A stretch of DNA of 64,000 nucleotides, taken from assembly GCF_030167915.1 (NCBI RefSeq), contig NZ_JARGNB010000004.1, forward strand, positions 496,001-560,000. Direction: 5' to 3'. Position numbers and translations under genes: made by a program. Source of the stretch: Aquabacterium humicola (GTDB taxonomy: Bacteria > Pseudomonadota > Gammaproteobacteria > Burkholderiales > Burkholderiaceae_C). The notes beneath the pieces were generated by a model. That model saw nothing but the letters and a program-made list of their open reading frames with translations, was not told the DNA's origin and did no database searches. Below are positions 1 through 64,000 of this stretch, in pieces (the stretch's first letter is position 1; every line of letters begins with the position of its first letter).

Positions 1-213
1 AGCCTGATCGACGCGCGCGACCTGCATGCCAATGCGTTCAAGGTGGTGACCGAGCGCGGCCAGGTCTTCCTGCTCGGCCGCGTGACCGAACGCGAGGCCA
101 ACCGCGCGACCGAGATCGCGCGCTCGATCGGCGGCGTGCAGAAGGTGGTGCGCGTGTTCGAGCTGATCAGCGAGGCCGAGCTCGCGAGCGGTCAGCCGCC
201 CAAGCAACAATAG
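1..213 (+). CDS. BON-domain protein, C-terminal part (5' end outside window)
   Basis: The frame is open from base 1 and stops with TAG at 211-213, leaving 70 residues. The visible part has the alternating pattern of a BON domain: FKVVTERGQVFLLGRVTERE, then a helix, then GGVQKVVRVFELI. BON domains occur in periplasmic OsmY-like proteins and outer-membrane lipoproteins such as YraP/DolP, where they contact phospholipid membranes. The tail (ASGQPPKQQ) is polar and looks like a natural C-terminus. Signal peptide and any lipobox would lie upstream of the window, so lipoprotein status cannot be judged. The next gene is convergent. Confidence 0.75.
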   Translation, partial: SLIDARDLHANAFKVVTERGQVFLLGRVTEREANRATEIARSIGGVQKVVRVFELISEAELASGQPPKQQ

Positions 214-232
214 CGCCTGAAAGACGCGGCGG

Positions 233-1129
233 CTACTTCAGCCGCCGGATCAGGCTGCTGGTGTCCCAGCGCCCGCCGCCGAGCTTCTGCACGTCGCCGT
301 AGAACTGGTCGACCAGCGCGGTCACCGGCAAGGTGGCGCCGTTGCGGCGCGCCTCGTCGAGCACCAGGCCGAGGTCCTTGCGCATCCAGTCGACGGCGAA
401 GCCGAAGTCGAACTGGTCGTCGACCATCGTCTTGCCGCGGTTGTCCATCTGCCAGCTCTGGGCGGCGCCCTTGCCGATGACCTCCAGCACCTGCTTCATG
501 TCCAGGCCGGCGCGGCCGCCGAAGCTGATGGCCTCGGCCAGGCCCTGCACCAGGCCGGCGATGGCGATCTGGTTGACCATCTTCGCGAGCTGACCCGCGC
601 CGCTGCCGCCGACCCGGGTGACCGCGCGCGCGAAGGCCATGGCCACCGGCTGCATCGCGTCGAAGGGCGCTTCGTCGCCGCCGCACATCACCGTCAGCAG
701 GCCGTTGACCGCGCCGGCCTGGCCGCCGGAGACCGGCGCATCCACGAAGTGCAAACCGCGGCGTTGGGCCTCGGCGCCGAGCTCGCGTGCGACCTCGGCC
801 GACGCCGTCGTGTGGTCGACGAAGACCGCGCCCGCGTCCATGCCGGCGAAGGCGCCGTCGCTGCCCAGCACCACCGAGCGCAGGTCGTCGTCGTTGCCGA
901 CGCAGGCGAAGACGAACTCGGCGCCCTGGGCGGCGTCCTTCGGCGTCGGGGCCGACCGGCCGCCGTGGGCCGCATGTTCGGCGACCCAGGCCGCCGCCTT
1001 CGCGGGCGTGCGGTTGTAGACCGTCACGCGGTGGCCCGCGCGCGCCAGGTGGCCGGCCATCGGGTGGCCCATCACGCCGAGGCCCAGGAAGGCGACGGAC
1101 TTCGCAGCGATCGGTTCGTAGGTCTTCAT
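233..1129 (-). CDS. NAD(P)-dependent oxidoreductase, 3-hydroxyisobutyrate dehydrogenase family
   Basis: A 298-residue cytoplasmic dehydrogenase of the beta-hydroxyacid dehydrogenase superfamily. Seen directly: the N-terminal Rossmann motif FLGLGVMGHPMAGHL (about residues 14-28), the substrate-binding signature DAPVSGG at 130-136, and the catalytic segment GGSGAGQLAKMVNQ with the expected lysine at K183. Length is typical of the family (290-300). The open frame continues well upstream, but the ATG at 1129 begins MKTYEPIAAKSVAFLG, placing the Rossmann strand at the usual distance, so it was chosen. The family oxidises small 3-hydroxyacids (3-hydroxyisobutyrate, tartronate semialdehyde reductase GarR, GLYR1-like). 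The true substrate cannot be told from sequence and the neighbours give no pathway clue. Confidence 0.88.
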   Translation of the reverse strand: MKTYEPIAAKSVAFLGLGVMGHPMAGHLARAGHRVTVYNRTPAKAAAWVAEHAAHGGRSAPTPKDAAQGAEFVFACVGNDDDLRSVVLGSDGAFAGMDAGAVFVDHTTASAEVARELGAEAQRRGLHFVDAPVSGGQAGAVNGLLTVMCGGDEAPFDAMQPVAMAFARAVTRVGGSGAGQLAKMVNQIAIAGLVQGLAEAISFGGRAGLDMKQVLEVIGKGAAQSWQMDNRGKTMVDDQFDFGFAVDWMRKDLGLVLDEARRNGATLPVTALVDQFYGDVQKLGGGRWDTSSLIRRLK

Positions 1130-1256
1130 GCGCCTGGAGTTTAGGCGCCGCCGCTGCAGCGAATGAAACATGCGCCGCAACCCCCGACACCGCGCTGCGA
1201 CAAGCCGTTCATAGACTGCAGAATCCGCCGCACTATCGAGCTCGGAGGGGAGAAGC

Positions 1257-4200
1257 ATGCAGTCCAGGACACGCTGGATCGCCGTCGTCGCGGCGGCCAT
1301 GGTGGTGCTCGCGGCGCTGGCCGCGGTGTGGTGGGGGCGCGAAGGGCGCGGCCCGGGCGGCCCGAGCGGCCGCGACGGCGCCGGCCTGCTCGGCGGCAGC
1401 GATCCGAACGCGCCTTTCGTCGCCGGCGACTGCGTCGCGCGCCTGCTCGACGACAGCCCGGCGCTGGCGGTGGTCTTCAGCCAGCCGCTGGACCGCAAGC
1501 AGAAGCTGCAGGACAAGCTGCTGGTGTCGGACCTCGGCGCCGCCAACGCCAAAGCCGACCCGCAGGGCAAGCTGCTGCAGGGCAGCTGGGTGATCGGCGA
1601 CAACCCGCGCATCGCGTACTTCCCGTACATCGCGCCGCAGCGCCAGTTCCGCATCGAGGTGCAGGCCGGCCTGCGCGCCGCCGACGGCCGCACGCTGGCC
1701 GAGCCCAAGCGCTGCGAACTGGCCAGCGAGGCGATGTCGCCGTCGTTCTACTTCGCCAGCCGCGGCGTCGTGCTGCCGGCGCAGCAGAACGGCGGCCTGC
1801 CGATCGTCACGCTGAACGTGCCCGAGGTCGACCTGCAGTTCCTGCGCGTGCAGCCCGACGACCTGCCGCGCTTCTTCGAACGCGTGGCCGGCTCGCGCCG
1901 CTCGTCCGAACCCTCCGAGGGCGAAGGTGAAGGCGACTACGAGGGCGGCTCGAACCCGACGCTCAAAGGACGCGTCAACGGCTGGGACCTCGACCAGCTG
2001 CACAACAGCACGAAGAGCGTCTACGCCGGGCGCTTCAAGACCGAGGCGGCGCAGAACCGCCGTCGCGTGACCTTCCTGCCGGTCGAGGACATCAAGGAGC
2101 TGCAGGAACCGGGCGTCTACATCGCGGTGATGTCGCAGCCCGGCCGCTTCGCCAACGACTACCAGGTCACCTACTTCTACGTCAGCGACATCGGCCTGCA
2201 CGCGCAGCGCCATGTCGGCGCGCTCGATGCGTTCGCCACCTCGCTGAAGACGGGCGACGCGCTGTCGGGCGTCGAGTTCGAGCTGCTCGACGGCGATGGC
2301 CGTTCACTCGGCAAGGCCGCGGGCTCGGGCGCGGGCCACGCGAACTTCCCGACCGTGCCGGAGGGCGCGACCCTGCTCGTCGCGCGCCGCGCGAAGGAGA
2401 TGAGCGTCATCGCGCTGCGCGAGCCGGGGCTGGACCTGTCCGAGTTCGATGTCGGCGGCCACCCGTCGCGCAATACCAAGCTCTTCGCCTATGCGGGCCG
2501 CGACCTGTACCGCCCGGGCGAACGCTTCGCGTTGTCGGTGCTGGCACGCAATGCCGATGGCCGGGCGATTGCGCCGCAGCCGCTGGCCGCGGTGCTCAAG
2601 CGCCCCGATGGGCGCACGGTGTCGACCGCCACCTGGGCGCCGAATGCGCAGCAGGCCGGCTATTTCCAGCGCACGGTTGCGCTGCCGGCCGACGCGCAGA
2701 CCGGCCGCTGGTCGATGGAACTGCGTGCCGACCCCGGCGCGAAGCGGCCCGATGCGAGTTTCGAGTTCCAGGTCGAGGAGTTCCTGCCCGAGCGCATGAA
2801 GCTCGACCTGACGACGGCCAAGCCGGTGCTCGAGCGCAACGACGCGTTCGACGTGCAGGTGCGCGGCGCCTACCTGTTCGGCGCGCCGGCGGCCGGCAAC
2901 CGGCTGCTGGTCAGCGCGACCACCGAGCGCCAGCGCTTCGCGCTGCCGCAGCAGTGGCCCGGTTTCGTCTTCGGCGATGTCGCCGACGACACGCTGAAGA
3001 AGCGCGAGGAGGTGCCCGAGCAGAGCCTCGACGAAGACGGCGACGCCACGGTGACCTTGCCGGTGGCCGGCACCGGTGCGATGTCGCCGCTGCTGGTGCG
3101 CGGCAGCTTCAGCCTGCTGGAGTCCGGCGGCCGGCCGGTGGTGCGTTCGATCGAGCGCGCGGTGTGGCCGGCGCGCACGCTGCTGGCGGTGCGGCCGCTG
3201 TTCGACCGCGATGTCGCGCAGGAAAGCGCCATCGCCGAGTTCGAGCTGACGCGCCTGAATGCGCAGGGCCAGTTCGTCGCGCTGCCGTCCAACATGAGCG
3301 TCCCGGTCAAGCTGATCCGCGAGGACCGGCAGTACTACTGGCGCTACGACGACCAGAAGGGCTGGCACTCCGGCTGGACCGAGAACGACGAGCCGCTGGA
3401 CAGCGCCAGCGTCGTGCTGGCCGGCCCGCGCACGAAGCTGCGCCTGCCGGTCGGCTACGGCCGCTACCGGCTCGAAGTCGAGGACCCGCAGACCAAGCTG
3501 AAGCTGCGCTACCGCTTCTACGCCGGCTGGGGTGCGCAGGATGCCGAGAGCATCGGCAACCGGCCAGACCGTGTGCAGGTCAAGCTGGCCAACGCCCCGC
3601 TGAAGGCGGGCGAAGCCGCGCAGCTGACCATCACGCCGCCGCACGACGGCCAGGCGCTGGTCACCGTGCAGGGCGACAAGCTGTTGTGGAGCCAGCGCAT
3701 CGCGGTGTCGGCCAAGGGCACGACGTTGTCGGTGCCGATCGATGCGGCGTGGAACCGGCATGACCTGTACGTCGCGGTCAGCGCGTTCCGGCCCGGCAGT
3801 GCGGGCGACAAGGTAACGCCCGCGCGGGCGCTCGGCCTCGTGCACCTGCCGCTGCAGCGCGACGACCGCAAGCTGAAGGTGGCGCTGCAGGCACCGGCCA
3901 AGGTGTTGCCGGAAACCCGCGTGCCGGTGAAGCTGAAGGTCGACGGCCTCGCCGGCCAGCCGGCGTTTGTCACGCTGTCGGCGGTCGACGTCGGCATCCT
4001 GAACATCACCCGTTTCAAGACGCCCGACCCGGCCGACTTCTTCTTCGGCAAGCACCGCTTCGATGCCGAGCTGGCCGACATGTACGGCAAGTTGATCGAG
4101 AAGATGGACGGCCAGCGCGGCAAGCTGGCCTACGGCGGCGACTCGAGCGCGCGCGACACGAAGAGCCTGCCGAAGAAGGTCAAGCTCGTCGACCTGTTCA

Positions 4201-6368
4201 GCGGGCCGGTGCAGCTCGACGCCAAGGGCGAAGCGACGGTCAACCTCGACATCCCCGACTTCAACGGCACGCTGAAGCTGATGGCGGTGGCCGCGACGGC
4301 CGAGAAGTTCGGTTCGGGCGAAGCGCAGACGGTGGCCGCCGCGCCGATCGTCGCCGAGATCGCGATGCCGCGTTTCATCTCGCCGGGCGACGCGGCGACG
4401 CTCGCCTTGGACGTCACCAATACCACCGCCGAGCCGCAGAGCGTGACGTTGAAGCTCGAAGGCGCCGAGCCGGTGCGCGTCGCTGATGGCGAGCGTTCGG
4501 TGCAGCTGAAACCGCAGCAGCGCACGACCTTGCGCTTTCCGGTCGAAGCCACCGACGCCTACGGCCTCGGCCGGCTGCGATTGAAGCTCACCAGCGCCAG
4601 CGGCATCAGCATCGCACGCGAGTCGGTGCTGCAGGTGCAGCCGCCGGCGGCGCAGGAGCGCGAAGTGCGCCGCGCGAAGCTCGATCCGGGTGGCACGCTG
4701 AAGCTGGAGCCGGCGCTGCTGGAGCGCTACTTCAAGGGGTCGGCCGGGGTCAGCGTCTCGCTGTCGAACAAGCCGCCGCTGAACGTCAGCCGGCTGGTGC
4801 AGGGCCTGCTCGACTATCCCTACGGCTGCCTCGAGCAGACCACCAGCGCCGCGTACCCGCACCTGTTCATCGACGAAGCCGGCGCACAGGCGCTGGGCCT
4901 GCAGGCGCGCAGCCGCGCCGAACGCGCGGCGTTCGTCGAAGGCGCGATCGGGCGCCTGGCCGGCATGCAGAAGGCCAACGGCGGCTACACGCTGTGGGGC
5001 GACGGGCCCTACGAGTCCTGGCTGTCGGCCTACGTCACCGGCTTCCTGCACGACGCGAAGCAGCAGGGCTTCACGGTGCCCGAGGCGATGCTCAAGCGCA
5101 GCCAGGACTGGCTGCTGCAGGAGCTGAACCAGGCGCCGAACCGCTTCCCGTCGCTGCCCGCCTCGGCCAAGGCCAGCGGCCCGGCGCCCACCTTCAACGC
5201 GCGCGACTACGAGCTGGTGCGCGACGGCCACAAGCGCTTCGCCGAGCTCGCGCACGTGGGCTACATGCTGGCGCGCGAGCAGAAGGCGCCGCTGGCGATG
5301 CTGCGGCTGCTGCACGACCAGTACCGCGACCGCGCGCGCTCGCCGCTGCCGCTGGTGCACTTGGGTATCGCGCTGAAGCTGATGGGCGACGCCGCGCGTT
5401 CGCAGGTCGCGCTCGACGATGCGATGGCACGGTCCTACGGCATCCAGGCGCGCGACTTCGGCTGGGGCTACGAGTGGCTGGGCGACTACGGCTCGCCGGC
5501 GCGCGACCTCGCGCTCGCCTATGCGCTGCTGAACCGCCACGAGGTGACGCATGCGCGGCGCGAGAACCTGTTGTTCGACCTGGCCGACCGGCTCGGGTCG
5601 CGCCAGTACTACTCGACGCAGGAGCGGCTCGCGCTGTTCCTGGCCGCGCGCGCGGCCGGCGGCCGCGGCGACCAGCCGTGGAGCGTATCGCTGAAGACCG
5701 GCGAGAAGCAGCAGACGCTGAAGTCGGCCACTACCGAGATGCGCCACTTCGACGCCGCGGCGCTGGCCAGGGGCATCAGCCTCGCCAGCCAGTCGGATGC
5801 CGCGCTCTTCGTCGAGATCGAGGCCACCGGCTACCCGCTGAAGACGCCGGCGCCGAAGGCCGACGTGATCGAGCTGAAGCGCGAGTGGTTCGACCTCACC
5901 GGCAAGCCGGCCGGCCGCAGCTTCTCGGTCGGCGACATGCTGATCGTGCGGGTGCAGGCGCGTTCGAGGCAACGCATCGAGGACGCGCTGATCGTCGACC
6001 GCATCCCGGCCGGCTTCGAGGTCGAAAACCTGAACCTGTCGCAGGGGCCGAAGGCGGAGGAGTTCTCGGTCGGCGGCATCAACGTCGGCGAGGCGATGGC
6101 CGACGGCCGCATCAAGCACCGCGAGTTCCGCGACGACCGCTATGTCGCCGCCGCACGCATCGACCAGAACTGGCTCAACGTGTTCTACCTGCTGCGCGTG
6201 GTGTCGCCGGGCCGCTTCGTCGTGCCCTCGCCGTTCGCCGAGGACATGTACCGGCCGGAGCTGCGCGGCATCGGGCCGATCGAGCCGCCGATCGTGATCA
6301 CCGATCCACGCGGCGGCGGGGCAGTGGCGGCGGCGGCACCGGCCGCGGCCGCGTCGTCGGGACGTTAG
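1257..6368 (+). CDS. yfhM: Bacterial alpha-2-macroglobulin family protein (YfhM-type)
   Basis: A 1703-residue periplasmic protease trap. An N-terminal hydrophobic segment (about residues 7-25) serves as signal anchor; the ATG at 1257 follows a strong GGAGGGGAG ribosome site. Tandem macroglobulin beta-domains fill the first half. The thioester motif YGCLEQT is intact (C1191 to Q1194) and is followed by an alpha-toroid thioester domain and a receptor-like C-terminal domain ending near residue 1690. In this family the thioester couples covalently to proteases that cut the bait region. pbpC starts 10 bases downstream, the same partnership as E. coli yfhM-pbpC, which suggests protection of the cell wall when the outer membrane is breached. 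An acidic EPSEGEGEGDYEGG linker sits near residue 219. Confidence 0.95.
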   Translation: MQSRTRWIAVVAAAMVVLAALAAVWWGREGRGPGGPSGRDGAGLLGGSDPNAPFVAGDCVARLLDDSPALAVVFSQPLDRKQKLQDKLLVSDLGAANAKADPQGKLLQGSWVIGDNPRIAYFPYIAPQRQFRIEVQAGLRAADGRTLAEPKRCELASEAMSPSFYFASRGVVLPAQQNGGLPIVTLNVPEVDLQFLRVQPDDLPRFFERVAGSRRSSEPSEGEGEGDYEGGSNPTLKGRVNGWDLDQLHNSTKSVYAGRFKTEAAQNRRRVTFLPVEDIKELQEPGVYIAVMSQPGRFANDYQVTYFYVSDIGLHAQRHVGALDAFATSLKTGDALSGVEFELLDGDGRSLGKAAGSGAGHANFPTVPEGATLLVARRAKEMSVIALREPGLDLSEFDVGGHPSRNTKLFAYAGRDLYRPGERFALSVLARNADGRAIAPQPLAAVLKRPDGRTVSTATWAPNAQQAGYFQRTVALPADAQTGRWSMELRADPGAKRPDASFEFQVEEFLPERMKLDLTTAKPVLERNDAFDVQVRGAYLFGAPAAGNRLLVSATTERQRFALPQQWPGFVFGDVADDTLKKREEVPEQSLDEDGDATVTLPVAGTGAMSPLLVRGSFSLLESGGRPVVRSIERAVWPARTLLAVRPLFDRDVAQESAIAEFELTRLNAQGQFVALPSNMSVPVKLIREDRQYYWRYDDQKGWHSGWTENDEPLDSASVVLAGPRTKLRLPVGYGRYRLEVEDPQTKLKLRYRFYAGWGAQDAESIGNRPDRVQVKLANAPLKAGEAAQLTITPPHDGQALVTVQGDKLLWSQRIAVSAKGTTLSVPIDAAWNRHDLYVAVSAFRPGSAGDKVTPARALGLVHLPLQRDDRKLKVALQAPAKVLPETRVPVKLKVDGLAGQPAFVTLSAVDVGILNITRFKTPDPADFFFGKHRFDAELADMYGKLIEKMDGQRGKLAYGGDSSARDTKSLPKKVKLVDLFSGPVQLDAKGEATVNLDIPDFNGTLKLMAVAATAEKFGSGEAQTVAAAPIVAEIAMPRFISPGDAATLALDVTNTTAEPQSVTLKLEGAEPVRVADGERSVQLKPQQRTTLRFPVEATDAYGLGRLRLKLTSASGISIARESVLQVQPPAAQEREVRRAKLDPGGTLKLEPALLERYFKGSAGVSVSLSNKPPLNVSRLVQGLLDYPYGCLEQTTSAAYPHLFIDEAGAQALGLQARSRAERAAFVEGAIGRLAGMQKANGGYTLWGDGPYESWLSAYVTGFLHDAKQQGFTVPEAMLKRSQDWLLQELNQAPNRFPSLPASAKASGPAPTFNARDYELVRDGHKRFAELAHVGYMLAREQKAPLAMLRLLHDQYRDRARSPLPLVHLGIALKLMGDAARSQVALDDAMARSYGIQARDFGWGYEWLGDYGSPARDLALAYALLNRHEVTHARRENLLFDLADRLGSRQYYSTQERLALFLAARAAGGRGDQPWSVSLKTGEKQQTLKSATTEMRHFDAAALARGISLASQSDAALFVEIEATGYPLKTPAPKADVIELKREWFDLTGKPAGRSFSVGDMLIVRVQARSRQRIEDALIVDRIPAGFEVENLNLSQGPKAEEFSVGGINVGEAMADGRIKHREFRDDRYVAAARIDQNWLNVFYLLRVVSPGRFVVPSPFAEDMYRPELRGIGPIEPPIVITDPRGGGAVAAAAPAAAASSGR

Positions 6369-6378
6369 GGGGGCCCGC

Positions 6379-8676
6379 GTGCGCTCGTGGGCGACACGCT
6401 CGCGCTGGCGCTGGGCCGCGGCCGGCGGGCTGACGGCGCTGCTCGCGCTGGACCAGGCGCTGCCGCCGCCGATCCCGCCGACCGAGCGCGGCAGCGTGAT
6501 CGTCGCCGCCGACGGCACGCCGCTGCGCACCTACCCGAGCGCCGACGGCGTCTGGCGCCAGCCGGTCACGCCGGCGCAGGTCGCGCCGCTGTACCTCGAG
6601 GCGCTGCTGCAGTACGAGGACCGCTGGTTCCGCTGGCATCCGGGCGTCAACCCGCTGGCGCTGCTGCGTGCCGGCTGGCAATGGGTGCGCGCCGGCCGCG
6701 TGGTGTCCGGCGGCTCGACCTTGACGATGCAGGTCGCGCGCATCCTCGAGCCGCCGGCGCCCGGCGCGCAGCGCACGGCGCGCGCGAAGCTGCGGCAGCT
6801 GCTGCGGGCGCTGCAGCTGGAGCTGCGCCTGTCGAAGACCGAGATCCTGACGCTGTACCTGAACCATGCGCCGATGGGCGGCATCGTCGAGGGCGTCGAG
6901 ATGGCCAGCCGCACCTACCTCGGTAAGTCAGCGGCCAGCCTGAGCCATGCCGAAGCCGCGCTGCTGGCCGCGCTGCCGCAGGCGCCGTCGCGGCTGCGGC
7001 CGGACCGGGCCCCCGCAGCGGCCGAAGCCGCGCGCGACAAGGTGCTGGAGCGCCTGGCGCAGCAGGGCCGCTGGAGTGCGGCCGCGGTGGCCGACGCCAG
7101 GCTCGAACGCGTCGCCGCGCAGCCGATCCGCGCGCAGTGGCTGGCACCGCTGGCCGCCGAGCGGCTGCGCCGGCGTGCGCTGGCCGAGCGGCATCCCCCC
7201 GGCACGCCGGTGCGCTCGACGATCGACGTCGAGCTGCAGGCGAGCATCGAGCGCATCCTGCTCGACCGCGCGAACCGCCTGCCGCCGAAGGTCTCGGCCG
7301 CGGTGCTGGTGATGCACAACGACACGCTCGAGGTGCAGGCCTACGCCGGCTCGGTCGACTTCGGCGACGGCAAGCGCGCGGCGCATGTCGACATGACCCG
7401 CGGCGTGCGCTCGCCCGGCTCGACGCTGAAGCCCTTCCTCTACGCGATGGCGCTCGACGACGGGCTGGTGCACAGCGAGAGCCTGCTGATCGACGCGCCA
7501 CAGTCTTTCGGGGGTTATCAACCGGGCAACTTCCAGGCCAGCTTCAGCGGCGCGGTCAGCGTCTCGGAGGCGCTGCAGAAGTCGCTGAACGTGCCGGCGG
7601 TGGACCTGCTCGACCGCATCGGCCCCACGCGTTTCGCGGCGCAGCTGCGCGGCGCCGGCGTGCGCCTGCGGCTGCTGCAGGGCGATGCGCCGAACCTGAG
7701 CCTGATCCTCGGCGGCGGCGGCACGACGCTGGAGGAGCTGGTCGGCGCCTACCGCGCGCTGGCCCGTGGCGGCCTGGCCGGCAAGCCACGCCTGATGCCC
7801 GACGAGCCGCGCGTCGAGCAGCGCCTGATGAGCGAGGGCGCGGCCTTCATCGTGCGCGACATCCTCGAAGGCGGCGGCCATCCCGAACGGCCCTTCGCCG
7901 CGGCGCCGCGCCGCATCGCGTGGAAGACCGGCACCAGCTTCGGCTTCCGCGACGCGTGGGCCATCGGCGTGACGCCGACGCACACGCTCGGTGTCTGGGT
8001 CGGCCGGCCCGACGGCACGCCGAACCCCGGCCATTTCGGCGCCAACACCGCCGCGCCGCTGCTGCACGACATCGTCGCGGTGCTGCCGGATGCGGCCGCG
8101 CCGGCGACGCTGGCCCGGCCGGCCAGCGTGCAGCCGGCGCTCAGCTGCTGGCCGCTGGGGCAGGCGCTGGAGGCGACCGCGCCGGAACACTGCCTCGAAC
8201 GCCGCAGCGGCTGGGCGCTGAACGGCGCGCTGCCGCCCACGCTGCCCGAGCGCGGCCGCACCGACGGGCTGCTGCGGGCCGCCGGCCACTGCGCCGATGG
8301 CCGGCCGCATGCCTCGCAGGCGCGCTGGCCCGCGGCGCTCGAAGCCTTCCGCAGCGACACCGCGGCGTCACCCTGCGGCGAACGGGCGGCGGTATCCGGC
8401 CTGCCGTTGCGCATCGTCGGGCTCGACGATGGCGCCGTGCTGCGCGCCGCGCCGGGCGCGAACGCGATCCCGGTCGCGCTGTCGGCGCAAGGCCAGGCCG
8501 AGGCCCGCGGCGGCGCCGCCTGGGTGCATTGGCTGATCGATGGCCGGCACGCGCAGCGCAGCCGCGGCGGCGAGGCGTGGACGCTGCGGCTGGCCGAACC
8601 GGGCCGCCACACGATCACCGCGATGGACGGCAGCGGCCGGCATCACCGCATCGCGGTGACGGTGGTGGCGAAGTAG
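6379..8676 (+). CDS. pbpC: Penicillin-binding protein 1C
   Basis: A 765-residue bifunctional class A penicillin-binding protein. A short cytoplasmic tail and one hydrophobic segment (about residues 12-27) anchor it in the inner membrane. The glycosyltransferase domain (GT51) carries EDRWFRWHPGVNP with the catalytic Glu at E80, plus GGSTLTMQ. The transpeptidase domain has the SxxK motif STLK with nucleophile S348, an S-L-N box (KSLNVPA) and the KTG box in AWKTGTSFGFRDAW near residue 516. The last ~90 residues match the PBP1C-specific C-terminal domain (BiPBP_C). The start is GTG at 6379, ten bases after yfhM. The pair is almost certainly one transcription unit. The gene converges on pilU, and the 29-base gap contains a GC-rich inverted repeat. 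Confidence 0.95.
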   Translation: MRSWATRSRWRWAAAGGLTALLALDQALPPPIPPTERGSVIVAADGTPLRTYPSADGVWRQPVTPAQVAPLYLEALLQYEDRWFRWHPGVNPLALLRAGWQWVRAGRVVSGGSTLTMQVARILEPPAPGAQRTARAKLRQLLRALQLELRLSKTEILTLYLNHAPMGGIVEGVEMASRTYLGKSAASLSHAEAALLAALPQAPSRLRPDRAPAAAEAARDKVLERLAQQGRWSAAAVADARLERVAAQPIRAQWLAPLAAERLRRRALAERHPPGTPVRSTIDVELQASIERILLDRANRLPPKVSAAVLVMHNDTLEVQAYAGSVDFGDGKRAAHVDMTRGVRSPGSTLKPFLYAMALDDGLVHSESLLIDAPQSFGGYQPGNFQASFSGAVSVSEALQKSLNVPAVDLLDRIGPTRFAAQLRGAGVRLRLLQGDAPNLSLILGGGGTTLEELVGAYRALARGGLAGKPRLMPDEPRVEQRLMSEGAAFIVRDILEGGGHPERPFAAAPRRIAWKTGTSFGFRDAWAIGVTPTHTLGVWVGRPDGTPNPGHFGANTAAPLLHDIVAVLPDAAAPATLARPASVQPALSCWPLGQALEATAPEHCLERRSGWALNGALPPTLPERGRTDGLLRAAGHCADGRPHASQARWPAALEAFRSDTAASPCGERAAVSGLPLRIVGLDDGAVLRAAPGANAIPVALSAQGQAEARGGAAWVHWLIDGRHAQRSRGGEAWTLRLAEPGRHTITAMDGSGRHHRIAVTVVAK

Positions 8677-8705
8677 CGGGGGGCGGCCGCCCGGCGGCCG
8701 GGGGC

Positions 8706-9842
8706 TCAAACAATCGTCAGGTGCTCGGTGCCCGCCGCGAGGTCCTTGCTGCGCGCGCGCACGCTGTGCAGCTTGATCGTCAGGCGCAGGTCGTTGACCG
8801 AATCGGCATTGCGCAGCGCATCCTCGTAGCTGATGAGGCCGGCCTCGAAGAGGTCGAACAGCGCCTGGTCGAAGGTCTGCATGCCGTGCTCGCGCGAGCG
8901 CTTCATCAGTTCCTTCAGTTCGCCGACCTCGCCCTTGAAGATCATGTCGGACACCAGCGGCGTGTTCAGCATGATCTCGACCGCGGCGATGCGGCCCTTG
9001 CCTTCCTCGCGCGGCAGCAGGCGCTGCGAGACGATGCCCTTCAGGTTGAGCGACAGGTCCATCAGCAGCTGCTGGCGGCGCTCTTCCGGGAAGAAGTTGA
9101 TGATGCGGTCCAGCGCCTGGTTCGAGCTGTTGGCGTGCAGTGTGGCCATGCACAGGTGGCCGGTCTCGGCGAAGGCCACCGCGTGCTCCATCGTCTCGCG
9201 GTCGCGGATCTCGCCCATCAGGATCACGTCGGGCGCCTGGCGCAGCGTGTTCTTCAGCGCCTGCTCCCAGCCCTCGGTGTCCAGGCCCACCTCGCGCTGC
9301 GTGATGATGCAGTTCTTGTGCGCATGCACGAACTCCACCGGGTCCTCGATCGTGATGATGTGGCCGTGCGAGTGCTCGTTGCGCCAGTCGACCATCGCCG
9401 CCAGCGTCGTGCTCTTGCCCGAGCCGGTGGCACCGACCATGATGACCAGCCCGCGCTTGGTCATCGAGATGTCCTTCATCACCTGCGGCAGGCCGAGCTG
9501 GTCGATCGTCGGCAGCACCTGCGGGATGGTGCGGAAGACGAGGCCGATGTTGCCCATCTGGATGAAGGCATTGCAGCGGAAGCGGCCGATGCCCTGCGGC
9601 GCGATCGCGAAGTTGCATTCCTTCGTCTTCTCGAACTCGGCCGCCTGCTTGTCGTTCATCACCGAGCGGGCCAGCGCCATCGTGTGCTGGCCGGTCAGCG
9701 GCTGCGGCGACACCTTGGTGACCTTGCCGTCGACCTTGATCGCCGGCGGGAAGTCGGCGGTGAGGAACAGGTCGGAGCCGTTGCGCGAGATCATCAGGCG
9801 CAGCAGGTCGTTGACGAACTTCGAGGCCTGGTCGCGTTCCAT
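8706..9842 (-). CDS. pilU: Twitching motility retraction ATPase PilU
   Basis: A 378-residue hexameric PilT-family ATPase. Visible are the N-terminal PAS-like region with GSDLFLTADFPPAI, the Walker A motif VGATGSGKSTT, the Asp box ITIEDPVEFVH, Walker B LMGEIRDRETM, and the His box FAETGHLCMATLHAN. The PilU rather than PilT identity rests on the opening MERDQASKFVNDLLRLMI, FLTADFPPAIK and the longer C-terminal tail (SVNDLRLTIK). PilU works with PilT at the base of the type IV pilus to drive forceful retraction. It is the last gene of the leftward pilT, cyclic-nucleotide-binding gene, pilU unit, 23 bases from its upstream neighbour. Confidence 0.95.
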   Translation of the reverse strand: MERDQASKFVNDLLRLMISRNGSDLFLTADFPPAIKVDGKVTKVSPQPLTGQHTMALARSVMNDKQAAEFEKTKECNFAIAPQGIGRFRCNAFIQMGNIGLVFRTIPQVLPTIDQLGLPQVMKDISMTKRGLVIMVGATGSGKSTTLAAMVDWRNEHSHGHIITIEDPVEFVHAHKNCIITQREVGLDTEGWEQALKNTLRQAPDVILMGEIRDRETMEHAVAFAETGHLCMATLHANSSNQALDRIINFFPEERRQQLLMDLSLNLKGIVSQRLLPREEGKGRIAAVEIMLNTPLVSDMIFKGEVGELKELMKRSREHGMQTFDQALFDLFEAGLISYEDALRNADSVNDLRLTIKLHSVRARSKDLAAGTEHLTIV

Positions 9843-9865
9843 GGACTAACTCTCTTTCATCCAGC

Positions 9866-10495
9866 TCACTGCGGCGCCAGCAGCGCGGACAGTCGCGCGC
9901 CGGTCTGGCGCAGCCGCAGCGCGATGCGCCGCGTGATCGATACCAGCAGCGCGGCCGCCAGCGGGGAATCCTCGGCCAGCAGGCCATCGAGGGCGGCGCT
10001 GTCGAGCACGGCCACGCAGCAGGGCGTCAGCGTACGGCAGGCGGAAAAACGCGGGCCGCCGTCGAACAAGGCCATTTCGCCGAGCAGGTCGCCGGCGCGC
10101 GCTTCCATCAGCCGCGTCGCGGTGCCGTTGGGATGCTTGCGCTCGACGACGACGCGGCCTTCCAGCAGCACCAGCAGGTGGTCGCCGATCTCGTCCTGCT
10201 TCAGCAGTTCGCGGTCGGCGGGCACGTCGGCGCCTTGCAGCCAGCGCGCCAGCCGCGCCGGTGCATCGTCGCCGAGCGAGCCCAGCGGCTGATCGGCGCG
10301 CCACAGCTGCAGCATGCGCTCGGCCGCCTCGGCCGGCGGCAGCGGATGGGCCTTCAGCTCGGCGGCGCGGGTGGCCCAGTCGACCATCGGCGCGGCGTCG
10401 TCGGCCGGGAACATGCTCGAGGCGAGCACCGAGTCGGTGACTTCCTCGCCGGCCGGGGTACGGCGGCTGCGCAGGCGGCTGAACAGCGTCTTCAC
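9866..10495 (-). CDS. Cyclic nucleotide-binding (CAP_ED) domain protein between pilT and pilU
   Basis: 209 residues. The C-terminal two thirds (about 80-190) form a cNMP-binding beta-roll: LLKQDEIGDHLLVLLEGRV, then the phosphate-cassette-like segment GDLLGEMALFDGGPRFSA, close to the consensus GE-A-L...R-A. There is no C-terminal helix-turn-helix, so it is not a CRP-type transcription factor; the protein ends in a helix (LLVSITRRIALRLRQ). Residues 1-70 are Ala/Pro-rich with no recognised domain. Its position between pilT and pilU, transcribed with them, suggests a cytoplasmic regulator of pilus retraction that responds to a cyclic nucleotide. That role is inference from context; ligand type cannot be read from the sequence. 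Confidence 0.85.
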   Translation of the reverse strand: MKTLFSRLRSRRTPAGEEVTDSVLASSMFPADDAAPMVDWATRAAELKAHPLPPAEAAERMLQLWRADQPLGSLGDDAPARLARWLQGADVPADRELLKQDEIGDHLLVLLEGRVVVERKHPNGTATRLMEARAGDLLGEMALFDGGPRFSACRTLTPCCVAVLDSAALDGLLAEDSPLAAALLVSITRRIALRLRQTGARLSALLAPQ

Positions 10496-10559
10496 GAGGG
10501 GACTTCGGTGGGGCGGCGCGCGGGCAGCGGGCGGGGTGTGGGCGAGGGCGGCGCTGCGG

Positions 10560-11603
10560 TCAACCGGGGAAGTTCTCGGGGAACTTGGCCTTGGCGCGGG
10601 CTTCCATCGGCGAGACGACGTTGCGCCGCACCAGGTCGGCCAGGTTCTGGTCCAGCGTCTGCATGCCCAGGTTCTGGCCGGTCTGGATCGCCGAGTACAT
10701 CTGCGCGATCTTGTTCTCGCGGATCAGGTTCCGGATCGCCGAGGTGCCGATCATGATCTCGTGCGCGGCGACGCGGCCCGAGCCGTCCTTCAGCTTGCAC
10801 AGCGTCTGCGAGATCACCGCGATCAGCGACTCGGACAGCATCGCGCGCACCATGTCCTTCTCGGCCGCGGGGAAGACGTCGACCACGCGGTCGACCGTCT
10901 TCGCGGCGCTGGAGGTGTGCAGCGTGCCGAACACCAGGTGGCCGGTCTCGGCGGCGGTCAGCGCGAGGCGGATGGTTTCGAGGTCGCGCATTTCGCCGAC
11001 CAGGATCGCGTCCGGGTCCTCGCGCAGCGCCGAGCGCAGCGCGTTCGCGAAGCTCAGCGTGTGCGGACCGACCTCGCGCTGGTTGACCAGGCACTTCTTC
11101 GATTCGTGCACGAACTCGATCGGGTCCTCGACGGTGAGCACGTGGCCGTACTCGTTCTCGTTGAGGTGGTTGACCATGCCGGCCAGCGTCGTGCTCTTGC
11201 CGGAGCCGGTCGGGCCGGTCACCAGCACCAGGCCGCGCGGCTTCAGCGCGAGGTCGGCGAAGATCTTCGGCGTGTTCAGCTGCTCCAGCGTCAGGATCTT
11301 GCTGGGAATCGTGCGGAACACCGCGCCGGCGCCGCGGTTCTGGTTGAAGGCATTGACGCGGAAGCGCGCCAGGCCCTGGATCTCGAACGAGAAGTCGACC
11401 TCCAGCACGTCCTCGTACTGCTTGCGCTGGGCGTCGTTCATGATGTCGTAGACCATCGCGTGGACCGCCTTGTGGTCCAGCGCCTCGACATTGATGCGGC
11501 GCACGTCGCCATGCACGCGGATCATCGGCGGCAGGCCGGCGGACAGGTGCAGGTCCGAGGCCTTGTTCTTGACGGAGAACGCCAGCAGTTGCGTGATGTC
11601 CAT
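10560..11603 (-). CDS. pilT: Type IV pilus retraction ATPase PilT
   Basis: 347 residues, the standard PilT length. Motifs in order: NKASDLHLSAGLPP (N-terminal domain), GPTGSGKSTTLAGMV (Walker A), LTVEDPIEFVHESK (Asp box), LVGEMRDLETI (Walker B), AAETGHLVFGTLHTSSA (His box) and AIRNLIRENKI (the AIRNLIRE motif diagnostic for PilT). The frame is open upstream to 11738, but MDITQLLAFSVKNKASDLH from the ATG at 11603 is the family N-terminus. The protein depolymerises pili, powering twitching, DNA uptake and surface sensing. It is divergent from yggS across 28 bases, an arrangement also seen in Pseudomonas. A CATAAT hexamer (minus strand) lies 25 bases before the start and may be its -10 element. 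Confidence 0.97.
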   Translation of the reverse strand: MDITQLLAFSVKNKASDLHLSAGLPPMIRVHGDVRRINVEALDHKAVHAMVYDIMNDAQRKQYEDVLEVDFSFEIQGLARFRVNAFNQNRGAGAVFRTIPSKILTLEQLNTPKIFADLALKPRGLVLVTGPTGSGKSTTLAGMVNHLNENEYGHVLTVEDPIEFVHESKKCLVNQREVGPHTLSFANALRSALREDPDAILVGEMRDLETIRLALTAAETGHLVFGTLHTSSAAKTVDRVVDVFPAAEKDMVRAMLSESLIAVISQTLCKLKDGSGRVAAHEIMIGTSAIRNLIRENKIAQMYSAIQTGQNLGMQTLDQNLADLVRRNVVSPMEARAKAKFPENFPG

Positions 11604-11631
11604 GAGGGGTGTGCAGTAGGCTCGGGCGATT

Positions 11632-12339
11632 ATGACGAGCGAGTCCATCAAGTTACAACAAGTCCGGGAGCGGATCGGCCACGCTTGTGCGCAGGCCGGC
11701 CGGCCCGTGCCAAGCGTCACGCTGCTGGCGGTCAGCAAGACCTTCGGCCCCGACGCGGTGCGCGCGGTGGCCGCCGCCGGCCAGCGCGCCTTCGGCGAGA
11801 ACTACGTTCAGGAGGCGCTCGACAAGATCGCCGCGCTGGCCGACGTGCAGCCGCCGCTGCAGTGGCACCTGATCGGGCCGCTGCAGAGCAACAAGACGCG
11901 CGTCGTCGCCGAGACCTTCGACTGGGTGCACTCGGTCGACCGGCTGAAGATCGCCGAGCGGCTGTCGGCGCAGCGGCCGGCGCACCTGCCGCCGCTGCAG
12001 GTCTGCCTGCAGGTCAACATCAGCGGCGAATCGAGCAAGAGCGGCGTGAAGCCGGCCGAGGTTCCCGCGCTGGCCAGGGCGGTGGCGATGCTGCCGCGCA
12101 TCACCCTGCGCGGGCTGATGGCGATTCCCGAGCCGGCCGGCGACTTCGCGGCCCAGCGCGCGCCGCACCGGGCGCTGCGCGAGCTGTTCCAGGCGCTGAA
12201 GGCCGACGGGCTGGCGCTGGACACGCTGTCGATCGGCATGAGCGCCGACCTCGAGGCGGCGATCGCCGAGGGCGCGACAATCGTGCGCATCGGCAGCGCG
12301 ATCTTCGGCAGCCGGCCCGCCGCGGCGCCCGCGGCCTGA
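11632..12339 (+). CDS. yggS: YggS/PLPBP family pyridoxal-phosphate-binding protein
   Basis: A 235-residue single-domain TIM-barrel PLP carrier. The PLP lysine lies in the N-terminal motif LLAVSKTFGPD, followed by FGENYVQEALDKI, the family hallmark WHLIGPLQSNKTR, the VHSVDRLKIAERL helix, and the phosphate-binding C-terminal motif LSIGMSADLEAAIAEGATIVRIG. The family has no known catalytic reaction; it buffers PLP and keeps amino- and keto-acid pools balanced, and its loss causes pyridoxine sensitivity in E. coli. Length is usual (230-240). proC, its classic neighbour in many bacteria, is also in this window but 49 kb away. Confidence 0.94.
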   Translation: MTSESIKLQQVRERIGHACAQAGRPVPSVTLLAVSKTFGPDAVRAVAAAGQRAFGENYVQEALDKIAALADVQPPLQWHLIGPLQSNKTRVVAETFDWVHSVDRLKIAERLSAQRPAHLPPLQVCLQVNISGESSKSGVKPAEVPALARAVAMLPRITLRGLMAIPEPAGDFAAQRAPHRALRELFQALKADGLALDTLSIGMSADLEAAIAEGATIVRIGSAIFGSRPAAAPAA

Positions 12340-12364
12340 ACCTCCTCAACACGACCCCATCACC

Positions 12365-13171
12365 ATGCGTACCCGACTCGCCGGCGTGGCCGCCGCTCTT
12401 CTTCCGCTCGTCCCGCTCGTCCTGATCGCCGGCTGCGGCAAGCAGGGCGTCGAGCTCGGCCAGGGCGGCTCGGTGGTCACCGGCGGCGCCGGCCCGCAGG
12501 GGGCGAACAACGCGGCCAAGCAGCTGGTCAAGTGCGACGCGCCGGTGGCGGTGGTCTCGCTGGTCGAGAACCAGAACGGCTACACCGGCATCGGCCGCGG
12601 CGGCCTGCCCGAGTCGCCGCTGCCGCTGGTGCGCGTGCTGATGCAGCAGAGCGGCTGCTTCCGCATCGTCGACCGCAACAGCGGCCTGAAGGCCACGGTG
12701 CGCGAGCAGGAGCTGAAGGAGCAGGGCATCCTGCGCGAGGACGGCAGCGTCAAGAAGGGCCGCGGCATCGTCGCGCAGTACAGCGTCGTGCCCAGCCTGA
12801 CCTTCAGCGAGCAGGACGCCGGTCGCCAGCTCGGCGGCATCCTGGCGGCTATTCCCGTGCTGAACAAGTTCGCCGGCGCCGCCGAGCAGGTCAAGTTCAA
12901 GGAAGCGCAGGTCGTGCTGCTGCTGACCGACAACGAGACCACCGAGCAGCTGTCGTCGGCCACCGGCGCGGCGCGCAGCACCGACCTGGGTCTCGGCGGC
13001 CTGGTCGCCGGCGGCGGCGGTGGCATCGGCGGCCTCGGCTGGAGCAATACCAACGAGGCCAAGGTGATCGCCGCGGCCTTCCTCGACGCGCACAACCACC
13101 TCGTACAGCAGGTGCGCACGCTGGCGGCCAAGCCGCTGCCGGAGCCGGTGGCCACCAAGGCCAAGAGCTGA
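12365..13171 (+). CDS. CsgG/HfaB-family outer-membrane lipoprotein
   Basis: 268 residues. A lipoprotein signal peptide ends in the lipobox LIAGC with C24. The mature part resembles CsgG: APVAVVSLVENQNGYTG, then PLPLVRVLMQQSGCFRIVDR, KKGRGIVAQYSVVPSLTFS, and a Gly-rich turn (GLVAGGGGGIGGLGW, about residues 210-225) followed by a strand running to the C-terminal region. In curli systems CsgG forms a nonameric secretion pore; other members are holdfast attachment proteins (HfaB) or penicillin-binding-protein activators (LpoB-like). No csgA, B, D, E or F genes are nearby, so a curli role is not supported. It follows yggS by 25 bases and may be co-transcribed. Confidence 0.82.
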   Translation: MRTRLAGVAAALLPLVPLVLIAGCGKQGVELGQGGSVVTGGAGPQGANNAAKQLVKCDAPVAVVSLVENQNGYTGIGRGGLPESPLPLVRVLMQQSGCFRIVDRNSGLKATVREQELKEQGILREDGSVKKGRGIVAQYSVVPSLTFSEQDAGRQLGGILAAIPVLNKFAGAAEQVKFKEAQVVLLLTDNETTEQLSSATGAARSTDLGLGGLVAGGGGGIGGLGWSNTNEAKVIAAAFLDAHNHLVQQVRTLAAKPLPEPVATKAKS

Positions 13172-13440
13172 TCCGGCAGCGCCGCTCGGGGCGCGCCCCG
13201 CGCACACGCGAAGTACTCCCGCGCGCGGCGAAGCTTTCGCGGTTTGCCCGCCGCAAAAGTGGATGGCACGCGTCTTCGTGCTACGAGAAGCGTCGGTTCG
13301 AAAGAGGGTTTGACGGAACACTGCGCCGCGCAGCGTCACGGCGAATAGCCGGTGCGCCGTGAATGCCGGCCGAAGCAGTGCGACTGAGGGGTCGCGGCCT
13401 TCGGTCCGGAACAGCCCCACCCTTGACCGGACCCGACTAG

Positions 13441-14421
13441 ATGAAGAACTCCGCTCACCTCGGCCGCGCGATCGTCGCTGCCATCGCCCTGCTCGCCGGT
13501 GCCACGGCCGTGCAGGCCCAGTCCAGCGTCACCGCCTATGGCCGCCTGAACCTGACGGTCGAGCGCCAGAAGGAAGGCAATGTCAGCAAGACCGTGCTGC
13601 AGAACAACTCGTCGCGCATCGGCTTCAAGGGCACCGAGGACATGGGCGGCGGCCTGAAGGCCGGCTTCCAGCTCGAGCACGGCTTCAACGCCGATACTGG
13701 CACGCAGTCGCAGACCGCGTTCTGGGCCCGCCAGAGCGAAGTGAACGTCGGCGGAGCCTTCGGCACCGTGCGCCTGGGCAACTTCACCAGCGAGGCCTAC
13801 TACGCGACGGCCGACTACATCAGCAACCACAACCACGACACCGGCAGGTCGTCGGACGCGTTCTACGCCTACGTCGGCCGCAACACCAACAAGATCGCCT
13901 ACCGCCTGCCGTCGCTGGGCCCGGTGACGGTCGAAGGCGCGATGTCGCTGCACGAGACGACCAACGGGTCGGGCAAGAACAGCTACGACCTGGCCGCCAA
14001 CTACCAGGCCGGCCCGCTGCACCTGGGTGCCGGCTACGAGAAGAACGACAAGGCCAACCAGTTTGCCGTGCGCGTGTTCTACGAGCTGGGGGACTTCGGC
14101 CTCGGCGCCTACGTGCAGCGCGACGAGAACGGGTATGGCGCGAACTACGGCAAGCGCACGACCACCCGCCTGTCGGCGATGTACACGCTCGGCGGCCTGA
14201 CCGAGTTCCACCTGAACTGGGGCCACGCCGGCAACTACAGCGACTACTTCAAGGCCACCGGCATCCGCGGCGACTCCTCGGCCAACCAGTTCACCGCCGG
14301 CATTAACTACAAGCTGAGCAAGCGCACCAAGGTCTACGGCTTCTACACGAAGGTCGACGACAAGGGCACGATCTACGGCGACTTCAGCTCGCTGGCGGTC
14401 GGCCTGCGCCACAACTTCTGA
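13441..14421 (+). CDS. Gram-negative porin (GBP/OmpC-like trimeric porin)
   Basis: 326 residues with a clear Sec signal peptide (MKNSAHLGRAIVAAIALLAG, cleavage after VQAQ near residue 24). The mature chain starts with the betaproteobacterial porin opening SSVTAYGRLNLTVERQKEG and continues with NNSSRIGFKGTEDMGGGLKA, FWARQSEVNVGGAFGTVRLG, many amphipathic strands, and a C-terminal strand ending in LRHNF. The terminal Phe is the recognition signal for the BAM complex. It forms a water-filled channel for small hydrophilic solutes in the outer membrane. A binding-protein gene follows 34 bases later, so porin and ABC-type binding protein may be co-expressed. No convincing ribosome site precedes the ATG, but the signal peptide supports the start. 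Confidence 0.93.
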   Translation: MKNSAHLGRAIVAAIALLAGATAVQAQSSVTAYGRLNLTVERQKEGNVSKTVLQNNSSRIGFKGTEDMGGGLKAGFQLEHGFNADTGTQSQTAFWARQSEVNVGGAFGTVRLGNFTSEAYYATADYISNHNHDTGRSSDAFYAYVGRNTNKIAYRLPSLGPVTVEGAMSLHETTNGSGKNSYDLAANYQAGPLHLGAGYEKNDKANQFAVRVFYELGDFGLGAYVQRDENGYGANYGKRTTTRLSAMYTLGGLTEFHLNWGHAGNYSDYFKATGIRGDSSANQFTAGINYKLSKRTKVYGFYTKVDDKGTIYGDFSSLAVGLRHNF

Positions 14422-14455
14422 TCGCCACGACGGCAACCACTTTCGAAAGCACGAC

Positions 14456-15586
14456 ATGAAGAAGCACTTCGTCATCCATTCGATCGCCGTCGCTGCGCTG
14501 GCGATGTTCGCCGCCCAGGCGCAGGCCCAGGAGGTCGTCAAGATCGGCCACGTCGGCCCGGTCTCCGGCGCGCAGGCGCACTACGGCAAGGACAACGAGA
14601 ACGGCGCGCGCATGGCCGTGGAAGATCTGAACGCCAAGGGCGTGACGATCGGCGGCAAGAAGGTCAAGCTCGAGCTCGTCGCCGAAGACGACGCGGCCGA
14701 TCCGAAGCAGGGCACCGCCGCCGCGCAGAAGCTGTGCGATGCCAAGGTGCACGGCGTCGTCGGCCACCTGAACTCGGGCACGACGATCCCCGCGTCGACG
14801 GTCTACAACCAGTGCAACCTGCCGCACATCACGCCCTCGGCCACCAACCCGAAGCTGACGCAGCAGGGCTACAAGACCACCTTCCGCCTGCTGGCCAACG
14901 ACAACGCGCTGGGCGCCGGCCTGGCGCTGCACGCGGCCAACAACCTGAAGCTGAAGAAGGTCGCGATCATCGACGACCGCACCGCCTACGGCCAGGGCGT
15001 CGCCGAGGTCTTCAAGAAGACCGCCGCCGAGAAGGGCATCCAGATCGTCGACGAGCAGTTCACGACCGACAAGGCCACCGACTTCATGGCCATCCTGACC
15101 GCCATCAAGGCCAAGGCGCCGGACGGCATCTTCTTCGGTGGCATGGACCCGCAGGCCGGCCCGATGCTGCGCCAGATGGAGCAGCTGGGGCTGTCGAACG
15201 TCAAGTTCTTCGGCGGCGACGGCATCTGCACGGCCAAGCTCGCCGAGCTGTCGGGCGGCGCGAAGACGCTCGGCAACGTGACCTGCGCCGAAGGCGGCGC
15301 GTCGCTGGACAAGATGCCCGGCGGCAAGGCCTGGAAGGACCGCTACGACAAGAAGTACCCGGGCCAGTTCCAGGTCTACTCGCCGTACACCTACGACGCC
15401 GTGCACGTGCTGGTGGATGCGATGCAGCGCGCCGGCTCGACCGACCCGAAGGTCTACATGCCGAAGCTGAAGGAAGCGAACTACCAGGGCGTGACCGCCA
15501 AGGTGGGCTTCGAGGCCGACGGCGAGCTGAAGAGCCCGGCCATGACGCTGTACGTCTACAAGGACGGCAAGAAATTCCCGCTGTGA
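14456..15586 (+). CDS. Branched-chain amino acid ABC transporter substrate-binding protein (LivJ/LivK type)
   Basis: 376 residues. The signal peptide MKKHFVIHSIAVAALAMFAA is cleaved near AQAQ. The mature type I periplasmic binding fold begins VVKIGHVGPVSGAQAHYGKD, followed by VEDLNAKGVTIGGKKVKLEL, DDAADPKQGTAAAQKLCD, the ligand-loop region VVGHLNSGTTIPAS, and DRTAYGQGVAEVFKKTA, all typical of LivJ-type proteins. It would capture branched-chain or related amino acids (possibly amides or urea) for an ABC importer. No permease or ATPase genes of the LivHMGF type are nearby, so the transporter is encoded elsewhere or shared. Transcription ends at the hairpin-plus-T-run 106 bases downstream. Confidence 0.93.
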   Translation: MKKHFVIHSIAVAALAMFAAQAQAQEVVKIGHVGPVSGAQAHYGKDNENGARMAVEDLNAKGVTIGGKKVKLELVAEDDAADPKQGTAAAQKLCDAKVHGVVGHLNSGTTIPASTVYNQCNLPHITPSATNPKLTQQGYKTTFRLLANDNALGAGLALHAANNLKLKKVAIIDDRTAYGQGVAEVFKKTAAEKGIQIVDEQFTTDKATDFMAILTAIKAKAPDGIFFGGMDPQAGPMLRQMEQLGLSNVKFFGGDGICTAKLAELSGGAKTLGNVTCAEGGASLDKMPGGKAWKDRYDKKYPGQFQVYSPYTYDAVHVLVDAMQRAGSTDPKVYMPKLKEANYQGVTAKVGFEADGELKSPAMTLYVYKDGKKFPL

Positions 15587-15691
15587 ACTTCCCCCGGTGA
15601 GGGGGCCGGTGGCGGCGCGCCCGGGAAGCGCGCTACCGCCGCGAACGATGCGACCAGTTGATCGACGGGCCCCTGCCAGGGGGCGAGCTTC

Positions 15692-15722
15692 AGGGGCGGC
15701 CGCGAGGTCGCCCCTTTTTTTT
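15692..15722 (+). terminator. Rho-independent terminator after the binding-protein gene
   Basis: A 7-bp stem AGGGGCG (15692-15698) pairs with CGCCCCT (15709-15715) around a 10-base loop and runs straight into eight T residues (15715-15722). This closes the porin/binding-protein unit. The interval 15587-15845 holds no convincing reading frame apart from this terminator and the leader of the next gene. Confidence 0.85.
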
Positions 15723-15845
15723 GTCGCCCCCGAAATGGGGGTTGCACCGTACGGGCGGCGGGCGCTCAATCGGCATGCGCAACAGGTTGTTCTCGATGTC
15801 GCCGGACGTTTGTGCGTCCGTGCGGTGAAGGAAGGAGAAACACAC

Positions 15846-16193
15846 ATGGTGCATGCGCGTGAAGCAGGCCGCCGCACGGCGCGCTTCCTCGTGGCCGCCG
15901 CGGCGGCCCTCGGGTCGCTGGCCGCGATGGCCGGGCCCGCGGTCTCGATCCCCTCCACCCCCGACACCGACGGCCGGATCAATGTGCGCGGCAATGGCGT
16001 CGCGGCGTACAGCAACGTCACCGTGCGCATCACGCACGACCAGCTGACGCCGATCGACCTCGTCGCGCAGGCGGGCGCCAGCGGCAGCTTCGTCGTGAAG
16101 TTCGAGCCGCAGATCACCGGCGCGTACGCGGTGGCGGTCTTCGACAGCAGCGGCAACCAGATCGGCACCGGCCGCTTCGGCCACTTCCGCTGA
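15846..16193 (+). CDS. Small secreted protein of unknown function
   Basis: 115 residues. The frame is open from 15597, but the ATG at 15846 follows GGAAGGAGAAAC and begins a signal peptide (REAGRRTARFLVAAAAALGS, cleavage near AMAGPAVS). The mature ~80 residues, rich in Val, Thr, Ser and Gly, are predicted beta: RINVRGNGVAAYSNVTVRI, GSFVVKFEPQITGAYAVAVF and DSSGNQIGTGRFGHF. That pattern suits a small Ig-like or carboxypeptidase-regulatory-like sandwich, with two aspartates in STPDTDGRI at the N-terminus. I do not recognise a named family. It is the first of four secreted-protein genes in a row (15846-19798), and its terminator-protected upstream side suggests it heads that group. Confidence 0.7.
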   Translation: MVHAREAGRRTARFLVAAAAALGSLAAMAGPAVSIPSTPDTDGRINVRGNGVAAYSNVTVRITHDQLTPIDLVAQAGASGSFVVKFEPQITGAYAVAVFDSSGNQIGTGRFGHFR

Positions 16194-16231
16194 CGAACGC
16201 GGCCGCGGCGGCGGCGCAGGAGGGACACACC

Positions 16232-17299
16232 ATGGGCCGTTGGGGCTGCCTGATGCTGTGCGGGGCGCTCTTGGGCGCCGCCGCGCCGGCGTTCGCCCAG
16301 GCCGGCGGCGTGCTGTTCGTGTCGAACCGCGCCGGCAACGCGCAGATCCACCTGATGCGCGCCGACGGCGCCGGCGACCATGCGCTGACGCAAGGACCGC
16401 AGGAGAACACCGAACCCGCCTGGTCGCCCGACGGCCGCCGCATCGCCTTCACGTCCTACCGCGACGGCAACGCCGAGATCTACGTGATGGACGCCGACGG
16501 CACGAACCAGAAGCGCCTGACGCACTCGCCCCAGGCCGACAACGCGCCGGCGTGGACGCCCGACGGCCGCATCGTCTTCCGCTCGATGCGCGAGCGTTAT
16601 GCGAACTTCTATCGCATGGACGCGGACGGCGGCCAGCTGCAGGCGCTGACCGCCACGCAGCTCGACAAGGGCGGCCCGGTGCCGTCGCCCGACGGTCGCT
16701 GGATCGCCTTCGTCGGCCATGACGTGATGGGCGCGGGCGACATCTACACGATGCCGGCCGGCGGCGGCGAGGCGAAGAACGTCACCGCCGCGCTGTCGAA
16801 GAACCAGAAGGGTTTTCCGTCATGGTCGCCCGACGGCCGTCGCCTGGCCTTCGTCGAGAGCAAGGGACCGGCGCTGAACATCCGCTCGATCGCGCCCGAC
16901 GGCTCCGACCCGCAGACGATCACCGACAACCCGTTCACCAATGCATCGCCGGTCTGGTCGCCCGACGGCCGGCAGCTGGCCTTCGTCTCCAGCCGCGAAG
17001 GCTCGCGCAGCGAGCTCGCGCGCGGCGACATCTGGGTGATGCGCGCCGACGGCAGCGGCGCGGTGAACCTGACGCGGCACCCGGACGAGGACAACTACCC
17101 CGCGTGGTCGGCCGACGGCACGGCGATCTACTTCGTCAGCCTTCGCGACGGCCGCGCCCAGCTCTACGCGGTGCCCGCGCAGGGCGGCGACGCGACGCGT
17201 CTGACGCGTCACGACGGGCACGACGTGATGATCCGGCCCTATGTGCAGCGGCCGTCGCCCGCGTCCGGCGCGGCGGCGCTGGCGCTGGGCCCTCGATGA
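16232..17299 (+). CDS. Secreted TolB-like PD40 beta-propeller protein
   Basis: 355 residues with a signal peptide (MGRWGCLMLCGALLGAAAPA, cut after FAQ). Six PD40 blades are visible from their signatures: WSPDGRRIAFTSYRDGN, WTPDGRIVFRSMRER, PSPDGRWIAFVGHD, WSPDGRRLAFVESKG, WSPDGRQLAFVSSRE and WSADGTAIYFVSLRD, each followed by an I-x-V/T-M strand. This equals the propeller part of TolB, but the N-terminal TolB domain is missing and there are no tolQRA or pal genes here, so it is not the cell-division TolB. Such proteins are usually periplasmic or exported binding scaffolds. The ribosome site AGGAGGGACACACC precedes the ATG. It sits between the small secreted protein and the dockerin-type gene with short gaps, suggesting one operon. 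Confidence 0.86.
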   Translation: MGRWGCLMLCGALLGAAAPAFAQAGGVLFVSNRAGNAQIHLMRADGAGDHALTQGPQENTEPAWSPDGRRIAFTSYRDGNAEIYVMDADGTNQKRLTHSPQADNAPAWTPDGRIVFRSMRERYANFYRMDADGGQLQALTATQLDKGGPVPSPDGRWIAFVGHDVMGAGDIYTMPAGGGEAKNVTAALSKNQKGFPSWSPDGRRLAFVESKGPALNIRSIAPDGSDPQTITDNPFTNASPVWSPDGRQLAFVSSREGSRSELARGDIWVMRADGSGAVNLTRHPDEDNYPAWSADGTAIYFVSLRDGRAQLYAVPAQGGDATRLTRHDGHDVMIRPYVQRPSPASGAAALALGPR

Positions 17300-17315
17300 G
17301 CAGCAGGAGGCGCGC

Positions 17316-19133
17316 ATGAACGTTCTTCGCAGATTCGCAACGGCACCGGTCGCGCTGGCCCTCGCCCTCGCGGCGGGGCTGGCGGCAGCGGCCAGCAAGA
17401 CCTATACGCTGGACGCCGACTTCGACCTCGGCACGCTGATCGGCGTCAACCACAGCGCGCCGAACAACCACCAGCTGCAGCTCAACGTCTCGGGCACCAG
17501 CTTCCCGGTGCTGTGGATCGCCAATGCCGGCGAGGACACGCTGTCGAAGATCGACTCGACGCAGATCGGCGGCTCGCCGGGCCGCGAGCTGTCGCGCTAC
17601 CGCACCTGGTTCGGCTCGGGCACCTACGCGCACGACGCGTGGAACGGCCCGGCGCCCTCGCGCACCGCGGTCGACACCGACGGCAATGCCTACGTGCTCA
17701 ACCGCTCCTTCGGCGGTTATCCGACGCTGTTCAAGATCCTCGCCAGCGGCTACATCGACCGCAACGGCAACGGCGTGATGGACACCTCGGTCGACACCAA
17801 TGCCAACGGCTCGATCGCGCTCGCCGAGATGAAGCCGCTGACCGATACCAACGGCAATGGGGTGATCGATCCGTCCGAGATCCAGGACGAGCGCATCGCC
17901 TGGGTGCGGCGCGTGCCGGACGGCCTCTACGGCGGCGGCATCACCCGCTTCAACGGCATCGGCCGCGCCTTGTGCATCGGCACCGACGGCAACCTGTGGG
18001 TCGGCCTCTACAACAACGCCGAGTACTTCAAGGTCAGCTCGGCCGACGGCCACACCATCGCCGGGCCGGTCGGCACCGCCGGCTGGCCGAACTACGGCTG
18101 CCTGATCGACCACAACGGCACGCTGTGGGGCGCCAACTGGCCCTACGGCATCCTGACCCGCATCGCCAACACCGGCAGCGACGCCGGGCCGCACACCTTG
18201 CGCAGCATCCCGGTGCCCTCGGCGGTGTACGGGCTGGCGCTGCGCCGCGACGCCGCCAACGTCACGCGCGTGATCATGGGCGGCTCGGGCTGGAGCTATG
18301 TCGAGCACGTCGACGACGGCACCAACAACGCGTCGACGCCGGCGGCGGTGTTCTACGCCACCTACGCGGTCGGCACCGACAACGACGGCAACATCCTTGT
18401 CAGCAAGCGCAGCGGCGGCGTCACCAAGTTCACCGGCGCCGGCGCGGTGATCTGGGACAAGGGCAGCCAGGTCGGCAGCTCGGACAGCCGCGGCGTGATC
18501 CCGGATGCCGCCAACAACGTCTGGCAGGTGCACCGCCAGACCCACAACATGGCGAAGTACACGGGCGCGAGCGGCGACTTCCTCGGCGTGATCCCGGTCG
18601 GCTTCGAGCCGTACACCTACAGCGATGCGTCCGGCACCGCGGCGCTGAGCATCACGACGAAGACCGGCACCTGGACCGTGATGCAGGACGGCGGCGCCGC
18701 CGGCACGCCCTGGGGCACGGTGTCGTGGAACGCCAGCGTGCCCACCGGCGCCGGCGTCACCGCCGAGGTGCGCGCCGCCGACGTGGCGGGCGACCTCGCG
18801 AGCAAGCCCTACGTGCCGGTGACGAGCGGCGTGGCCTTCGGCCAGGCCGGCCGCTTCCTGCAGGTGCGCATGACGCTCGATGCCAATGCGGCGAACCAGT
18901 CGCCGGTGCTGTTCGACGTGACGGTGGCCAATGCGGTCAACGCCTGCGATGTCGACGGCGACGGCGATGTCGACACGGCCGACCTGGCGCTGATCCGCGC
19001 CGGCATCGGCAAGCCACTGATCACGAACGACCCGCGCGACGGCGACGGCAACGGCGTGATCGACGCGCGCGACGTGCGGGCCTGCACCTTCAAGTGCACG
19101 CGCAGCAACTGCGCCACCTCGGCCCCGATCTGA
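17316..19133 (+). CDS. Secreted beta-propeller protein with C-terminal dockerin-like calcium loops
   Basis: 605 residues. The ATG at 17316, after CAGCAGGAGG, opens a signal peptide (MNVLRRFATAPVALALALAA, cleavage near AAAAS). Repeated segments such as VLWIANAGEDTLSKID, DTDGNAYVLNRSFGGY and GTDGNLWVGLYNNAEYF fit an NHL/streptogramin-lyase-like propeller (about 40-440). An EF-hand-like insert occurs near 145-190 (DRNGNGVMDTS and DTNGNGVIDPSE). The C-terminus (about 548-595) has two duplicated calcium loops, DVDGDGDVDTADLALI and DGDGNGVIDARDVRAC, in the spacing of a type I dockerin. Four cysteines in the last 50 residues (548, 589, 593, 598) may form disulfides. The next gene, only 23 bases away, encodes a cohesin-like domain, the usual partner of dockerins; a binding pair is inference. 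Confidence 0.84.
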   Translation: MNVLRRFATAPVALALALAAGLAAAASKTYTLDADFDLGTLIGVNHSAPNNHQLQLNVSGTSFPVLWIANAGEDTLSKIDSTQIGGSPGRELSRYRTWFGSGTYAHDAWNGPAPSRTAVDTDGNAYVLNRSFGGYPTLFKILASGYIDRNGNGVMDTSVDTNANGSIALAEMKPLTDTNGNGVIDPSEIQDERIAWVRRVPDGLYGGGITRFNGIGRALCIGTDGNLWVGLYNNAEYFKVSSADGHTIAGPVGTAGWPNYGCLIDHNGTLWGANWPYGILTRIANTGSDAGPHTLRSIPVPSAVYGLALRRDAANVTRVIMGGSGWSYVEHVDDGTNNASTPAAVFYATYAVGTDNDGNILVSKRSGGVTKFTGAGAVIWDKGSQVGSSDSRGVIPDAANNVWQVHRQTHNMAKYTGASGDFLGVIPVGFEPYTYSDASGTAALSITTKTGTWTVMQDGGAAGTPWGTVSWNASVPTGAGVTAEVRAADVAGDLASKPYVPVTSGVAFGQAGRFLQVRMTLDANAANQSPVLFDVTVANAVNACDVDGDGDVDTADLALIRAGIGKPLITNDPRDGDGNGVIDARDVRACTFKCTRSNCATSAPI

Positions 19134-19156
19134 AACCGATGCTGCGAAAGACGACC

Positions 19157-19798
19157 ATGAAGCAACATGCCATCGCCCTGGCCCTGGCCGCGCTGCTCGC
19201 CGCGCCGGCACAGTCCGCGATCGTCTCGATCGTGCCCAGCGTCTCGTCGCAGGTGACGGGCAGCCAGTTCTCGCTGGACGTCAATGTGAGCGGCCTGGGC
19301 ACCGAGATCGTCTCGGTGATCGACCTCAACGTGTACTTCGACCCGGCCATCCTCGCCGCGGTCAGCATCACGCTCGGTCCCGGCCTCGGCGGGCCGTGGA
19401 CCGACCTGAGCACGCTGCTGGCCGACAGCTTCGACCTGTTCGTGTACTCGAACCTGGTCGACCCCTTCGACCCGGCGACCGACGACGCCCTGGCCGCCCT
19501 GCAGGCCGACGGCAGCTTTACGCTGCTGACGCTGACCTTCGACGCCGTCGGGCCCGGGATCTCCGAGGTGTCCTTCGGGCTCGGCGCCAACGAGCGCGAC
19601 ATCGTCGGCCGCAATGCCGAGTTCCTGGCAGTGACCTACAACGGCGCCTGCGTGGCGGTCAACAGCCCGACGGGCGGCAACTTCGAGTGCCCGATCCAGA
19701 TCGCCGAGCCGGGCTCGGCGGCCCTCGCGGCACTGGCCCTCTCGTCGGCGCTGTGGGCGCCGGTGGTGCTGCGCAGGCGGCGCGACAGGGCGTCCTGA
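19157..19798 (+). CDS. Cohesin-like secreted protein with PEP-CTERM-like sorting tail
   Basis: 213 residues. The ATG at 19157 opens a signal peptide (MKQHAIALALAALLAAPAQS). Residues ~25-165 resemble a cohesin-type beta-sandwich: IVPSVSSQVTGSQFSLDVNV, then VIDLNVYFDPAILAAVSIT and a late FTLLTLTFDAVGPGISEVSF. Two cysteines occur near 165-180. The C-terminus is a sorting tail: AEPGS, a hydrophobic helix (AALAALALSSALWAPVVL), then RRRRDRAS, the layout of PEP-CTERM proteins handled by exosortase, with AEPGS in place of the usual PEP motif. No exosortase gene is in the window. An in-frame ATG at 19139 would add six residues before the signal peptide. It directly follows the dockerin-like gene. It could be displayed on the surface as a docking site; that is inference. 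Confidence 0.82.
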   Translation: MKQHAIALALAALLAAPAQSAIVSIVPSVSSQVTGSQFSLDVNVSGLGTEIVSVIDLNVYFDPAILAAVSITLGPGLGGPWTDLSTLLADSFDLFVYSNLVDPFDPATDDALAALQADGSFTLLTLTFDAVGPGISEVSFGLGANERDIVGRNAEFLAVTYNGACVAVNSPTGGNFECPIQIAEPGSAALAALALSSALWAPVVLRRRRDRAS

Positions 19799-19811
19799 CG
19801 GCCGCGCGCAG

Positions 19812-19840
19812 CGCGATGCGCAGGCCGGCGGCGCATCGCG
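19812..19840. promoter_or_regulatory. Perfect 10-bp inverted repeat in front of oxyR
   Basis: CGCGATGCGC (19812-19821) and GCGCATCGCG (19831-19840) are perfect reverse complements separated by 9 bases. The right arm abuts GATAAT (19840-19845), which ends 8 bases before the oxyR ATG at 19854. There is no T-run, so a terminator for the cohesin-like gene is less likely than an operator or an mRNA structure. OxyR is known to repress its own gene in enteric bacteria, but this repeat does not match the published tetranucleotide OxyR pattern, so the binding protein is unknown. Confidence 0.5.
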
Positions 19841-19853
19841 ATAATCCCGGGTC

Positions 19854-20777
19854 ATGACGCTCACCGAGCTGCGCTACATCGTCGCCGTCGCCCGCGAGAA
19901 GCACTTCGGCCGCGCGGCCGAGGCCTGCTTCGTCTCGCAGCCGACCTTGTCGGTGGCGATCAAGAAGCTCGAGGAGGAGCTCGACCTGAAGCTCTTCGAG
20001 CGCGGCGCCAGCGAGGTCAGCGTGACGCCGCTGGGCGAGGCCATCGTGCGCCAGGCGCAATCGGTGCTGGAGCAGGCGGCGGCGATCAAGGAGATCGCCA
20101 AGCGCGGCAAGGACCCGCTCAACGGCGCGCTGCGCCTGGGCATCATCTACACGATCGGCCCCTACCTGCTGCCCGAGCTGGTGAAGCACGCGATCGAGAT
20201 GACGCCGCAGATGCCGCTGATGCTGCAGGAGAACTTCACCGTCAAGCTGCTCGACATGCTGCGCACCGGCGAGCTCGACTGCGCGATCATGGCCGAGCCC
20301 TTCCCCGACACCGGCCTGGCGATCGCGCCGCTGTACGACGAGCCCTTCGTCGTCGCGGTGCCGAAGGCGCACCCGCTGGCGCAGCGCAAGCGCATCAGCG
20401 CCGACGAGCTGAAGAAGGAGACCATGCTGCTGCTGGGCACCGGCCACTGCTTCCGCGACCACGTGCTCGAGGTCTGCCCCGAGTTCGCGCGCTTTTCCAG
20501 CGATGCCGAGGGCATCCGCAAGAGCTTCGAGGGCTCGTCGCTGGAGACGATCAAGCACATGGTGGCCTCGGGCATGGGCGTGACGGTGGTGCCGCAGCTG
20601 AGCATGCCGCGCGATCCGCAGCCGCATGTGGCCTACATCCCCTTCGAGGACCCGGTGCCGACGCGCCGCGTCGTGCTGGCGTGGCGGCGCAGCTTCACCC
20701 GCTACGAGGCGATCGCCGCGCTGCGCAACGCGGTGTATGCCTGCGCGCTCGACGGCGTGCAGCGGCTGACGGCCTGA
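19854..20777 (+). CDS. oxyR: Hydrogen-peroxide-sensing LysR regulator OxyR
   Basis: 307 residues. The N-terminal winged helix-turn-helix ([20 protein letters not shown], then [20 protein letters not shown]) is followed by a linker helix and a periplasmic-binding-like sensor domain. The two redox cysteines fall at C199 (in GTGHCFRDH) and C208 (in LEVCPEF), exactly the numbers of E. coli OxyR, where peroxide forms the activating disulfide. It is therefore expected to be a genuine peroxide sensor. dps follows 149 bases downstream in the same direction and is a classic OxyR target. The start codon has no Shine-Dalgarno sequence, but a GATAAT hexamer lies 8 bases upstream, so the mRNA may be leaderless. 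Confidence 0.96.
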
Positions 20778-20926
20778 GCGCGCGCAGCCGCCGCGCCCGG
20801 CCGGCTATCGCGGCGCTTGACGCAATCGAATGGCCCCGTCGGGCGGCGCGGCCTAAGCTTGGGGTCATTGCGCCGGGTTGCAGTCGCCCGGCGCTAGAGT
20901 CCGTCGAACCCACTTCCGGAGGTCCC

Positions 20927-21424
20927 ATGCCCGAGATCAAGAACCGCGGCCTGCCCGTCAACATCGGCATCAGCGAGGCCGACCGCGGTGCCATCGCCGG
21001 CGGCCTGGCGAAGCTGCTCGCCGACACCTACACGCTGTACCTGACGACGCACAACTTCCATTGGAACGTCACCGGGCCGATGTTCAATACGCTGCACGCG
21101 ATGTTCATGGCCCAGTACACCGAGCTGTGGAACGCGGTCGACCCGATCGCCGAGCGCATCCGCTCGCTCGGCCACCCCGCCCCGGGCTCGTACGCGCAGT
21201 TCGGCCAGCTGGCGTCGATCAAGGACGCGCCGGCCACGCCGCCGAAGGCGCTGGAGATGGTGCGCATCCTCGTCGAGGGCCACGAGGCGGTCGCCCGCAC
21301 CGCGCGCAGCATCTTCCCGCTGGCCGACCAGGCCAGCGACGAGCCGACCGCCGACCTGCTGACGCAGCGCCTGACGGTGCACGAACAGACCGCGTGGATG
21401 CTGCGCTCCCTGCTCGAGGAATAA
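20927..21424 (+). CDS. dps: Dps family DNA-protecting ferritin-like protein
   Basis: 165 residues. The ATG at 20927 follows CCGGAGGTCCC and starts [20 protein letters not shown]. The four-helix ferritin fold shows [20 protein letters not shown] and [17 protein letters not shown]. Relative to E. coli Dps, the inter-subunit ferroxidase ligands H51, H63, D78 and E82 correspond to H45, H57, D72 and E76; the D67 position is Met61 here. Twelve such subunits form a shell that oxidises Fe(II) with hydrogen peroxide and stores iron, preventing Fenton damage. A long basic N-terminal DNA-binding tail is lacking, so DNA binding may be weak. It lies downstream of oxyR and converges on the hybrid kinase gene. 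Confidence 0.94.
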
Positions 21425-21451
21425 CGCCTGAAAGGCGCGGCCGCCGCAGCT

Positions 21452-24214
21452 TCAGGCCGCCGCTTCCACGGCCGTGCGCAGCGCCGGATGCTGCAGCAGC
21501 TGGCGCACGAACAGCGCCGCGTCGCTGCTCTTGGCCAGCACCAGCTGCGCGCCGGCATCGCGCAGCGCCTGCACGTCGGCATCCTGCAGCTCGGCCGACA
21601 TCACCACCAGGGTCGGCGCCGGGCCGTCGTCCGACGCCGGCCGCGCCGCCGCGATGACCCGCGCCGCGCCGCCGTCGACGAGGTGCAGGTCGGTCAGCAC
21701 CAGGTCGAAGCGCTCGCGGGCCAGCGCCGCTTCGGCACCGGCCACCGAGCCCACCACCGTCACCGGGCAGCCGGCATTGGCCAGCGCGTGCTCGATCAGC
21801 ATCGCGTAGACCTCGGCGTCCTCGACCAGCAGCACGCGCCGCGGCGTCATGCGCCACCCGGGCGCCGCCGGCTCGGGCTCGGCCTGCAGCTCGGCCGTCC
21901 AGCGCAGCGTGATCGCCGTGCCGTGGCCGCGCCGGCTGTCCAGGCTCAGCTCGCCGCCCATCAGCCGCGCGATGTCGCGGCACAGCGCCAGCCCGAGCCC
22001 GGTGCGCGCGCCGGCCGCCGAGGACTCGCCGGCGATGAAGAAGGGCTCGAACAGGTGCGCCTGGTCCTCCGGCGCGACGCCCGGGCCCTGGTCGCGCACG
22101 CTGACCTCGACGCGGCAGCGCCGCGGCCCGTCGCCGTCGCCATCGAGCGCGTTCTCGCAGCGCGACTCGATCGTGATCTCGCCGCGTTCGCTGTACTTGA
22201 TCGCGTTGGCCACCAGGTTGCGCACCACCTGCTGCACGCGCATCGCGTCGATGCGCAGCAACGGGTCCCAGGTGGCTGGGCGGTAGCGCAAGGTCAGCTG
22301 GCGTGTCTGCGCCGCCGGGCCCATCTCCAGCGCGACGCTGCGCAGCACCGGCTCCAGGTGCGCCGATTCCAGGTGCAGCGACAGGCGCCCGGCTTCGAGG
22401 CGGTCGCGGTCGAGCAGGTTGTTCAGCAGGGTCAGGGTCGAGCGCGCCGATTCGCGCAGGCCGGCCGCGATGCTCGGCTGGTTGCCCTGCGAGTGCCGCA
22501 GCAGCTCGGTGCCGGCAATCACCGAGTGCAGCGAGTTGCGCACCTCGTGCGCCAGGAAGGTGACGAAGCGCGCGCTGGTCTGGCTGGCGCGTTCGGCCAC
22601 CTGCTGCGCGGCCTGGCGGCGGTGCACCTCGCGCTTCAGGCGCCGGCTGTGCCACCACCACAGCGCCAGCAGCGCGACGATCACGCCGCCGGCCCAGGGT
22701 GCCCAGCGCCGCACCGTCTCGCGCTGCACGGTGGCCGCCGAGGGCGCGTTCAACCAGCGCAGCTTCAGGTCCGGCAGGTCGGCGCTGGCGCTCGCATCGA
22801 GCGCGCGCTGGGCCACCGCGGCCAGGGCGCCATGGCGCGCCGCCAGCGCCAGGCTGTGCTGCACGCGCAGCTCGGGCACCGCGCCCATCAGCTGCACCGG
22901 CGCGCGCGGGCGTTCGGCGAGCAGGGTCGCGGCACCGATCACGTCGGCCAGCGTCGCGTCGGCCCGGCCCTGCTCGACCGCGTCGACGCAGTCGGCCAGC
23001 CGCCCGCAGGCGATCAGGTCGATCGCCGGGTAGCGCGAATCGACCCAGGTGCGCCCGGCGTGCGTGGCCGGCAGCGCGAGGCGGCGGCCGCGCAGCTGGC
23101 CCAGGTCCAGCAGCACCGCGTCGCGGCGGCCGATGATCGTCACCGGCTGCTCCATGTAGGGCCCCAGGAAGCGCAGCTGGCCGTCGTATTGCGCGCTCTC
23201 GTCGACGCCGATCACCCAGTCGACCTCGCCGCGCGCCAGCAGCGCCGGCAGTGCCTCGGGGCTGACGACGCGCCAGTCGCGCGGCCGCAGGCCCAGCCGC
23301 TGCAGCACCGCGCGCAGCATGTCCACCGTCAGACCGACCGGCTCGCCGCCGGCGCCGACGTCGATGAACGGCCGGTGGCCGGGCACCACCGCGATCACCG
23401 GCGCCGGCAGTGCGGCCAGGCGTGAGCGCTCGTCGTCGTCGAGCACGAAGGCGTTGTTGCGATCGGCCAGCGGCTGCGTGGCGCTCCAGCGCCGCACCAT
23501 GGCTTCGACCGACCCCGGCGCCAGCGCGACGATCTCCTGCGACAGCCGCTGCGCCAGCGCCTGGCGCGACGGCGCCAGCGCCAGGTGCAGCGCGCCGGTC
23601 GGCAGCTCGAGCGTGCGTGCGACATGCAGGCCGGCGAGCTGCTCGTGCTCGATCAGCTCCAGCACCACCGGCAGCGCCTCGAAGGCGACGTCGGCGCGGC
23701 CGGAGGCGACGTCGCGCAGGCTCTGGCCGACGCTGTCGACGACCGCGCGCGTGGCCAGCGGGAACAGCGCGTCGGCTTCCTGCTCGCTGGGGTAGCCGTT
23801 GACCACCGCGACGATGCGGCCGGCGAGGTCGGGCGTCAACGCACCCGAGGGCGCGTCGCGGCGCGTCACCAGCGCCTGGCGCACCCGCCAGTAGGCCGCT
23901 GTGTAGGCCAGCTGCTCGTCGCGCGTGCCGCCGCTGCGGCGGACCGCGCTGGCCAGGTCGATGCGGCCGGCGAGCAGGTCGGCCTGCAGCTCGCTCCAGC
24001 GCGTGTAGCGCACCGGCCGCAGCGGCAGGTTGAGCTTGCCCGCGAGCACCTGCACCAGCGCGAGGTCCGCGCCACCCGGTTCGCCGCCCTCGGGCCACAC
24101 CTGGAAGGGTGGCAGCTCGGCGAGCACGCCATAGCGCAAAGGTTCGGGCGCGGCCCGCGCCAGCGCCGTGCTCAGCAGCAGCGCCAGGCACGCGAACAAC
24201 CAGCGCGAGACCAT
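21452..24214 (-). CDS. BvgS/EvgS-like hybrid sensor histidine kinase
   Basis: 920 residues. After a signal peptide (1-22) come two periplasmic SBP_bac_3 (Venus-flytrap) domains at about 25-245 and 270-490, a membrane helix around 506-521, a short coiled region, a HisKA domain with H-box FLAHEVRNSLHS (phospho-acceptor H556), a HATPase domain (N-box VVRNLVANAIKYS, G-boxes DQGPGV and GRGTG-like AGARTGLGLALC), and a C-terminal receiver (acidic pair E798-D799, phospho-acceptor D842 in LVLTDLHL, K895). There is no PAS domain and no Hpt domain, unlike BvgS. Flytrap domains sense small ligands. No response-regulator gene is adjacent, so the output partner is unknown. It is separated from the glycosylase gene by 67 bases. 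Confidence 0.92.
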   Translation of the reverse strand: MVSRWLFACLALLLSTALARAAPEPLRYGVLAELPPFQVWPEGGEPGGADLALVQVLAGKLNLPLRPVRYTRWSELQADLLAGRIDLASAVRRSGGTRDEQLAYTAAYWRVRQALVTRRDAPSGALTPDLAGRIVAVVNGYPSEQEADALFPLATRAVVDSVGQSLRDVASGRADVAFEALPVVLELIEHEQLAGLHVARTLELPTGALHLALAPSRQALAQRLSQEIVALAPGSVEAMVRRWSATQPLADRNNAFVLDDDERSRLAALPAPVIAVVPGHRPFIDVGAGGEPVGLTVDMLRAVLQRLGLRPRDWRVVSPEALPALLARGEVDWVIGVDESAQYDGQLRFLGPYMEQPVTIIGRRDAVLLDLGQLRGRRLALPATHAGRTWVDSRYPAIDLIACGRLADCVDAVEQGRADATLADVIGAATLLAERPRAPVQLMGAVPELRVQHSLALAARHGALAAVAQRALDASASADLPDLKLRWLNAPSAATVQRETVRRWAPWAGGVIVALLALWWWHSRRLKREVHRRQAAQQVAERASQTSARFVTFLAHEVRNSLHSVIAGTELLRHSQGNQPSIAAGLRESARSTLTLLNNLLDRDRLEAGRLSLHLESAHLEPVLRSVALEMGPAAQTRQLTLRYRPATWDPLLRIDAMRVQQVVRNLVANAIKYSERGEITIESRCENALDGDGDGPRRCRVEVSVRDQGPGVAPEDQAHLFEPFFIAGESSAAGARTGLGLALCRDIARLMGGELSLDSRRGHGTAITLRWTAELQAEPEPAAPGWRMTPRRVLLVEDAEVYAMLIEHALANAGCPVTVVGSVAGAEAALARERFDLVLTDLHLVDGGAARVIAAARPASDDGPAPTLVVMSAELQDADVQALRDAGAQLVLAKSSDAALFVRQLLQHPALRTAVEAAA

Positions 24215-24281
24215 GCCCGCACTATCCCGCGCACACCGCCGCCGCGCAACGCGCCGAACCCGGGGGTCCGAGGTGCCGATG

Positions 24282-25208
24282 TCAGAGATCGTCGACGTGC
24301 TTCGGCCAGCTGGCCTTCAGCAGCCGCGACAGCGCGCGGTCGGCCAGCAGCTTGCCGCCGGTCTGGCAGCGTGCGCAGTAGTTGGTTTCGTTGTCGGCAT
24401 GCACGATGCGCTGCACCGGCGTGCCGCAGTCGGGGCAGGGCTGGTCGTAGCGGCCGTGCACGGCCATCTGCGGGTGGAAGGCGGTGACCTTGTCGGGCCA
24501 GCCGCCATGGGCCGCGGCTTCGGCGCGCAGGCGCTCGGTCCATTCGCCCAGCACCGCGCGCGTCGCGTCGAAGAGCCGAGTGATCTCGTCGGCACCCAGC
24601 GCGCGTGTCAGTTTCACCGGCGACAGCCGCGCGCGGTGCAGGATCTCGTCGGAATACGCGTTGCCGATGCCGCTGAACAGCTGCGGGTTGGTCAGCGAAC
24701 GCTTGAGCGTGTGGTTCTCGCGCTGCAGCTGCGCGCCGAAGGCCGCGGCGTCGATGGCGAAGACGTCGAGCCCGCCCGGGTCCATCGCCGCCAGCGCGGC
24801 GCGGTCGGCCAGCAGGTGCATCGAGGCGCGGCGCTGCGTGCCGGCTTCGGTCAGCACCAGTTGCCCGGTCTCGAACTCGAAGCTGGCGAGCGAGATCCGG
24901 CCCGGCGGCTTGGCGCCCGGGGCCAGCCAGCGCAGCCGGCCGGCGATCATCAGGTGGATCACCAGCAGGCGCTCCCCACCGGATCCTGGATCGGCGGCTG
25001 ATGCCGCCGGTGGCCGCCGCAGCACCAGCACCAGCCGCTTGCCCAGCCGCTCGATGCCTTGCAGCGTGCAGCCCTCGGCCTCCGAGATCGGCGGCAGCGC
25101 GCTGCGCAGCACGAAGGGGTTCAGGATGCGCAGCCGCTTCAGCACCTGGCCCTGCGCCTTCGCGGCCAGGCTCTCGATGTAGACCGTCACGTCGGGCAAC
25201 TCGGGCAT
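24282..25208 (-). CDS. Fpg/Nei family DNA glycosylase
   Basis: 308 residues. The protein starts MPELPDVTVYIESLAAK: after Met removal Pro is the Schiff-base nucleophile and Glu the general acid of the family. A beta-sandwich lysine lies in ERLGKRLVLVL. The H2TH region reads NPQLFSGIGNAYSDEILH, and the C-terminus is a four-cysteine zinc finger (CPDCG ... CARCQ) ending TGGKLLADRALSRLLK. The start VTVYIE differs from the VETV typical of classic MutM, and a small Ala/Gly-rich insert (AASAADPGSGGE) breaks the N-terminal domain, so it may be a paralogue rather than the housekeeping enzyme; no symbol is given. It should excise oxidised bases. It is divergent from prfC across 82 bases. Confidence 0.88.
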   Translation of the reverse strand: MPELPDVTVYIESLAAKAQGQVLKRLRILNPFVLRSALPPISEAEGCTLQGIERLGKRLVLVLRRPPAASAADPGSGGERLLVIHLMIAGRLRWLAPGAKPPGRISLASFEFETGQLVLTEAGTQRRASMHLLADRAALAAMDPGGLDVFAIDAAAFGAQLQRENHTLKRSLTNPQLFSGIGNAYSDEILHRARLSPVKLTRALGADEITRLFDATRAVLGEWTERLRAEAAAHGGWPDKVTAFHPQMAVHGRYDQPCPDCGTPVQRIVHADNETNYCARCQTGGKLLADRALSRLLKASWPKHVDDL

Positions 25209-25290
25209 GGGGCGAGTTTGCCTGCGCCCGCCGCACCGGGAAAAGGCGGCGCACGGATAATCGCCGGTTGCCTTTGCAGAACACCTTCCC

Positions 25291-26928
25291 ATGTCCGCCG
25301 ACATCCCGACCCAGGTGCGCCGCCGCCGCACCTTCGCGATCATTTCCCACCCGGACGCGGGCAAGACCACGCTGACCGAGAAGCTGCTGCTTTTCTCCGG
25401 CGCGATCCAGATCGCCGGCAGCGTGAAGGCGCGCAAGGCCTCGCGCCATGCGACGTCCGACTGGATGGAGATCGAGAAGCAGCGCGGCATCTCGGTGGCC
25501 TCGTCGGTGATGCAGATGGAATACCGCGACTGCGTGATCAACCTGCTCGACACGCCGGGCCACCAGGACTTCAGCGAAGACACCTACCGCGTGCTGACCG
25601 CGGTCGACGCCGCGCTGATGGTGATCGACGCGGCCAACGGCGTCGAGCCGCAGACGCGCCGCCTGCTGCAGGTCTGCCGCGCGCGCAACACGCCGATCCT
25701 CACCTTCGTCAACAAGCTCGACCGCGAGGTCAAGGAGCCGCTCGACCTGATGGACGAGATCGAGCGCGAGCTCGGCATGACGGTGGTGCCCTTCACCTGG
25801 CCGGTGGGCATGGGCAAGGTCTTCCACGGCGTGCTCGACCTGCGCGAGGAGCAGATGCGCGTCTTCAGCCCCGGCGAGGACCGCGCCGGCGCCGACGACG
25901 AGATCCTGGCCGGCCTCGACAACCCGGCCTATGCCGCGCGCTTCGGCATGCAGTACGAGCAGGCCAAGGGCGAGATCGAGCTGGTGCGCGAGGCCGCACC
26001 GGCCTTCGAGCGCACCGAGTTCCTGTCCGGCCGGCAGACGCCGATGTTCTTCGGCTCGGCGGTCAACAACTTCGGCGTGCGCGAGGTGCTGGACGCGCTG
26101 GTCGACCTGGCGCCGCCGCCGAATCCGCGGCCCGCGATCCAGCGCGAGGTCGGGCCCGAGGAGCCGAAGTTCACCGGGGTCGTCTTCAAGATCCAGGCCA
26201 ACATGGACCCGGCGCACCGCGACCGCATCGCCTTCGTGCGTGTGGCCTCGGGCCACTTCGAGCGCGGCATGCGGCTGAAGGTGGTTCGCTCGGGCAAGGA
26301 GCTGCGGCCGAACACCGTCGTCTCGTTCCTGTCGCAGCGCCGCGAGCTGCTCGACGAGGCCTTCGGCGGCGACATCATCGGCATCCCGAACCACGGCGTG
26401 CTGCAGCTGGGCGACACGCTGACCGAAGGCGAGAGCCTGCAGTTCACCGGGCTGCCGTTCTTCGCGCCCGAGATGTTCCGCATGGTCGAGGTGGCCGATC
26501 CGCTGAAGACCAAGCAGCTGAAGGCCGGGCTGCAGCAGCTGGGCGAAGAGGGCGCGATCCAGGTCTTCCGGCCGGTCGCCGGCTCGGTGCTGATGCTGGG
26601 CGCGGTCGGCCAGCTGCAGTTCGAGGTCGTCGCGCACCGGCTGGAACACGAGTACGGCTGCAAGGCGCGCATCAGCCCCTGCCGCTTCCAGATCGCGCGC
26701 TGGGTCACCTGCGAGACCGGCGACGGCCCGGCGGCCGATGCGAAGGAGCTGCAGCGTTTCATCGACGGCAACAGCCACCGCATGGCCTACGACGCGGTGA
26801 ACGCGCCGACCCTGCTGGTGGAGTACGCGCCCGAGCTGCGCGCGATCGAGGCCAACTGGCCGAAGATCAGGTTCCACGCGCTGCGCGAGCACGCGGGGCT
26901 GGTGTTCCAGAAGCAGCTCGACGGCTGA
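25291..26928 (+). CDS. prfC: Peptide chain release factor 3
   Basis: 545 residues, the family length. The translational GTPase domain carries G1 ISHPDAGKTTLTEK, switch regions around EKQRGISVASSVMQMEY, G3 LLDTPGHQDFSED and G4 TFVNKLDREVKEP. RF3-specific features include SAVNNFGVREVLDALVD and the C-terminal HALREHAGLVFQKQ. RF3 is a cytoplasmic GTPase that removes RF1/RF2 from the ribosome after peptide release and contributes to quality control. A GGATAAT hexamer at 25255-25261 could be its -10 box, giving a short leader. The gene converges on tssL with only 37 bases between the stop codons. Confidence 0.97.
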   Translation: MSADIPTQVRRRRTFAIISHPDAGKTTLTEKLLLFSGAIQIAGSVKARKASRHATSDWMEIEKQRGISVASSVMQMEYRDCVINLLDTPGHQDFSEDTYRVLTAVDAALMVIDAANGVEPQTRRLLQVCRARNTPILTFVNKLDREVKEPLDLMDEIERELGMTVVPFTWPVGMGKVFHGVLDLREEQMRVFSPGEDRAGADDEILAGLDNPAYAARFGMQYEQAKGEIELVREAAPAFERTEFLSGRQTPMFFGSAVNNFGVREVLDALVDLAPPPNPRPAIQREVGPEEPKFTGVVFKIQANMDPAHRDRIAFVRVASGHFERGMRLKVVRSGKELRPNTVVSFLSQRRELLDEAFGGDIIGIPNHGVLQLGDTLTEGESLQFTGLPFFAPEMFRMVEVADPLKTKQLKAGLQQLGEEGAIQVFRPVAGSVLMLGAVGQLQFEVVAHRLEHEYGCKARISPCRFQIARWVTCETGDGPAADAKELQRFIDGNSHRMAYDAVNAPTLLVEYAPELRAIEANWPKIRFHALREHAGLVFQKQLDG

Positions 26929-26965
26929 TCGCCGCGCGTGGCCTCGTGCGGCCCGGCGGCCGCAC

Positions 26966-27763
26966 TCAGGGCAGCGTGATCGTCACGTGCGCCGCCTGCG
27001 GCGCGAGCTTGATCACCTGCTGGTGCGCGGCGAGTTCGGCGGCGGTGTGCCGACCCAGCGACCACTTCAGCCCGATGAAGCCGAGCGTGCCGACCAGCGC
27101 GAAGATCGCGCCGAGCACCCACAGCGGCACGTCCCGCTTCAGGCGGTGCACGACACGGTCCGGCGGCTCGCCGTGCGGCGCGAAGGCAGCGCGCCGGCCG
27201 CGCAGGTGCGCGATGTCCTCGCCGAGCCGTGCGGTGAGGTAACCCAGCTTCTCGCTGCCTTCGAGCAGGTAGCGGCCCTGGAAGCCCAGCAGCAGGCACA
27301 GGTGGAACACCTCCAGCACCTGCACGCGCGGCGCGCCGTCGCTGCGCAGCTGCTCCAGGTATTCGAAGAAGCGCTCGCCGGCCAGTTGCTCGCCGAAGAA
27401 CTCCAGCTGCAGCGGCCGCACTTCCCACTCGTCGCGGATGCGGAAGTCCGAGGTCAGGATCACCTCGTCGACCAGCGCGCAGAACGCGAACTTGGCCAGG
27501 AAGATGTTGTCGGCGCCCTGCTGCAGTCGCTGCGCGCCGCGCTCGAAGCCGTGCAGGAAGGCCCGCACGCGCTCGCGGAACGCGCCGGCATCGGCCGGCG
27601 GCTGCCCGTTGCGCAGCAGGAAGATCATGTAGCAGCCGTCGTACAGCAGGTCGAGCAGGTCGCGGGCATCGTGGCGCGGCCCCTGCGGGGCGTCCGCAGC
27701 GGCGCGGTGGCCGAGGGGTTCATGCTGCCCGAACAGCGAGGGCAGCGGGGCGCGGGCGTTCAT
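26966..27763 (-). CDS. tssL: T6SS membrane-complex protein TssL (IcmH/DotU)
   Basis: 265 residues. The cytoplasmic DotU domain shows DARDLLDLLYDGCYMIFLLR, FAFCALVDEVILTSDF, LQLEFFGEQLAGERFFEYLE and VLEVFHLCLLLGFQGRY, all classical TssL segments. A single C-terminal membrane helix follows at about 215-233 (VPLWVLGAIFALVGTLGFIG), then a short periplasmic tail. It has no fused peptidoglycan-binding OmpA domain, unlike extended TssL proteins; the separate OmpA-type gene at 54729 may supply that anchor. TssL joins TssM and TssJ to form the envelope-spanning complex. It ends the leftward tssJ-tssK-tssL unit, 42 bases after tssK. Confidence 0.95.
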   Translation of the reverse strand: MNARAPLPSLFGQHEPLGHRAAADAPQGPRHDARDLLDLLYDGCYMIFLLRNGQPPADAGAFRERVRAFLHGFERGAQRLQQGADNIFLAKFAFCALVDEVILTSDFRIRDEWEVRPLQLEFFGEQLAGERFFEYLEQLRSDGAPRVQVLEVFHLCLLLGFQGRYLLEGSEKLGYLTARLGEDIAHLRGRRAAFAPHGEPPDRVVHRLKRDVPLWVLGAIFALVGTLGFIGLKWSLGRHTAAELAAHQQVIKLAPQAAHVTITLP

Positions 27764-27805
27764 CGTCGGGGTCCTTCAGCCGCAGGTCGTTCGGACGCGG
27801 GTTGT

Positions 27806-29152
27806 TCAGCCATTCAGCGCGAAGAGCTCGAGCTTCAGCTCGGGCAGGCCGGCGGGTGCGTAGACCACCGCGCTCTGCGCCTGCAGCATGCGTTCATAGA
27901 GCGGGCCGCGCGGCTCGATCGCAAAGTAGGCGGCGCCGGGCCGCACGGGTATGGCCGCCGGCACCTGCGGGGTGTGCGCGAGCCGCACGCCGGCGGTGGC
28001 GGCGAGCACCAGCTTGTCCACGTCGTCCGGCGCACCGACCTTGAAGCGCGGCGGCACCGCCTCGATCAGCTCGGACAGCGGCAGCGCCGACTGCACGCAG
28101 AGGAAGAAGGCGGTCTGCGGGCCGATCTTCTGCGAGTCGAGCCGCGCGCGATGGAACGAGGGCTTGACCTCGTCGAGGGCGATCGAGAAGCAGCGCGTCG
28201 AGATCACCGTCTCGAGCAGGTCGCGCAGGATCTCGTCGAGCCGGTTGAACGCGCGCTCGGGCTGGCGGTGCTCGTAGGCCGGCAGGTCGGCCAGCGTATA
28301 GGCCTTCGAGAAGGTCAGCAGCGCGCCGGCGAGCTCCAGCAGCGCTTCGTACAGCCGCTCGGGGTGCAGCGACGGGTGGTGCAGGTAGTGCGACAGGCGC
28401 GCGAACGCGCCGCTGGCGGTGTGCAGCAGCCAGAACGACGCGATGTCGCCGGAGCGGAACTCGATCACGTGGCGCGAGGGTTCGCGGTGGAAGCCGTAGA
28501 GCGCGTCGACCTTGGCCTGCAGCACGTCCAGCAGGCGGCGCAGCAGCAGCTGAAGGGTCGGCGCGGCGGCGATGGTGGTCGCCGGCGGCATGTGGCGCGC
28601 ATCGAGCTCGAACACGCCGGTCGCGCTGCGCTTCAGGCGCACGAGCGGCAGGTGCACCAGGTGATCGCGCGGCTCGCTGTCGGGCAGGATGCGCAGGCAG
28701 CGGCGCAGCAGGCTGATGTCGGCTTCGGCGGCCGACGTGAACCAGTCGTTGGCCGGCGCATTGCGCTGGGCGTACCGCAGCGCGCCGTCGCCGACCAGCG
28801 CCGGGCTGAAGTTCGCGCCGTGGCTGCGCATCGGCGCGAGCGCGGCGTGGAAGGTCACCTCGAGCACCCCGGCGCCGAGCGAGGCCAGCGACAGCGCGTC
28901 GGGCAGCTCGTCGTCCTGCGGCGCGGAGTAGAGCTCGCCGTCGGGCAGCACCAGCTGCAGTTCCTCGAAGCGCAACACGCCGGCGGCCAGCGACTCGACG
29001 TCGATCTTCATGCGCCGCACGCCCCACGCATACGGATGCAGCGTGCGCGCGACCTCGGCCAGGCGCCACTCGTGGTACGCGTCCTGGCGCTGGAAATGCT
29101 GCGGCCGCAGAAACAGGCCTTCGCCCCAGAGCACTTTGGATGACGGAATCAA
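27806..29152 (-). CDS. tssK: T6SS baseplate protein TssK
   Basis: 448 residues. The start VLWGEGLFLRPQHFQRQDAY is the strongly conserved TssK N-terminus, followed by HPYAWGVRRMKIDVESLAAG and ELYSAPQDDELPDALSLA-type beta-strands. The C-terminal domain (PQVPAAIPVRPGAAYFAIE, then LPELKLELFALNG) matches the membrane-complex-binding domain. TssK trimers hold the baseplate wedge (TssE, F, G) to the TssJLM complex, and resemble phage receptor-binding proteins. Located between tssJ (98 bases upstream) and tssL (42 bases downstream), all leftward. Confidence 0.96.
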   Translation of the reverse strand: MIPSSKVLWGEGLFLRPQHFQRQDAYHEWRLAEVARTLHPYAWGVRRMKIDVESLAAGVLRFEELQLVLPDGELYSAPQDDELPDALSLASLGAGVLEVTFHAALAPMRSHGANFSPALVGDGALRYAQRNAPANDWFTSAAEADISLLRRCLRILPDSEPRDHLVHLPLVRLKRSATGVFELDARHMPPATTIAAAPTLQLLLRRLLDVLQAKVDALYGFHREPSRHVIEFRSGDIASFWLLHTASGAFARLSHYLHHPSLHPERLYEALLELAGALLTFSKAYTLADLPAYEHRQPERAFNRLDEILRDLLETVISTRCFSIALDEVKPSFHRARLDSQKIGPQTAFFLCVQSALPLSELIEAVPPRFKVGAPDDVDKLVLAATAGVRLAHTPQVPAAIPVRPGAAYFAIEPRGPLYERMLQAQSAVVYAPAGLPELKLELFALNG

Positions 29153-29250
29153 GTCGGACCTCGATGAATGAGGGGATGGGTGCCGGAATGAACGGCCGCT
29201 AACGCGTGAAACCAGCGTGAAGACCAGCGAATGGCTTCATCTGAAGGAAC

Positions 29251-29892
29251 TCATCTGCACTGCACGCCGGCCACCCGCAGCGTCTCCGGTGCGGCATCGA
29301 CCACCGGCCCTTCGGCCACGCTCATCGCGCAGCCGTGCAGGCCGAGCGTGATGCCGGTCTTCGCGGCCGCGCGGGCATCGAAAACGAAGCGCCAGCGCTG
29401 CTCCGCGGGCGCGCGGAACAGCGCGACCACCGCGACGTGCGACGCGTCCGCCGCCAGCGTCTCGATCACCTCGTGACGCTGGCCGGGCGCCAGCACCAGC
29501 TCGCGCGACTCGATCACGTCGCGGCTCCACGCGGCGTCGCGCGACGGGCTCTCCCGCGCGAAGTTGTCGTAGGGCGCCTGCATGAAGGCATCGCTTGCCT
29601 TCAGCTTGTAAACGCGCGCAACAATGGAAAGTGAGCGTCCCGCTGCATCGGTGTTCAGGCGATCGCCAGCATGCAATCGCAGCGTCACCTTCCGGGGGGC
29701 GGCGGGCAGCTCCTTCGGCAGGCCTTCAGGCACCGCCGGCGCCTTCAGGCCGACCAGCTCGAGGGCCTTCGAAACCGGGCCCTCTCCATTCGTGGCGCAC
29801 GCGCCGCAGGCCGTTGCCGCGACAAGGACTCCCGACACGCGCGCGCAGCGGCGCAGGGCCGTCGACAACGTGGAATCGGAGCGTGATCGCAT
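29251..29892 (-). CDS. tssJ: T6SS outer-membrane lipoprotein TssJ
   Basis: 213 residues from the ATG at 29892; the upstream extension of the open frame is Arg-rich and lacks a signal, so it was rejected. A positively charged start and hydrophobic stretch (VSGVLVAATACGAC) give a lipoprotein signal with candidate cysteines C29 or C32. The mature domain is transthyretin-like: KVTLRLHAGDRLNTDAAGRS, SIVARVYKLKASDAFMQAPY (the classic TssJ loop), then RELVLAPGQRHEVIETLAAD and VAVVALFRAPAEQRWRF. TssJ sits in the outer membrane and binds the periplasmic C-terminus of TssM. It is divergent from the TPR lipoprotein gene across 167 bases, which should hold promoters for both arms of the cluster. Confidence 0.93.
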   Translation of the reverse strand: MRSRSDSTLSTALRRCARVSGVLVAATACGACATNGEGPVSKALELVGLKAPAVPEGLPKELPAAPRKVTLRLHAGDRLNTDAAGRSLSIVARVYKLKASDAFMQAPYDNFARESPSRDAAWSRDVIESRELVLAPGQRHEVIETLAADASHVAVVALFRAPAEQRWRFVFDARAAAKTGITLGLHGCAMSVAEGPVVDAAPETLRVAGVQCR

Positions 29893-30059
29893 GGTCCGGA
29901 TTGTCGATGCGCGACGGCGCGATTCGAACCGATGCGCGGGCTTCCGCGATCCCAAGTTCGTGGGGGACCCGGCGCGAAGAATGCCAGTACATTCGCCGCT
30001 CCGACGAGGCCGATGGGGCCGCGTCGATTGGCCGATAGCATCAACCAAGGAGGGTGGAA

Positions 30060-30857
30060 TTGCGAAGTCCAGACGAGCAGTCCCGCCATCCGCATCGCGC
30101 GCCGGCGATCGCCGTCACCGCCCTCTGCGTGCTGCTCGCGCTGGGCGGTTGCGCCTCCGCGCCGGCACTCGCGCCGGCGCCGTCCGCGTCCACGCAGGTG
30201 CCGGTGCAGCCGAGCCTGCAGGAGCTGATGCAGCAGGCCCAGTCGGCGCTGCAGGCGAACCAGCGCGACGCTGCGCGCAAGGCGTGGCGCGCGGCCGCGA
30301 AGGCCTATCCGACGCAGAAGGCGCCGTGGCAGAAGCTGGCCGAGGACTACTTCGATGCGGCCGACTACGGCAACGCGATCCTCGCCGCGCAGGAGGTGCT
30401 GCAGCGCGATGCGCAGGACACGCTCGCGCACAGCGTGCTCGCGGTCAGCGGGCTGCGCCTGTCCACGGTGTCGCTGCTCGCGCTGCGCGAGCGCAGCGCC
30501 TACCCCGTCGGCAGCCGCGACGAAGCGCTCGGCCTGACACGCGCGATGCGCGAGGCGCTCGGCGAGACCACGCTGGTGCCGCCGGTGCGCGCCGATGCGC
30601 CGGTGGCCGCCACGCGCACGCCGGCGCCTGCCGCCCCATCGACGCGGCAGGCCGCCCATGCGCCGGCGAACCGCGCTTCATCCGTCGTGGTGCCGGTGGC
30701 GGCGCAGTCCGGTGCTACGCCGTCGGCCGTGAGCCGGCCGGCTGCCCCTCCTCCCGTGGCCGCGAAGCCCGCCGTGGTCGCCGCGCCCACCGCCCCCAAG
30801 CCGGCCGCGCTGGCGCCGGCCGTCAAGACCACCGACCCGTTCAAGGTCCTGAACTGA
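30060..30857 (+). CDS. TPR-containing lipoprotein at the head of the tssBC operon
   Basis: 265 residues from a TTG start at 30060. A GTG at 30054 is also in frame, but the Shine-Dalgarno AAGGAGG occupies 30047-30053 and would touch it; the TTG has an ideal 6-base spacer. The lipobox LGGC gives C31, followed by an Ala/Pro-rich linker. Residues ~55-150 form TPR-like helix pairs (SLQELMQQAQSALQANQRDA, AWQ-type repeats, FDAADYGNAILAAQEVLQRD). The last ~100 residues are low-complexity Ala/Pro/Val. Such genes recur next to tssB in Burkholderiales T6SS loci, but their role is not established; an outer-membrane accessory to TssJ is a reasonable guess. Confidence 0.82.
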   Translation: MRSPDEQSRHPHRAPAIAVTALCVLLALGGCASAPALAPAPSASTQVPVQPSLQELMQQAQSALQANQRDAARKAWRAAAKAYPTQKAPWQKLAEDYFDAADYGNAILAAQEVLQRDAQDTLAHSVLAVSGLRLSTVSLLALRERSAYPVGSRDEALGLTRAMREALGETTLVPPVRADAPVAATRTPAPAAPSTRQAAHAPANRASSVVVPVAAQSGATPSAVSRPAAPPPVAAKPAVVAAPTAPKPAALAPAVKTTDPFKVLN

Positions 30858-30898
30858 GGCCGCTCGACCCGAGCGGCCAGCGCTGAAAGGAACGCCCC

Positions 30899-31414
30899 AT
30901 GGCGAAGAAGGAAAGCATCCAGAAGCGGCTGCAGAAGGTGCGGCCGCCGCGCGTGCAACTGACCTACGACGTCGAGATCGGCGATGCGATCGAGAAGAAG
31001 GAACTGCCCTTCGTCGTCGGCGTGCTCGGCGACTTCACCGGAACGCCCGATCCCGACAAGCCGCTGCCGAAGCTGAAGGACCGCAAGTTCGTCAGTGTCG
31101 ACCTCGACAACATCGACGACGTGATGAAGGGCATGGCGCCGAAGGCGAGCTACCGCGTCGCCAACAAGCTCAGCGAAGACGGCGGCGAGTTCGCGGTGAA
31201 CCTCGCGTTCGACAAGGTCGACGACTTCCGGCCCGAGTCGGTGGTGCAGCAGGTCGAGCCGCTGCGCCGCCTGCTCGAGGCGCGCAGCAAGCTGTCCGAC
31301 CTGCGCAACAAGCTCGCCGGCAACGACAAGCTCGAGGACCTGCTCGGCGAGGTGCTCGCCAGCACCGAGAAGCTTGCACAGCTGAGCCAGGAAGCCGGCC
31401 CGCGGCCGGAATGA
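30899..31414 (+). CDS. tssB: T6SS sheath small subunit TssB (VipA)
   Basis: 171 residues. The N-terminus KKESIQKRLQKVRPPRVQLT and the segment LPFVVGVLGDFTGTPD are hallmark TssB sequences; KFVSVDLDNIDDVMKGM and VDDFRPESVVQQVEPLRRLL follow. It pairs with TssC to build the contractile sheath whose contraction fires the Hcp tube. Start ATG at 30899 follows GAAAGGAACGCCCC. It lies 41 bases after the TPR lipoprotein and 67 bases before tssC. Confidence 0.97.
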   Translation: MAKKESIQKRLQKVRPPRVQLTYDVEIGDAIEKKELPFVVGVLGDFTGTPDPDKPLPKLKDRKFVSVDLDNIDDVMKGMAPKASYRVANKLSEDGGEFAVNLAFDKVDDFRPESVVQQVEPLRRLLEARSKLSDLRNKLAGNDKLEDLLGEVLASTEKLAQLSQEAGPRPE

Positions 31415-31481
31415 CCGAACGCGGGCGCTCGACCCGCCGTCGAGCGTTCGCAGCCCGTGCACTGAACGAGGACTCCTTGCC

Positions 31482-32969
31482 ATGAATGCCGCCATCGCCG
31501 AACAGCAGGCTCCCGCTGCCGCCGCCACCGAGACCAGCCTGCTCGACCAGATCGTCACGCAGAGCCGGGTCGCCCGCTCCGACGGTGAACGCACCCGCGC
31601 CAAGGACATCATCGGCGAGCTGGTGCGCGAGGTGATGCAGGGCACGGTGGTCGTCTCCGCCAACCTGTCGGTGACGCTCGATGCACGCATCGCCGAGATC
31701 GACCGCCTGATCAGCGCGCAGCTGAGCGAGGTGATGCACCACCCGCAGTTCCAGAAGCTCGAGTCGACCTGGACCGGGCTGCACTACCTGTGCAAGCACA
31801 CCTCCACCGGTGCGGGCATGAAGATCCAGGCCTTCAACGCGACGAAGCGGGAACTGGTCAAGGACTTCAAGGCGGCGGTCGACTTCGACCAGAGCGCGTT
31901 GTTCAAGAAGGTCTACGAGGAAGAGTTCGGCACCTTCGGCGGCGCACCGTTCGGCGCGCTGATCGGCGATTTCGAGATGACGCGCAATGCCGAGGACATG
32001 TACTTCGTCGAGCAGATGGCGCACGTCGCGGCCGCGTCGCACGCGCCCTTCCTGTCGGCGGCGTCGCCGGAGCTCTTCGGCCTCGATTCCTTCGCCGAGC
32101 TCGGCCGCCCGCGCGACCTGTCGAAGGTCTTCGACACCGTCGAGTACGCGAAGTGGCAGTCCTTCCGCGAGAGCGAGGATTCGCGCTACGTCGGCCTGAC
32201 GGTGCCGCGTTTCCTCGGCCGGCTGCCCTACAACCCGAAGGACGGCAATACCGTCGAGGGCTTCAACTACGTTGAGGACGTCGACGGCACCGACCACTCG
32301 AAGTACCTGTGGGTCAATGCCGCCTACGCGATGGGCGCGCGCCTGACGGCGGCCTTCGAGAACTTCGGCTGGTGCGCGGCGATCCGCGGCGTCGAAGGCG
32401 GCGGCCTGGTCGAGGACCTGCCGACCCACACCTTCAAGACCGACGAGGGCGAGGTCGCGCTGAAGTGCCCGACCGAGGTGGCGATCACCGACCGCCGCGA
32501 GAAGGAGCTGAGCGACCTCGGCTTCATGCCGCTGGTGCACTGCAAGGGCAAGGACTACGCCGCCTTCTTCGGCGCGCAGTCGGCGCAGAAGGCGAAGAAG
32601 TACGACTCCGATGCCGCCAATGCCAATGCCGTGCTGTCGGCGCAGCTGCAGTACATCTTCAGCGTCTGCCGCATCGCGCACTACCTGAAGGCGATGATGC
32701 GCGACAAGATCGGCAGCTTCGCGTCGGCGACCAACGTCGAGGAATTCCTCAACCGCTGGATCCACCAGTACGTCGTCCACGACGACAACGCGACGCAGGA
32801 AACCAAGGCCAGCTACCCGCTGCGCGAGGCCAGCATCCAGGTGTCCGAAGTGGCGGGCCGGCCCGGCGTGTACCGCGCCGTGGCCTTCATCCGGCCCCAC
32901 TTCCAGCTCGACGAGCTTTCCGTGTCCCTTCGCCTCGTCGCCGAGCTGCCCACGTCCCAGAAGGGTTGA
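31482..32969 (+). CDS. tssC: T6SS sheath large subunit TssC (VipB)
   Basis: 495 residues. Characteristic segments are LDARIAEIDRLISAQLSEVM, HHPQFQKLESTWTGLHYLCK, GTFGGAPFGALIGDFEMTRN, LPYNPKDGNTVEGFNYVEDV, FGWCAAIRGVEGGGLVEDLP and the C-terminal DELSVSLRLVAELP. This is the major sheath protein; its C-terminal domain carries the interface recognised by TssH after contraction. Length (about 490-500) matches the family. Start ATG at 31482 follows GAGGACTCCTTGCC. Confidence 0.98.
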   Translation: MNAAIAEQQAPAAAATETSLLDQIVTQSRVARSDGERTRAKDIIGELVREVMQGTVVVSANLSVTLDARIAEIDRLISAQLSEVMHHPQFQKLESTWTGLHYLCKHTSTGAGMKIQAFNATKRELVKDFKAAVDFDQSALFKKVYEEEFGTFGGAPFGALIGDFEMTRNAEDMYFVEQMAHVAAASHAPFLSAASPELFGLDSFAELGRPRDLSKVFDTVEYAKWQSFRESEDSRYVGLTVPRFLGRLPYNPKDGNTVEGFNYVEDVDGTDHSKYLWVNAAYAMGARLTAAFENFGWCAAIRGVEGGGLVEDLPTHTFKTDEGEVALKCPTEVAITDRREKELSDLGFMPLVHCKGKDYAAFFGAQSAQKAKKYDSDAANANAVLSAQLQYIFSVCRIAHYLKAMMRDKIGSFASATNVEEFLNRWIHQYVVHDDNATQETKASYPLREASIQVSEVAGRPGVYRAVAFIRPHFQLDELSVSLRLVAELPTSQKG

Positions 32970-33000
32970 TTCAACACACATCCAGGAGGTTTGACCAGTC

Positions 33001-33522
33001 ATGAAGGACATCTACGTCAAGTTCGAAGGCAGTGAACTGAACGGCGACAGCACCGACGAGAAGCACAAGGACTGGATCGAGGTGTCGACGTTCTCGCACA
33101 CCGTGTTCCAGCCCAAGTCCTCGACCGCGTCGACCGCTGGCGGCCACACCGCCGAGCGCACCGAGCACGGCGAAATGCTGTTCACGAAGGACATCGACAA
33201 GGCGACGTCGAAGCTGCTGCGCGCCTGCTCGGCCGGCACGCTGTACCCGAAGGTCGAGATCGTCTTCCACCGCGCGTTCGGCGGCAAGACGAGCACGCAG
33301 ACCTCGCAGTCGCGCGTCGACTACTACCGCATCCTGCTCGAGGACGTCGTCGTCTCGTCGGTCACGACGAACATCGGCGCCGGCGAGTTGCCGAGCGAGA
33401 CCTTCGGCCTGAAGTACGGCCAGATCATCTGGGAGTACAAGCACCAGAACACCAAGGGCGACGCACCGGTGTCCACCGGCAAGGCCGGCTGGAACCTGCG
33501 CACCAACAAGGCCGTCGGCTGA
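33001..33522 (+). CDS. hcp: T6SS tube protein Hcp (TssD)
   Basis: 173 residues. Typical Hcp strands are DIYVKFEGSELNGDSTDEKH, KDWIEVSTFSHTVFQPKSS, FTKDIDKATSKLLRACSAGT, VEIVFHRAFGGKTSTQTSQS and YYRILLEDVVVSSVTTNI. Hexameric rings stack to form the expelled tube and can chaperone small effectors. No C-terminal effector domain is fused. The ribosome site CCAGGAGGTTTGACC before the ATG is the strongest in the cluster, in line with high Hcp demand. A terminator-like hairpin lies just downstream. Confidence 0.97.
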   Translation: MKDIYVKFEGSELNGDSTDEKHKDWIEVSTFSHTVFQPKSSTASTAGGHTAERTEHGEMLFTKDIDKATSKLLRACSAGTLYPKVEIVFHRAFGGKTSTQTSQSRVDYYRILLEDVVVSSVTTNIGAGELPSETFGLKYGQIIWEYKHQNTKGDAPVSTGKAGWNLRTNKAVG

Positions 33523-33550
33523 TCTTCCGATCTACGCTTGTTGCGTGTTA

Positions 33551-33578
33551 GGCGGCGGTCCGAGGGCCGCCGCCTTTT
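33551..33578 (+). terminator. Hairpin with T-tract between hcp and tssE
   Basis: GGCGGCGG (33551-33558) pairs perfectly with CCGCCGCC (33567-33574) around an 8-base loop and is followed by TTTT (33575-33578). It lies 29 bases after the hcp stop and 22 bases before the tssE ATG. It looks like a partial terminator or 3'-stabilising stem that would set hcp transcript levels above those of the baseplate genes. Four Ts give only moderate strength, so read-through to tssE is expected. Confidence 0.7.
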
Positions 33579-33600
33579 CCGTGTCCGATGGGTTCCCGGC

Positions 33601-34110
33601 ATGAATACCTTCGCCCCTTCGCTGCTCGACAAGCTGCTCGGTGAAGGCACCGCGCTGCGCGGCGGCGGCACCGCGCCGCGCTTCACCGTCGAGCAGGTCA
33701 AGGACTCGGTCGCGCGCGACATCGAGCTGCTGCTGAACACCCATGCGCCGTTCGAGCCGTCCGAGCTCGAAGCCTGGCCGCTGACCGGCCGTTCGCTGCT
33801 GACGCTGGGCCTGACCGACATCTCGGCGATGAGCCTGGCGAGCGATCGCGATCGCCGGCGCATCACCGAGGCCTTGCGCACGGCGCTCGCCGACCACGAC
33901 AAGCGGCTGACGCAGGTCGAGGTGCGCGTGCGCGAAGCGCCGGCCGGTTTCTCGGGCCTGGCGTTCTCGATCCGCGCGCAGCTGCTGCTGCAACCCAACG
34001 TCGAGCCGGTGAGCTTCGACGCGGTGCTGCAGCCCGGCTCGAACCGCTACGCGGTGTCGAAGGCGGGCCGGCCCGTGCTGACGCCGGAAGCGAGCGGCGA
34101 CCATGCGTGA
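33601..34110 (+). CDS. tssE: T6SS baseplate protein TssE (gp25-like)
   Basis: 169 residues from the ATG at 33601; the upstream in-frame ATG at 33538 would place the start across the terminator hairpin and was rejected. The gp25-like core shows SLLDKLLGEGTALR, VKDSVARDIELLLNTHAPFE, WPLTGRSLLTLGLTDISAMS and IREA-like RVREAPAGFSGLAFSIRAQL. TssE is the phage T4 gp25 counterpart that starts sheath polymerisation at the baseplate. Its end overlaps the tssF start by 8 bases, implying translational coupling. Confidence 0.94.
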   Translation: MNTFAPSLLDKLLGEGTALRGGGTAPRFTVEQVKDSVARDIELLLNTHAPFEPSELEAWPLTGRSLLTLGLTDISAMSLASDRDRRRITEALRTALADHDKRLTQVEVRVREAPAGFSGLAFSIRAQLLLQPNVEPVSFDAVLQPGSNRYAVSKAGRPVLTPEASGDHA

Positions 34111-35965
34111 CTTGCTGCCGCACTTCCAGCGCGAGCTGAACTTCCTGCAGACGCACAAGAGCGAGTTCGCCGCCGCCTACCCGGAAGTCGGCGGCCGCCT
34201 GGCCGCCGCCAGCGACCTGATCGACGATCCGCACGTCGAGCGCCTGGTGCAGTCGTTCGCGCTGCTCGCCGCGCGCGTGCACAAGCGCCTCGACGACGAC
34301 TTCCCGTTGTTCACCGAGTCGCTGCTGGAGGTGCTGTACCCGCACTACCTGCGGCCCTTCCCGTCGTGCTCGATCGCCTGCTTCGAGCTCGGTGCCGCCG
34401 CGGCGCAGTTGAGCAAGCCGCTGACGCTGCCGCGCGGCACGCTGCTGGACAGCCGGCCGGTGCGCGGCGTCAAGTGCCGCTTCCGCACCGCCTACGACGT
34501 GACGCTGCTGCCGCTGCGCGTCGTCGACGCCGGCTTCCGTGGCGTGATCCAGGCGCCCGCCGGCACGCCGCTGCCGCGCGAGGCGACGACCGAGTTCTTC
34601 GTCACGCTGGAACTGCAGTCGCCGCAGCTCGACTGGTCGATGCTGCAGGCGCCGGCCCTGCGCGTTGCGCTCGACGGCGAGAGCTCGATGGTCAACGCGC
34701 TGCGCGATGCGCTGACCGCGCATGCGCTGGCCACGCTGGTGCAGGCCGATGCCCCCGGCCCCTGGGTGCCGCTGCCGGGCGCCCTTCCGCGCAGCGTCGG
34801 GTTCGCCGACGACGAGGCGCTGGTCGCGCACGATGCGCGCACCCATCCCGCCTACCGGCTGCTGACCGAGTTCTTCGCCTTCCCGGCCAAGTTCAACTTC
34901 ATCGACCTGCCGCTGCCCGGTGGCGCCGCGGCCCCGCGCACGCGCCGGCTGACGCTGCACTTCCCGATGGCCGCATTGCGCGGCGACGGCGAGATCGCGC
35001 GCCAGCTCGAGCTCGCGGGCCCCGCGGCGCTGGTGCCCGGCTGCACGCCGGTGGTCAACCTGTTCGCGCAGCGCGCCGACCCGATCCGCATCACGCACAC
35101 CGGCACCACCTATCCCGTGCTGCCCGACGGCGGCCGCCGCGCCTTCGGCCACGAGGTGCATTCCATCGAACGCGTGTTCCGCGTGCAGCAGACGCCGCAC
35201 GGCGAGCAGATCCACCCCTTCCAGCCCTTCTACTCGCTGCGCCACGCGCAGTTGCTGCACGAAGGCGAGCAGGCCGGGCGTTACTGGTACTCAACGCGCG
35301 ACGACAGCCTTGCCGAGCGCAGCCCCGGCTACGAAACCGAGATCGGCATCGTCGACATCCACTTCGATCCGGCGGCGCCGCAGGCCGACACCTTGTCGAT
35401 CGACGTGCTGGCGACGAACCGCGACCTGCCCTCGCAGCTGACGATCGGCCATGCCGGCGGCGACCTGTTCGCCGAAGGTGGCAGCGTCGCGCGCGAGATC
35501 CGCCTGCTGCGCGTGCCCACGGCCAGCCAGCGCTTCGAGCGCGGCCACGGCGCGCTGTGGCGGCTGGTGTCGCACCTGTCGCTGAACCACCTGTCGCTCG
35601 GCGATGCGAACGGCAGCGCCGGCGTGCACGCGCTGCAGGAGATGCTGCGCCTGTACGACCTGCCGCGCAGCGCGGGCAACGCACGGCTCGTCGACGGCCT
35701 GATCGACATCGCCTACGCGCCGGCCAGCGCCTGCCTGCCGGGCAACCCGTTCCCGACCTTCGTGCGGGGTGTGCAGGTGCGGCTGACGGTCGACGACAAG
35801 GTTTATGCCGGCCACGCGCTGCGCCTGTTCGCGCAGGTGCTCGACCACTTCTTCGGGCTCTACGTGCAGGTCAACAGCTTCACGCAGCTGGAGCTCGTGT
35901 CCGCGTCGACCGGCGAGCGGCTGATGCAGTTCCCGCGCCGCGCCGGCGCGGGGCCGCTGCTGTAG
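34103..35965 (+). CDS. tssF: T6SS baseplate protein TssF (VasA)
   Basis: 620 residues. The opening MRDLLPHFQRELNFLQTHKS with EFAAAYPEVGGRL and DPHVERLVQSFALLAARVHK, then SLLEVLYPHYLRPFPSCSIA, is the standard TssF N-terminus. Later segments include FFAFPAKFNFIDLPLPGG and FQPFYSLRHAQLLHEGEQ. Two TssF copies and one TssG form each baseplate wedge with TssE, the equivalent of phage gp6/gp7. Overlap with tssE (8 bases) and a 7-base gap to tssG show an operon. Confidence 0.97.
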   Translation: MRDLLPHFQRELNFLQTHKSEFAAAYPEVGGRLAAASDLIDDPHVERLVQSFALLAARVHKRLDDDFPLFTESLLEVLYPHYLRPFPSCSIACFELGAAAAQLSKPLTLPRGTLLDSRPVRGVKCRFRTAYDVTLLPLRVVDAGFRGVIQAPAGTPLPREATTEFFVTLELQSPQLDWSMLQAPALRVALDGESSMVNALRDALTAHALATLVQADAPGPWVPLPGALPRSVGFADDEALVAHDARTHPAYRLLTEFFAFPAKFNFIDLPLPGGAAAPRTRRLTLHFPMAALRGDGEIARQLELAGPAALVPGCTPVVNLFAQRADPIRITHTGTTYPVLPDGGRRAFGHEVHSIERVFRVQQTPHGEQIHPFQPFYSLRHAQLLHEGEQAGRYWYSTRDDSLAERSPGYETEIGIVDIHFDPAAPQADTLSIDVLATNRDLPSQLTIGHAGGDLFAEGGSVAREIRLLRVPTASQRFERGHGALWRLVSHLSLNHLSLGDANGSAGVHALQEMLRLYDLPRSAGNARLVDGLIDIAYAPASACLPGNPFPTFVRGVQVRLTVDDKVYAGHALRLFAQVLDHFFGLYVQVNSFTQLELVSASTGERLMQFPRRAGAGPLL

Positions 35966-35972
35966 GCGGCCG

Positions 35973-37106
35973 ATGATGCGCCCCCCCCGCCTGTCCAGCC
36001 CGGTCGACCGCCTGCTGGCGGAGCCGCACCGCTACGGCTTCATGCAGGCCGTGCGGCTGCTCGAGCGCTGGCATGTGCTGGACAACCCGCCGGCGAGCCC
36101 GCCGGCCAACCCACGGGCGGAAACCGAGCCGCACGCGGCGTCCGACGTGCTGAACCGCCGCGTGCGCTTTCGCAATTCGCTGTCGCTGGCCTTTCCGCCG
36201 AGCGAGATCGCCGAGTTCAAGCCGATCCCGCGCCCGGCGGCGGGTGAGCCGCGGGCCGACGGCCCCGCGCCGCTGACGCCGGCGGCCTTCGAGCGCATCG
36301 AGATCACGCCGGCCTTCATGGGCCTGCTCGGCGCCGGCGGCACGCTGCCCGCCTTCTACACCGAGCTCTTCGCGCAACGCGAGCAGCTGCACCGCGACCA
36401 GAGTGCGCGCCGCTTCCTCGATGTCTTCGTGCACCGCGCGGTCGTGCTGTTCTACCAGGCCTGGCGCAAGCACCGCCTGCCGCTGCGCTTCGAGGCCGAC
36501 CGCCAGCGCGAGGCCCTGCCGCAGATGCTGGCGCTGGTGGGCTTCGGCCAGCGGCCGCTGCGCCACCGGCTGCGCGGGCGCGAGGGCGGCATCGCCGACG
36601 AGGCGCTCGCGCACTACGCCGGCCTGCTGCGCCAGCGGCCGGTGTCGGCGGCCGCGGTGCGGCAGATCCTCGCCGACTACTTCCAGGCGCCGGTGCGGCT
36701 GGAGCCCTTCGTCGGCCGCTGGTTCACGCTGCCGCCCGAGCAGCGCTCGGTGCTGGTCGACGGGCCGTCCGGTGCCTGCGTGCTGGGCGGTGGCGCGGTG
36801 ATCGGCGAGCGCGTCTGGCAGCGCGACCTGCGCCTGCGCCTGGCGATCGGCCCGCTCGAGCGCAGCCTCTTCGAGCGCTTCCTGCCCGGCGGGCCGGCGC
36901 ATCTGGCATTGCGCGAATGGCTGGGGCTGCTGACCGGCATCACGCTGGAACACGAGATCCGGCTGACCCTGCGGGCCGACGACGTGCAGCCGGCGCGGCT
37001 CGATGCCGAGCGCGCGCCGCGCCTCGGCTGGGACGGCTTCCTGATCACCCGGCCGGTGCGCGAGGACCGCTGCGACGCCGGCTACGACCTGCATGCGCTG
37101 GCCTGA
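35973..37106 (+). CDS. tssG: T6SS baseplate protein TssG (VasB)
   Basis: 377 residues. Family features are the early RLLAEPHRYGFMQAVRLLER, VRFRNSLSLAFPPSEIAEF, ITPAFMGLLGAGGTLPAFYT, REQLHRDQSARRFLDVFVHR and the C-terminal region with REWLGLLTGITLEHEIRL. TssG is the third wedge component with TssE and TssF. Two consecutive ATG codons start the gene (35973 and 35976); either could be used. tssH follows after 14 bases. Confidence 0.95.
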   Translation: MMRPPRLSSPVDRLLAEPHRYGFMQAVRLLERWHVLDNPPASPPANPRAETEPHAASDVLNRRVRFRNSLSLAFPPSEIAEFKPIPRPAAGEPRADGPAPLTPAAFERIEITPAFMGLLGAGGTLPAFYTELFAQREQLHRDQSARRFLDVFVHRAVVLFYQAWRKHRLPLRFEADRQREALPQMLALVGFGQRPLRHRLRGREGGIADEALAHYAGLLRQRPVSAAAVRQILADYFQAPVRLEPFVGRWFTLPPEQRSVLVDGPSGACVLGGGAVIGERVWQRDLRLRLAIGPLERSLFERFLPGGPAHLALREWLGLLTGITLEHEIRLTLRADDVQPARLDAERAPRLGWDGFLITRPVREDRCDAGYDLHALA

Positions 37107-37120
37107 CGCCGGCGAACGCC

Positions 37121-39895
37121 ATGAGCCACACGACCCTCAAGACCCTGATCTCCAAGCTCGATGCCACCTGCCGCACCGCGGCCGAGCGCGCGGCCAACCT
37201 CACGATGGCGCGTGGCCACTACGAGGTCGACGTCGAGCACCTGTTCCTCGCGCTGCTGGAGCAGCCGCGCAGCGACTTCGCGCTGCTGTGCCGGCGCTTC
37301 GAGGTGCCCGCCAGTGCCCTGCAGCAGGACCTCGAGGCCGAGCTCGGCCGCTTCAAGACCGGCAACAGCCGCACGCCGGTGTTCAGCCCGCACCTGCCGA
37401 CCTTGTTCGAACACGCGTGGCTGATCGCCTCGCTCGACGCCCACCATGCGCGCATCCGCAGCGCGCACCTGCTGCTCGCGCTGCTGAGCGAGCCGGGGCT
37501 GCAGCAGATTGCTGCGCGCGGCAGCCGCCTGTTCGCGCGCTTCCGGCTCGACGAGCTGAAGCACCGGCTCGGCGAGTTCACGGTCGGCTCGCAGGAGGCG
37601 GCCGAAGCGGTGCACGTCGATCCCTCGGCGACGGCGGACGAGGGCGTGGCGGCGGCAGACGGCTCGACGGCGACGCCAGCCGCCCGTGCCACGCCGGCGC
37701 TCGACCGCTACACGACGCAGCTGACCCAGCGCGCGCGCGACGGCCAGCTCGACCCGGTGATCGGCCGCGACGCCGAGATCCGGCAAACCATCGACATCCT
37801 GATGCGCCGGCGCCAGAACAACCCGATCCTCACCGGCGAGGCCGGCGTCGGCAAGACCGCGGTCGTCGAAGGCCTGGCGCTGGCGATCGCCGCCGGGCAG
37901 GTGCCGCCGCCGCTGCAGGGCGTCGAGCTGCACGTGCTCGACATGGGCCTGCTGCAGGCCGGTGCCAGCGTCAAGGGCGAGTTCGAGAACCGGCTGAAGA
38001 GCGTGATCGACGAGGTCAAGCGCAGCCCGCACCCGATCATCCTGTTCATCGACGAGGCGCACACGATGATCGGCGCCGGCGGCCAGGCCGGGCAGAACGA
38101 CGCGGCCAACCTGCTGAAGCCCGCGCTCGCGCGCGGCGAGCTGCGCACGGTCGCCGCGACGACCTGGAGCGAGTACAAGAAATACTTCGAGAAGGACGCG
38201 GCCCTGGCGCGGCGCTTCCAGGTGGTGAAGATCGACGAGCCGGCCGAGCCGGTGGCCGCCGCGATGCTGCGCGGCATGGTGCCGCTGATGGAGAAGCACT
38301 TCGGCGTGCGCGTGCTCGACGAGGCGATCACCGATGCGGTGCGCCTGTCGGCCCGCTACATCAGCGGCCGCCAGCTGCCGGACAAGGCCATCGGCGTGCT
38401 CGACACCGCCTGCGCGAAGGTCGCGCTGGGCCTGAGCGCGGTGCCCGCCGCGATCGAGTCGCGCGACAAGCAGCTCGAGCGGCTGATCGCCGAGCAGCAG
38501 TCGCTGCAGCGCGAGGTGGCCACCGGCACGCCGCATGCTGAGCGCCTGGCCGAGCTGCAGCAGCAGGCCGACGCGCTGCGCGCCGAGCTGGCCGCGCTGC
38601 GGCAGCGTCATGACGCCGAGCGGGCGCTGGTCGATCGCATCGCATCGCTGCGGGCGAAGGCCGAGAGCGAAGCGGCGCCAACCGCACCGAACGTCGCTAT
38701 GCCCGAGCCCGCCGTCGCGCTGGCGGACGGCGCGGCACCGGCGCGTGGCGCGCGCAAGTCGCGCAAGGCCCTCGCCGACGCGGCCGCGGCGCCCGTGCTG
38801 TCGCCCACCCAGGCCGAACTGCAGGCCGCGCGCGCCGAGCTCGCCGCGCTGCAGGGCGAGTCCGCGCTGGTGCCGATGCAGGTCGACGGCCATGTGGTCG
38901 CCGAGATCGTCTCGGCCTGGACCGGCATCCCGCTGGGCAAGATGGTCAAGGACGAGCTGCGCGCGGTGCTCGAGCTGCAGTCGCGGCTGGAACAGCGCGT
39001 GATCGGCCAGCCGCAGGCGCTGGGCGCGATCGCGCAGCGTGTGCGCACCGCGCGGGCCTTGCTGGAGGACCCGAACAAGCCCAAGGGCGTGTTCCTCTTC
39101 GCCGGCCCGTCGGGCGTCGGCAAGACCGAGACCGCGCTGGCGCTGGCCGAGGCGCTCTACGGCGGCGAGCGCAAGCTGATCACGATCAACATGAGCGAGT
39201 ACCAGGAGGCGCACAGCGTCGCCGGCCTGAAGGGCTCGCCGCCCGGCTACGTCGGCTACGGCGAAGGCGGCGTGCTGACCGAGGCGGTGCGCCGCAATCC
39301 GTACAGCGTCGTGCTGCTCGACGAGGTCGAGAAGGCGCACCCCGATGTGCTGGAGCTCTTCTTCCAGGTCTTCGACAAGGGCGTGCTCGATGACGCCGAA
39401 GGCCGCGAGATCGACTTCCGCAACTGCATCCTGATCCTGACCAGCAACGTCGGTTCGGCGCAGATCATGCAGGCCTGCCTGAACCAGCCGCCCGACTCGT
39501 GGCCGGACGCCGATGCGCTGGCCGAGGCGCTGCGGCCGGTGCTGTTCAAGCACTTCAAGCCGGCCTTCCTCGGCCGGCTGAAGGTGGTGCCCTACTACCC
39601 CATCAGCGACGAGGTGCTCGAACGCATCATCCGCCTGAAACTCGATCGCATCGCCGCGCGCGTGCAGACGAACCACCAGGCCGCGTTCGCCTACGACGGC
39701 AAGCTGGTGGATGCGGTGCTCGCGCGCTGCACCGAGGTCGACTCCGGCGCCCGCAACGTCGACCACATCCTCAACGGCACGCTGCTGCCGCAGGTGGCCG
39801 AGGCGGTGCTGACCCGCATGGTCGACGGCATCAAGCTCGCGCGCATCCAGGTCTCGGCGAGCAAGGCCGGCGACTTCAAGTACAGCATCGCCTGA
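37121..39895 (+). CDS. tssH: T6SS AAA+ ATPase TssH (ClpV)
   Basis: 924 residues from ATG 37121 (MSHTTLKTLISKLDATCRTA); the longer frame upstream overlaps tssG and is Arg/Pro noise. A Clp-N domain (about 1-160) is followed by AAA1 with Walker A GEAGVGKTA (K245) and LFIDEAHTMIGAGG, a coiled-coil middle domain (about 440-600) and AAA2 with GPSGVGKTE (K668) and VLLDEVEKAHPDVLELF. A low-complexity Ala/Pro insert interrupts the middle domain (about 520-565). ClpV-type features include GASVKGEFENRLKSVI. It threads contracted TssB/C sheath for recycling. Confidence 0.97.
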   Translation: MSHTTLKTLISKLDATCRTAAERAANLTMARGHYEVDVEHLFLALLEQPRSDFALLCRRFEVPASALQQDLEAELGRFKTGNSRTPVFSPHLPTLFEHAWLIASLDAHHARIRSAHLLLALLSEPGLQQIAARGSRLFARFRLDELKHRLGEFTVGSQEAAEAVHVDPSATADEGVAAADGSTATPAARATPALDRYTTQLTQRARDGQLDPVIGRDAEIRQTIDILMRRRQNNPILTGEAGVGKTAVVEGLALAIAAGQVPPPLQGVELHVLDMGLLQAGASVKGEFENRLKSVIDEVKRSPHPIILFIDEAHTMIGAGGQAGQNDAANLLKPALARGELRTVAATTWSEYKKYFEKDAALARRFQVVKIDEPAEPVAAAMLRGMVPLMEKHFGVRVLDEAITDAVRLSARYISGRQLPDKAIGVLDTACAKVALGLSAVPAAIESRDKQLERLIAEQQSLQREVATGTPHAERLAELQQQADALRAELAALRQRHDAERALVDRIASLRAKAESEAAPTAPNVAMPEPAVALADGAAPARGARKSRKALADAAAAPVLSPTQAELQAARAELAALQGESALVPMQVDGHVVAEIVSAWTGIPLGKMVKDELRAVLELQSRLEQRVIGQPQALGAIAQRVRTARALLEDPNKPKGVFLFAGPSGVGKTETALALAEALYGGERKLITINMSEYQEAHSVAGLKGSPPGYVGYGEGGVLTEAVRRNPYSVVLLDEVEKAHPDVLELFFQVFDKGVLDDAEGREIDFRNCILILTSNVGSAQIMQACLNQPPDSWPDADALAEALRPVLFKHFKPAFLGRLKVVPYYPISDEVLERIIRLKLDRIAARVQTNHQAAFAYDGKLVDAVLARCTEVDSGARNVDHILNGTLLPQVAEAVLTRMVDGIKLARIQVSASKAGDFKYSIA

Positions 39896-39920
39896 CGCGC
39901 GAAGGACTCGGCCGCCCGCG

Positions 39921-42900
39921 ATGGACCTGCTCGATGCCGCCGCCGATGCACTTTCCGCGCAGCTCTCGGCGCTGTTCCCGCACGTCGCCAGCGCGCTGGG
40001 CCCCCACGGCCAGCGCGACCGGCTGCTGCGCCTGCACACGACATTGGGGCCGGGCGTGCTGCTGCCCGAACGCGTGCGCATCGACGAAGCCGTCGGCCCG
40101 GCCGGCGAGGAGTCCGCGCCGGCGGGACTGCGCATGCAGATCGACGCGCTGGCCACCGATGCGCACCTCGAGCTCAAGCGCCTGATCGGCCGTCCGCTGT
40201 TGCTGGAGCTGCTGACGCAGGCCAGCCGCACCGACCTGCGTCCCTGGCACGGCCATGTCACCGACGTGCAGCTGCTCGGCAGCGATGGCGGCTTCGCGCG
40301 CTATCGGCTGGTGGTCGAGCCCTGGCTGGCTTTCCTCGGCCATCGGCGCGACAGCCGGGTGTTCCAGGGCGCGAGCGTGATGGAGATCGTCGAACAGGTC
40401 TTCGCCGACTACGAAGCGCAGGGCCAGCTCGCGCCCGCGTGGCGCTGGGACCTCGCCGACCCGGCGGCCTACCCGCAGCGGTCCTTGTGCATCCAGTACC
40501 AGGAAACCGACCTGGCGTTCGTGCAACGCCTGCTGCGCGAAGAAGGGCTCTTCTGCTGGTGGGAGCACGCGGGTGATGCCGCGAGCCCGGCGCTGGGTGC
40601 CCACACGCTGGTGATCGCCGACCACAACGGCGCGCTGGTGCCGAATGCGCAGGCGCGCGTGCGCTATACGCAGGCCGGTGCCGCGCTGCCCGAGGACAGC
40701 CTGGTGCGCTGGCAGCGCCGGCGCCGCGTGCACACCGCGTCCCTGTCCCTGGCCAGCCGCGACTACCGCAGCGTCACCTTGCGCGAGCAGGGCCGCGAGG
40801 GCGCCGAGGCCGCGTTGCCCGAGCTCGGCCTGCACGACGTGCCGGGCCAGTACGCCTACGAGGACGCCGCGCAGGGCGAGCGGCTGGCGCGCGTGCAGAT
40901 GGAGGCGATCGACGCGCTGCGCGAGCAGGTGACGGCCCGCGGCGCCTGGCGAACCGCCGCGCCGGCGACCCGATTCACCTTGATCGATCACCCGGTGCAC
41001 GACGGCAGCGATGCGGCGCGCGACCAGTTCGTCATCACCGCGGTCACGCACGAGGCGCGCAACAACCTGGCCGCCGATGCGAAGGCCGGCCGCGCGGCCG
41101 TCGACGCGCTGGCCCGGGACATCACGCAGCACCATGCGGCACCGGCCAATGCCGACGACGAGCCGGTCTACCAGTGCACGCTGACCGCGCAGCCGGCGCG
41201 CCTGCCGCTGCGCATCGCGGCGCTCGACGAGCGTGGCCTGCCCGATCCGCGGCTGCAGGCGCGGCCGCTCATCTCGGGCGTGCAGACGGCGCAGGTGGTG
41301 GGCCTGGGCGAGCCGGTGCACACCGACCGCGATCACCGTCTCAAGGTCCAGTTCCACTGGCAGCGCGGCAGCCGCGCGAGCCATCGCCTCGAAGCGCCGA
41401 GCGGCGCCGACGACGCACCGGCGTCCGATGCCTCCGGCACCTGGGTGCGCGTGGCCGAGAGCGTCGCCGGGGCCAACTGGGGCGCGAACTTCATGCCGCG
41501 GCTGGGCCAGGAAGTGGTCGTCGCGTTCACCGGCGGCGACCCCGACCGGCCGGTGGTCATCGGCGTCGTCTACAACGGCGTCGGCGCGGTCGACGCGCAG
41601 GGCAACCAGGTGCCGGCGGGTGCCGCCGGCGCGGTGGGCTCGGCGCCGGCGTGGTTCCCCGGCGAGCGTGCCGAGGGCGAGCTGCAGGCCCACCAGCATG
41701 CGCAGGTGCACACCGGCTACAAGAGCCAGGCACTGGCCACCAGCCAGGGCGGCTTCGGCGGCCACAACCAGCTGGTGTTCGACGACTCGCCGGGCGAAGG
41801 CCGCATCGAGCTCTACAGCAGCAGCGCGCAGACGCGGCTGCAGCTCGGCCACCTGCGCCACCAGATCGACAACCGCCGCCAGCAGCACCGCGGCCATGGT
41901 GCCGACCTGGCCACCGCAGCGTGGGGTGCGGTGCGCGCCGGCTCCGGTGCGCTGCTCAGCGCGCATCGCCGGCCGAACAGCGAGCAGGCGAGCCCGCCGA
42001 TCGACGCACGCGAGCCGATCGCGCAGCTCGACCAGGGCCGGCAGCTGCTGCACACGCTGGCCGAAAGTGCGCAGCAGCACCATGCGAAGGCGCCGCGCGA
42101 GCCGAACGTGATCGGTGCCAAGCGCAGCGACAAGGCGAAGCAGCTGCCCGCGGAACAAGGCCTCTGCGCGACGCTCGACAGCCTGGAGACCACCGCCACG
42201 CGCGGTGGTGCAGATCCGGAGCCGGGCGACGAAGCCACCATCGGCGGTGGCCACGGCACGGTGCCCGCCTGGAGCCGGCCGGACCTCGTGCTCGCCGCAC
42301 CCGCCGGCATCGGCAGCTTCACGCCGGCCAGCACGCTGCTGACGGCGGCGGCCAACGCCTCGTTCGTCGCCGGCCAGGACCTCCAGCAGATCGCGCAGGC
42401 GAACCACGCGACGGCGGTGAAAGGCGCGGCGATCCTCTTCACGTATGGCCAGGCGCAGGATCCGAAGAAGCCGAACCAGGAGACCGGCATCGCGATGCAC
42501 GCCGCGTCGGGCAACGTGCAGACGCAGAGCCAGACCGGCGCAACCCGGTTCGCCGCGGACAGGAAGGTCCACGTCGTCTCGACCACCACGCAGGTCACCA
42601 TCGCGGCGCCGAAGCACGTGCTGCTGTGGGCCGCCGGCGCGGCGATCCGCATGGAGAACGGCGCCATCTCGCTGACCGGCCCGGGCTCGGTGCTGTTCAA
42701 GGCGGGGCAGAAGATCTTCAACTCGCCGGGTGCCAACGTGCCCTACGGGTTCAAGCGGCTGCCGGTGCCGCAGGACGTCGCGGTCAAGCCGATCGACCTC
42801 GCGCTGCACTACCTGCACAGCGACGACGAACCGGTGCAGGGCGCGCCCTACGAGGTCGAGTTCGCCGACGGCAGCAAGCGCAAGGGCGTGCTCGACGGCT

Positions 42901-43022
42901 CGGGCAAGGCCTTGCTGATGGACGTGCCGCCCGGCGCCGCGAAGGTGCACTACGGCGAAGACGCGCGCAAGGGACCGATCGGCCAGGACGAGCCGAACCC
43001 GCTGCGCGGCTGGATGGAGTGA
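39921..43022 (+). CDS. vgrG: T6SS spike protein VgrG (TssI) with C-terminal extension
   Basis: 1033 residues, longer than a bare VgrG (600-700). Order: gp27-like base (about 60-400, with WHGHVTDVQLLGSDGGFARY, VFQGASVMEIVEQVFADYE and QETDLAFVQRLLREEGLF), gp5-like OB domain and needle (about 440-580, with VHTDRDHRLKVQFHWQRGS and AGANWGANFMPRLGQEVVVA), DUF2345 region (about 690-930, TIAAPKHVLLWAAGAAIRM), and a C-terminal extension (about 955-1033) resembling a small transthyretin-like sandwich (GAPYEVEFADGSKRKGVLDG). The last residues, PNPLRGWME, recur at the end of the exported protein at 45211-45795. The toxin gene follows 7 bases later, so the extension probably loads that cargo. Confidence 0.95.
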   Translation: MDLLDAAADALSAQLSALFPHVASALGPHGQRDRLLRLHTTLGPGVLLPERVRIDEAVGPAGEESAPAGLRMQIDALATDAHLELKRLIGRPLLLELLTQASRTDLRPWHGHVTDVQLLGSDGGFARYRLVVEPWLAFLGHRRDSRVFQGASVMEIVEQVFADYEAQGQLAPAWRWDLADPAAYPQRSLCIQYQETDLAFVQRLLREEGLFCWWEHAGDAASPALGAHTLVIADHNGALVPNAQARVRYTQAGAALPEDSLVRWQRRRRVHTASLSLASRDYRSVTLREQGREGAEAALPELGLHDVPGQYAYEDAAQGERLARVQMEAIDALREQVTARGAWRTAAPATRFTLIDHPVHDGSDAARDQFVITAVTHEARNNLAADAKAGRAAVDALARDITQHHAAPANADDEPVYQCTLTAQPARLPLRIAALDERGLPDPRLQARPLISGVQTAQVVGLGEPVHTDRDHRLKVQFHWQRGSRASHRLEAPSGADDAPASDASGTWVRVAESVAGANWGANFMPRLGQEVVVAFTGGDPDRPVVIGVVYNGVGAVDAQGNQVPAGAAGAVGSAPAWFPGERAEGELQAHQHAQVHTGYKSQALATSQGGFGGHNQLVFDDSPGEGRIELYSSSAQTRLQLGHLRHQIDNRRQQHRGHGADLATAAWGAVRAGSGALLSAHRRPNSEQASPPIDAREPIAQLDQGRQLLHTLAESAQQHHAKAPREPNVIGAKRSDKAKQLPAEQGLCATLDSLETTATRGGADPEPGDEATIGGGHGTVPAWSRPDLVLAAPAGIGSFTPASTLLTAAANASFVAGQDLQQIAQANHATAVKGAAILFTYGQAQDPKKPNQETGIAMHAASGNVQTQSQTGATRFAADRKVHVVSTTTQVTIAAPKHVLLWAAGAAIRMENGAISLTGPGSVLFKAGQKIFNSPGANVPYGFKRLPVPQDVAVKPIDLALHYLHSDDEPVQGAPYEVEFADGSKRKGVLDGSGKALLMDVPPGAAKVHYGEDARKGPIGQDEPNPLRGWME

Positions 43023-43029
43023 CGAGGCG

Positions 43030-44559
43030 ATGAGCGACGCCGTCACCTTCTGGCAAGGCATCGCGAAGCTGCCCGAACCGGCGCAGCGTTCCTTCTGGGA
43101 TGCCGGTGTGCATCTGAGCCGGCACATCGGCGAGCCGACCGCGCCCCGCCGGCTCGAGTACGACTTCAGCAAGCCGCCGCCGGGCATGCCGTGGTGGGAG
43201 AAGCTGCTGTTCTACGCCGGCCAGGGCCAGTACAACCAGGCCGTCAGCCAGAGCTACCAGGCCGAAGCGACCCTGCAGGGCGCGAAGTGGCTGTGGGGCG
43301 CGCTGCAGGGCGACTTCAACAAGAACCCGACCACCGGTCAGGTGATCGTCGGCGGCATCATCAGCCTGATCCCGCTGGTCGACCAGGCCTGCGACGTGCG
43401 CGACGTCATCGCCAACTGCATCGCGCTGAGCGAGCCCGAGGCGCGCCAGAACCCCGAGCACTGGGTCGCGCTCGGCTTGACCTGCATCGGTTTCGTGCCC
43501 GAGTTCGGCAGCGCGATCAAGACGGTCGCCAAGGTGGCGATCAAGAAGGGCACCCCGCTGCTCGACCTGCTCAAGCAGATGGAGTGGATCGAGCGCTCCT
43601 TCGAGCGCATCAAGGCCGGCTGCCCGTGGGCGCGTGCGCCGATCGATTGGCTGCGCAAGTTCGATTGGCAGCAAGCCGCGCAGCAGGCCGCGACGCACGC
43701 GAAGCGCGCCTTCGAGAGCGCGCGCGCGAAGGCCGAGGCCGCTGCGAAGTACGCCATGGGCGCGGTCAAGGCGAAGCTGCAGCAGCTGGCGCAGCTCTTC
43801 AAGGAGATCGTCGACCGGATCGCCGGCGTGCTGACCGACGTCGCGCAGCGCATCACGGCCCGCATCGACGAGATGCTGAAGGCCGAGAAGAAAGAGGCCG
43901 GCAACTACGACGCGACACCGGGCGGGCAGAGCAACCGGCATGCACAGGAGGAGGTGCAGCCGCCGCGCGAACCGCCGCGCCGGCCGCCTGACCCGACGCC
44001 GCACCGGGTGCCTTGCTTCCATCCGTACGACAAGAAGAAGTTCCAGCGCATGACGCCGGACGAGCAGAAGGCCTATCTCAAGGAGATGTCGAAGCAGCTG
44101 CAGCGGCAGCAGGACGAGATCAACAACATGACGGCGGCGCAGTACAAGGCCGCACGGGATGCCTACAGCCGCCAGGGCCGCAATCCCGCTGCCAAGACGG
44201 CCCAGGAACAGTACGCCGAGCGTTTCGCCGACGAGGTCAAGGAAAGCATCTTCGACAGCCTGCGTGCAGGCGGCATGAAGCCGGCGCAAGCCGAAGCCGA
44301 GGCGGCTCGTCAGACCGACGACCTCATGAAGAAGCTCGCTGCCCTCCATGAGCCGGACATGGTGGCGGGCGGCTGGGCGGATCCGCAGCCGAAGACGATG
44401 GGGCGCACCGACGTGAATTCGTCGGTCGGCGCCAGCTGGAATCAGAATGGACGCCTGTCGGGCATGGACGCCGCTGCCGACGATGCGATCGCGAACGGTC
44501 GCGGCGGCGAGCGCATGAATGTGAAGCTCGAGGTGTGCCGAGGCAATGGACTGAGATGA
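43030..44559 (+). CDS. Putative T6SS effector with C-terminal Ntox15 nuclease domain (Tde-like)
   Basis: 509 residues. The C-terminal ~185 residues match what I know of Ntox15, the domain of the Agrobacterium Tde DNases: VPCFHPYDKKKFQRMTPDEQ, INNMTAAQYKAARDAYSRQG, the HxxD catalytic motif at H440-D443 within LAALHEPDMVAGG, then DVNSSVGASWN and RMNVKLEVCRG. The N-terminal part has two hydrophobic segments, about 104-118 (QVIVGGIISLIPLVD) and 145-160 (WVALGLTCIGFVPEFG), then a long Ala/Lys-rich helical stretch (210-285) and a Pro linker. The glycine-rich hydrophobic parts may help cross the target inner membrane, as proposed for Tde1. It follows vgrG directly, and its stop overlaps the immunity start (ATGA). 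Family assignment is from memory of conserved motifs. Confidence 0.85.
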   Translation: MSDAVTFWQGIAKLPEPAQRSFWDAGVHLSRHIGEPTAPRRLEYDFSKPPPGMPWWEKLLFYAGQGQYNQAVSQSYQAEATLQGAKWLWGALQGDFNKNPTTGQVIVGGIISLIPLVDQACDVRDVIANCIALSEPEARQNPEHWVALGLTCIGFVPEFGSAIKTVAKVAIKKGTPLLDLLKQMEWIERSFERIKAGCPWARAPIDWLRKFDWQQAAQQAATHAKRAFESARAKAEAAAKYAMGAVKAKLQQLAQLFKEIVDRIAGVLTDVAQRITARIDEMLKAEKKEAGNYDATPGGQSNRHAQEEVQPPREPPRRPPDPTPHRVPCFHPYDKKKFQRMTPDEQKAYLKEMSKQLQRQQDEINNMTAAQYKAARDAYSRQGRNPAAKTAQEQYAERFADEVKESIFDSLRAGGMKPAQAEAEAARQTDDLMKKLAALHEPDMVAGGWADPQPKTMGRTDVNSSVGASWNQNGRLSGMDAAADDAIANGRGGERMNVKLEVCRGNGLR

Positions 44560-45221
44560 GAGACGACGACTTCGAATACTTCATCAGCAAGTTCGGCGAA
44601 CCCACGCATCGCGTCGATGTGCCCGCCGACGCGATCGCGAAGTGGCGCGGCAAGCTGCCGGACCAGTTGCTGTCGTACTGGATCGATGAAGGCTGGTGCG
44701 GCTACGCGCGCGGCCTGTTGTGGACCGTCGACCCCGACGACTATGAAGACCTCGTCGACGAATGGCTTGCCGATTCGCCGCTGGAGCAGGTCGATGCGTA
44801 TCACGTGATCGCGCGCTCGGCGTTCGGCGATCTCTACCTGTGCGGCGAGCGCAGCGGACGCAGCGCGACCGTGAACTGCCTGCTCAATGCGATCTCGGCG
44901 TTGGCGAAGGACCTCAAGGCCAAGGACGCCGAAGCACGGGACCGTTCGATCCGCTCGTTCTTCGCGTCGAGCGCATTGAAGCGCTTCGACTTCACCGACG
45001 GCGATGGCGTGCCGCTGTTCGAGCGTGCATTGGACGCGCTGGGCGCGCTCGCCCCCGACGAGATGTACGGCTTCGAGCCGGCGCTGGTCGCCGGGGGCGC
45101 GAATCGTCTGCAGAACCTGCGCAAACTGAAGATCGATCCGCACCTGACCATCCTGCGCCAGTTCGGCGCGCCGTCGATGCCGTTCTCCAACGTCGACATC
45201 CAGTCCCTGCGTGGCGGGTGA
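44556..45221 (+). CDS. Putative immunity protein, GAD-like plus Tdi1-type domain
   Basis: 221 residues. The ATG at 44556 overlaps the toxin TGA, the usual coupling of toxin and immunity genes. The N-terminal half (EYFISKFGEPTHRVDVPADA, then LPDQLLSYWIDEGWCGYARG and LLWTVDPDDYEDLVDEWL) is a GAD-like domain; the second half (VIARSAFGDLYLCGERSG, later FERALDALGALAPDEMYGFE and LRKLKIDPHLTILRQF) resembles the Tdi1 C-terminal domain formerly called DUF1851. It has no signal peptide, so it acts in the cytoplasm, as needed against a DNase. It should neutralise the Ntox15 protein upstream and protect siblings. That pairing is inference from domain types and linkage. Confidence 0.85.
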   Translation: MRDDDFEYFISKFGEPTHRVDVPADAIAKWRGKLPDQLLSYWIDEGWCGYARGLLWTVDPDDYEDLVDEWLADSPLEQVDAYHVIARSAFGDLYLCGERSGRSATVNCLLNAISALAKDLKAKDAEARDRSIRSFFASSALKRFDFTDGDGVPLFERALDALGALAPDEMYGFEPALVAGGANRLQNLRKLKIDPHLTILRQFGAPSMPFSNVDIQSLRGG

Positions 45222-45795
45222 CTGGGTGTGTGCAGGTCTGCGGGCGCTGGGCAAGTCGCTCGCATGGGGCTGTCTGGCCGGGGCGCTGCTGCTGCCGCTT
45301 GGCGCCGCAGCGGCCGCCAATGGCCTGCTCGAGCGCGCGCTGACGTGCAAGGCAGAGGCCAAGGAGTTGCCTGGCCTGATCCGGTCGCTGGCCCGGGCTC
45401 GGCCCGACTTCCGGCGCCGGCATCGGCGGCTGGAGTCGCCAACGGCCGACGTCTACAGGCTGTCTCGACCGGTGACGATTCACGGTCGCCAGGCGCATGA
45501 AGTCGTCGTGGCGCGCATGCGCATCCTTGCCGTGCTGCCCGGAACCGAAAGCGCCGATGAGATCGCCATGGACCTCGACCTGGCGAGGACCCCGGATGAA
45601 CATCTGCTGCGCCGCAGGGTCGGGCCGGCGGCCTCGATCACGGTGGATGCGTTCAGCCACCCCAGCCTGGACCGCAACCGCTTGCTCGGCTGCGCCTACG
45701 ACGACCTCTCGACCATCGACTGGATTGCTGACAGGCCGTCGGGTCCGGTGGTGAGTCGCGACCGGCCGAATCCGCTGAAGGGCTGGATGGATTGA
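45211..45795 (+). CDS. Exported protein of unknown function in the vgrG cargo island
   Basis: 194 residues from a GTG at 45211 that overlaps the immunity gene by 11 bases; a second in-frame GTG at 45226 would start 4 bases after that stop. Both keep a signal-like helix (LAWGCLAGALLLPLGAAAAA). The mature part (EAKELPGLIRSLARARPDFR, then YRLSRPVTIHGRQAHEVVVA and FSHPSLDRNRLLGCAYDDLS) matches no family I know. Its end, RPNPLKGWMD, nearly repeats the VgrG end, EPNPLRGWME, also at DNA level. Two cysteines (about 46 and 164) could form a disulfide. It could be a periplasmic immunity or accessory factor; no function is assigned. Confidence 0.75.
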   Translation: MAGDWVCAGLRALGKSLAWGCLAGALLLPLGAAAAANGLLERALTCKAEAKELPGLIRSLARARPDFRRRHRRLESPTADVYRLSRPVTIHGRQAHEVVVARMRILAVLPGTESADEIAMDLDLARTPDEHLLRRRVGPAASITVDAFSHPSLDRNRLLGCAYDDLSTIDWIADRPSGPVVSRDRPNPLKGWMD

Positions 45796-45808
45796 ATGCC
45801 GCGATGCG

Positions 45809-46801
45809 TCAAGGCATCGCTGCCGGACGCGTGCCGACGCCGGCATGCACGGCCGCCGGCATCAACTTGACCGGACACGCCGCCAGTCGTCCCCAGTGCT
45901 GCTCGCAGACCTTGCGCCGGCAGGCGACGACGGCGTCGCGGCCGTCGAGCTGCTTGCAGCGCTGCACGCGCTGATCGAGGCGCGCGCGCACGGCCGGTTC
46001 GACCGGCTTGTTGTCCGGGACGATGGCCGTGCTGCGCAGCACGGTGGTCGTGGGTCGCCCGTCGCCCCGCGCGGGCGACGCGTCGGCAGGCCGCGGCGCG
46101 GCATGGGCCATCAGCGCGGCGATCAGGTCGGCATCGCGGTCGCGGTTCTCGGGGTTGGGCGCGGCCCGGGGGGCGGGCGCGGGCGGGGCGGCTTGGGCTG
46201 TGGCAGCAACCGTCGACGCAGGCCTGGCAGAAGCCGGCCGGGCGCGCGGCACCTCGCGTGCCGGCGCAGTCACGGCCTTCGGGCGTGCGGCCGCGACGGC
46301 GATCACAGGCGGCGGCGCCGCATCGGTCGTGCTCGCGGCCTGGCCGACCGTGGGCACCAGGACCGGCGGCATGCCTTCCACGACATCGTGGGCTGCGGCT
46401 GCCGTGGATTGCGCAGACGCCGCAGGGTTCGCGGGCGCCGCGATGGGCTCCACCGCCGCGTCCACCTTCGCCGCGCTCGCGGCCTCCTGCGGCTCCGCCG
46501 CCACAAGCGCCGTATCGTTTGTATGGCCGTGTAACGCACGCGCTAGCTCGAGCGGCTTGGGTATTGACAGCGGCGCCGCCTGCCACGCCCCCAGCGCCAC
46601 GAGCAGCGCGATGGCCGCTCCGATCCAGCGCCAGCGAAACCCGCGTTCGCGGGGATCGGGCAAGCGCCCCCCTAATCCGTCGAGCATTCGCCGCGTTGGC
46701 ATCGGCTCCAATCCGTTGCCGGCCGCGGGCAACAGGCTGGGCCGCTGCGCTGCAGGGTGGGACGGGGTCGCGTCGGGTTCGGACAAGGCGTCGCCTTTCA
46801 C
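45809..46801 (-). CDS. Single-pass membrane protein, Ala/Pro-rich with Cys-containing C-terminus, unknown
   Basis: 330 residues. A basic cytoplasmic N-terminus (about 1-58) is followed by one membrane helix (about 59-76, WIGAAIALLVALGAWQAAPL), then ~190 residues of Ala/Pro/Val-rich periplasmic linker. The C-terminal ~60 residues look folded: ARLDQRVQRCKQLDGRDAVV, ACRRKVCEQHWGRLAACP, with four cysteines (C-x13-C-x4-C-x9-C). I do not recognise a family. It points leftward inside the rightward T6SS unit and converges on the cargo island, between the island and the tagX/PAAR genes. A frame on the other strand here (46008-46931) is rejected as a shadow. A structural or peptidoglycan-spanning accessory role is possible but unproven. 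Confidence 0.65.
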   Translation of the reverse strand: MKGDALSEPDATPSHPAAQRPSLLPAAGNGLEPMPTRRMLDGLGGRLPDPRERGFRWRWIGAAIALLVALGAWQAAPLSIPKPLELARALHGHTNDTALVAAEPQEAASAAKVDAAVEPIAAPANPAASAQSTAAAAHDVVEGMPPVLVPTVGQAASTTDAAPPPVIAVAAARPKAVTAPAREVPRARPASARPASTVAATAQAAPPAPAPRAAPNPENRDRDADLIAALMAHAAPRPADASPARGDGRPTTTVLRSTAIVPDNKPVEPAVRARLDQRVQRCKQLDGRDAVVACRRKVCEQHWGRLAACPVKLMPAAVHAGVGTRPAAMP

Positions 46802-46915
46802 TGCTGAGGGCGGATGGCCGCGGAGAGGGCCACGCCCGATGGGCGCGGATTCTAGGCGTTGCTATCACCTGAAAACATCGTCCATCGGTAACGACATCCG
46901 ACGCCTGACCTCTGC

Positions 46916-47767
46916 ATGCTGCTCGGCGTGATCCTCTACTTCCTCGTCGCGACGGCGCTGCTGGCCGTGTGGCTGCTGCCGCCGGTGCGCGTGCGGGCGC
47001 AGGCCTGGACACTCGGGCTCGTCGGCGGCGGGCGTTCGATGTCGCAACGCTGGCTCGGCGCCGGCGGGCGGCTCGCCGCGCAGGCCCAGGGCCGCACCGC
47101 GTCGGCGCTGGCCGACGGCTGGCGCGGCCTCGTGCAGCGGCGCTGGCGGCTGGCGGCCGCGTTCGCAGCGCTGCTGCTGCTGCCCGCTGCAGCGCTGCTG
47201 CTGCGCGGCTGGCACCGCTTCGACGGTTACGACCACACGGTGGCGCGCGCCGTCGATGAACGCATCGCCGCGCTGCTGCAGGGCGAGCAGCTGGTGCCCC
47301 CGCCCCCGCTGCCGCCGGAGATCTTCGCCACCGCGGAGCTGGCGGTCGCCAAGCCGCTGATCGGCAGCGCGAGCCGCCAGTGGGAGCTGCTCGACCCCGA
47401 TTTCCGCCAGCGCCTGCTGCTGGTCTTCAGGCAGCTGAAGGAACAGCACGGCGTGGACGCGGTGCTGCTGGAAGGCTACCGCAGCCCCGAGCGCCAGGCG
47501 GCGCTCGCCGCGCTCGGGCCGGCGGTGACGCAGGCTGCGGCTTTCGAAAGTTATCACCAGCACGGCCTGGCCGCCGATGTCGCCTTCCTGCGCGAGGGCC
47601 GCATCGTGATCGCCGAGACCGACCCGTGGGCGAAGCGCGCCTACGAGCACTACGGCGCGCTCGCCGAGTCGCTCGGCCTGCATTGGGGCGGTCGCTGGCG
47701 AACGCTGCTCGACTACGGCCACGTCGAGCTGCGCCGCGCCGGCGCGGTACGCCCCGCGCCTCGCTGA
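46916..47767 (+). CDS. tagX: M15/VanY-family peptidoglycan peptidase, TagX-like
   Basis: 283 residues. Two hydrophobic helices (about 4-22 and 79-97) anchor it in the inner membrane; the catalytic domain faces the periplasm. Zinc ligands of the M15 family are in place: H214 and D221 in SYHQHGLAADVAF and H269 in DYGHVELR; VLLEGYRSPERQAALA is the usual substrate-strand segment. TagX of Acinetobacter, encoded in its T6SS cluster, is a membrane-anchored peptidoglycan L,D-endopeptidase needed to open the wall for T6SS assembly. The same family, topology and gene context here support that role; exact bond specificity is not readable. PAAR follows after 28 bases. Confidence 0.85.
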   Translation: MLLGVILYFLVATALLAVWLLPPVRVRAQAWTLGLVGGGRSMSQRWLGAGGRLAAQAQGRTASALADGWRGLVQRRWRLAAAFAALLLLPAAALLLRGWHRFDGYDHTVARAVDERIAALLQGEQLVPPPPLPPEIFATAELAVAKPLIGSASRQWELLDPDFRQRLLLVFRQLKEQHGVDAVLLEGYRSPERQAALAALGPAVTQAAAFESYHQHGLAADVAFLREGRIVIAETDPWAKRAYEHYGALAESLGLHWGGRWRTLLDYGHVELRRAGAVRPAPR

Positions 47768-47795
47768 GGCCGAACCGAACGAAAGGAACGTGTCG

Positions 47796-48065
47796 ATGCC
47801 CCGTCCCGTCATCATCCTCGGCGACCGTCACAGCCATGGCGGCTTCGTGATCTCCGCCGCGCCGGCCACCGACACCCACGGCGTGCCGATCGCGCGGCTG
47901 GGCGACAAGGTGAGCTGCCCGGTGCCGGGCCATGGCATCAACGTCATCGCCACCGGCGATCCCACCTGCATCGTCGACGGCCAGCCGGTCGCCCGCGACG
48001 GCGACATGACGGCCTGCGGCGCGCGCATCTTCCACTCGCAGCATCCGACGATCGACCACCTGTGA
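47796..48065 (+). CDS. PAAR-domain spike-tip protein
   Basis: 89 residues. The ATG at 47796 lies seven bases after GAAAGGAA; an in-frame GTG at 47790 is too close to it. PAAR features include IILGDRHSHGGFVISAAPAT, IARLGDKVSCPVPGHGINVI, GDPTCIVDGQPVARDGDMT and CGARIFHSQHPTI, with the paired Cys/His residues that bind zinc at the cone tip. It caps the VgrG needle. No effector extension is fused, so it is a stand-alone tip. It lies between tagX and the unknown membrane protein gene. Confidence 0.94.
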   Translation: MPRPVIILGDRHSHGGFVISAAPATDTHGVPIARLGDKVSCPVPGHGINVIATGDPTCIVDGQPVARDGDMTACGARIFHSQHPTIDHL

Positions 48066-48111
48066 ACGCTGCCGCCGCAGCGCCCGCCCCTGCCCGCGAC
48101 CCCTGGCCCCG

Positions 48112-49572
48112 ATGACGACGATCCTGAAGCACACCGCGATGCTGGTGGCGATCTGCTGCCTGGCCTGGCTCGGCATCACCTGGCATTGGCGCAGTGCCGG
48201 CCACGCGCCCAGCGGCGACGAGCTGCTGCGCTACCTGGTGCTGCTGCCGCTGGTCGCGTTCGGCCTGGTGCTGCTGTTGCGCCTGGCCTGGCGGTCCGCG
48301 GTGGCCCGCCAGGCGGCGGGTGGCGCCGTGGCCGCGGCGTCGGCCGGTGCAGCCAGCGGCAGCGCGGCCGCTGCTTCGCCGCCGGCCGCGCAGGACGCCC
48401 CGCCGCTGCAGCTGCTGGCCGCGCACCTGTGTTGCGCCGCCGGTTCCGACCCCTCCGACTTGGTGGGCGCCGCGAAGGCCAACCAGCCGCTGCCCGCGCT
48501 CGATGCGCACCTGACGAATGCCGACGGCCTGCCGGTGATGAGCCACCGCATCGCGGACCTGCCGCTCGCCGAGCTGAACGAGTCGCTGCCGACGCTGCCC
48601 GAGGACGAGCCCGTCGCGCTGCACGTGCAGCGCGCGCTCGCCGCGCTGCAGGCGCCGTTGGCGGGCGCGCTGCTCGCGCTGTCACCGTGGCGCGAGCGCT
48701 TCGCCGACCCCGATGCCGACCTCGAGATCGCCGGCCAGGGGCTGCCCACGCCGCCGTCGGCGACGCTGCGCTGGCCGCGGCTGCAGGTGCTGATGAGCTG
48801 GCCAGCCGCGTGGTCCGATGCCGAGCGTGCGCTGGCCGAACGCTGGACGCGCGAGCAATGCGCTGCGGGCCCGATCGAACCCTCGCAGCTGCGCTTCCAC
48901 GGCAGCGTGCTGTCCGGCGCCGAGCTGTGGCTCGATGTCGAGCGGCGCCTGCAGCGCCCCGATCCGCAGGCGGCCGACGCGCCGTCCGCGCCGCTGCTGC
49001 TGCTGGCCACGCACAGCGACCTGAGCGACGACGCGGTCGCCGCGCTGGAGCACCAGCGCCGCCTGTTCGATGCCGGCGCCCACCCGCGGGGCCTGATGCC
49101 GGCCGAGAGCGCCTGCGCGCTGCTGCTGGCGCCGCACGACTGGCCGGCCGACCCGCAGGCCGACGACCCGCCGCTGCGGCTGCACCGCGCCGCGGCGCTG
49201 CGGCGCGACAAGTCGGTCGAGGCGGCCGGCGGCGTGTCGAGCCAGACGGCGATCGACGTGCTCGCCGGCGCGCTGGCGCACGCGAAGCTGCCGGCGTCCG
49301 AGCTCGGCGGGCTGGTCTGCGACGCCGACCGCCATTCGCAGCGCGGCACCGAGCTCTTCGGCGCGACCTTGAAGCTGCTGCCGCAGCTCGACCCCGCCGA
49401 GCACCTGGCGATGACCGGCAGCGTGGCCGGCCATGGCGGGGCCGCGCCGCTGATGCTGATCGCCGCCGCGGCCGCGCTGGCCAAGGCCGAGCGCCGACCC
49501 TGCGCCGCGCTGTCGCTGGGCGACACGCACTGGCGCTTCGCCCTGCTGGCGTGCGCGCCGGCGGCGTCCTGA
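48112..49572 (+). CDS. Membrane-anchored T6SS-cluster protein with a possible thiolase-like domain
   Basis: 486 residues. Two membrane helices lie at about 8-24 (AMLVAICCLAWLGITW) and 40-60 (LLRYLVLLPLVAFGLVLLLR), followed by an Ala/Ser-rich linker and a large soluble part. Pieces of the C-terminal half resemble beta-ketoacyl-synthase folds: GLMPAESACALLLA (like the G-E-x-A-A-L-V-L segment, about residue 327), VCDADRHSQRGTELFGATLK (like the first catalytic-His segment) and TGSVAGHGGAAPLMLIAAAA (like the G-H-x-G-A-A-G segment, about 435). No nucleophilic-Cys motif was found, so it is probably non-catalytic. It precedes tssM by 16 bases. It may be an assembly factor; fold and role are inference. 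Confidence 0.75.
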   Translation: MTTILKHTAMLVAICCLAWLGITWHWRSAGHAPSGDELLRYLVLLPLVAFGLVLLLRLAWRSAVARQAAGGAVAAASAGAASGSAAAASPPAAQDAPPLQLLAAHLCCAAGSDPSDLVGAAKANQPLPALDAHLTNADGLPVMSHRIADLPLAELNESLPTLPEDEPVALHVQRALAALQAPLAGALLALSPWRERFADPDADLEIAGQGLPTPPSATLRWPRLQVLMSWPAAWSDAERALAERWTREQCAAGPIEPSQLRFHGSVLSGAELWLDVERRLQRPDPQAADAPSAPLLLLATHSDLSDDAVAALEHQRRLFDAGAHPRGLMPAESACALLLAPHDWPADPQADDPPLRLHRAAALRRDKSVEAAGGVSSQTAIDVLAGALAHAKLPASELGGLVCDADRHSQRGTELFGATLKLLPQLDPAEHLAMTGSVAGHGGAAPLMLIAAAAALAKAERRPCAALSLGDTHWRFALLACAPAAS

Positions 49573-49588
49573 CCGCACTGCTTCCGCG

Positions 49589-52500
49589 ATGAACCGCTTC
49601 TGGTCCCTGCTGTTCGATGCCCGCGTGCTGGCCGTGCTCGGCCTCACCGCGCTGGCCGCCTTCCTGTTCCTCGGCGCGCGCGAGCTCGAAGTCGCGCTGG
49701 TCTGGGCCGGCCTGCTGCTCGGTGCCGCGCTGCTGATCGCGCTGGTCGCCTGGCTCGTCAAGCGCGTGCGCGCCCACCGCGCCGCCAGGCGCCTGCAGGA
49801 GGCCATCGAGGACGATGCCGAACAGGCCACGCTGACGATCCGCGCCGAGGACCGCGTGCCGGCCGAAGCGCTGCGCGACCGCCTGCTGAGCGCGGTGAGG
49901 ACGATCCGCAGCTCGCGCCTCGGGCAGCTCAGCGGCGCCGCCGCGCTGTACGAGCTGCCCTGGTACATGGTCATCGGCAACCCGGCCGCCGGCAAGAGCA
50001 GCGCGGTGATCAAGTCGGGCCTGAACTTCCCGCTCGCGGCCGATGGCAGCCGGCTCGAAGCGGCGGTGGTGCAAGGCATCGGCGGCACGCGCAACTGCGA
50101 CTGGTTCATGACCAGCGAAGGCATCCTGCTCGACACCGCCGGCCGCTACGCGGTGCACGAGGAGGACCATGCCGAGTGGCTTGGTTTCCTCGGCCTGCTG
50201 AAGAAGCACCGGCCGCTGGCGCCGATCAACGGCATCGTCGTTGCCGTCAGCGTCGCGGAGCTGATGCAGGGCAAGCCCGAGGGCGCGATCCAGCTCGCCA
50301 AGCGCCTGCGCCAGCGCGTGCAGGAGCTGACCGAGAAGCTCGAGGTCTTCGCGCCGCTGTACCTGGTATTCACGAAGGCCGACCTGATCGCCGGCTTCGT
50401 CGAGTTCTTCGAGGACTTCGATCGCGCCGAGCGCGACCGCGTATGGGGCGCAACGCTGCCCTTCGTGCCCGAAGCGGGCGGTGGGGCCGGCGGTGCGGCC
50501 GGCGGCACGAACGACGGTGCCGGCCGCATCGATGCCGTCACCGCCTTCGACCGTCACTTCGACGAGCTGCGCGACGGCCTGAAGGAGATCGCGCTCGCGC
50601 GCATGTCGCTGCAGCGGGGCGAGGCGCTGCCGACGGGTCTGCTGACCTTCCCGCTCGAGTTCGATGCCGCGAAGCCGGCGCTGCGCGCGTTCGTCGCCAC
50701 GCTGTTCGAGGACAACCCCTATCAGTTCCGCCCGGTCTTCCGCGGCTTCTACTTCACCAGTGCGGTGCAGGAAGGCTCGGCCAGCAGCCGCGCCAGCGAC
50801 GAGGTGGCACGCCGCTTCGCGCTGGGCGCGCGGCGCGAGCGCACCACCGCGCGCGTGGTCGCCGCCAACGGCTTCTTCCTGAAGGACCTGTTCCAGCGCG
50901 TGATCTTCGCCGACCGCCACCTGGTGCAGCAGTACGCCAGCCGCTCGCGGCAGCGGCTGCGGCTGGCGGCCTTCGCCGTCGCGGTCGGCGTGCTGGCGAT
51001 CGCGCTGGCCGGCTGGAGCTGGGCCTGGCTCGGCAACCGCCAGCTGCTGCAGGACGTGCAGGCCGACCTCGCGCAGGCGCAGCGGCTGCAGGAGGGGCGC
51101 GTCGACCTCGGCGCGCGGCTGGAGGCGCTGGAGCTGCTGCAGTACCGCATCGAGCAGCTCGCCGGCTGGCAGGACAAGCGCCCCTTCGGCCTCGGCTTCG
51201 GGCTGTACCAGGGCGAGGCGATCGAGCGCAAGCTGCGCGACGAATACTTCGCCGGCCTGCGCCAGGTGCTGCTGCAGCCGGTGGCGCGCGCGATCGAGGG
51301 CTACCTCGGCGAGGTCAACAGCCATGCCGAGCAGCTGCAGCCGCTGACGCGGCCGCCCGAGTCCGGCGCGCGCGTCCTGACCACGGCGCTGACCGGCACG
51401 CCGGCCGCCGCCACGGGCGCGGTCTCGGCCGCGGCGGCGTCCACCGCGCCCGCACCTTTGTCGCGTTATGCGGACGCCTCCCCCACCGACGTCGAGGATG
51501 CCTACAGCGCGCTGAAGACCTACCTGATGCTCGCCGAGCGCCAGCGCATGGAGCCCGGCCACCTGAAGGACCAGATCGCGCGCTTCTGGCGCGGCTGGCT
51601 CGAGCAGCAGCGCGGCAGCCAGCCGGCCGATGTCTACAAGCGCCGCGCCGAAGGCCTGATCAGCTTCGCGATGGCGCAACTGCAGGACCCGGCGTTCCCG
51701 ACGCTGGACAACAACTTCACGCTGGTCGATGCGACCCGCGCCAACCTGCGCCGCGTGATGCGCGGCATGCCGGCGCGCGAGCGGGTCTATGCCGAGGTCA
51801 AGGCGCGGGCGTCGACGCGGTTCGCGCAGGTCACGGTGGCCAACATCGTCGGCGAGGCCGGCCGGGGCGTGATCGCCGGCAGCGCGGTGGTGTCGGGCAC
51901 CTTCACCCGCGAGGCCTGGGACGGCTACATCGAGAAGGCCTTCAAGGACGCCGCCAACGGCGAGCTGCAGAGCACCGACTGGGTGCTGCAGACCGCTGCG
52001 CGCGACGACCTGACGCTCGAGGGCAGCCCGGACCACATCCGCAAGTCGTTGACCGAGCTGTACAAGACCGAGTACGTGCGCGAGTGGCAGCGCTTCCTGC
52101 AGGGCATCGCGGTGGCCGAGTTCCCGAACTTCGGCGTCGCCGTGCAGCAGATGAACCGCCTCGGCGACCCGGCCGCCTCGCCGATCAGGCAGGTGCTGAC
52201 GACCTTGAACGACCAGACCTCGTGGGACAACCCGACGGTGCTCAACGAGCGGCTGGGGCAGGTGCAGCGGGGCTTCGTCGAGTGGTTCAGGCAGAGCATC
52301 CTGCGCATGGCGCCGTCGCGCGTCGACGTCCGGGTCGATGTCGCGGGGCCGGACGGCGCGGTGCCGATGGGACCGATCGGCCGCGAGTTCGCCGCGCTGC
52401 ACAAGCTGATGACACCGCGCGACCCCGGCGCGACGCCGCTGCTGGGCGAGTACCTCAAGTCGCTGGGCGCTATCCGCACCCGCTTCAACGAGATGGCCAC

Positions 52501-53539
52501 CCAGGGCGACCCCGGACCGGCCGCGCGCAAGCTGATGGCCGCGACGCTCGAAGGCGGCCAATCCGAGTTCGCCGGCGCGGTGCGCCTGGTCGAGGAGCAG
52601 ATGCTGGCCGGCATGAGCGACAGCGCGCGCGCCGCGCTGCGCCCGCTGCTGCTGCGGCCGCTGATGCAGGCCTTCGCGGTGCTGCGGCCGCCGGCGGAGA
52701 CCGAGCTGAACCGCGCCTGGGCCGCGCAGGTGCACGAGCCCTTCCAGCGCACGCTGGCGGGCAAGTACCCGTTCGACGCCCAATCGAAGGTCGAGGCGGT
52801 GCCGCAGGAGATCGGCAAGCTGTTCGGGCCGGGCGGCGCGGTCGCGAAGTTCGCCGACGAGTCGCTGGGGCCGCTGGTGCTGCGGCGCGGCGACAGCATG
52901 GTCGCGCGCACCTGGCTCGACATGGGCGTGCGCCTGAAGCCCGAGTTCAGCGCGCAGTTCGCCGGCTGGGTCGCGCCGCTCGAGGGGGCGGCCGGCGGGG
53001 GCAGTGGCGGCGCAGCCACCGCAGCGGCGCCCGCGGGCCCGGCGCAGACCAGCTTCCAGGTCCTGCCGCAGGGCGCGCCGGCGCTGAGCGAATACACCGT
53101 CGAGATCGACGGCCAGGTGCTGCGCTACCGCAACGGCGCCGCGGTGTGGACGCCCTTTGTCTGGCCGAACGCCGCCGGCACGCCGGGCGCGCGCATCACC
53201 GGCGTGACGGTCGAAGGCCGCAGCGTCGAGCTGCTGAACGTGCCCGGCCGCTTCGGGCTGCAGCGCATGTTCGAGACCGCCGAGCGACGCAAGCTGCCCG
53301 ACGGTGCCCACGAGCTCAGCTGGTCGCAAGGGCCGGTCGCGGTGACGCTGCATTTGCGCGTCATCAGCCAGCCCGGTGCCAGCGCCGCCGCGGCCACGGC
53401 TGCACCGGCCACCGCCAACGGCGGCCTGCGCGGGCTGAAGCTGCCGGCGCTCATCGCCGGCGGCGACGACGCGTTGCCGGCCGCGGTGCCGGTCGCGCTG
53501 GCGGCGTCGGCCGCCGGGCGCGCAAAGGTGTGGCCATGA
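49589..53539 (+). CDS. tssM: T6SS membrane-complex protein TssM (IcmF)
   Basis: 1316 residues. Two N-terminal membrane helices (about 10-28 and 33-52), a cytoplasmic NTPase-like domain with Walker A GNPAAGKSSAVIKSG (K136), LLDTAGRYAVHEEDHAEWLG, KHRPLAPINGIVVAVSVAEL and YLVFTKADLIAGF, a third membrane helix (about 458-477, RLAAFAVAVGVLAIALAGWS), then the large periplasmic IcmF-related region ending in a beta-rich TssJ-binding domain (about 1150-1290). It bridges both membranes with TssL and TssJ. The Walker A motif is complete, so ATP/GTP binding is possible. Its stop overlaps a tiny reading frame that couples to tagF. Confidence 0.97.
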   Translation: MNRFWSLLFDARVLAVLGLTALAAFLFLGARELEVALVWAGLLLGAALLIALVAWLVKRVRAHRAARRLQEAIEDDAEQATLTIRAEDRVPAEALRDRLLSAVRTIRSSRLGQLSGAAALYELPWYMVIGNPAAGKSSAVIKSGLNFPLAADGSRLEAAVVQGIGGTRNCDWFMTSEGILLDTAGRYAVHEEDHAEWLGFLGLLKKHRPLAPINGIVVAVSVAELMQGKPEGAIQLAKRLRQRVQELTEKLEVFAPLYLVFTKADLIAGFVEFFEDFDRAERDRVWGATLPFVPEAGGGAGGAAGGTNDGAGRIDAVTAFDRHFDELRDGLKEIALARMSLQRGEALPTGLLTFPLEFDAAKPALRAFVATLFEDNPYQFRPVFRGFYFTSAVQEGSASSRASDEVARRFALGARRERTTARVVAANGFFLKDLFQRVIFADRHLVQQYASRSRQRLRLAAFAVAVGVLAIALAGWSWAWLGNRQLLQDVQADLAQAQRLQEGRVDLGARLEALELLQYRIEQLAGWQDKRPFGLGFGLYQGEAIERKLRDEYFAGLRQVLLQPVARAIEGYLGEVNSHAEQLQPLTRPPESGARVLTTALTGTPAAATGAVSAAAASTAPAPLSRYADASPTDVEDAYSALKTYLMLAERQRMEPGHLKDQIARFWRGWLEQQRGSQPADVYKRRAEGLISFAMAQLQDPAFPTLDNNFTLVDATRANLRRVMRGMPARERVYAEVKARASTRFAQVTVANIVGEAGRGVIAGSAVVSGTFTREAWDGYIEKAFKDAANGELQSTDWVLQTAARDDLTLEGSPDHIRKSLTELYKTEYVREWQRFLQGIAVAEFPNFGVAVQQMNRLGDPAASPIRQVLTTLNDQTSWDNPTVLNERLGQVQRGFVEWFRQSILRMAPSRVDVRVDVAGPDGAVPMGPIGREFAALHKLMTPRDPGATPLLGEYLKSLGAIRTRFNEMATQGDPGPAARKLMAATLEGGQSEFAGAVRLVEEQMLAGMSDSARAALRPLLLRPLMQAFAVLRPPAETELNRAWAAQVHEPFQRTLAGKYPFDAQSKVEAVPQEIGKLFGPGGAVAKFADESLGPLVLRRGDSMVARTWLDMGVRLKPEFSAQFAGWVAPLEGAAGGGSGGAATAAAPAGPAQTSFQVLPQGAPALSEYTVEIDGQVLRYRNGAAVWTPFVWPNAAGTPGARITGVTVEGRSVELLNVPGRFGLQRMFETAERRKLPDGAHELSWSQGPVAVTLHLRVISQPGASAAAATAAPATANGGLRGLKLPALIAGGDDALPAAVPVALAASAAGRAKVWP

Positions 53540-53601
53540 GCGCGCCCGGCCGCTCCGAAGCGCGAATCCCGCAGCGCGCAGTGCGCAGGGGTGCGCCATG
53601 A
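53536..53601 (+). CDS. Coupled mini-ORF linking tssM to tagF (21 residues)
   Basis: ATG at 53536-53538 overlaps the tssM stop (ATGA), and the TGA at 53599-53601 overlaps the tagF start at 53598 (again ATGA). The encoded peptide starts MSAPGRSEARIPQ and is Arg/Pro-rich. It has the same layout, and a related start (MSxxGRxxxxxP), as the two tandem mini-ORFs between tagF and ompA. It probably serves to hand ribosomes from gene to gene, or is a repeat that happens to stay open; a functional peptide is not shown. Confidence 0.45.
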   Translation: MSAPGRSEARIPQRAVRRGAP

Positions 53602-54587
53602 GCCGTCCGGCAGCCGTCGAGCTGGTGTATTTCGGCAAGCTGCCCTCGCGCGGCGACTTCCTGCGCAACGTCGACGGCGACGGCCTGACGCGCCGCCTCG
53701 ACCAGTGGCTGACCTCGGCGCTGGAGCTGATGGCCCGCGATCCGCGCTGGAAGGAGGTCTACGACCAGGCCGGGGCCTGCAGCTTCGCCTTCCTCGGCGT
53801 GCGCAGCCGCGCGCTGGTGGCCGGCCACCTGCTGGCGAGCACCGATGCCTCGGGCCGCCGCTTCCCGTTCGTGATCGTCGGCAAGCTGGAGGTCGATGCG
53901 CCATTGGCCTTCATGCAGCGCGCGCCGATGGCGTTGACGCAGCTGTGGCGCGAGCTCGCGCAGCGCGCCGACGCGGCGCATGCCGCCGATGATGCGGTGC
54001 CGCTGCTGAACCAGCTGAACGACTGGCGCGGCCGCATCGAGACCGACCCGCTGGCCTTCGAAGCCGGCTACCGCGACTTCCTCGAGCTGCAGACCATCGG
54101 CTCGCTGCAATCGCAGCTGGTCGCCGCCGCGCCGCAGGCCGACCTGCGGCGTGCGCTGCTCGCGCTCGGGCTGCTGCTGCAGCCGGTGCCGGCCAGCGGC
54201 GCGCACCGGCTCGAGAAGGGCCTGAAGCTGCCGCTGCCACACGATCCGGCGACGCAGGCCTATGCCGCGACCTGGTGGCTGGACCTGGTGGCGAAGTTCC
54301 TCGCCCGCGGCGACTTCGAGATCGGCCTGTTCCTGCCGCGCACGCTGCCCGGTCGCGCGCCGAGCCTGGCGGTGGGCTTCTCCGGCGACGCACCGTCGCT
54401 GCTGCATGCCGCGCTCGACCAGGTGGCCGCGCGCGAGCAGTTCGTCGACCTGCTCGCGCCGCTGTGGGTCGACGAATCCGCCGATGCCGACTACGCGCTG
54501 CGCAAGCTCGGCAGCTACCTGCAGCAGCCGCCGCTGTCGCTGGCGCAGGCGCGCGCCACCTTCAACGAAGCTTTCCTGGGGGAGTGA
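53598..54587 (+). CDS. tagF: T6SS-associated protein TagF (ImpM/SciT)
   Basis: 329 residues. The N-terminal DUF2094 fold shows ELVYFGKLPSRGDFLRNVDG, DQWLTSALELMARDPRWKEV and AFLGVRSRALVAGHLLASTD; the C-terminal ~150 residues include TWWLDLVAKFLARGDFEIGL. TagF is a cytoplasmic negative regulator that blocks assembly (through Fha or directly) until the threonine-phosphorylation or other trigger arrives. No ppkA, pppA or fha gene is in this cluster, which suggests a phosphorylation-independent mode. Start and stop are both overlapped by coupled mini-ORFs. Confidence 0.92.
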   Translation: MSRPAAVELVYFGKLPSRGDFLRNVDGDGLTRRLDQWLTSALELMARDPRWKEVYDQAGACSFAFLGVRSRALVAGHLLASTDASGRRFPFVIVGKLEVDAPLAFMQRAPMALTQLWRELAQRADAAHAADDAVPLLNQLNDWRGRIETDPLAFEAGYRDFLELQTIGSLQSQLVAAAPQADLRRALLALGLLLQPVPASGAHRLEKGLKLPLPHDPATQAYAATWWLDLVAKFLARGDFEIGLFLPRTLPGRAPSLAVGFSGDAPSLLHAALDQVAAREQFVDLLAPLWVDESADADYALRKLGSYLQQPPLSLAQARATFNEAFLGE

Positions 54588-54661
54588 TGAGCTCGCACGG
54601 CCGCCCGAAGGGCGAATTCCCCCTCGGGGGGACGGCGCGTAGCGCCAAGGGGGCAACATGA
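54587..54661 (+). CDS. Coupled mini-ORF A in the tandem repeat (24 residues)
   Basis: ATG 54587 shares its A with the tagF TGA (TGATG) and the TGA at 54659-54661 overlaps the next ATG (ATGA). The peptide starts MSSHGRPKGEFPLGG. It is identical to mini-ORF B except for one residue (S3 versus P3). The open frame is kept because the unit is 71 bases: 24 codons plus stop, minus the 4-base overlap. Translation is plausible; a peptide function is not shown. Confidence 0.4.
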   Translation: MSSHGRPKGEFPLGGTARSAKGAT

Positions 54662-54728
54662 GCCCGCACGGCCGCCCGAAGGGCGAATTCCCCCTCGGGG
54701 GGACGGCGCGCAGCGCCAAGGGGGCAAC
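54587..54728 (+). repeat. Two tandem 71-bp repeats between tagF and ompA
   Basis: Copy 1 spans 54587-54657 and copy 2 spans 54658-54728. They differ at only two positions (the 7th and 54th base, T in copy 1, C in copy 2); the second change falls in the 3-base loop of a small stem GGCGC-GCA-GCGCC. Each copy starts ATGAGC and ends in AAGGGGGCAAC, a ribosome-site-like stretch placed 4 bases before the next ATG. The first ATG of copy 1 overlaps the tagF stop, and ompA begins with a third ATGAGC exactly one period (71 bases) after copy 2. The sequence type resembles dispersed intra-operon repeats I recall from Burkholderiales genomes. Confidence 0.9.
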
Positions 54729-54732
54729 ATGA
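54658..54732 (+). CDS. Coupled mini-ORF B in the tandem repeat (24 residues)
   Basis: ATG 54658 overlaps the stop of mini-ORF A, and its own TGA (54730-54732) overlaps the ompA-type ATG at 54729. The peptide starts MSPHGRPKGEFPLGG. Together the chain tagF, A, B, ompA is joined by TGATG, ATGA and ATGA overlaps, which would allow one ribosome to reinitiate through all four frames. Confidence 0.4.
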   Translation: MSPHGRPKGEFPLGGTARSAKGAT

Positions 54733-55553
54733 GCACCGCAAAGCCCCGCCGCCGCAGCGGCCTCGCCGCGCCGGGCACGCTGCTGGCCGCGGCCCTGCTG
54801 ACGGCCGCGGCGTCCGCGCAGACGACCGCGCCCGCCGCACTCGCTGCCGCGTCGAACGCGCCCAAGGTCGTGGTCTCGGGCACCGTGCCCGATGAATCGA
54901 CGCGCGCGGCCATCGTCGCCCGCGTGCGCGCGCTCTACGGCGCCGAGCGCGTGGTCGACCAGCTCGGCGTCGCGGCGCTGGCCGCGCCGCCGAAGTGGAG
55001 CGAGCAGGTGCAGAAGCTGATCACGCCGGACCTGAAGCGCGTGACGCAAGGCCAGCTGCGCATCGAAGGCAACGTGGTCGAGGTGGCCGGCGCAGTCGAC
55101 AGCGCGCAGACCCAGGCGCTGGTGCTCAAGGGCCTGTCGGCGCGGCTCGACAACCCGACCTACAGCGTGCGGGATGCGCTGCGCATCGGCGCCAGCGGCC
55201 AGCAGCAGCTCGACGCGGCGATCGCCAACCGCATCATCGAGTTCCAGACCGGCAACGCGACGTTGACGCCCGAGGGCCAGCGTGTGCTCGACGACCTGCT
55301 GCCGGTTCTGCGCCAGCTGCAGGGCCGGCGCTTCGAGATCGTCGGCCACACCGATGCCGAAGGCGGCCGCGCGAACAACCTGCTGCTGTCGGCCGCACGG
55401 GCCGACAGCGTCAAGGCCTACCTGGTGCAGCAAGGCATCCCGGCCGCGGCGCTGGTGACCTCCGGCCTCGGGCCGGACCGGCCGCTGGCCGACAACGCCA
55501 CCGCCGCCGGCCGTGCGCGCAACCGGCGCATCGAGTTCCGCCTGCTCGCCTAG
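54729..55553 (+). CDS. OmpA-family peptidoglycan-binding protein with BON-like domains, T6SS-associated
   Basis: 274 residues. A signal peptide covers about 12-38 (APGTLLAAALLTAAASAQ). Residues ~45-160 hold two BON-like units (KVVVSGTVPDESTRAAIVAR and GQLRIEGNVVEVAGAVDSAQ). The C-terminal ~115 residues are an OmpA_C domain: IEFQTGNATLTPEGQRVLDD, FEIVGHTDAEGGRANNLLLS, ARADSVKAYLVQQGIPAAAL and ARNRRIEFRL, with the Asp and Arg that hold diaminopimelate. Since TssL here lacks a peptidoglycan-binding tail, this protein is a good candidate for anchoring the membrane complex to the wall. It converges on tssA. Confidence 0.9.
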   Translation: MSTAKPRRRSGLAAPGTLLAAALLTAAASAQTTAPAALAAASNAPKVVVSGTVPDESTRAAIVARVRALYGAERVVDQLGVAALAAPPKWSEQVQKLITPDLKRVTQGQLRIEGNVVEVAGAVDSAQTQALVLKGLSARLDNPTYSVRDALRIGASGQQQLDAAIANRIIEFQTGNATLTPEGQRVLDDLLPVLRQLQGRRFEIVGHTDAEGGRANNLLLSAARADSVKAYLVQQGIPAAALVTSGLGPDRPLADNATAAGRARNRRIEFRLLA

Positions 55554-55592
55554 CAGACCATCGGCGCGGCCATCGCTGGCCGCGGAGGGCCG

Positions 55593-56504
55593 TCAGTGGT
55601 TCGACGGCGGCGGTTCGACGCCGAGCAGCTCTTCCAGCTGCGACAGCGCGCCGTCGTCCTTGACCACGCTGCGCAACCAGCCGTGCAGGTCGGTCGAGCC
55701 CCAGCGCGCGGCCTTCTCGGCGAGGTAGGCGACGGGGCTGTGGGGCTCCGTGCGGCGGAAGAACTCGGCCACCTGCTTCAGCTGCTGCAGCGCCTGCGCG
55801 CGGTTCTGCGGCGGGCCGCCGGTGCCCGCGGACGCGGCGCCGGCTTTCGCGGCACCGTTGGGCGCCGGTGCACCGTCCGATGCGCCATCGAGCGGGGTGT
55901 CGGCCTCCGCCGGCAGGTCGTCGAGCAGCGCCTTCAGCGCCTCGCGCGCCGCGACGAAGCTCGGGCCGTCGGCGCCGAGTCGCTGGTCGATGCATGCCTG
56001 CAGCGCGACCAGCGCCCGCAGCGCTGCTTCGGCGTCCGCGCGCCGCAGCGGCACCGCGGCTTGATCGCGCGCCAGCCGCACCAGCGGCGTGCACCGCGTC
56101 AGCAGCCAGTTCAGGCTGCCGATGCGCTGTTCGCTGTCGCCGCCGTCGGGCAGCGGATGCAGGTCGTCCCAGTGCCGCTCGACGAGCCCGGTGCACAGCG
56201 CCAGCCCGTCCGCCAGGCCGGCCAGCCCGCGCCGCTGCGCCCACGCGTCGGCCAGCCAGCCGGCCAGGCGCAGGTCCTTGCTGCGGGTGCGCAGCAGCTG
56301 CATGCACAGCGACTCGACACCCGCCCAGTCGGCGACCTTCGGCTCCTTGCCCTTTTCCTTCCACTCGCCCAGCGGCAGCGTCGGATCGTCCTCGCGCCGC
56401 AGCTCGGCGATGGTGTCGAACGCCTCGCTGAACGACAGGTCCTCGCCGCAGGGCGAGGCCTCGTCGATGGGGTGCAGCAGCGGCTGCGCGGTGGTGAGGT
56501 CCAT
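55593..56504 (-). CDS. tssA: T6SS baseplate/tail-assembly protein TssA
   Basis: 303 residues. The N-terminal ImpA_N domain starts LLHPIDEASPCGEDLSFSEA and continues EWKEKGKEPKVADWAGVESL and HWDDLHPLPDGGDSEQRIGS, the standard TssA sequence. The C-terminal ~60 residues contain QLKQVAEFFRRTEPHSPVAY and the oligomerising helix. At ~300 residues it is a short TssA, closest in size to those that stay at the baseplate rather than the long cap-forming type. It is transcribed against the rest of the T6SS from its own promoter in the 339-base gap upstream. Confidence 0.95.
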   Translation of the reverse strand: MDLTTAQPLLHPIDEASPCGEDLSFSEAFDTIAELRREDDPTLPLGEWKEKGKEPKVADWAGVESLCMQLLRTRSKDLRLAGWLADAWAQRRGLAGLADGLALCTGLVERHWDDLHPLPDGGDSEQRIGSLNWLLTRCTPLVRLARDQAAVPLRRADAEAALRALVALQACIDQRLGADGPSFVAAREALKALLDDLPAEADTPLDGASDGAPAPNGAAKAGAASAGTGGPPQNRAQALQQLKQVAEFFRRTEPHSPVAYLAEKAARWGSTDLHGWLRSVVKDDGALSQLEELLGVEPPPSNH

Positions 56505-56843
56505 CGTGTCGGCGAAGCGTCGAGAGCAGGCCCGGCATTGTGCCGGCGCCTAACGCGCAAGATGGGCGAACGGTTCGTTACGAGCGCCGAGGAATTGGGG
56601 GGATGCGCGCCACCCGGCGCCGTCATCGGGCGGCGGAGGCGAAGGTTCGGACCGTGGGCCGGTGCCGGCCGGCCGCCTCGGCGGGGCGACTCCCGATACG
56701 CCCGCGTTACGAAATTCTGGTTGAATCGCAGCTTCCCGGCCCTGACCGCGCCTCGCGCGGAGCGTCTCTTTCCTCCCTGAGCCGCTGACCGGGTTCCGGC
56801 CCCCGCGCCCGCGCGGGGGCCCTTTTTTCGGCCCGCCCGTGGA
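56505..56843. other. 339-bp gap with tssA promoter side and an orphan terminator
   Basis: No convincing protein frame was found. The left end must carry the tssA promoter (minus strand). The right half reads on the plus strand into a strong terminator at 56799-56828 although no plus-strand gene lies upstream within this gap (the nearest, the ompA-type gene, ends at 55553). A small RNA transcribed rightward from somewhere in about 56640-56740 is possible. A TTGAAT hexamer occurs near 56721 but no good -10 was found. Confidence 0.5.
56799..56828 (+). terminator. Orphan rho-independent terminator (possible small RNA end)
   Basis: GCCCCCGCG and CGCGGGGGC (56799-56807 and 56812-56820) pair around a short CCCG loop, followed by CC and six Ts (56823-56828). 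The T-run is on the plus strand. The neighbouring genes (tssA and the PilJ-like gene) are both on the minus strand, so this terminator serves neither. In the minus direction there is no T-run after the stem. Confidence 0.65.
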
Positions 56844-57734
56844 TCAGCCGCGCCGCGCGAGCTCGGCGGGCGCAGACGGCGCCGGGCCGGTGCGCATCGC
56901 GCGTTGCGCGATCGCCAGCAGCGATTGCGCGATCCGGTCGGCCGTCGTCGCCACCTCGTTCAGCCGGCGCCGCTCCTTGACCAGCCCGCCGGCGTTCAGC
57001 GCGGCGCTGAACATCAGCCACTGCTGGCGCGCCAGCTCCAGGTCGTCCTGCATGCGGCGGTCGGGCAGGCTGCTGGTCGAGATCGCTTCGAGCGCGGCGC
57101 TGAACTCGCCCATCGCCTGCTTGACGTCGACGGCGATCGCCGTCGGACTCGACGCGCCGGCCGGCCCCGCGGCCGCGGCGAAGTTCAGCTTGCCCACGCG
57201 CAGCGCGGTGGCGGCCGCGCGGGTCAGCAGGTCGACCAGCGCGGCGCGCGCGGCGTCGCTCATCTCGCCGGACAGGCCGGTGCTGACGAAGCTCATCTGC
57301 GCGGCCAGCGCCTCGCTGTCGCGGTAGACCTCCGGCCAGGCGTGGCCCGCATGCGGCCCGGCGCCGTCGAGGCGCTCGACGAAGGCGGTGACGCCTTCGG
57401 CCAGCCGCGCCACCTGGCCGCGGCGGCGGCCGCTGAGGCTGGGATCGGCGCGCAGCAGCTCGAGCGCGCCGAGCACGCGTTGCCGTTCCTTGCCCAGCTC
57501 GTCGCGCGCACGGGCCGGGTCGGTCGAGGCCGCCAGCTCGAGCCGCAGCTTCGCGAGCCGCTCGACGCCTACGCGCAATTCGGCCGCCGCCAGCACCGCC
57601 GCGCCGTCGGCCGCGCGGGCCATCGGCGCCGCGAAGGCGGAACCGAGCGTGAGCCCGCACGCGATGGCGAAGGCGGCCGCGGCGCGGCGTGCCGATGGGC
57701 GGCCGATGCCGGCGCGCGTCCCTGGTGTGTGCAT
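56844..57734 (-). CDS. Secreted protein with PilJ-type (type IV pili MCP) domain-like repeats
   Basis: 296 residues with a signal peptide (about 17-42, AAAAFAIACGLTLGSAFA then MARAA). The rest is almost entirely helical. The C-terminal half has the pattern of the PilJ/NarX-type sensory helices: MQDDLELARQQWLMFSAALN and LNEVATTADRIAQSLLAIAQ; the N-terminal half (ELRVGVERLAKLRLELAAST, then VYRDSEALAAQMSFVSTGLS) looks like an earlier copy. In membrane receptors this domain senses ligands or pili; here no membrane helix or signalling domain follows, so it is a free periplasmic version. Its role is unknown; the pilT/pilU genes in this window are 46 kb away. Confidence 0.72.
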   Translation of the reverse strand: MHTPGTRAGIGRPSARRAAAAFAIACGLTLGSAFAAPMARAADGAAVLAAAELRVGVERLAKLRLELAASTDPARARDELGKERQRVLGALELLRADPSLSGRRRGQVARLAEGVTAFVERLDGAGPHAGHAWPEVYRDSEALAAQMSFVSTGLSGEMSDAARAALVDLLTRAAATALRVGKLNFAAAAGPAGASSPTAIAVDVKQAMGEFSAALEAISTSSLPDRRMQDDLELARQQWLMFSAALNAGGLVKERRRLNEVATTADRIAQSLLAIAQRAMRTGPAPSAPAELARRG

Positions 57735-57780
57735 GTCCCAACCCCTTGCGAAGAGCCGGGCATGCTAGGGAGAACCCGAG

Positions 57781-58709
<929 letters not shown>

Positions 58710-58713
<4 letters not shown>

Positions 58714-59678
58714 GCCGGATTGTCGGCCGCCGCGATGGCGATGGACGGCCGGCGACGCTGCAGCGCGCGCACCGAACGTTCGCTCAGCCCGGGATGGTTG
58801 CTGGCATCGATGCCCACCGTCAGCGCCGCGCAGCCGAGCGCGAAGTCGGCGGCACGTTCGAGCGGCCAGCCCGCGCGCTGCGCATGCACCAGGCCGGCCA
58901 TCAGCGCGTCGCCGGCGCCGGTGACGTTGCGCACCGGCACCGGCCAGGCCGGCCGCTCGCAGACCGCGCCGCCGGCCTCGCTCAGGCGCAGCCCGTCGGC
59001 GCCGAGGCTCATCGCCAGGCGCCGCACGCCCTGCGCATGGAACCACGCGGCGGCGCGCTCGCGCTGGCGCGCGGTGCGCGTCGGCAGGCCGCTCAGCACC
59101 TCGGCCTCGAGCCGGTTCAGCTTCAGCGTGTGCAGCCGGGCCAGGCCGGTGCGCAGGCGTTCGCACTTGGCGGCGGACACCGCGTCGGCATGCAGCGCTG
59201 CGTCGATGGGCTGGTCGAACAGCCAGCCGAGCGCCGCCTCGCACAGGTTTGCGTCCACCACCACCGCCGCCGCGCGGCGCAGCCGGCCGGCTTCGGCCGC
59301 CAGCGCGTCCGGCCCCAGCGCATCGAGCACCGCCATGTCGTTGACCGCCTGCAGCAGCCGGCCGTCTTCGGCATGCAGCGACAGGTAGCGCGCGGTGCGC
59401 GCGCCGGCGATCACCCGGCAGCCGCCGGCATCGACCCGGGCCGCCGCGGTGAGGCGCTTCAGCCGGCGCCCGTCGTCGTCGTCGCCGACCGCGCTGACCA
59501 GCCGCACCGCATGCCCCAGCCGTGCGAGGTTCTCGGCGATGTTGCGGGCGACGCCGCCGGCGGCGGTGTGCACGCGGCCCGGCGTCGAATCACCGGGCCG
59601 GGCCGGCGCGGTCGCCCGGCCGGCGATGTCGAGGTTGGCGCCGCCGATCACGACGATGCGCGCTGCAGAGGTGGGCAT
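58710..59678 (-). CDS. psuK: PfkB-family carbohydrate kinase, pseudouridine kinase
   Basis: 322 residues. The ribokinase fold shows [15 protein letters not shown], the early glycine pair [17 protein letters not shown], and the C-terminal PfkB signature [17 protein letters not shown] with the catalytic Asp. The overlap with psuG identifies the substrate as pseudouridine: PsuK makes the 5'-phosphate that PsuG cleaves. In E. coli the order is likewise kinase before glycosidase. It is divergent from ubiA across 54 bases that contain an inverted repeat. Confidence 0.93.
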
Positions 59679-59694
59679 CGGACCAGCTTAACAA

Positions 59695-59713
59695 GCGGGT
59701 CCGACCGACCCGC
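59695..59713. promoter_or_regulatory. Inverted repeat between psuK and ubiA
   Basis: GCGGGTC (59695-59701) and GACCCGC (59707-59713) form a perfect 7-bp inverted repeat with a 5-base spacer in the 54-base divergent gap. It could be an operator for either gene. No matching regulator gene is adjacent. Confidence 0.4.
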
Positions 59714-59732
59714 GGTGCAACAATCTCCACCG

Positions 59733-60638
59733 ATGTCCGCGCTGTCCCTCGATCGCTCCCGTCTGTACCTCGACCTGATCCGCTGGGACCGGCCCGCGGG
59801 CTGGCTGCTGCTGCTGTGGCCGACGCTGTCGGCGCTGTGGATCGCGGCCGACGGATTTCCCGGCTGGCACCTGCTGGGGGTGTTCATCGGCGGCACGATC
59901 CTGATGCGCAGTGCCGGCTGCTGCGTCAACGATGTCGCCGACCGCGAGTTCGACCGCCACGTCAAGCGCACCGCGCAGCGGCCGGTGACCAGCGGCGCGT
60001 TGAGCGTGGGCAACGCGCTGCGCTTCGGCGCGGTGCTGGCGCTGCTGGCCTTCGCGCTGGTGCTGACGACCAACCCGCCGACCATCCTGCTGTCCTTCGC
60101 CGCGCTGGCGATCGCGCTGGTCTATCCGTATGCGAAGCGGGTGGTGTCGATGCCGCAGGCGGTGCTGGGCGTGGCCTTCAGCTTCGGCATCCCGATGGCC
60201 TTCTCGGCGGTGCAGGGCGGCCGCGAATGGAGCCTGCAGGCGGTGGGCGCCGCGGTGCCGCCGCATGCGTGGTGGCTGCTGCTCGGCAACCTGTTCTGGG
60301 TGCTGGCCTACGACACCGCGTATGCGATGGTCGACCGCGACGACGACCTGAAGATCGGCATGCGCACCTCGGCGATCACGCTGGGGCGCTTCGACGTCGC
60401 GGCGATCATGGCCGCGTATGCGATCTACCTCGGCAGCTGGGCGGCGATCGGCCGCACGCTGGGCCTCGGCGGCTGGTACCTCGTCGGCATCGGCGTCGCG
60501 GCGGCGCTGGCCGCCTGGCATTTCACGCTGATCCGCCACCGCACGCGCGAAGGCTGCTTCCGCTCGTTCCGCATCAACCACTGGATCGGCGCGGTGGTGT
60601 TCGCCGGCGTGATGCTGGACCTGGCGCTGCGCGGCTGA
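59733..60638 (+). CDS. ubiA: 4-hydroxybenzoate octaprenyltransferase
   Basis: 301 residues from ATG 59733 ([20 protein letters not shown]). An integral membrane protein with eight or nine helices. Prenyltransferase motifs are intact: [20 protein letters not shown] (first Asp-rich motif) followed by RPVTSGALS, and [18 protein letters not shown] (second Asp-rich motif). It joins the polyprenyl chain to 4-hydroxybenzoate in ubiquinone synthesis at the inner membrane. KIGMRTSAI is the usual post-motif sequence. The frame is open far upstream, but the chosen start gives the family N-terminus. Confidence 0.96.
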
Positions 60639-60653
60639 CGCCCGCTTCGGACG

Positions 60654-61505
60654 TCAGCTTCCGAACTCGTCGCCCAGTTCCTTCGCGCGCTGCTGCGCCG
60701 CGCGCACGGCCCTGACGATCGCCGCGTGCACGCCGTCGGCGCGCATCGATTCGAGCGCCGCGTAGGTCGTGCCGCCCTTGGAAGTCACGCGCTCGCGCAG
60801 CACCGACGGTGGTTCGTCCGACTGCGCGGCCAGCGCCGCGGCGCCGTCGAAGGTGGCCAGCGCGAGGCGCTTGCCCTGCTCCGGCGTCAGCCCCATCGCG
60901 GCGGCGGCGTCCATCATCGCCTCGACGAAGTGGAAGACATACGCCGGGCCCGACCCGGACAGCGCGGTCACCGCGTCGAGGTCGGCTTCGGCGGCCACCC
61001 ACATCGTCTGCCCGGTCGGCGCGAGCAGCTGCTCGACCAGCGTGCGCTCCGCCGGCTGCACCGCGGCGGTGGCGAACAGCCCGGCGATGCCGCGGCCGAT
61101 CAGCGCCGGCGTGTTCGGCATGCTGCGCACGATGCGCGCGCTGCCCGCCTCTGCCCCGATGGCGGCGGCGATCGATGCGCAGCGGATCCCGGCCATCACG
61201 CTGAACTGCAGCGCGCCGCCGATGTGCGCCGCGCAGGGCGCCGCGGCTTCCTTGAAGAGCTGCGGCTTGACCGCCCAGACCACCACCGCCGCCTCGCGCA
61301 GCGAGCCATCGGCCGCCGCCAGCGTGCGCACGCCGAAGTCGGCCTGCAGCTTCTCGCGCTGCGTGGCGCCGGGGTCCAGCACCAGCACGCTGGCCGCCGG
61401 CCGGCCGGTCTTCAGCAGCCCGCCGATCAGCGCGCTGGCCATGTTGCCGCCGCCGATGAAGGCGATCGTCGGGTGGGCGGAGGGGGCCAGGTCGAGTGCG
61501 TTCAT
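60654..61505 (-). CDS. proC: Pyrroline-5-carboxylate reductase
   Basis: 283 residues. The Rossmann opening is [20 protein letters not shown], followed by [38 protein letters not shown] and the C-terminal signature [20 protein letters not shown] with LAQ-type helix and [20 protein letters not shown]. The enzyme reduces pyrroline-5-carboxylate to proline with NAD(P)H. It converges on ubiA (15 bases between stops) and is divergent from the glutamate dehydrogenase gene, so the two glutamate-linked enzymes share the 201-base upstream region. Confidence 0.97.
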
Positions 61506-61579
61506 GCGCCGCAGTGTAGACAGCGCCGCCGTGGCGAACCGGCCTGCTGCGCCGCGTCATACCCGGGAACGGACGGGTT

Positions 61580-61600
61580 ATGCAAAGAATGCATGATGCA
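61580..61600. promoter_or_regulatory. Triple ATGCA cluster upstream of the glutamate dehydrogenase gene
   Basis: The proC-gdhA intergenic region is mostly GC-rich, but at 61580-61600 ATGCA occurs three times (61580-61584, 61589-61593, 61596-61600) in a short AT-richer tract about 107-127 bases before the gdhA ATG. It may be a regulator or promoter site. No factor can be named. Confidence 0.35.
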
Positions 61601-61706
61601 ACACAGCGGTTACGGCGGTCCCTACAGTGCGCGCCGGAACGGGCCGCAGCGCGGCTCACGAAGCCGACAGGCTCCCGTTTCGAACCATTCCCAACAGGAC
61701 CCTTTC

Positions 61707-62975
61707 ATGACCCTCTCGTACGTCAACCCGACTGCCGACAGCCCGTGGGGCACCTACCTGTCGCAGGTCGACCGCGTGATCCCCTACCTGGGGCCCCTGG
61801 CCCGCTGGGCCGAGTCGCTGAAGCGCCCGAAGCGCGCGCTGATCGTCGACGTGCCGATCGAGCTGGACGATGGCACGGTCGCGCACTACGAGGGTTATCG
61901 CGTGCAGCACAGCCTGTCGCGCGGTCCCGGCAAGGGCGGCGTGCGCTACCACCCGGACGTCACGCTCGAGGAGGTGATGGCGCTGTCGGCCTGGATGTCG
62001 ATCAAGAACGCCGCGGTGAACCTGCCCTACGGCGGCGCCAAGGGCGGCATCCGCGTCGACCCGAAGAGGCTGTCGACCAAGGAGCTGGAGCGCCTGACGC
62101 GCCGCTATACCAGCGAGATCGGCATCATCATCGGCCCGCAGCAGGACATCCCGGCACCGGACGTCAATACCAACGCCCAGGTGATGGCCTGGATGATGGA
62201 CACCTACTCGATGAACACCGGCGCCACGTCGACCGGCGTCGTCACCGGCAAGCCGATCCACCTGGGCGGCTCGCTGGGCCGCGTCAAGGCCACCGGCCGC
62301 GGCGTGTTCGTCACCGGCCGTGAAGCCGCGCGCCGCATCAACCTCGAGCTCGAAGGCGCGCGCGTCGCGGTGCAGGGCTTCGGCAACGTCGGCTCGTCGG
62401 CCGCCGAGCTGTTCGGCCAGGCCGGCGCGAAGATCGTCGCCGCGCAGGACCACACCGGCACCATCGTCAACTCGAACGGCCTCGACCTCGCGACGCTGAT
62501 CCCCCACGTGCGCGACACCGGCGGCGTCGCGGGCTTCAAGGGCGCCGAGGTCTGCGACAACGAGGCGTTCTGGGACCTGCCGGTCGACATCCTGATCCCC
62601 GCCGCGCTCGAAGGCCAGCTCAACGCCGACCGTGCCCGCCGCGTGCAGGCCAAACTGGTGCTCGAAGGCGCGAACGGCCCGACGACGCCGGCGGCCGACG
62701 ACATCCTCGCCGACCGCAACATCCTCGTCGTGCCCGACGTGATCTGCAATGCCGGCGGCGTGACGGTCAGCTACTTCGAGTGGGTGCAGGACTTCTCGTC
62801 CTTCTTCTGGACCGAGGACGAGATCAACCTGCGCCTGGACAAGATCATGGTCGGCGCGCTGCGCAAGATCTGGGACACCGCCGACCAGCACCGCGTCACG
62901 CTGCGCACCGCGACCTTCGCCGTCGCCTGCGAGCGCATCCTGATGGCGCGCCAGGAACGCGGCCTGTATCCGTGA
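61707..62975 (+). CDS. gdhA: Glu/Leu/Phe/Val dehydrogenase, glutamate dehydrogenase
   Basis: 422 residues from ATG 61707 ([20 protein letters not shown]). The substrate domain shows [40 protein letters not shown] (catalytic Lys in GGAKGG) and [20 protein letters not shown]. The Rossmann domain has [20 protein letters not shown], typical of NAD-preferring enzymes, and [20 protein letters not shown]. It interconverts glutamate with 2-oxoglutarate and ammonia; the hexameric ~420-residue class is often catabolic. The Lrp gene downstream suggests amino-acid-dependent control. An AGGAC ribosome site lies 7 bases upstream. Confidence 0.95.
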
Positions 62976-63005
62976 CCCACCCCCGAGTCGGCCTGGCGGC
63001 CGCCA

Positions 63006-63057
63006 CCCCCTCAAGGGGGCGACACCAGCGGCCCGGCGGAGCCGGTTCCGCGGTGTC
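63006..63057. repeat. Structured intergenic repeat after gdhA
   Basis: Two structures lie side by side. CCCCCT and AGGGGG (63006-63019) form a tight hairpin. Then GACACC (63021-63026) pairs with GGTGTC (63052-63057), enclosing CGG/CCG and an inner stem CCGGC-GGA-GCCGG (63033-63045). There is no T-run. The sequence looks like an intergenic repeat seen in many Burkholderiales genomes (from memory, not checked). It may act as a transcript end or stabiliser for gdhA. Confidence 0.55.
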
Positions 63058-63109
63058 CTGCTTGGGAAAACCCCGTGGATAGATGTTCGGTCGTTCGCGA
63101 TAGCAGTTG

Positions 63110-63115
63110 GATAAT
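63110..63115 (+). promoter_or_regulatory. Candidate -10 element giving a leaderless lrp transcript
   Basis: GATAAT ends 8 bases before the ATG at 63124 and no Shine-Dalgarno sequence separates them. The same hexamer at the same distance precedes oxyR (19840-19845). A sigma-70 start site would fall at or next to the start codon. No clear -35 element was found. Confidence 0.4.
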
Positions 63116-63123
63116 TCGCCGCC

Positions 63124-63645
63124 ATGGCCGACACCGCCCCGAATCCCACACCGCCCGCCGCCCCGGCGGGCGCGAGCCCTGCCGATCGCGGGCTCGACAA
63201 GATCGACGCCCGCATCCTGCGCGCCCTGCAGAAGGACGGCCGCATCTCGAACCTGAAGCTCGCGGAACAGGTGCACCTGTCGCCCACCGCGGTGCTCGAA
63301 CGGGTCAAGCGCCTGACGCGCGACGGCTACATCCTCGGCTACGAGGCGCGGCTCAATCCCAGCAAGCTCGGCGCCGGCATGATGGTCTTCGTCGAGGTGC
63401 TGCTCGACCGCACCGCACCGGACGTGATGGACATGTTCAAGGCGGCGGTGCAGGCCCGGCCCGAGATCCTCGAATGCCACCTCGTCGCCGGCGGCTTCGA
63501 CTACCTGATCAAGACCCGTGTGGCCGACATGCGCGCCTACCGCGAGATGATCGCCACCGTGATCTGGAGCCTGCCCGGCGTGCGCGAGACGCGCACCTAC
63601 ACGGTGATGGAAGAGGTCAAGAACCACACCGCCTTGCCGATCTAA
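63124..63645 (+). CDS. Lrp/AsnC family transcriptional regulator (Lrp-like)
   Basis: 173 residues. A Pro/Ala-rich N-terminal stretch (1-24) precedes the helix-turn-helix: LDKIDARILRALQKDGRISN, LKLAEQVHLSPTAVLERVKR, then GYILGYEARLNPSKLG. The ligand-binding RAM domain follows (VFVEVLLDRTAPDVM, ILECHLVAGGFDYLIKTRVA, YREMIATVIWSLPGVRETRT, TVMEEVKNHTALPI). The ending closely matches enteric Lrp, which senses leucine and controls amino-acid metabolism. Its place beside gdhA fits nitrogen or amino-acid control. The N-terminal extension is longer than usual. Confidence 0.94.
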   Translation: MADTAPNPTPPAAPAGASPADRGLDKIDARILRALQKDGRISNLKLAEQVHLSPTAVLERVKRLTRDGYILGYEARLNPSKLGAGMMVFVEVLLDRTAPDVMDMFKAAVQARPEILECHLVAGGFDYLIKTRVADMRAYREMIATVIWSLPGVRETRTYTVMEEVKNHTALPI

Positions 63646-63801
63646 GCGCGATCCGACCGTGATCTGAGCCCGATCCGAGCCGGCCGGCGCATTCGGCGCA
63701 CGAGACCGAATGCCGCACATCGCTCGCCGCGCGCGGGCGAATTCAGTGAAAGCCAACCGTCGATCTGCGGCACCGTAGCGGAACGTCTAGCCGTTCGCCC
63801 G

Positions 63802-64000
63802 ATGCACCCGTTCGACGACATCGATGCCCAGATCCTGCGCCTGCTGCAGGTCGACGGCCGCCTGCCGAAGCAGAAACTCGCCGAGGTGGTCGGCCTGTCC
63901 GCCGCGGCGACCCATGAACGCGTGAAGCGTCTCGTCGACGATGGCTACATCCTCGGCTTCGAGGCGATCCTGAACCCGGCCAAGCTGGCCGCCGGCATGC
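63802..64000 (+). CDS. Second Lrp/AsnC family regulator, N-terminal part (cut by window end)
   Basis: ATG at 63802 opens MHPFDDIDAQILRLLQVDGR, and the frame runs to the window edge with 66 complete codons. The helix-turn-helix (QKLAEVVGLSAAATHERVKR) and the hinge GYILGFEAILNPAKLAAGM align residue for residue with the first regulator, so the two are paralogues in tandem, 156 bases apart. The RAM effector domain lies outside the window. Confidence 0.9.
   Translation, partial: MHPFDDIDAQILRLLQVDGRLPKQKLAEVVGLSAAATHERVKRLVDDGYILGFEAILNPAKLAAGM

What the first reader, a model, noticed from the sequence alone, without database searches (positions are those of the whole stretch)
53536..54732. Chain of stop-start-coupled mini-ORFs joining tssM, tagF and the OmpA gene
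Seen: tssM stop overlaps a 21-codon ORF (ATGA), which overlaps tagF (ATGA); tagF overlaps a 24-codon ORF (TGATG), which overlaps a second near-identical one (ATGA), which overlaps the OmpA gene (ATGA). The three peptides share a MSxxGRxxxxxP start. Each tandem 71-bp unit ends with its own AAGGGGGC ribosome-site-like stretch, so the repeat can insert between coupled genes without breaking coupling. This looks like a repeat family adapted to operon junctions, possibly tuning the stoichiometry of T6SS parts. Related repeats seem familiar from other Burkholderiales, but I cannot verify that here.
Basis: partly seen in the sequence, partly recalled or inferred. Interest (0 to 1): 0.72.

Follow-up and report, generated by a model that had tools for sequence, protein, structure and literature searches.

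The report
Repeat family that bridges gene junctions
A short hairpin-rich repeat, present in over a hundred copies in this bacterium and common in its relatives, sits mostly at gene starts and stops and often carries a tiny reading frame that could hand the ribosome from one gene to the next, so it can land inside an operon without cutting the genes apart.

Summary
The mini-ORF chain is real. The 71-nt unit belongs to a large interspersed hairpin family: 129 copies in this genome, matches in 259 of 299 genomes sampled from its family, patchier in the order, no Rfam match on the element.

Of 129 copies, 103 have a start or stop codon within 8 nt of an end, against about 18% for random placements. 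Where a start codon overlaps the upstream stop, 78 of 94 cases form a mini-ORF (or chain) ending on a further start; control frames give 16 and 16. Of 21 antisense TGATG cases, 18 have a leader ORF. Subtypes prefer different boundaries. In Aquabacterium terrae, 36 of 41 matched sites lack a detectable copy, and 18 of 21 such sense sites show a plain stop-start overlap, as expected for a mobile, translation-compatible element. A variable stem covaries around a conserved loop.

The mobilising enzyme is unknown and translation untested. I found no published description in the held library.

The parts
49589..53539 (+). tssM (IcmF family), upstream gene; stop codon inside ATGA 53536-53539
   Evidence: Pfam IcmF domains; ORF and stop position
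53536..53601 (+). mini-ORF 1, 21 aa, a short-subtype copy of the repeat (lacks the CCCCCTCGGGGGG hairpin)
   Evidence: translation; covariance-model hit 53536-53599, E 3e-6; alignment with short and long copies
53598..54587 (+). tagF; start overlaps mini-ORF 1 (ATGA 53598-53601), stop in TGATG 54585-54589
   Evidence: Pfam TagF_N
54587..54661 (+). mini-ORF 2, 24 aa; first tandem 71-nt repeat unit (54587-54657)
   Evidence: genome copy C34:550587-550660 at 81.6 bits
54658..54732 (+). mini-ORF 3, 24 aa; second tandem 71-nt repeat unit (54658-54728)
   Evidence: 83.5 bits, E 2.9e-18
54670..54674 (+). GGCCG core of the conserved loop of hairpin 1 (arms vary and covary across copies)
   Evidence: alignment A1; stem covariation
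54689..54703 (+). hairpin 2, TCCCCC TCG GGGGGA
   Evidence: consensus fold of the inner five pairs; outer T-A pair by eye
54705..54717 (+). hairpin 3, GGCGCGCAGCGCC; differs between subtypes a, b and c
   Evidence: predicts its two inner pairs; subtypes by pattern
54718..54725 (+). AAGGGGGC end; SD-like here, but a similar end is kept in copies antisense to genes
54729..55553 (+). OmpA-domain gene (weak BON match); start overlaps mini-ORF 3 (ATGA 54729-54732)
   Evidence: Pfam OmpA; BON below Pfam cut-off

Best explanation
The three mini-ORFs are three copies of a non-autonomous, hairpin-rich interspersed repeat (about 60-110 nt) that spreads by insertion at codon-sized targets at gene boundaries: mostly (R)TGA stop-start overlaps (subtype a, sense), ATG start codons (subtype b, antisense) and stop codons (subtype c). 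An insertion leaves the upstream stop at one end and a start codon at the other, and the unit's length and open frame let a ribosome that stops at the first gene restart on the mini-ORF, read through the hairpins and stop on the start codon of the next gene. Shown by sequence: the family, its positions, the phase, the empty sites, the covarying stem. Inferred: movement by an unidentified enzyme acting on a DNA hairpin; termination-reinitiation across the mini-ORF; loss by selection of insertions that break coupling. The peptides are probably a by-product of carrying translation through and not functional products.
For: 129 own copies; 103/129 with a start or stop codon within 8 nt of an end against 18% in random intergenic placements, both ends 29/129 against 1.2%. 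Mini-ORF coupling in 78/94 copy-orientations against 16/94 and 16/94 in control frames (own sense copies 29/33 against 3 and 4); the coupled own sense mini-ORFs come in eight or more lengths (21, 22, 24, 25, 26, 29, 33, 44 codons and chains). Antisense leader ORFs 18/21, 24-35 codons. Subtype-by-boundary association. A. terrae: 41 of 57 submitted sites found, 36 without a detectable copy; of the 21 sense sites among these, 18 have an overlapping stop-start pair with 60 or more open codons on each side and 20 an overlapping or close pair. Stem covariation: mean perfect stem 6.77 bp against 3.86 in 200 shuffles (maximum 4.17), 43 distinct arm pairs of 6 bp or more. Same layout in many loci from other genera and some from other families.
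Against: No translation or expression data. No mobilising enzyme found; no Y1 transposase in the genome, other transposases not searched. Copies are related by descent, so phase counts are not independent. 26 of 129 copies have no boundary codon within 8 nt, and the home-made gene caller misplaces some starts. 16 of 94 testable cases are not coupled, and a further 38 had no start codon on the stop; own antisense cases are coupled in only 4 of 9, and outside the family the control frame does as well as the real one for sense copies (4 of 6 each). Random insertion filtered by strong selection could give part of the placement bias. A. terrae alone cannot tell insertion from loss at most sites; only the T6SS junctions have an outgroup (L059).
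Confidence: 0.78

Rival explanations
1. Ordinary REP/MITE-like selfish repeat that inserts anywhere; what is seen is only survivorship, because insertions in genes die and gene-dense genomes leave little room except at junctions.
For: Palindromic repeats outside genes are common in bacteria (abstract of PMC3733652); copies are scattered over the genome; the element is too short to encode an enzyme.
Against: Random placement in the same intergenic space predicts about 18% boundary contact, observed 80%. Different subtypes sit at different boundary types. Selection against broken genes would not by itself keep copies out of the interior of longer intergenic regions.
Confidence: 0.2
2. A cis-acting RNA regulatory element (attenuator or protein-binding hairpin) placed by selection to tune the expression of downstream genes, including T6SS stoichiometry.
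For: Conserved loop and covarying stem; SD-like end in sense copies; leader position of antisense copies, 14 of 18 with a -10-like hexamer just upstream.
Against: The conserved loop is kept in both orientations relative to the gene, so the RNA would differ; most tested sites are not shared with the close relative; no Rfam match on the element. Gene functions at the sites were not tabulated.
Confidence: 0.1
3. The mini-ORFs encode a functional small-peptide family (MSxxGRPKGEFPLGG... / MSAARPFRRRSLPLGG...) that has been multiplied.
For: Similar peptides recur at many junctions and frames stay open.
Against: Antisense and short subtypes give unlike peptides with the same coupling; tandem copies fuse or chain; conservation follows the DNA hairpins. 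No test of codon-level constraint was made.
Confidence: 0.05

Closest known systems
Rickettsia palindromic elements (RPE), passages read in PMC10969869
   Same: Short palindromic interspersed repeats, many of whose insertions keep reading frames open.
   Different: RPEs are described there as inserted into ORFs as in-frame fusions in about half of cases; here copies lie mostly at gene boundaries and usually make a separate mini-ORF coupled at both ends, in both orientations.
REP / GTAG- and CGTC-tagged palindromes (abstract of PMC3733652)
   Same: High-copy small palindromic repeats outside genes; the CGTC type apparently lacks a dedicated transposase.
   Different: No constant GTAG or CGTC tag in the aligned ends (by eye), no Y1 transposase in the genome, and codon-close placement at starts and stops.
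MITEs such as Chunjie (passages in PMC10969869; its own paper not read)
   Same: Non-autonomous and multi-copy; [quoted passage not shown]
   Different: No clear terminal inverted repeats seen by eye; much shorter than the 178-235 bp given for Chunjie; carries a coupling mini-ORF.
Stop-start translational coupling (ATGA/TGATG overlaps; recalled general knowledge)
   Same: The junctions are standard overlap types.
   Different: Here the coupling unit is itself a repeat placed between genes that overlap directly in the relative.

Membership tests
REP elements mobilised by RAYT | A RAYT (Y1_Tnp, PF01797) gene in the genome | tested here: not met
   0 matches in the window's genome, listed as 100% complete; 5 of 14 control genomes match
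REP elements mobilised by RAYT | Unpaired GTAG or CGTC tag at one end | tested here: inconclusive
   No such constant columns in A1 by eye; some variants contain GTAG or CGTC internally; no dedicated test
MITE | Target-site duplication against an empty site | tested here: inconclusive
   18 of 21 A. terrae sense sites have one overlapping stop-start pair where this genome has stop, element, start; the exact limits of the element are ambiguous, and site n=60 shows no clear duplication
MITE | Terminal inverted repeats matching an autonomous transposon | not tested
   None obvious by eye; no search for an autonomous partner beyond Y1_Tnp
Rickettsia palindromic element | In-frame insertion inside protein genes | tested here: not met
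   119 of 129 copies lie between called genes; 10 fall inside a called gene, one of them an in-frame extension of the upstream gene (n=60)
Rickettsia palindromic element | Sequence relationship to an RPE family | not tested
   No RPE sequences were compared
Known structured RNA family (Rfam 15) | Score above a family's gathering threshold on the element | tested here: not met
   No hit on the element in 9 loci at E <= 1 or in the window at gathering scores
Translationally coupled genes | Second gene's translation depends on translation of the first | not testable with these tools
   Only the sequence layout was tested

The most novel reading that the evidence does not exclude
A class of mobile hairpin elements whose machinery targets start and stop codons as DNA sites, with subtypes addressed to different boundaries (stop-start overlaps, leaderless start codons, gene ends), each built as a two-way readable mini-ORF cassette, so that the element spreads through operons and leaderless genes without disturbing co-translation.
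Probability: 0.35. Interest if true: 0.9.

Novelty: new variant of a known kind. Interest (0 to 1): 0.76.

Why it matters
It shows a way for repeats to colonise the most compact part of a bacterial genome, the 4-nt gene overlap, without breaking operons. It predicts many unannotated coupled mini-ORFs across these bacteria, and makes two questions testable: how a mobile element comes to sit at start and stop codons, and how far reinitiation carries ribosomes through a structured spacer.

Tried and rejected
Rfam search for a known RNA family: none on the element. RAYT/Y1 transposase as mobiliser: none found. Copies on named plasmids: one 151-nt query, no match. Folding of single units: modest excess stability (z -0.8 and -2.2; tandem -2.7; short copy -1.2). 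RNAalifold missed stem 1 because the automatic alignment misplaced its arms, so stem 1 was tested by script against re-paired arms. Whether stem-1 arms are copied from the host target: rejected by eye at n=1 and n=28, where the arm bases are not in the A. terrae site. Different elements at the same junction in both species (tssM-tagF, n=8, n=113) as proof of hot spots: not claimed; my rough estimate from 129 and 143 copies and an assumed several thousand junctions gives about as many by chance. One control frame was faulty (it stopped at once on the upstream stop); one search replaces it. Internal-length test of frame constraint: 16 of 18 leader copies share one length class mod 3, against 27 of 56 other copies measured, suggestive only; coupled sense copies are mixed internally (12, 10 and 5 of 27) and in phase only over their whole length. 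Literature: ten searches turned up no description of this family in the held library, which lacks most subscription papers; the last looked for five peptide strings and found none. Of the listed papers I opened only two, and those in part.
Full report
OBSERVATION. The chain is as described. tssM 49589-53539, mini-ORF 53536-53601, tagF 53598-54587, mini-ORFs 54587-54661 and 54658-54732, and the OmpA-domain gene 54729-55553 are linked by ATGA, ATGA, TGATG, ATGA, ATGA. The two 71-nt units are 92% identical in register.

A FAMILY. BLAST of the two units found 41 matches in the window's own genome (7.39 Mb, 44 contigs). A covariance model R1 from 38 copies found 129 at E <= 1e-3 (129 of the 144 rows that one search lists up to E 1; at most 150 candidates scored, so a lower bound). 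The tssM-tagF mini-ORF matches the model too, as a short subtype without hairpin 2. Among relatives, 19 of 19 genomes of the same genus (own included) and 0 of 12 from other families of the order matched. A family-wide sample gave 259 of 299 genomes and 116 of 126 genera. An order-wide sample gave 49 of 399 genomes at E <= 1e-4, 36 of them outside the family (not all 399 are listed, so the denominator outside the family is not exact). The closest named relative is Aquabacterium terrae S2 (TagF 92% identical); one of its contigs has the same length as a contig of genome handle G015, and a copy lies at the same place in both.

ANATOMY. In order: a stem with variable arms around a conserved loop (GCCCGGCCGYYCCGAA or close), a TCCCCCTCGGGGGGA hairpin (absent in the short subtype), a third hairpin differing between subtypes, and AAGGGGGC or similar. 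The variable stem covaries: 116 of 129 copies had the searched core; mean perfect stem 6.77 bp (81 of 116 with 6 bp or more) against 3.86 on average (maximum 4.17) in 200 re-pairings of arms; 43 distinct perfect arm pairs of 6 bp or more. The layout is kept whichever way the nearby gene runs, which points to a DNA-level role of the hairpins (inference).

PLACEMENT. A home-made gene caller, trained on the window and four loci, gave the same coordinates for tssM, tagF and the OmpA gene as the ORF list. Of 129 copies, 103 have a start or stop codon within 8 nt of an end and 29 at both ends; random 76-nt placements in intergenic space of the same loci give 18% and 1.2%. 26 copies show none within 8 nt; 10 of 129 fall inside called genes. 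By subtype (text patterns): of 49 a/a' copies, 37 lie sense at a stop, a start or both; of 37 b copies, 25 lie antisense at a start codon; of 32 c copies, 22 lie at a stop codon only; 11 copies are other.

COUPLING. In the strict tally, 22 of 29 own sense junctions and 7 of 12 antisense junctions are joined by a mini-ORF that begins on or near the upstream stop and ends on the next called start. In the wider tally (start codon overlapping the upstream stop, chains allowed, counted per copy and orientation): own 33 of 42, family sample 38 of 42, outside the family 7 of 10; total 78 of 94, against 16 and 16 in the two other frames. A further 38 cases (29 own, 2 family, 7 outside) had no start codon on the stop and are not in the 94. 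Own antisense cases are coupled in 4 of 9. Outside the family the control is not clean (sense 4 of 6 coupled, one control frame also 4 of 6). The family sample was 27 best-match loci (L207-L233) and 20 further high-scoring loci (L246-L265), the outside sample 20 loci (L266-L285); all were picked from the high-scoring rows, so they lean to the consensus. Tandem copies chain or fuse in frame. Copies share descent, so counts are not independent events.

START-CODON COPIES. 21 own copies have, antisense, a TGATG at an open gene start; 18 of the 21 carry a leader ORF from the far end to that TGA. 14 of the 18 have a -10-like hexamer 9-15 nt before the leader start codon; the same pattern stands at 0.3% of random positions in 40 loci and before 16 of 172 called starts with more than 60 nt of intergenic space. 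At A. terrae sites without the element (n=15, 30) the gene's own ATG follows the same box within about 10 nt (by eye). This suggests leaderless genes with the element set at the start codon; transcript starts are not measured.

SITES IN A. TERRAE. Of 57 flanks sent, 41 distinct ones were found (42 matches, one flank twice). nhmmer finds a copy at 5: n=14 and n=115 same kind (n=115 with compensatory stem changes), n=8 another subtype, n=113 opposite orientation, n=117 in a repetitive flank of doubtful orthology. At 36 none was detected; of these n=2 and n=29 lack an adjacent downstream flank and n=24 keeps a remnant by eye. Of the 21 sense sites among the 36, 18 show an overlapping stop-start pair with at least 60 open codons on each side, 2 a close pair and 1 neither (in G+C-rich DNA some open frames may be chance, and n=2 counts although its downstream gene differs). 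At n=60 the upstream gene reads on through the element to the ATGA of the next gene. At the T6SS locus, A. terrae has a complete long copy between tssM and tagF and none between tagF and the OmpA gene; a second relative (L059) has neither (by eye). The tagF-ompA copies are thus probably new in this lineage.

HOW IT WORKS. Most likely a mobile, non-autonomous hairpin element that enters codon-sized sites at gene boundaries and is tolerated because its frame carries the ribosome across. The enzyme is unknown: no Y1_Tnp in the genome, and no other transposase family was searched. The competing view, random insertion plus selection, explains tolerance but not the subtype-specific addresses.

LITERATURE. 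Searches are listed under Tried and rejected. Read: abstract and outline of PMC3733652, and a search of its text for six terms, among them Burkholderi and Comamonad, with no occurrence; passages of PMC10969869. No description of this family was found.

CHECK. On re-reading the calls I reworded counts as copy-orientations, added that long copies are as similar to mini-ORF 1 as short ones when gaps are allowed, added the weak antisense and outside-family controls, and made to replace a by-eye statement on the A. terrae sites.

Noticed in passing
own genome copies 95, 100, 101, 104-107 (e.g. L119, L152, L171): A chimeric subfamily: the usual 3' half is joined to a different 5' half (GTTCGCCAGGCGAGAACAGTCC... 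with its own inverted repeat), apparently a second repeat family fused to this one.
   Followed up: no
own copies 69, 72, 75, 77, 81 (L017, L162, L131, L148, L135): An extra GGATCC-rich hairpin sits inside hairpin 2; in the four leader copies among them (72, 75, 77, 81) the leader ORF stays open at 34-35 codons.
   Followed up: partly
own copy 60 (L032) and copy 112 (L025): Alternative in-frame outcomes: the upstream gene reads on through the element (60), or the mini-ORF start runs on without a stop into the downstream frame (112).
   Followed up: partly
own copy 41 (L027): Two chained mini-ORFs, the second of 10 codons outside the repeat, lie before the next gene; A. terrae has a single ATGA.
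   Followed up: no
L035:1319-1419: Rfam V_AS9 (Vibrio RNA AS9) match just above its gathering score (51.7 against 50) in this Burkholderiales genome.
   Followed up: no
window 15704-15771 (-) and 62973-63045 (-): Borderline model matches (E 0.04 and 0.1) that could be decayed copies or chance.
   Followed up: no
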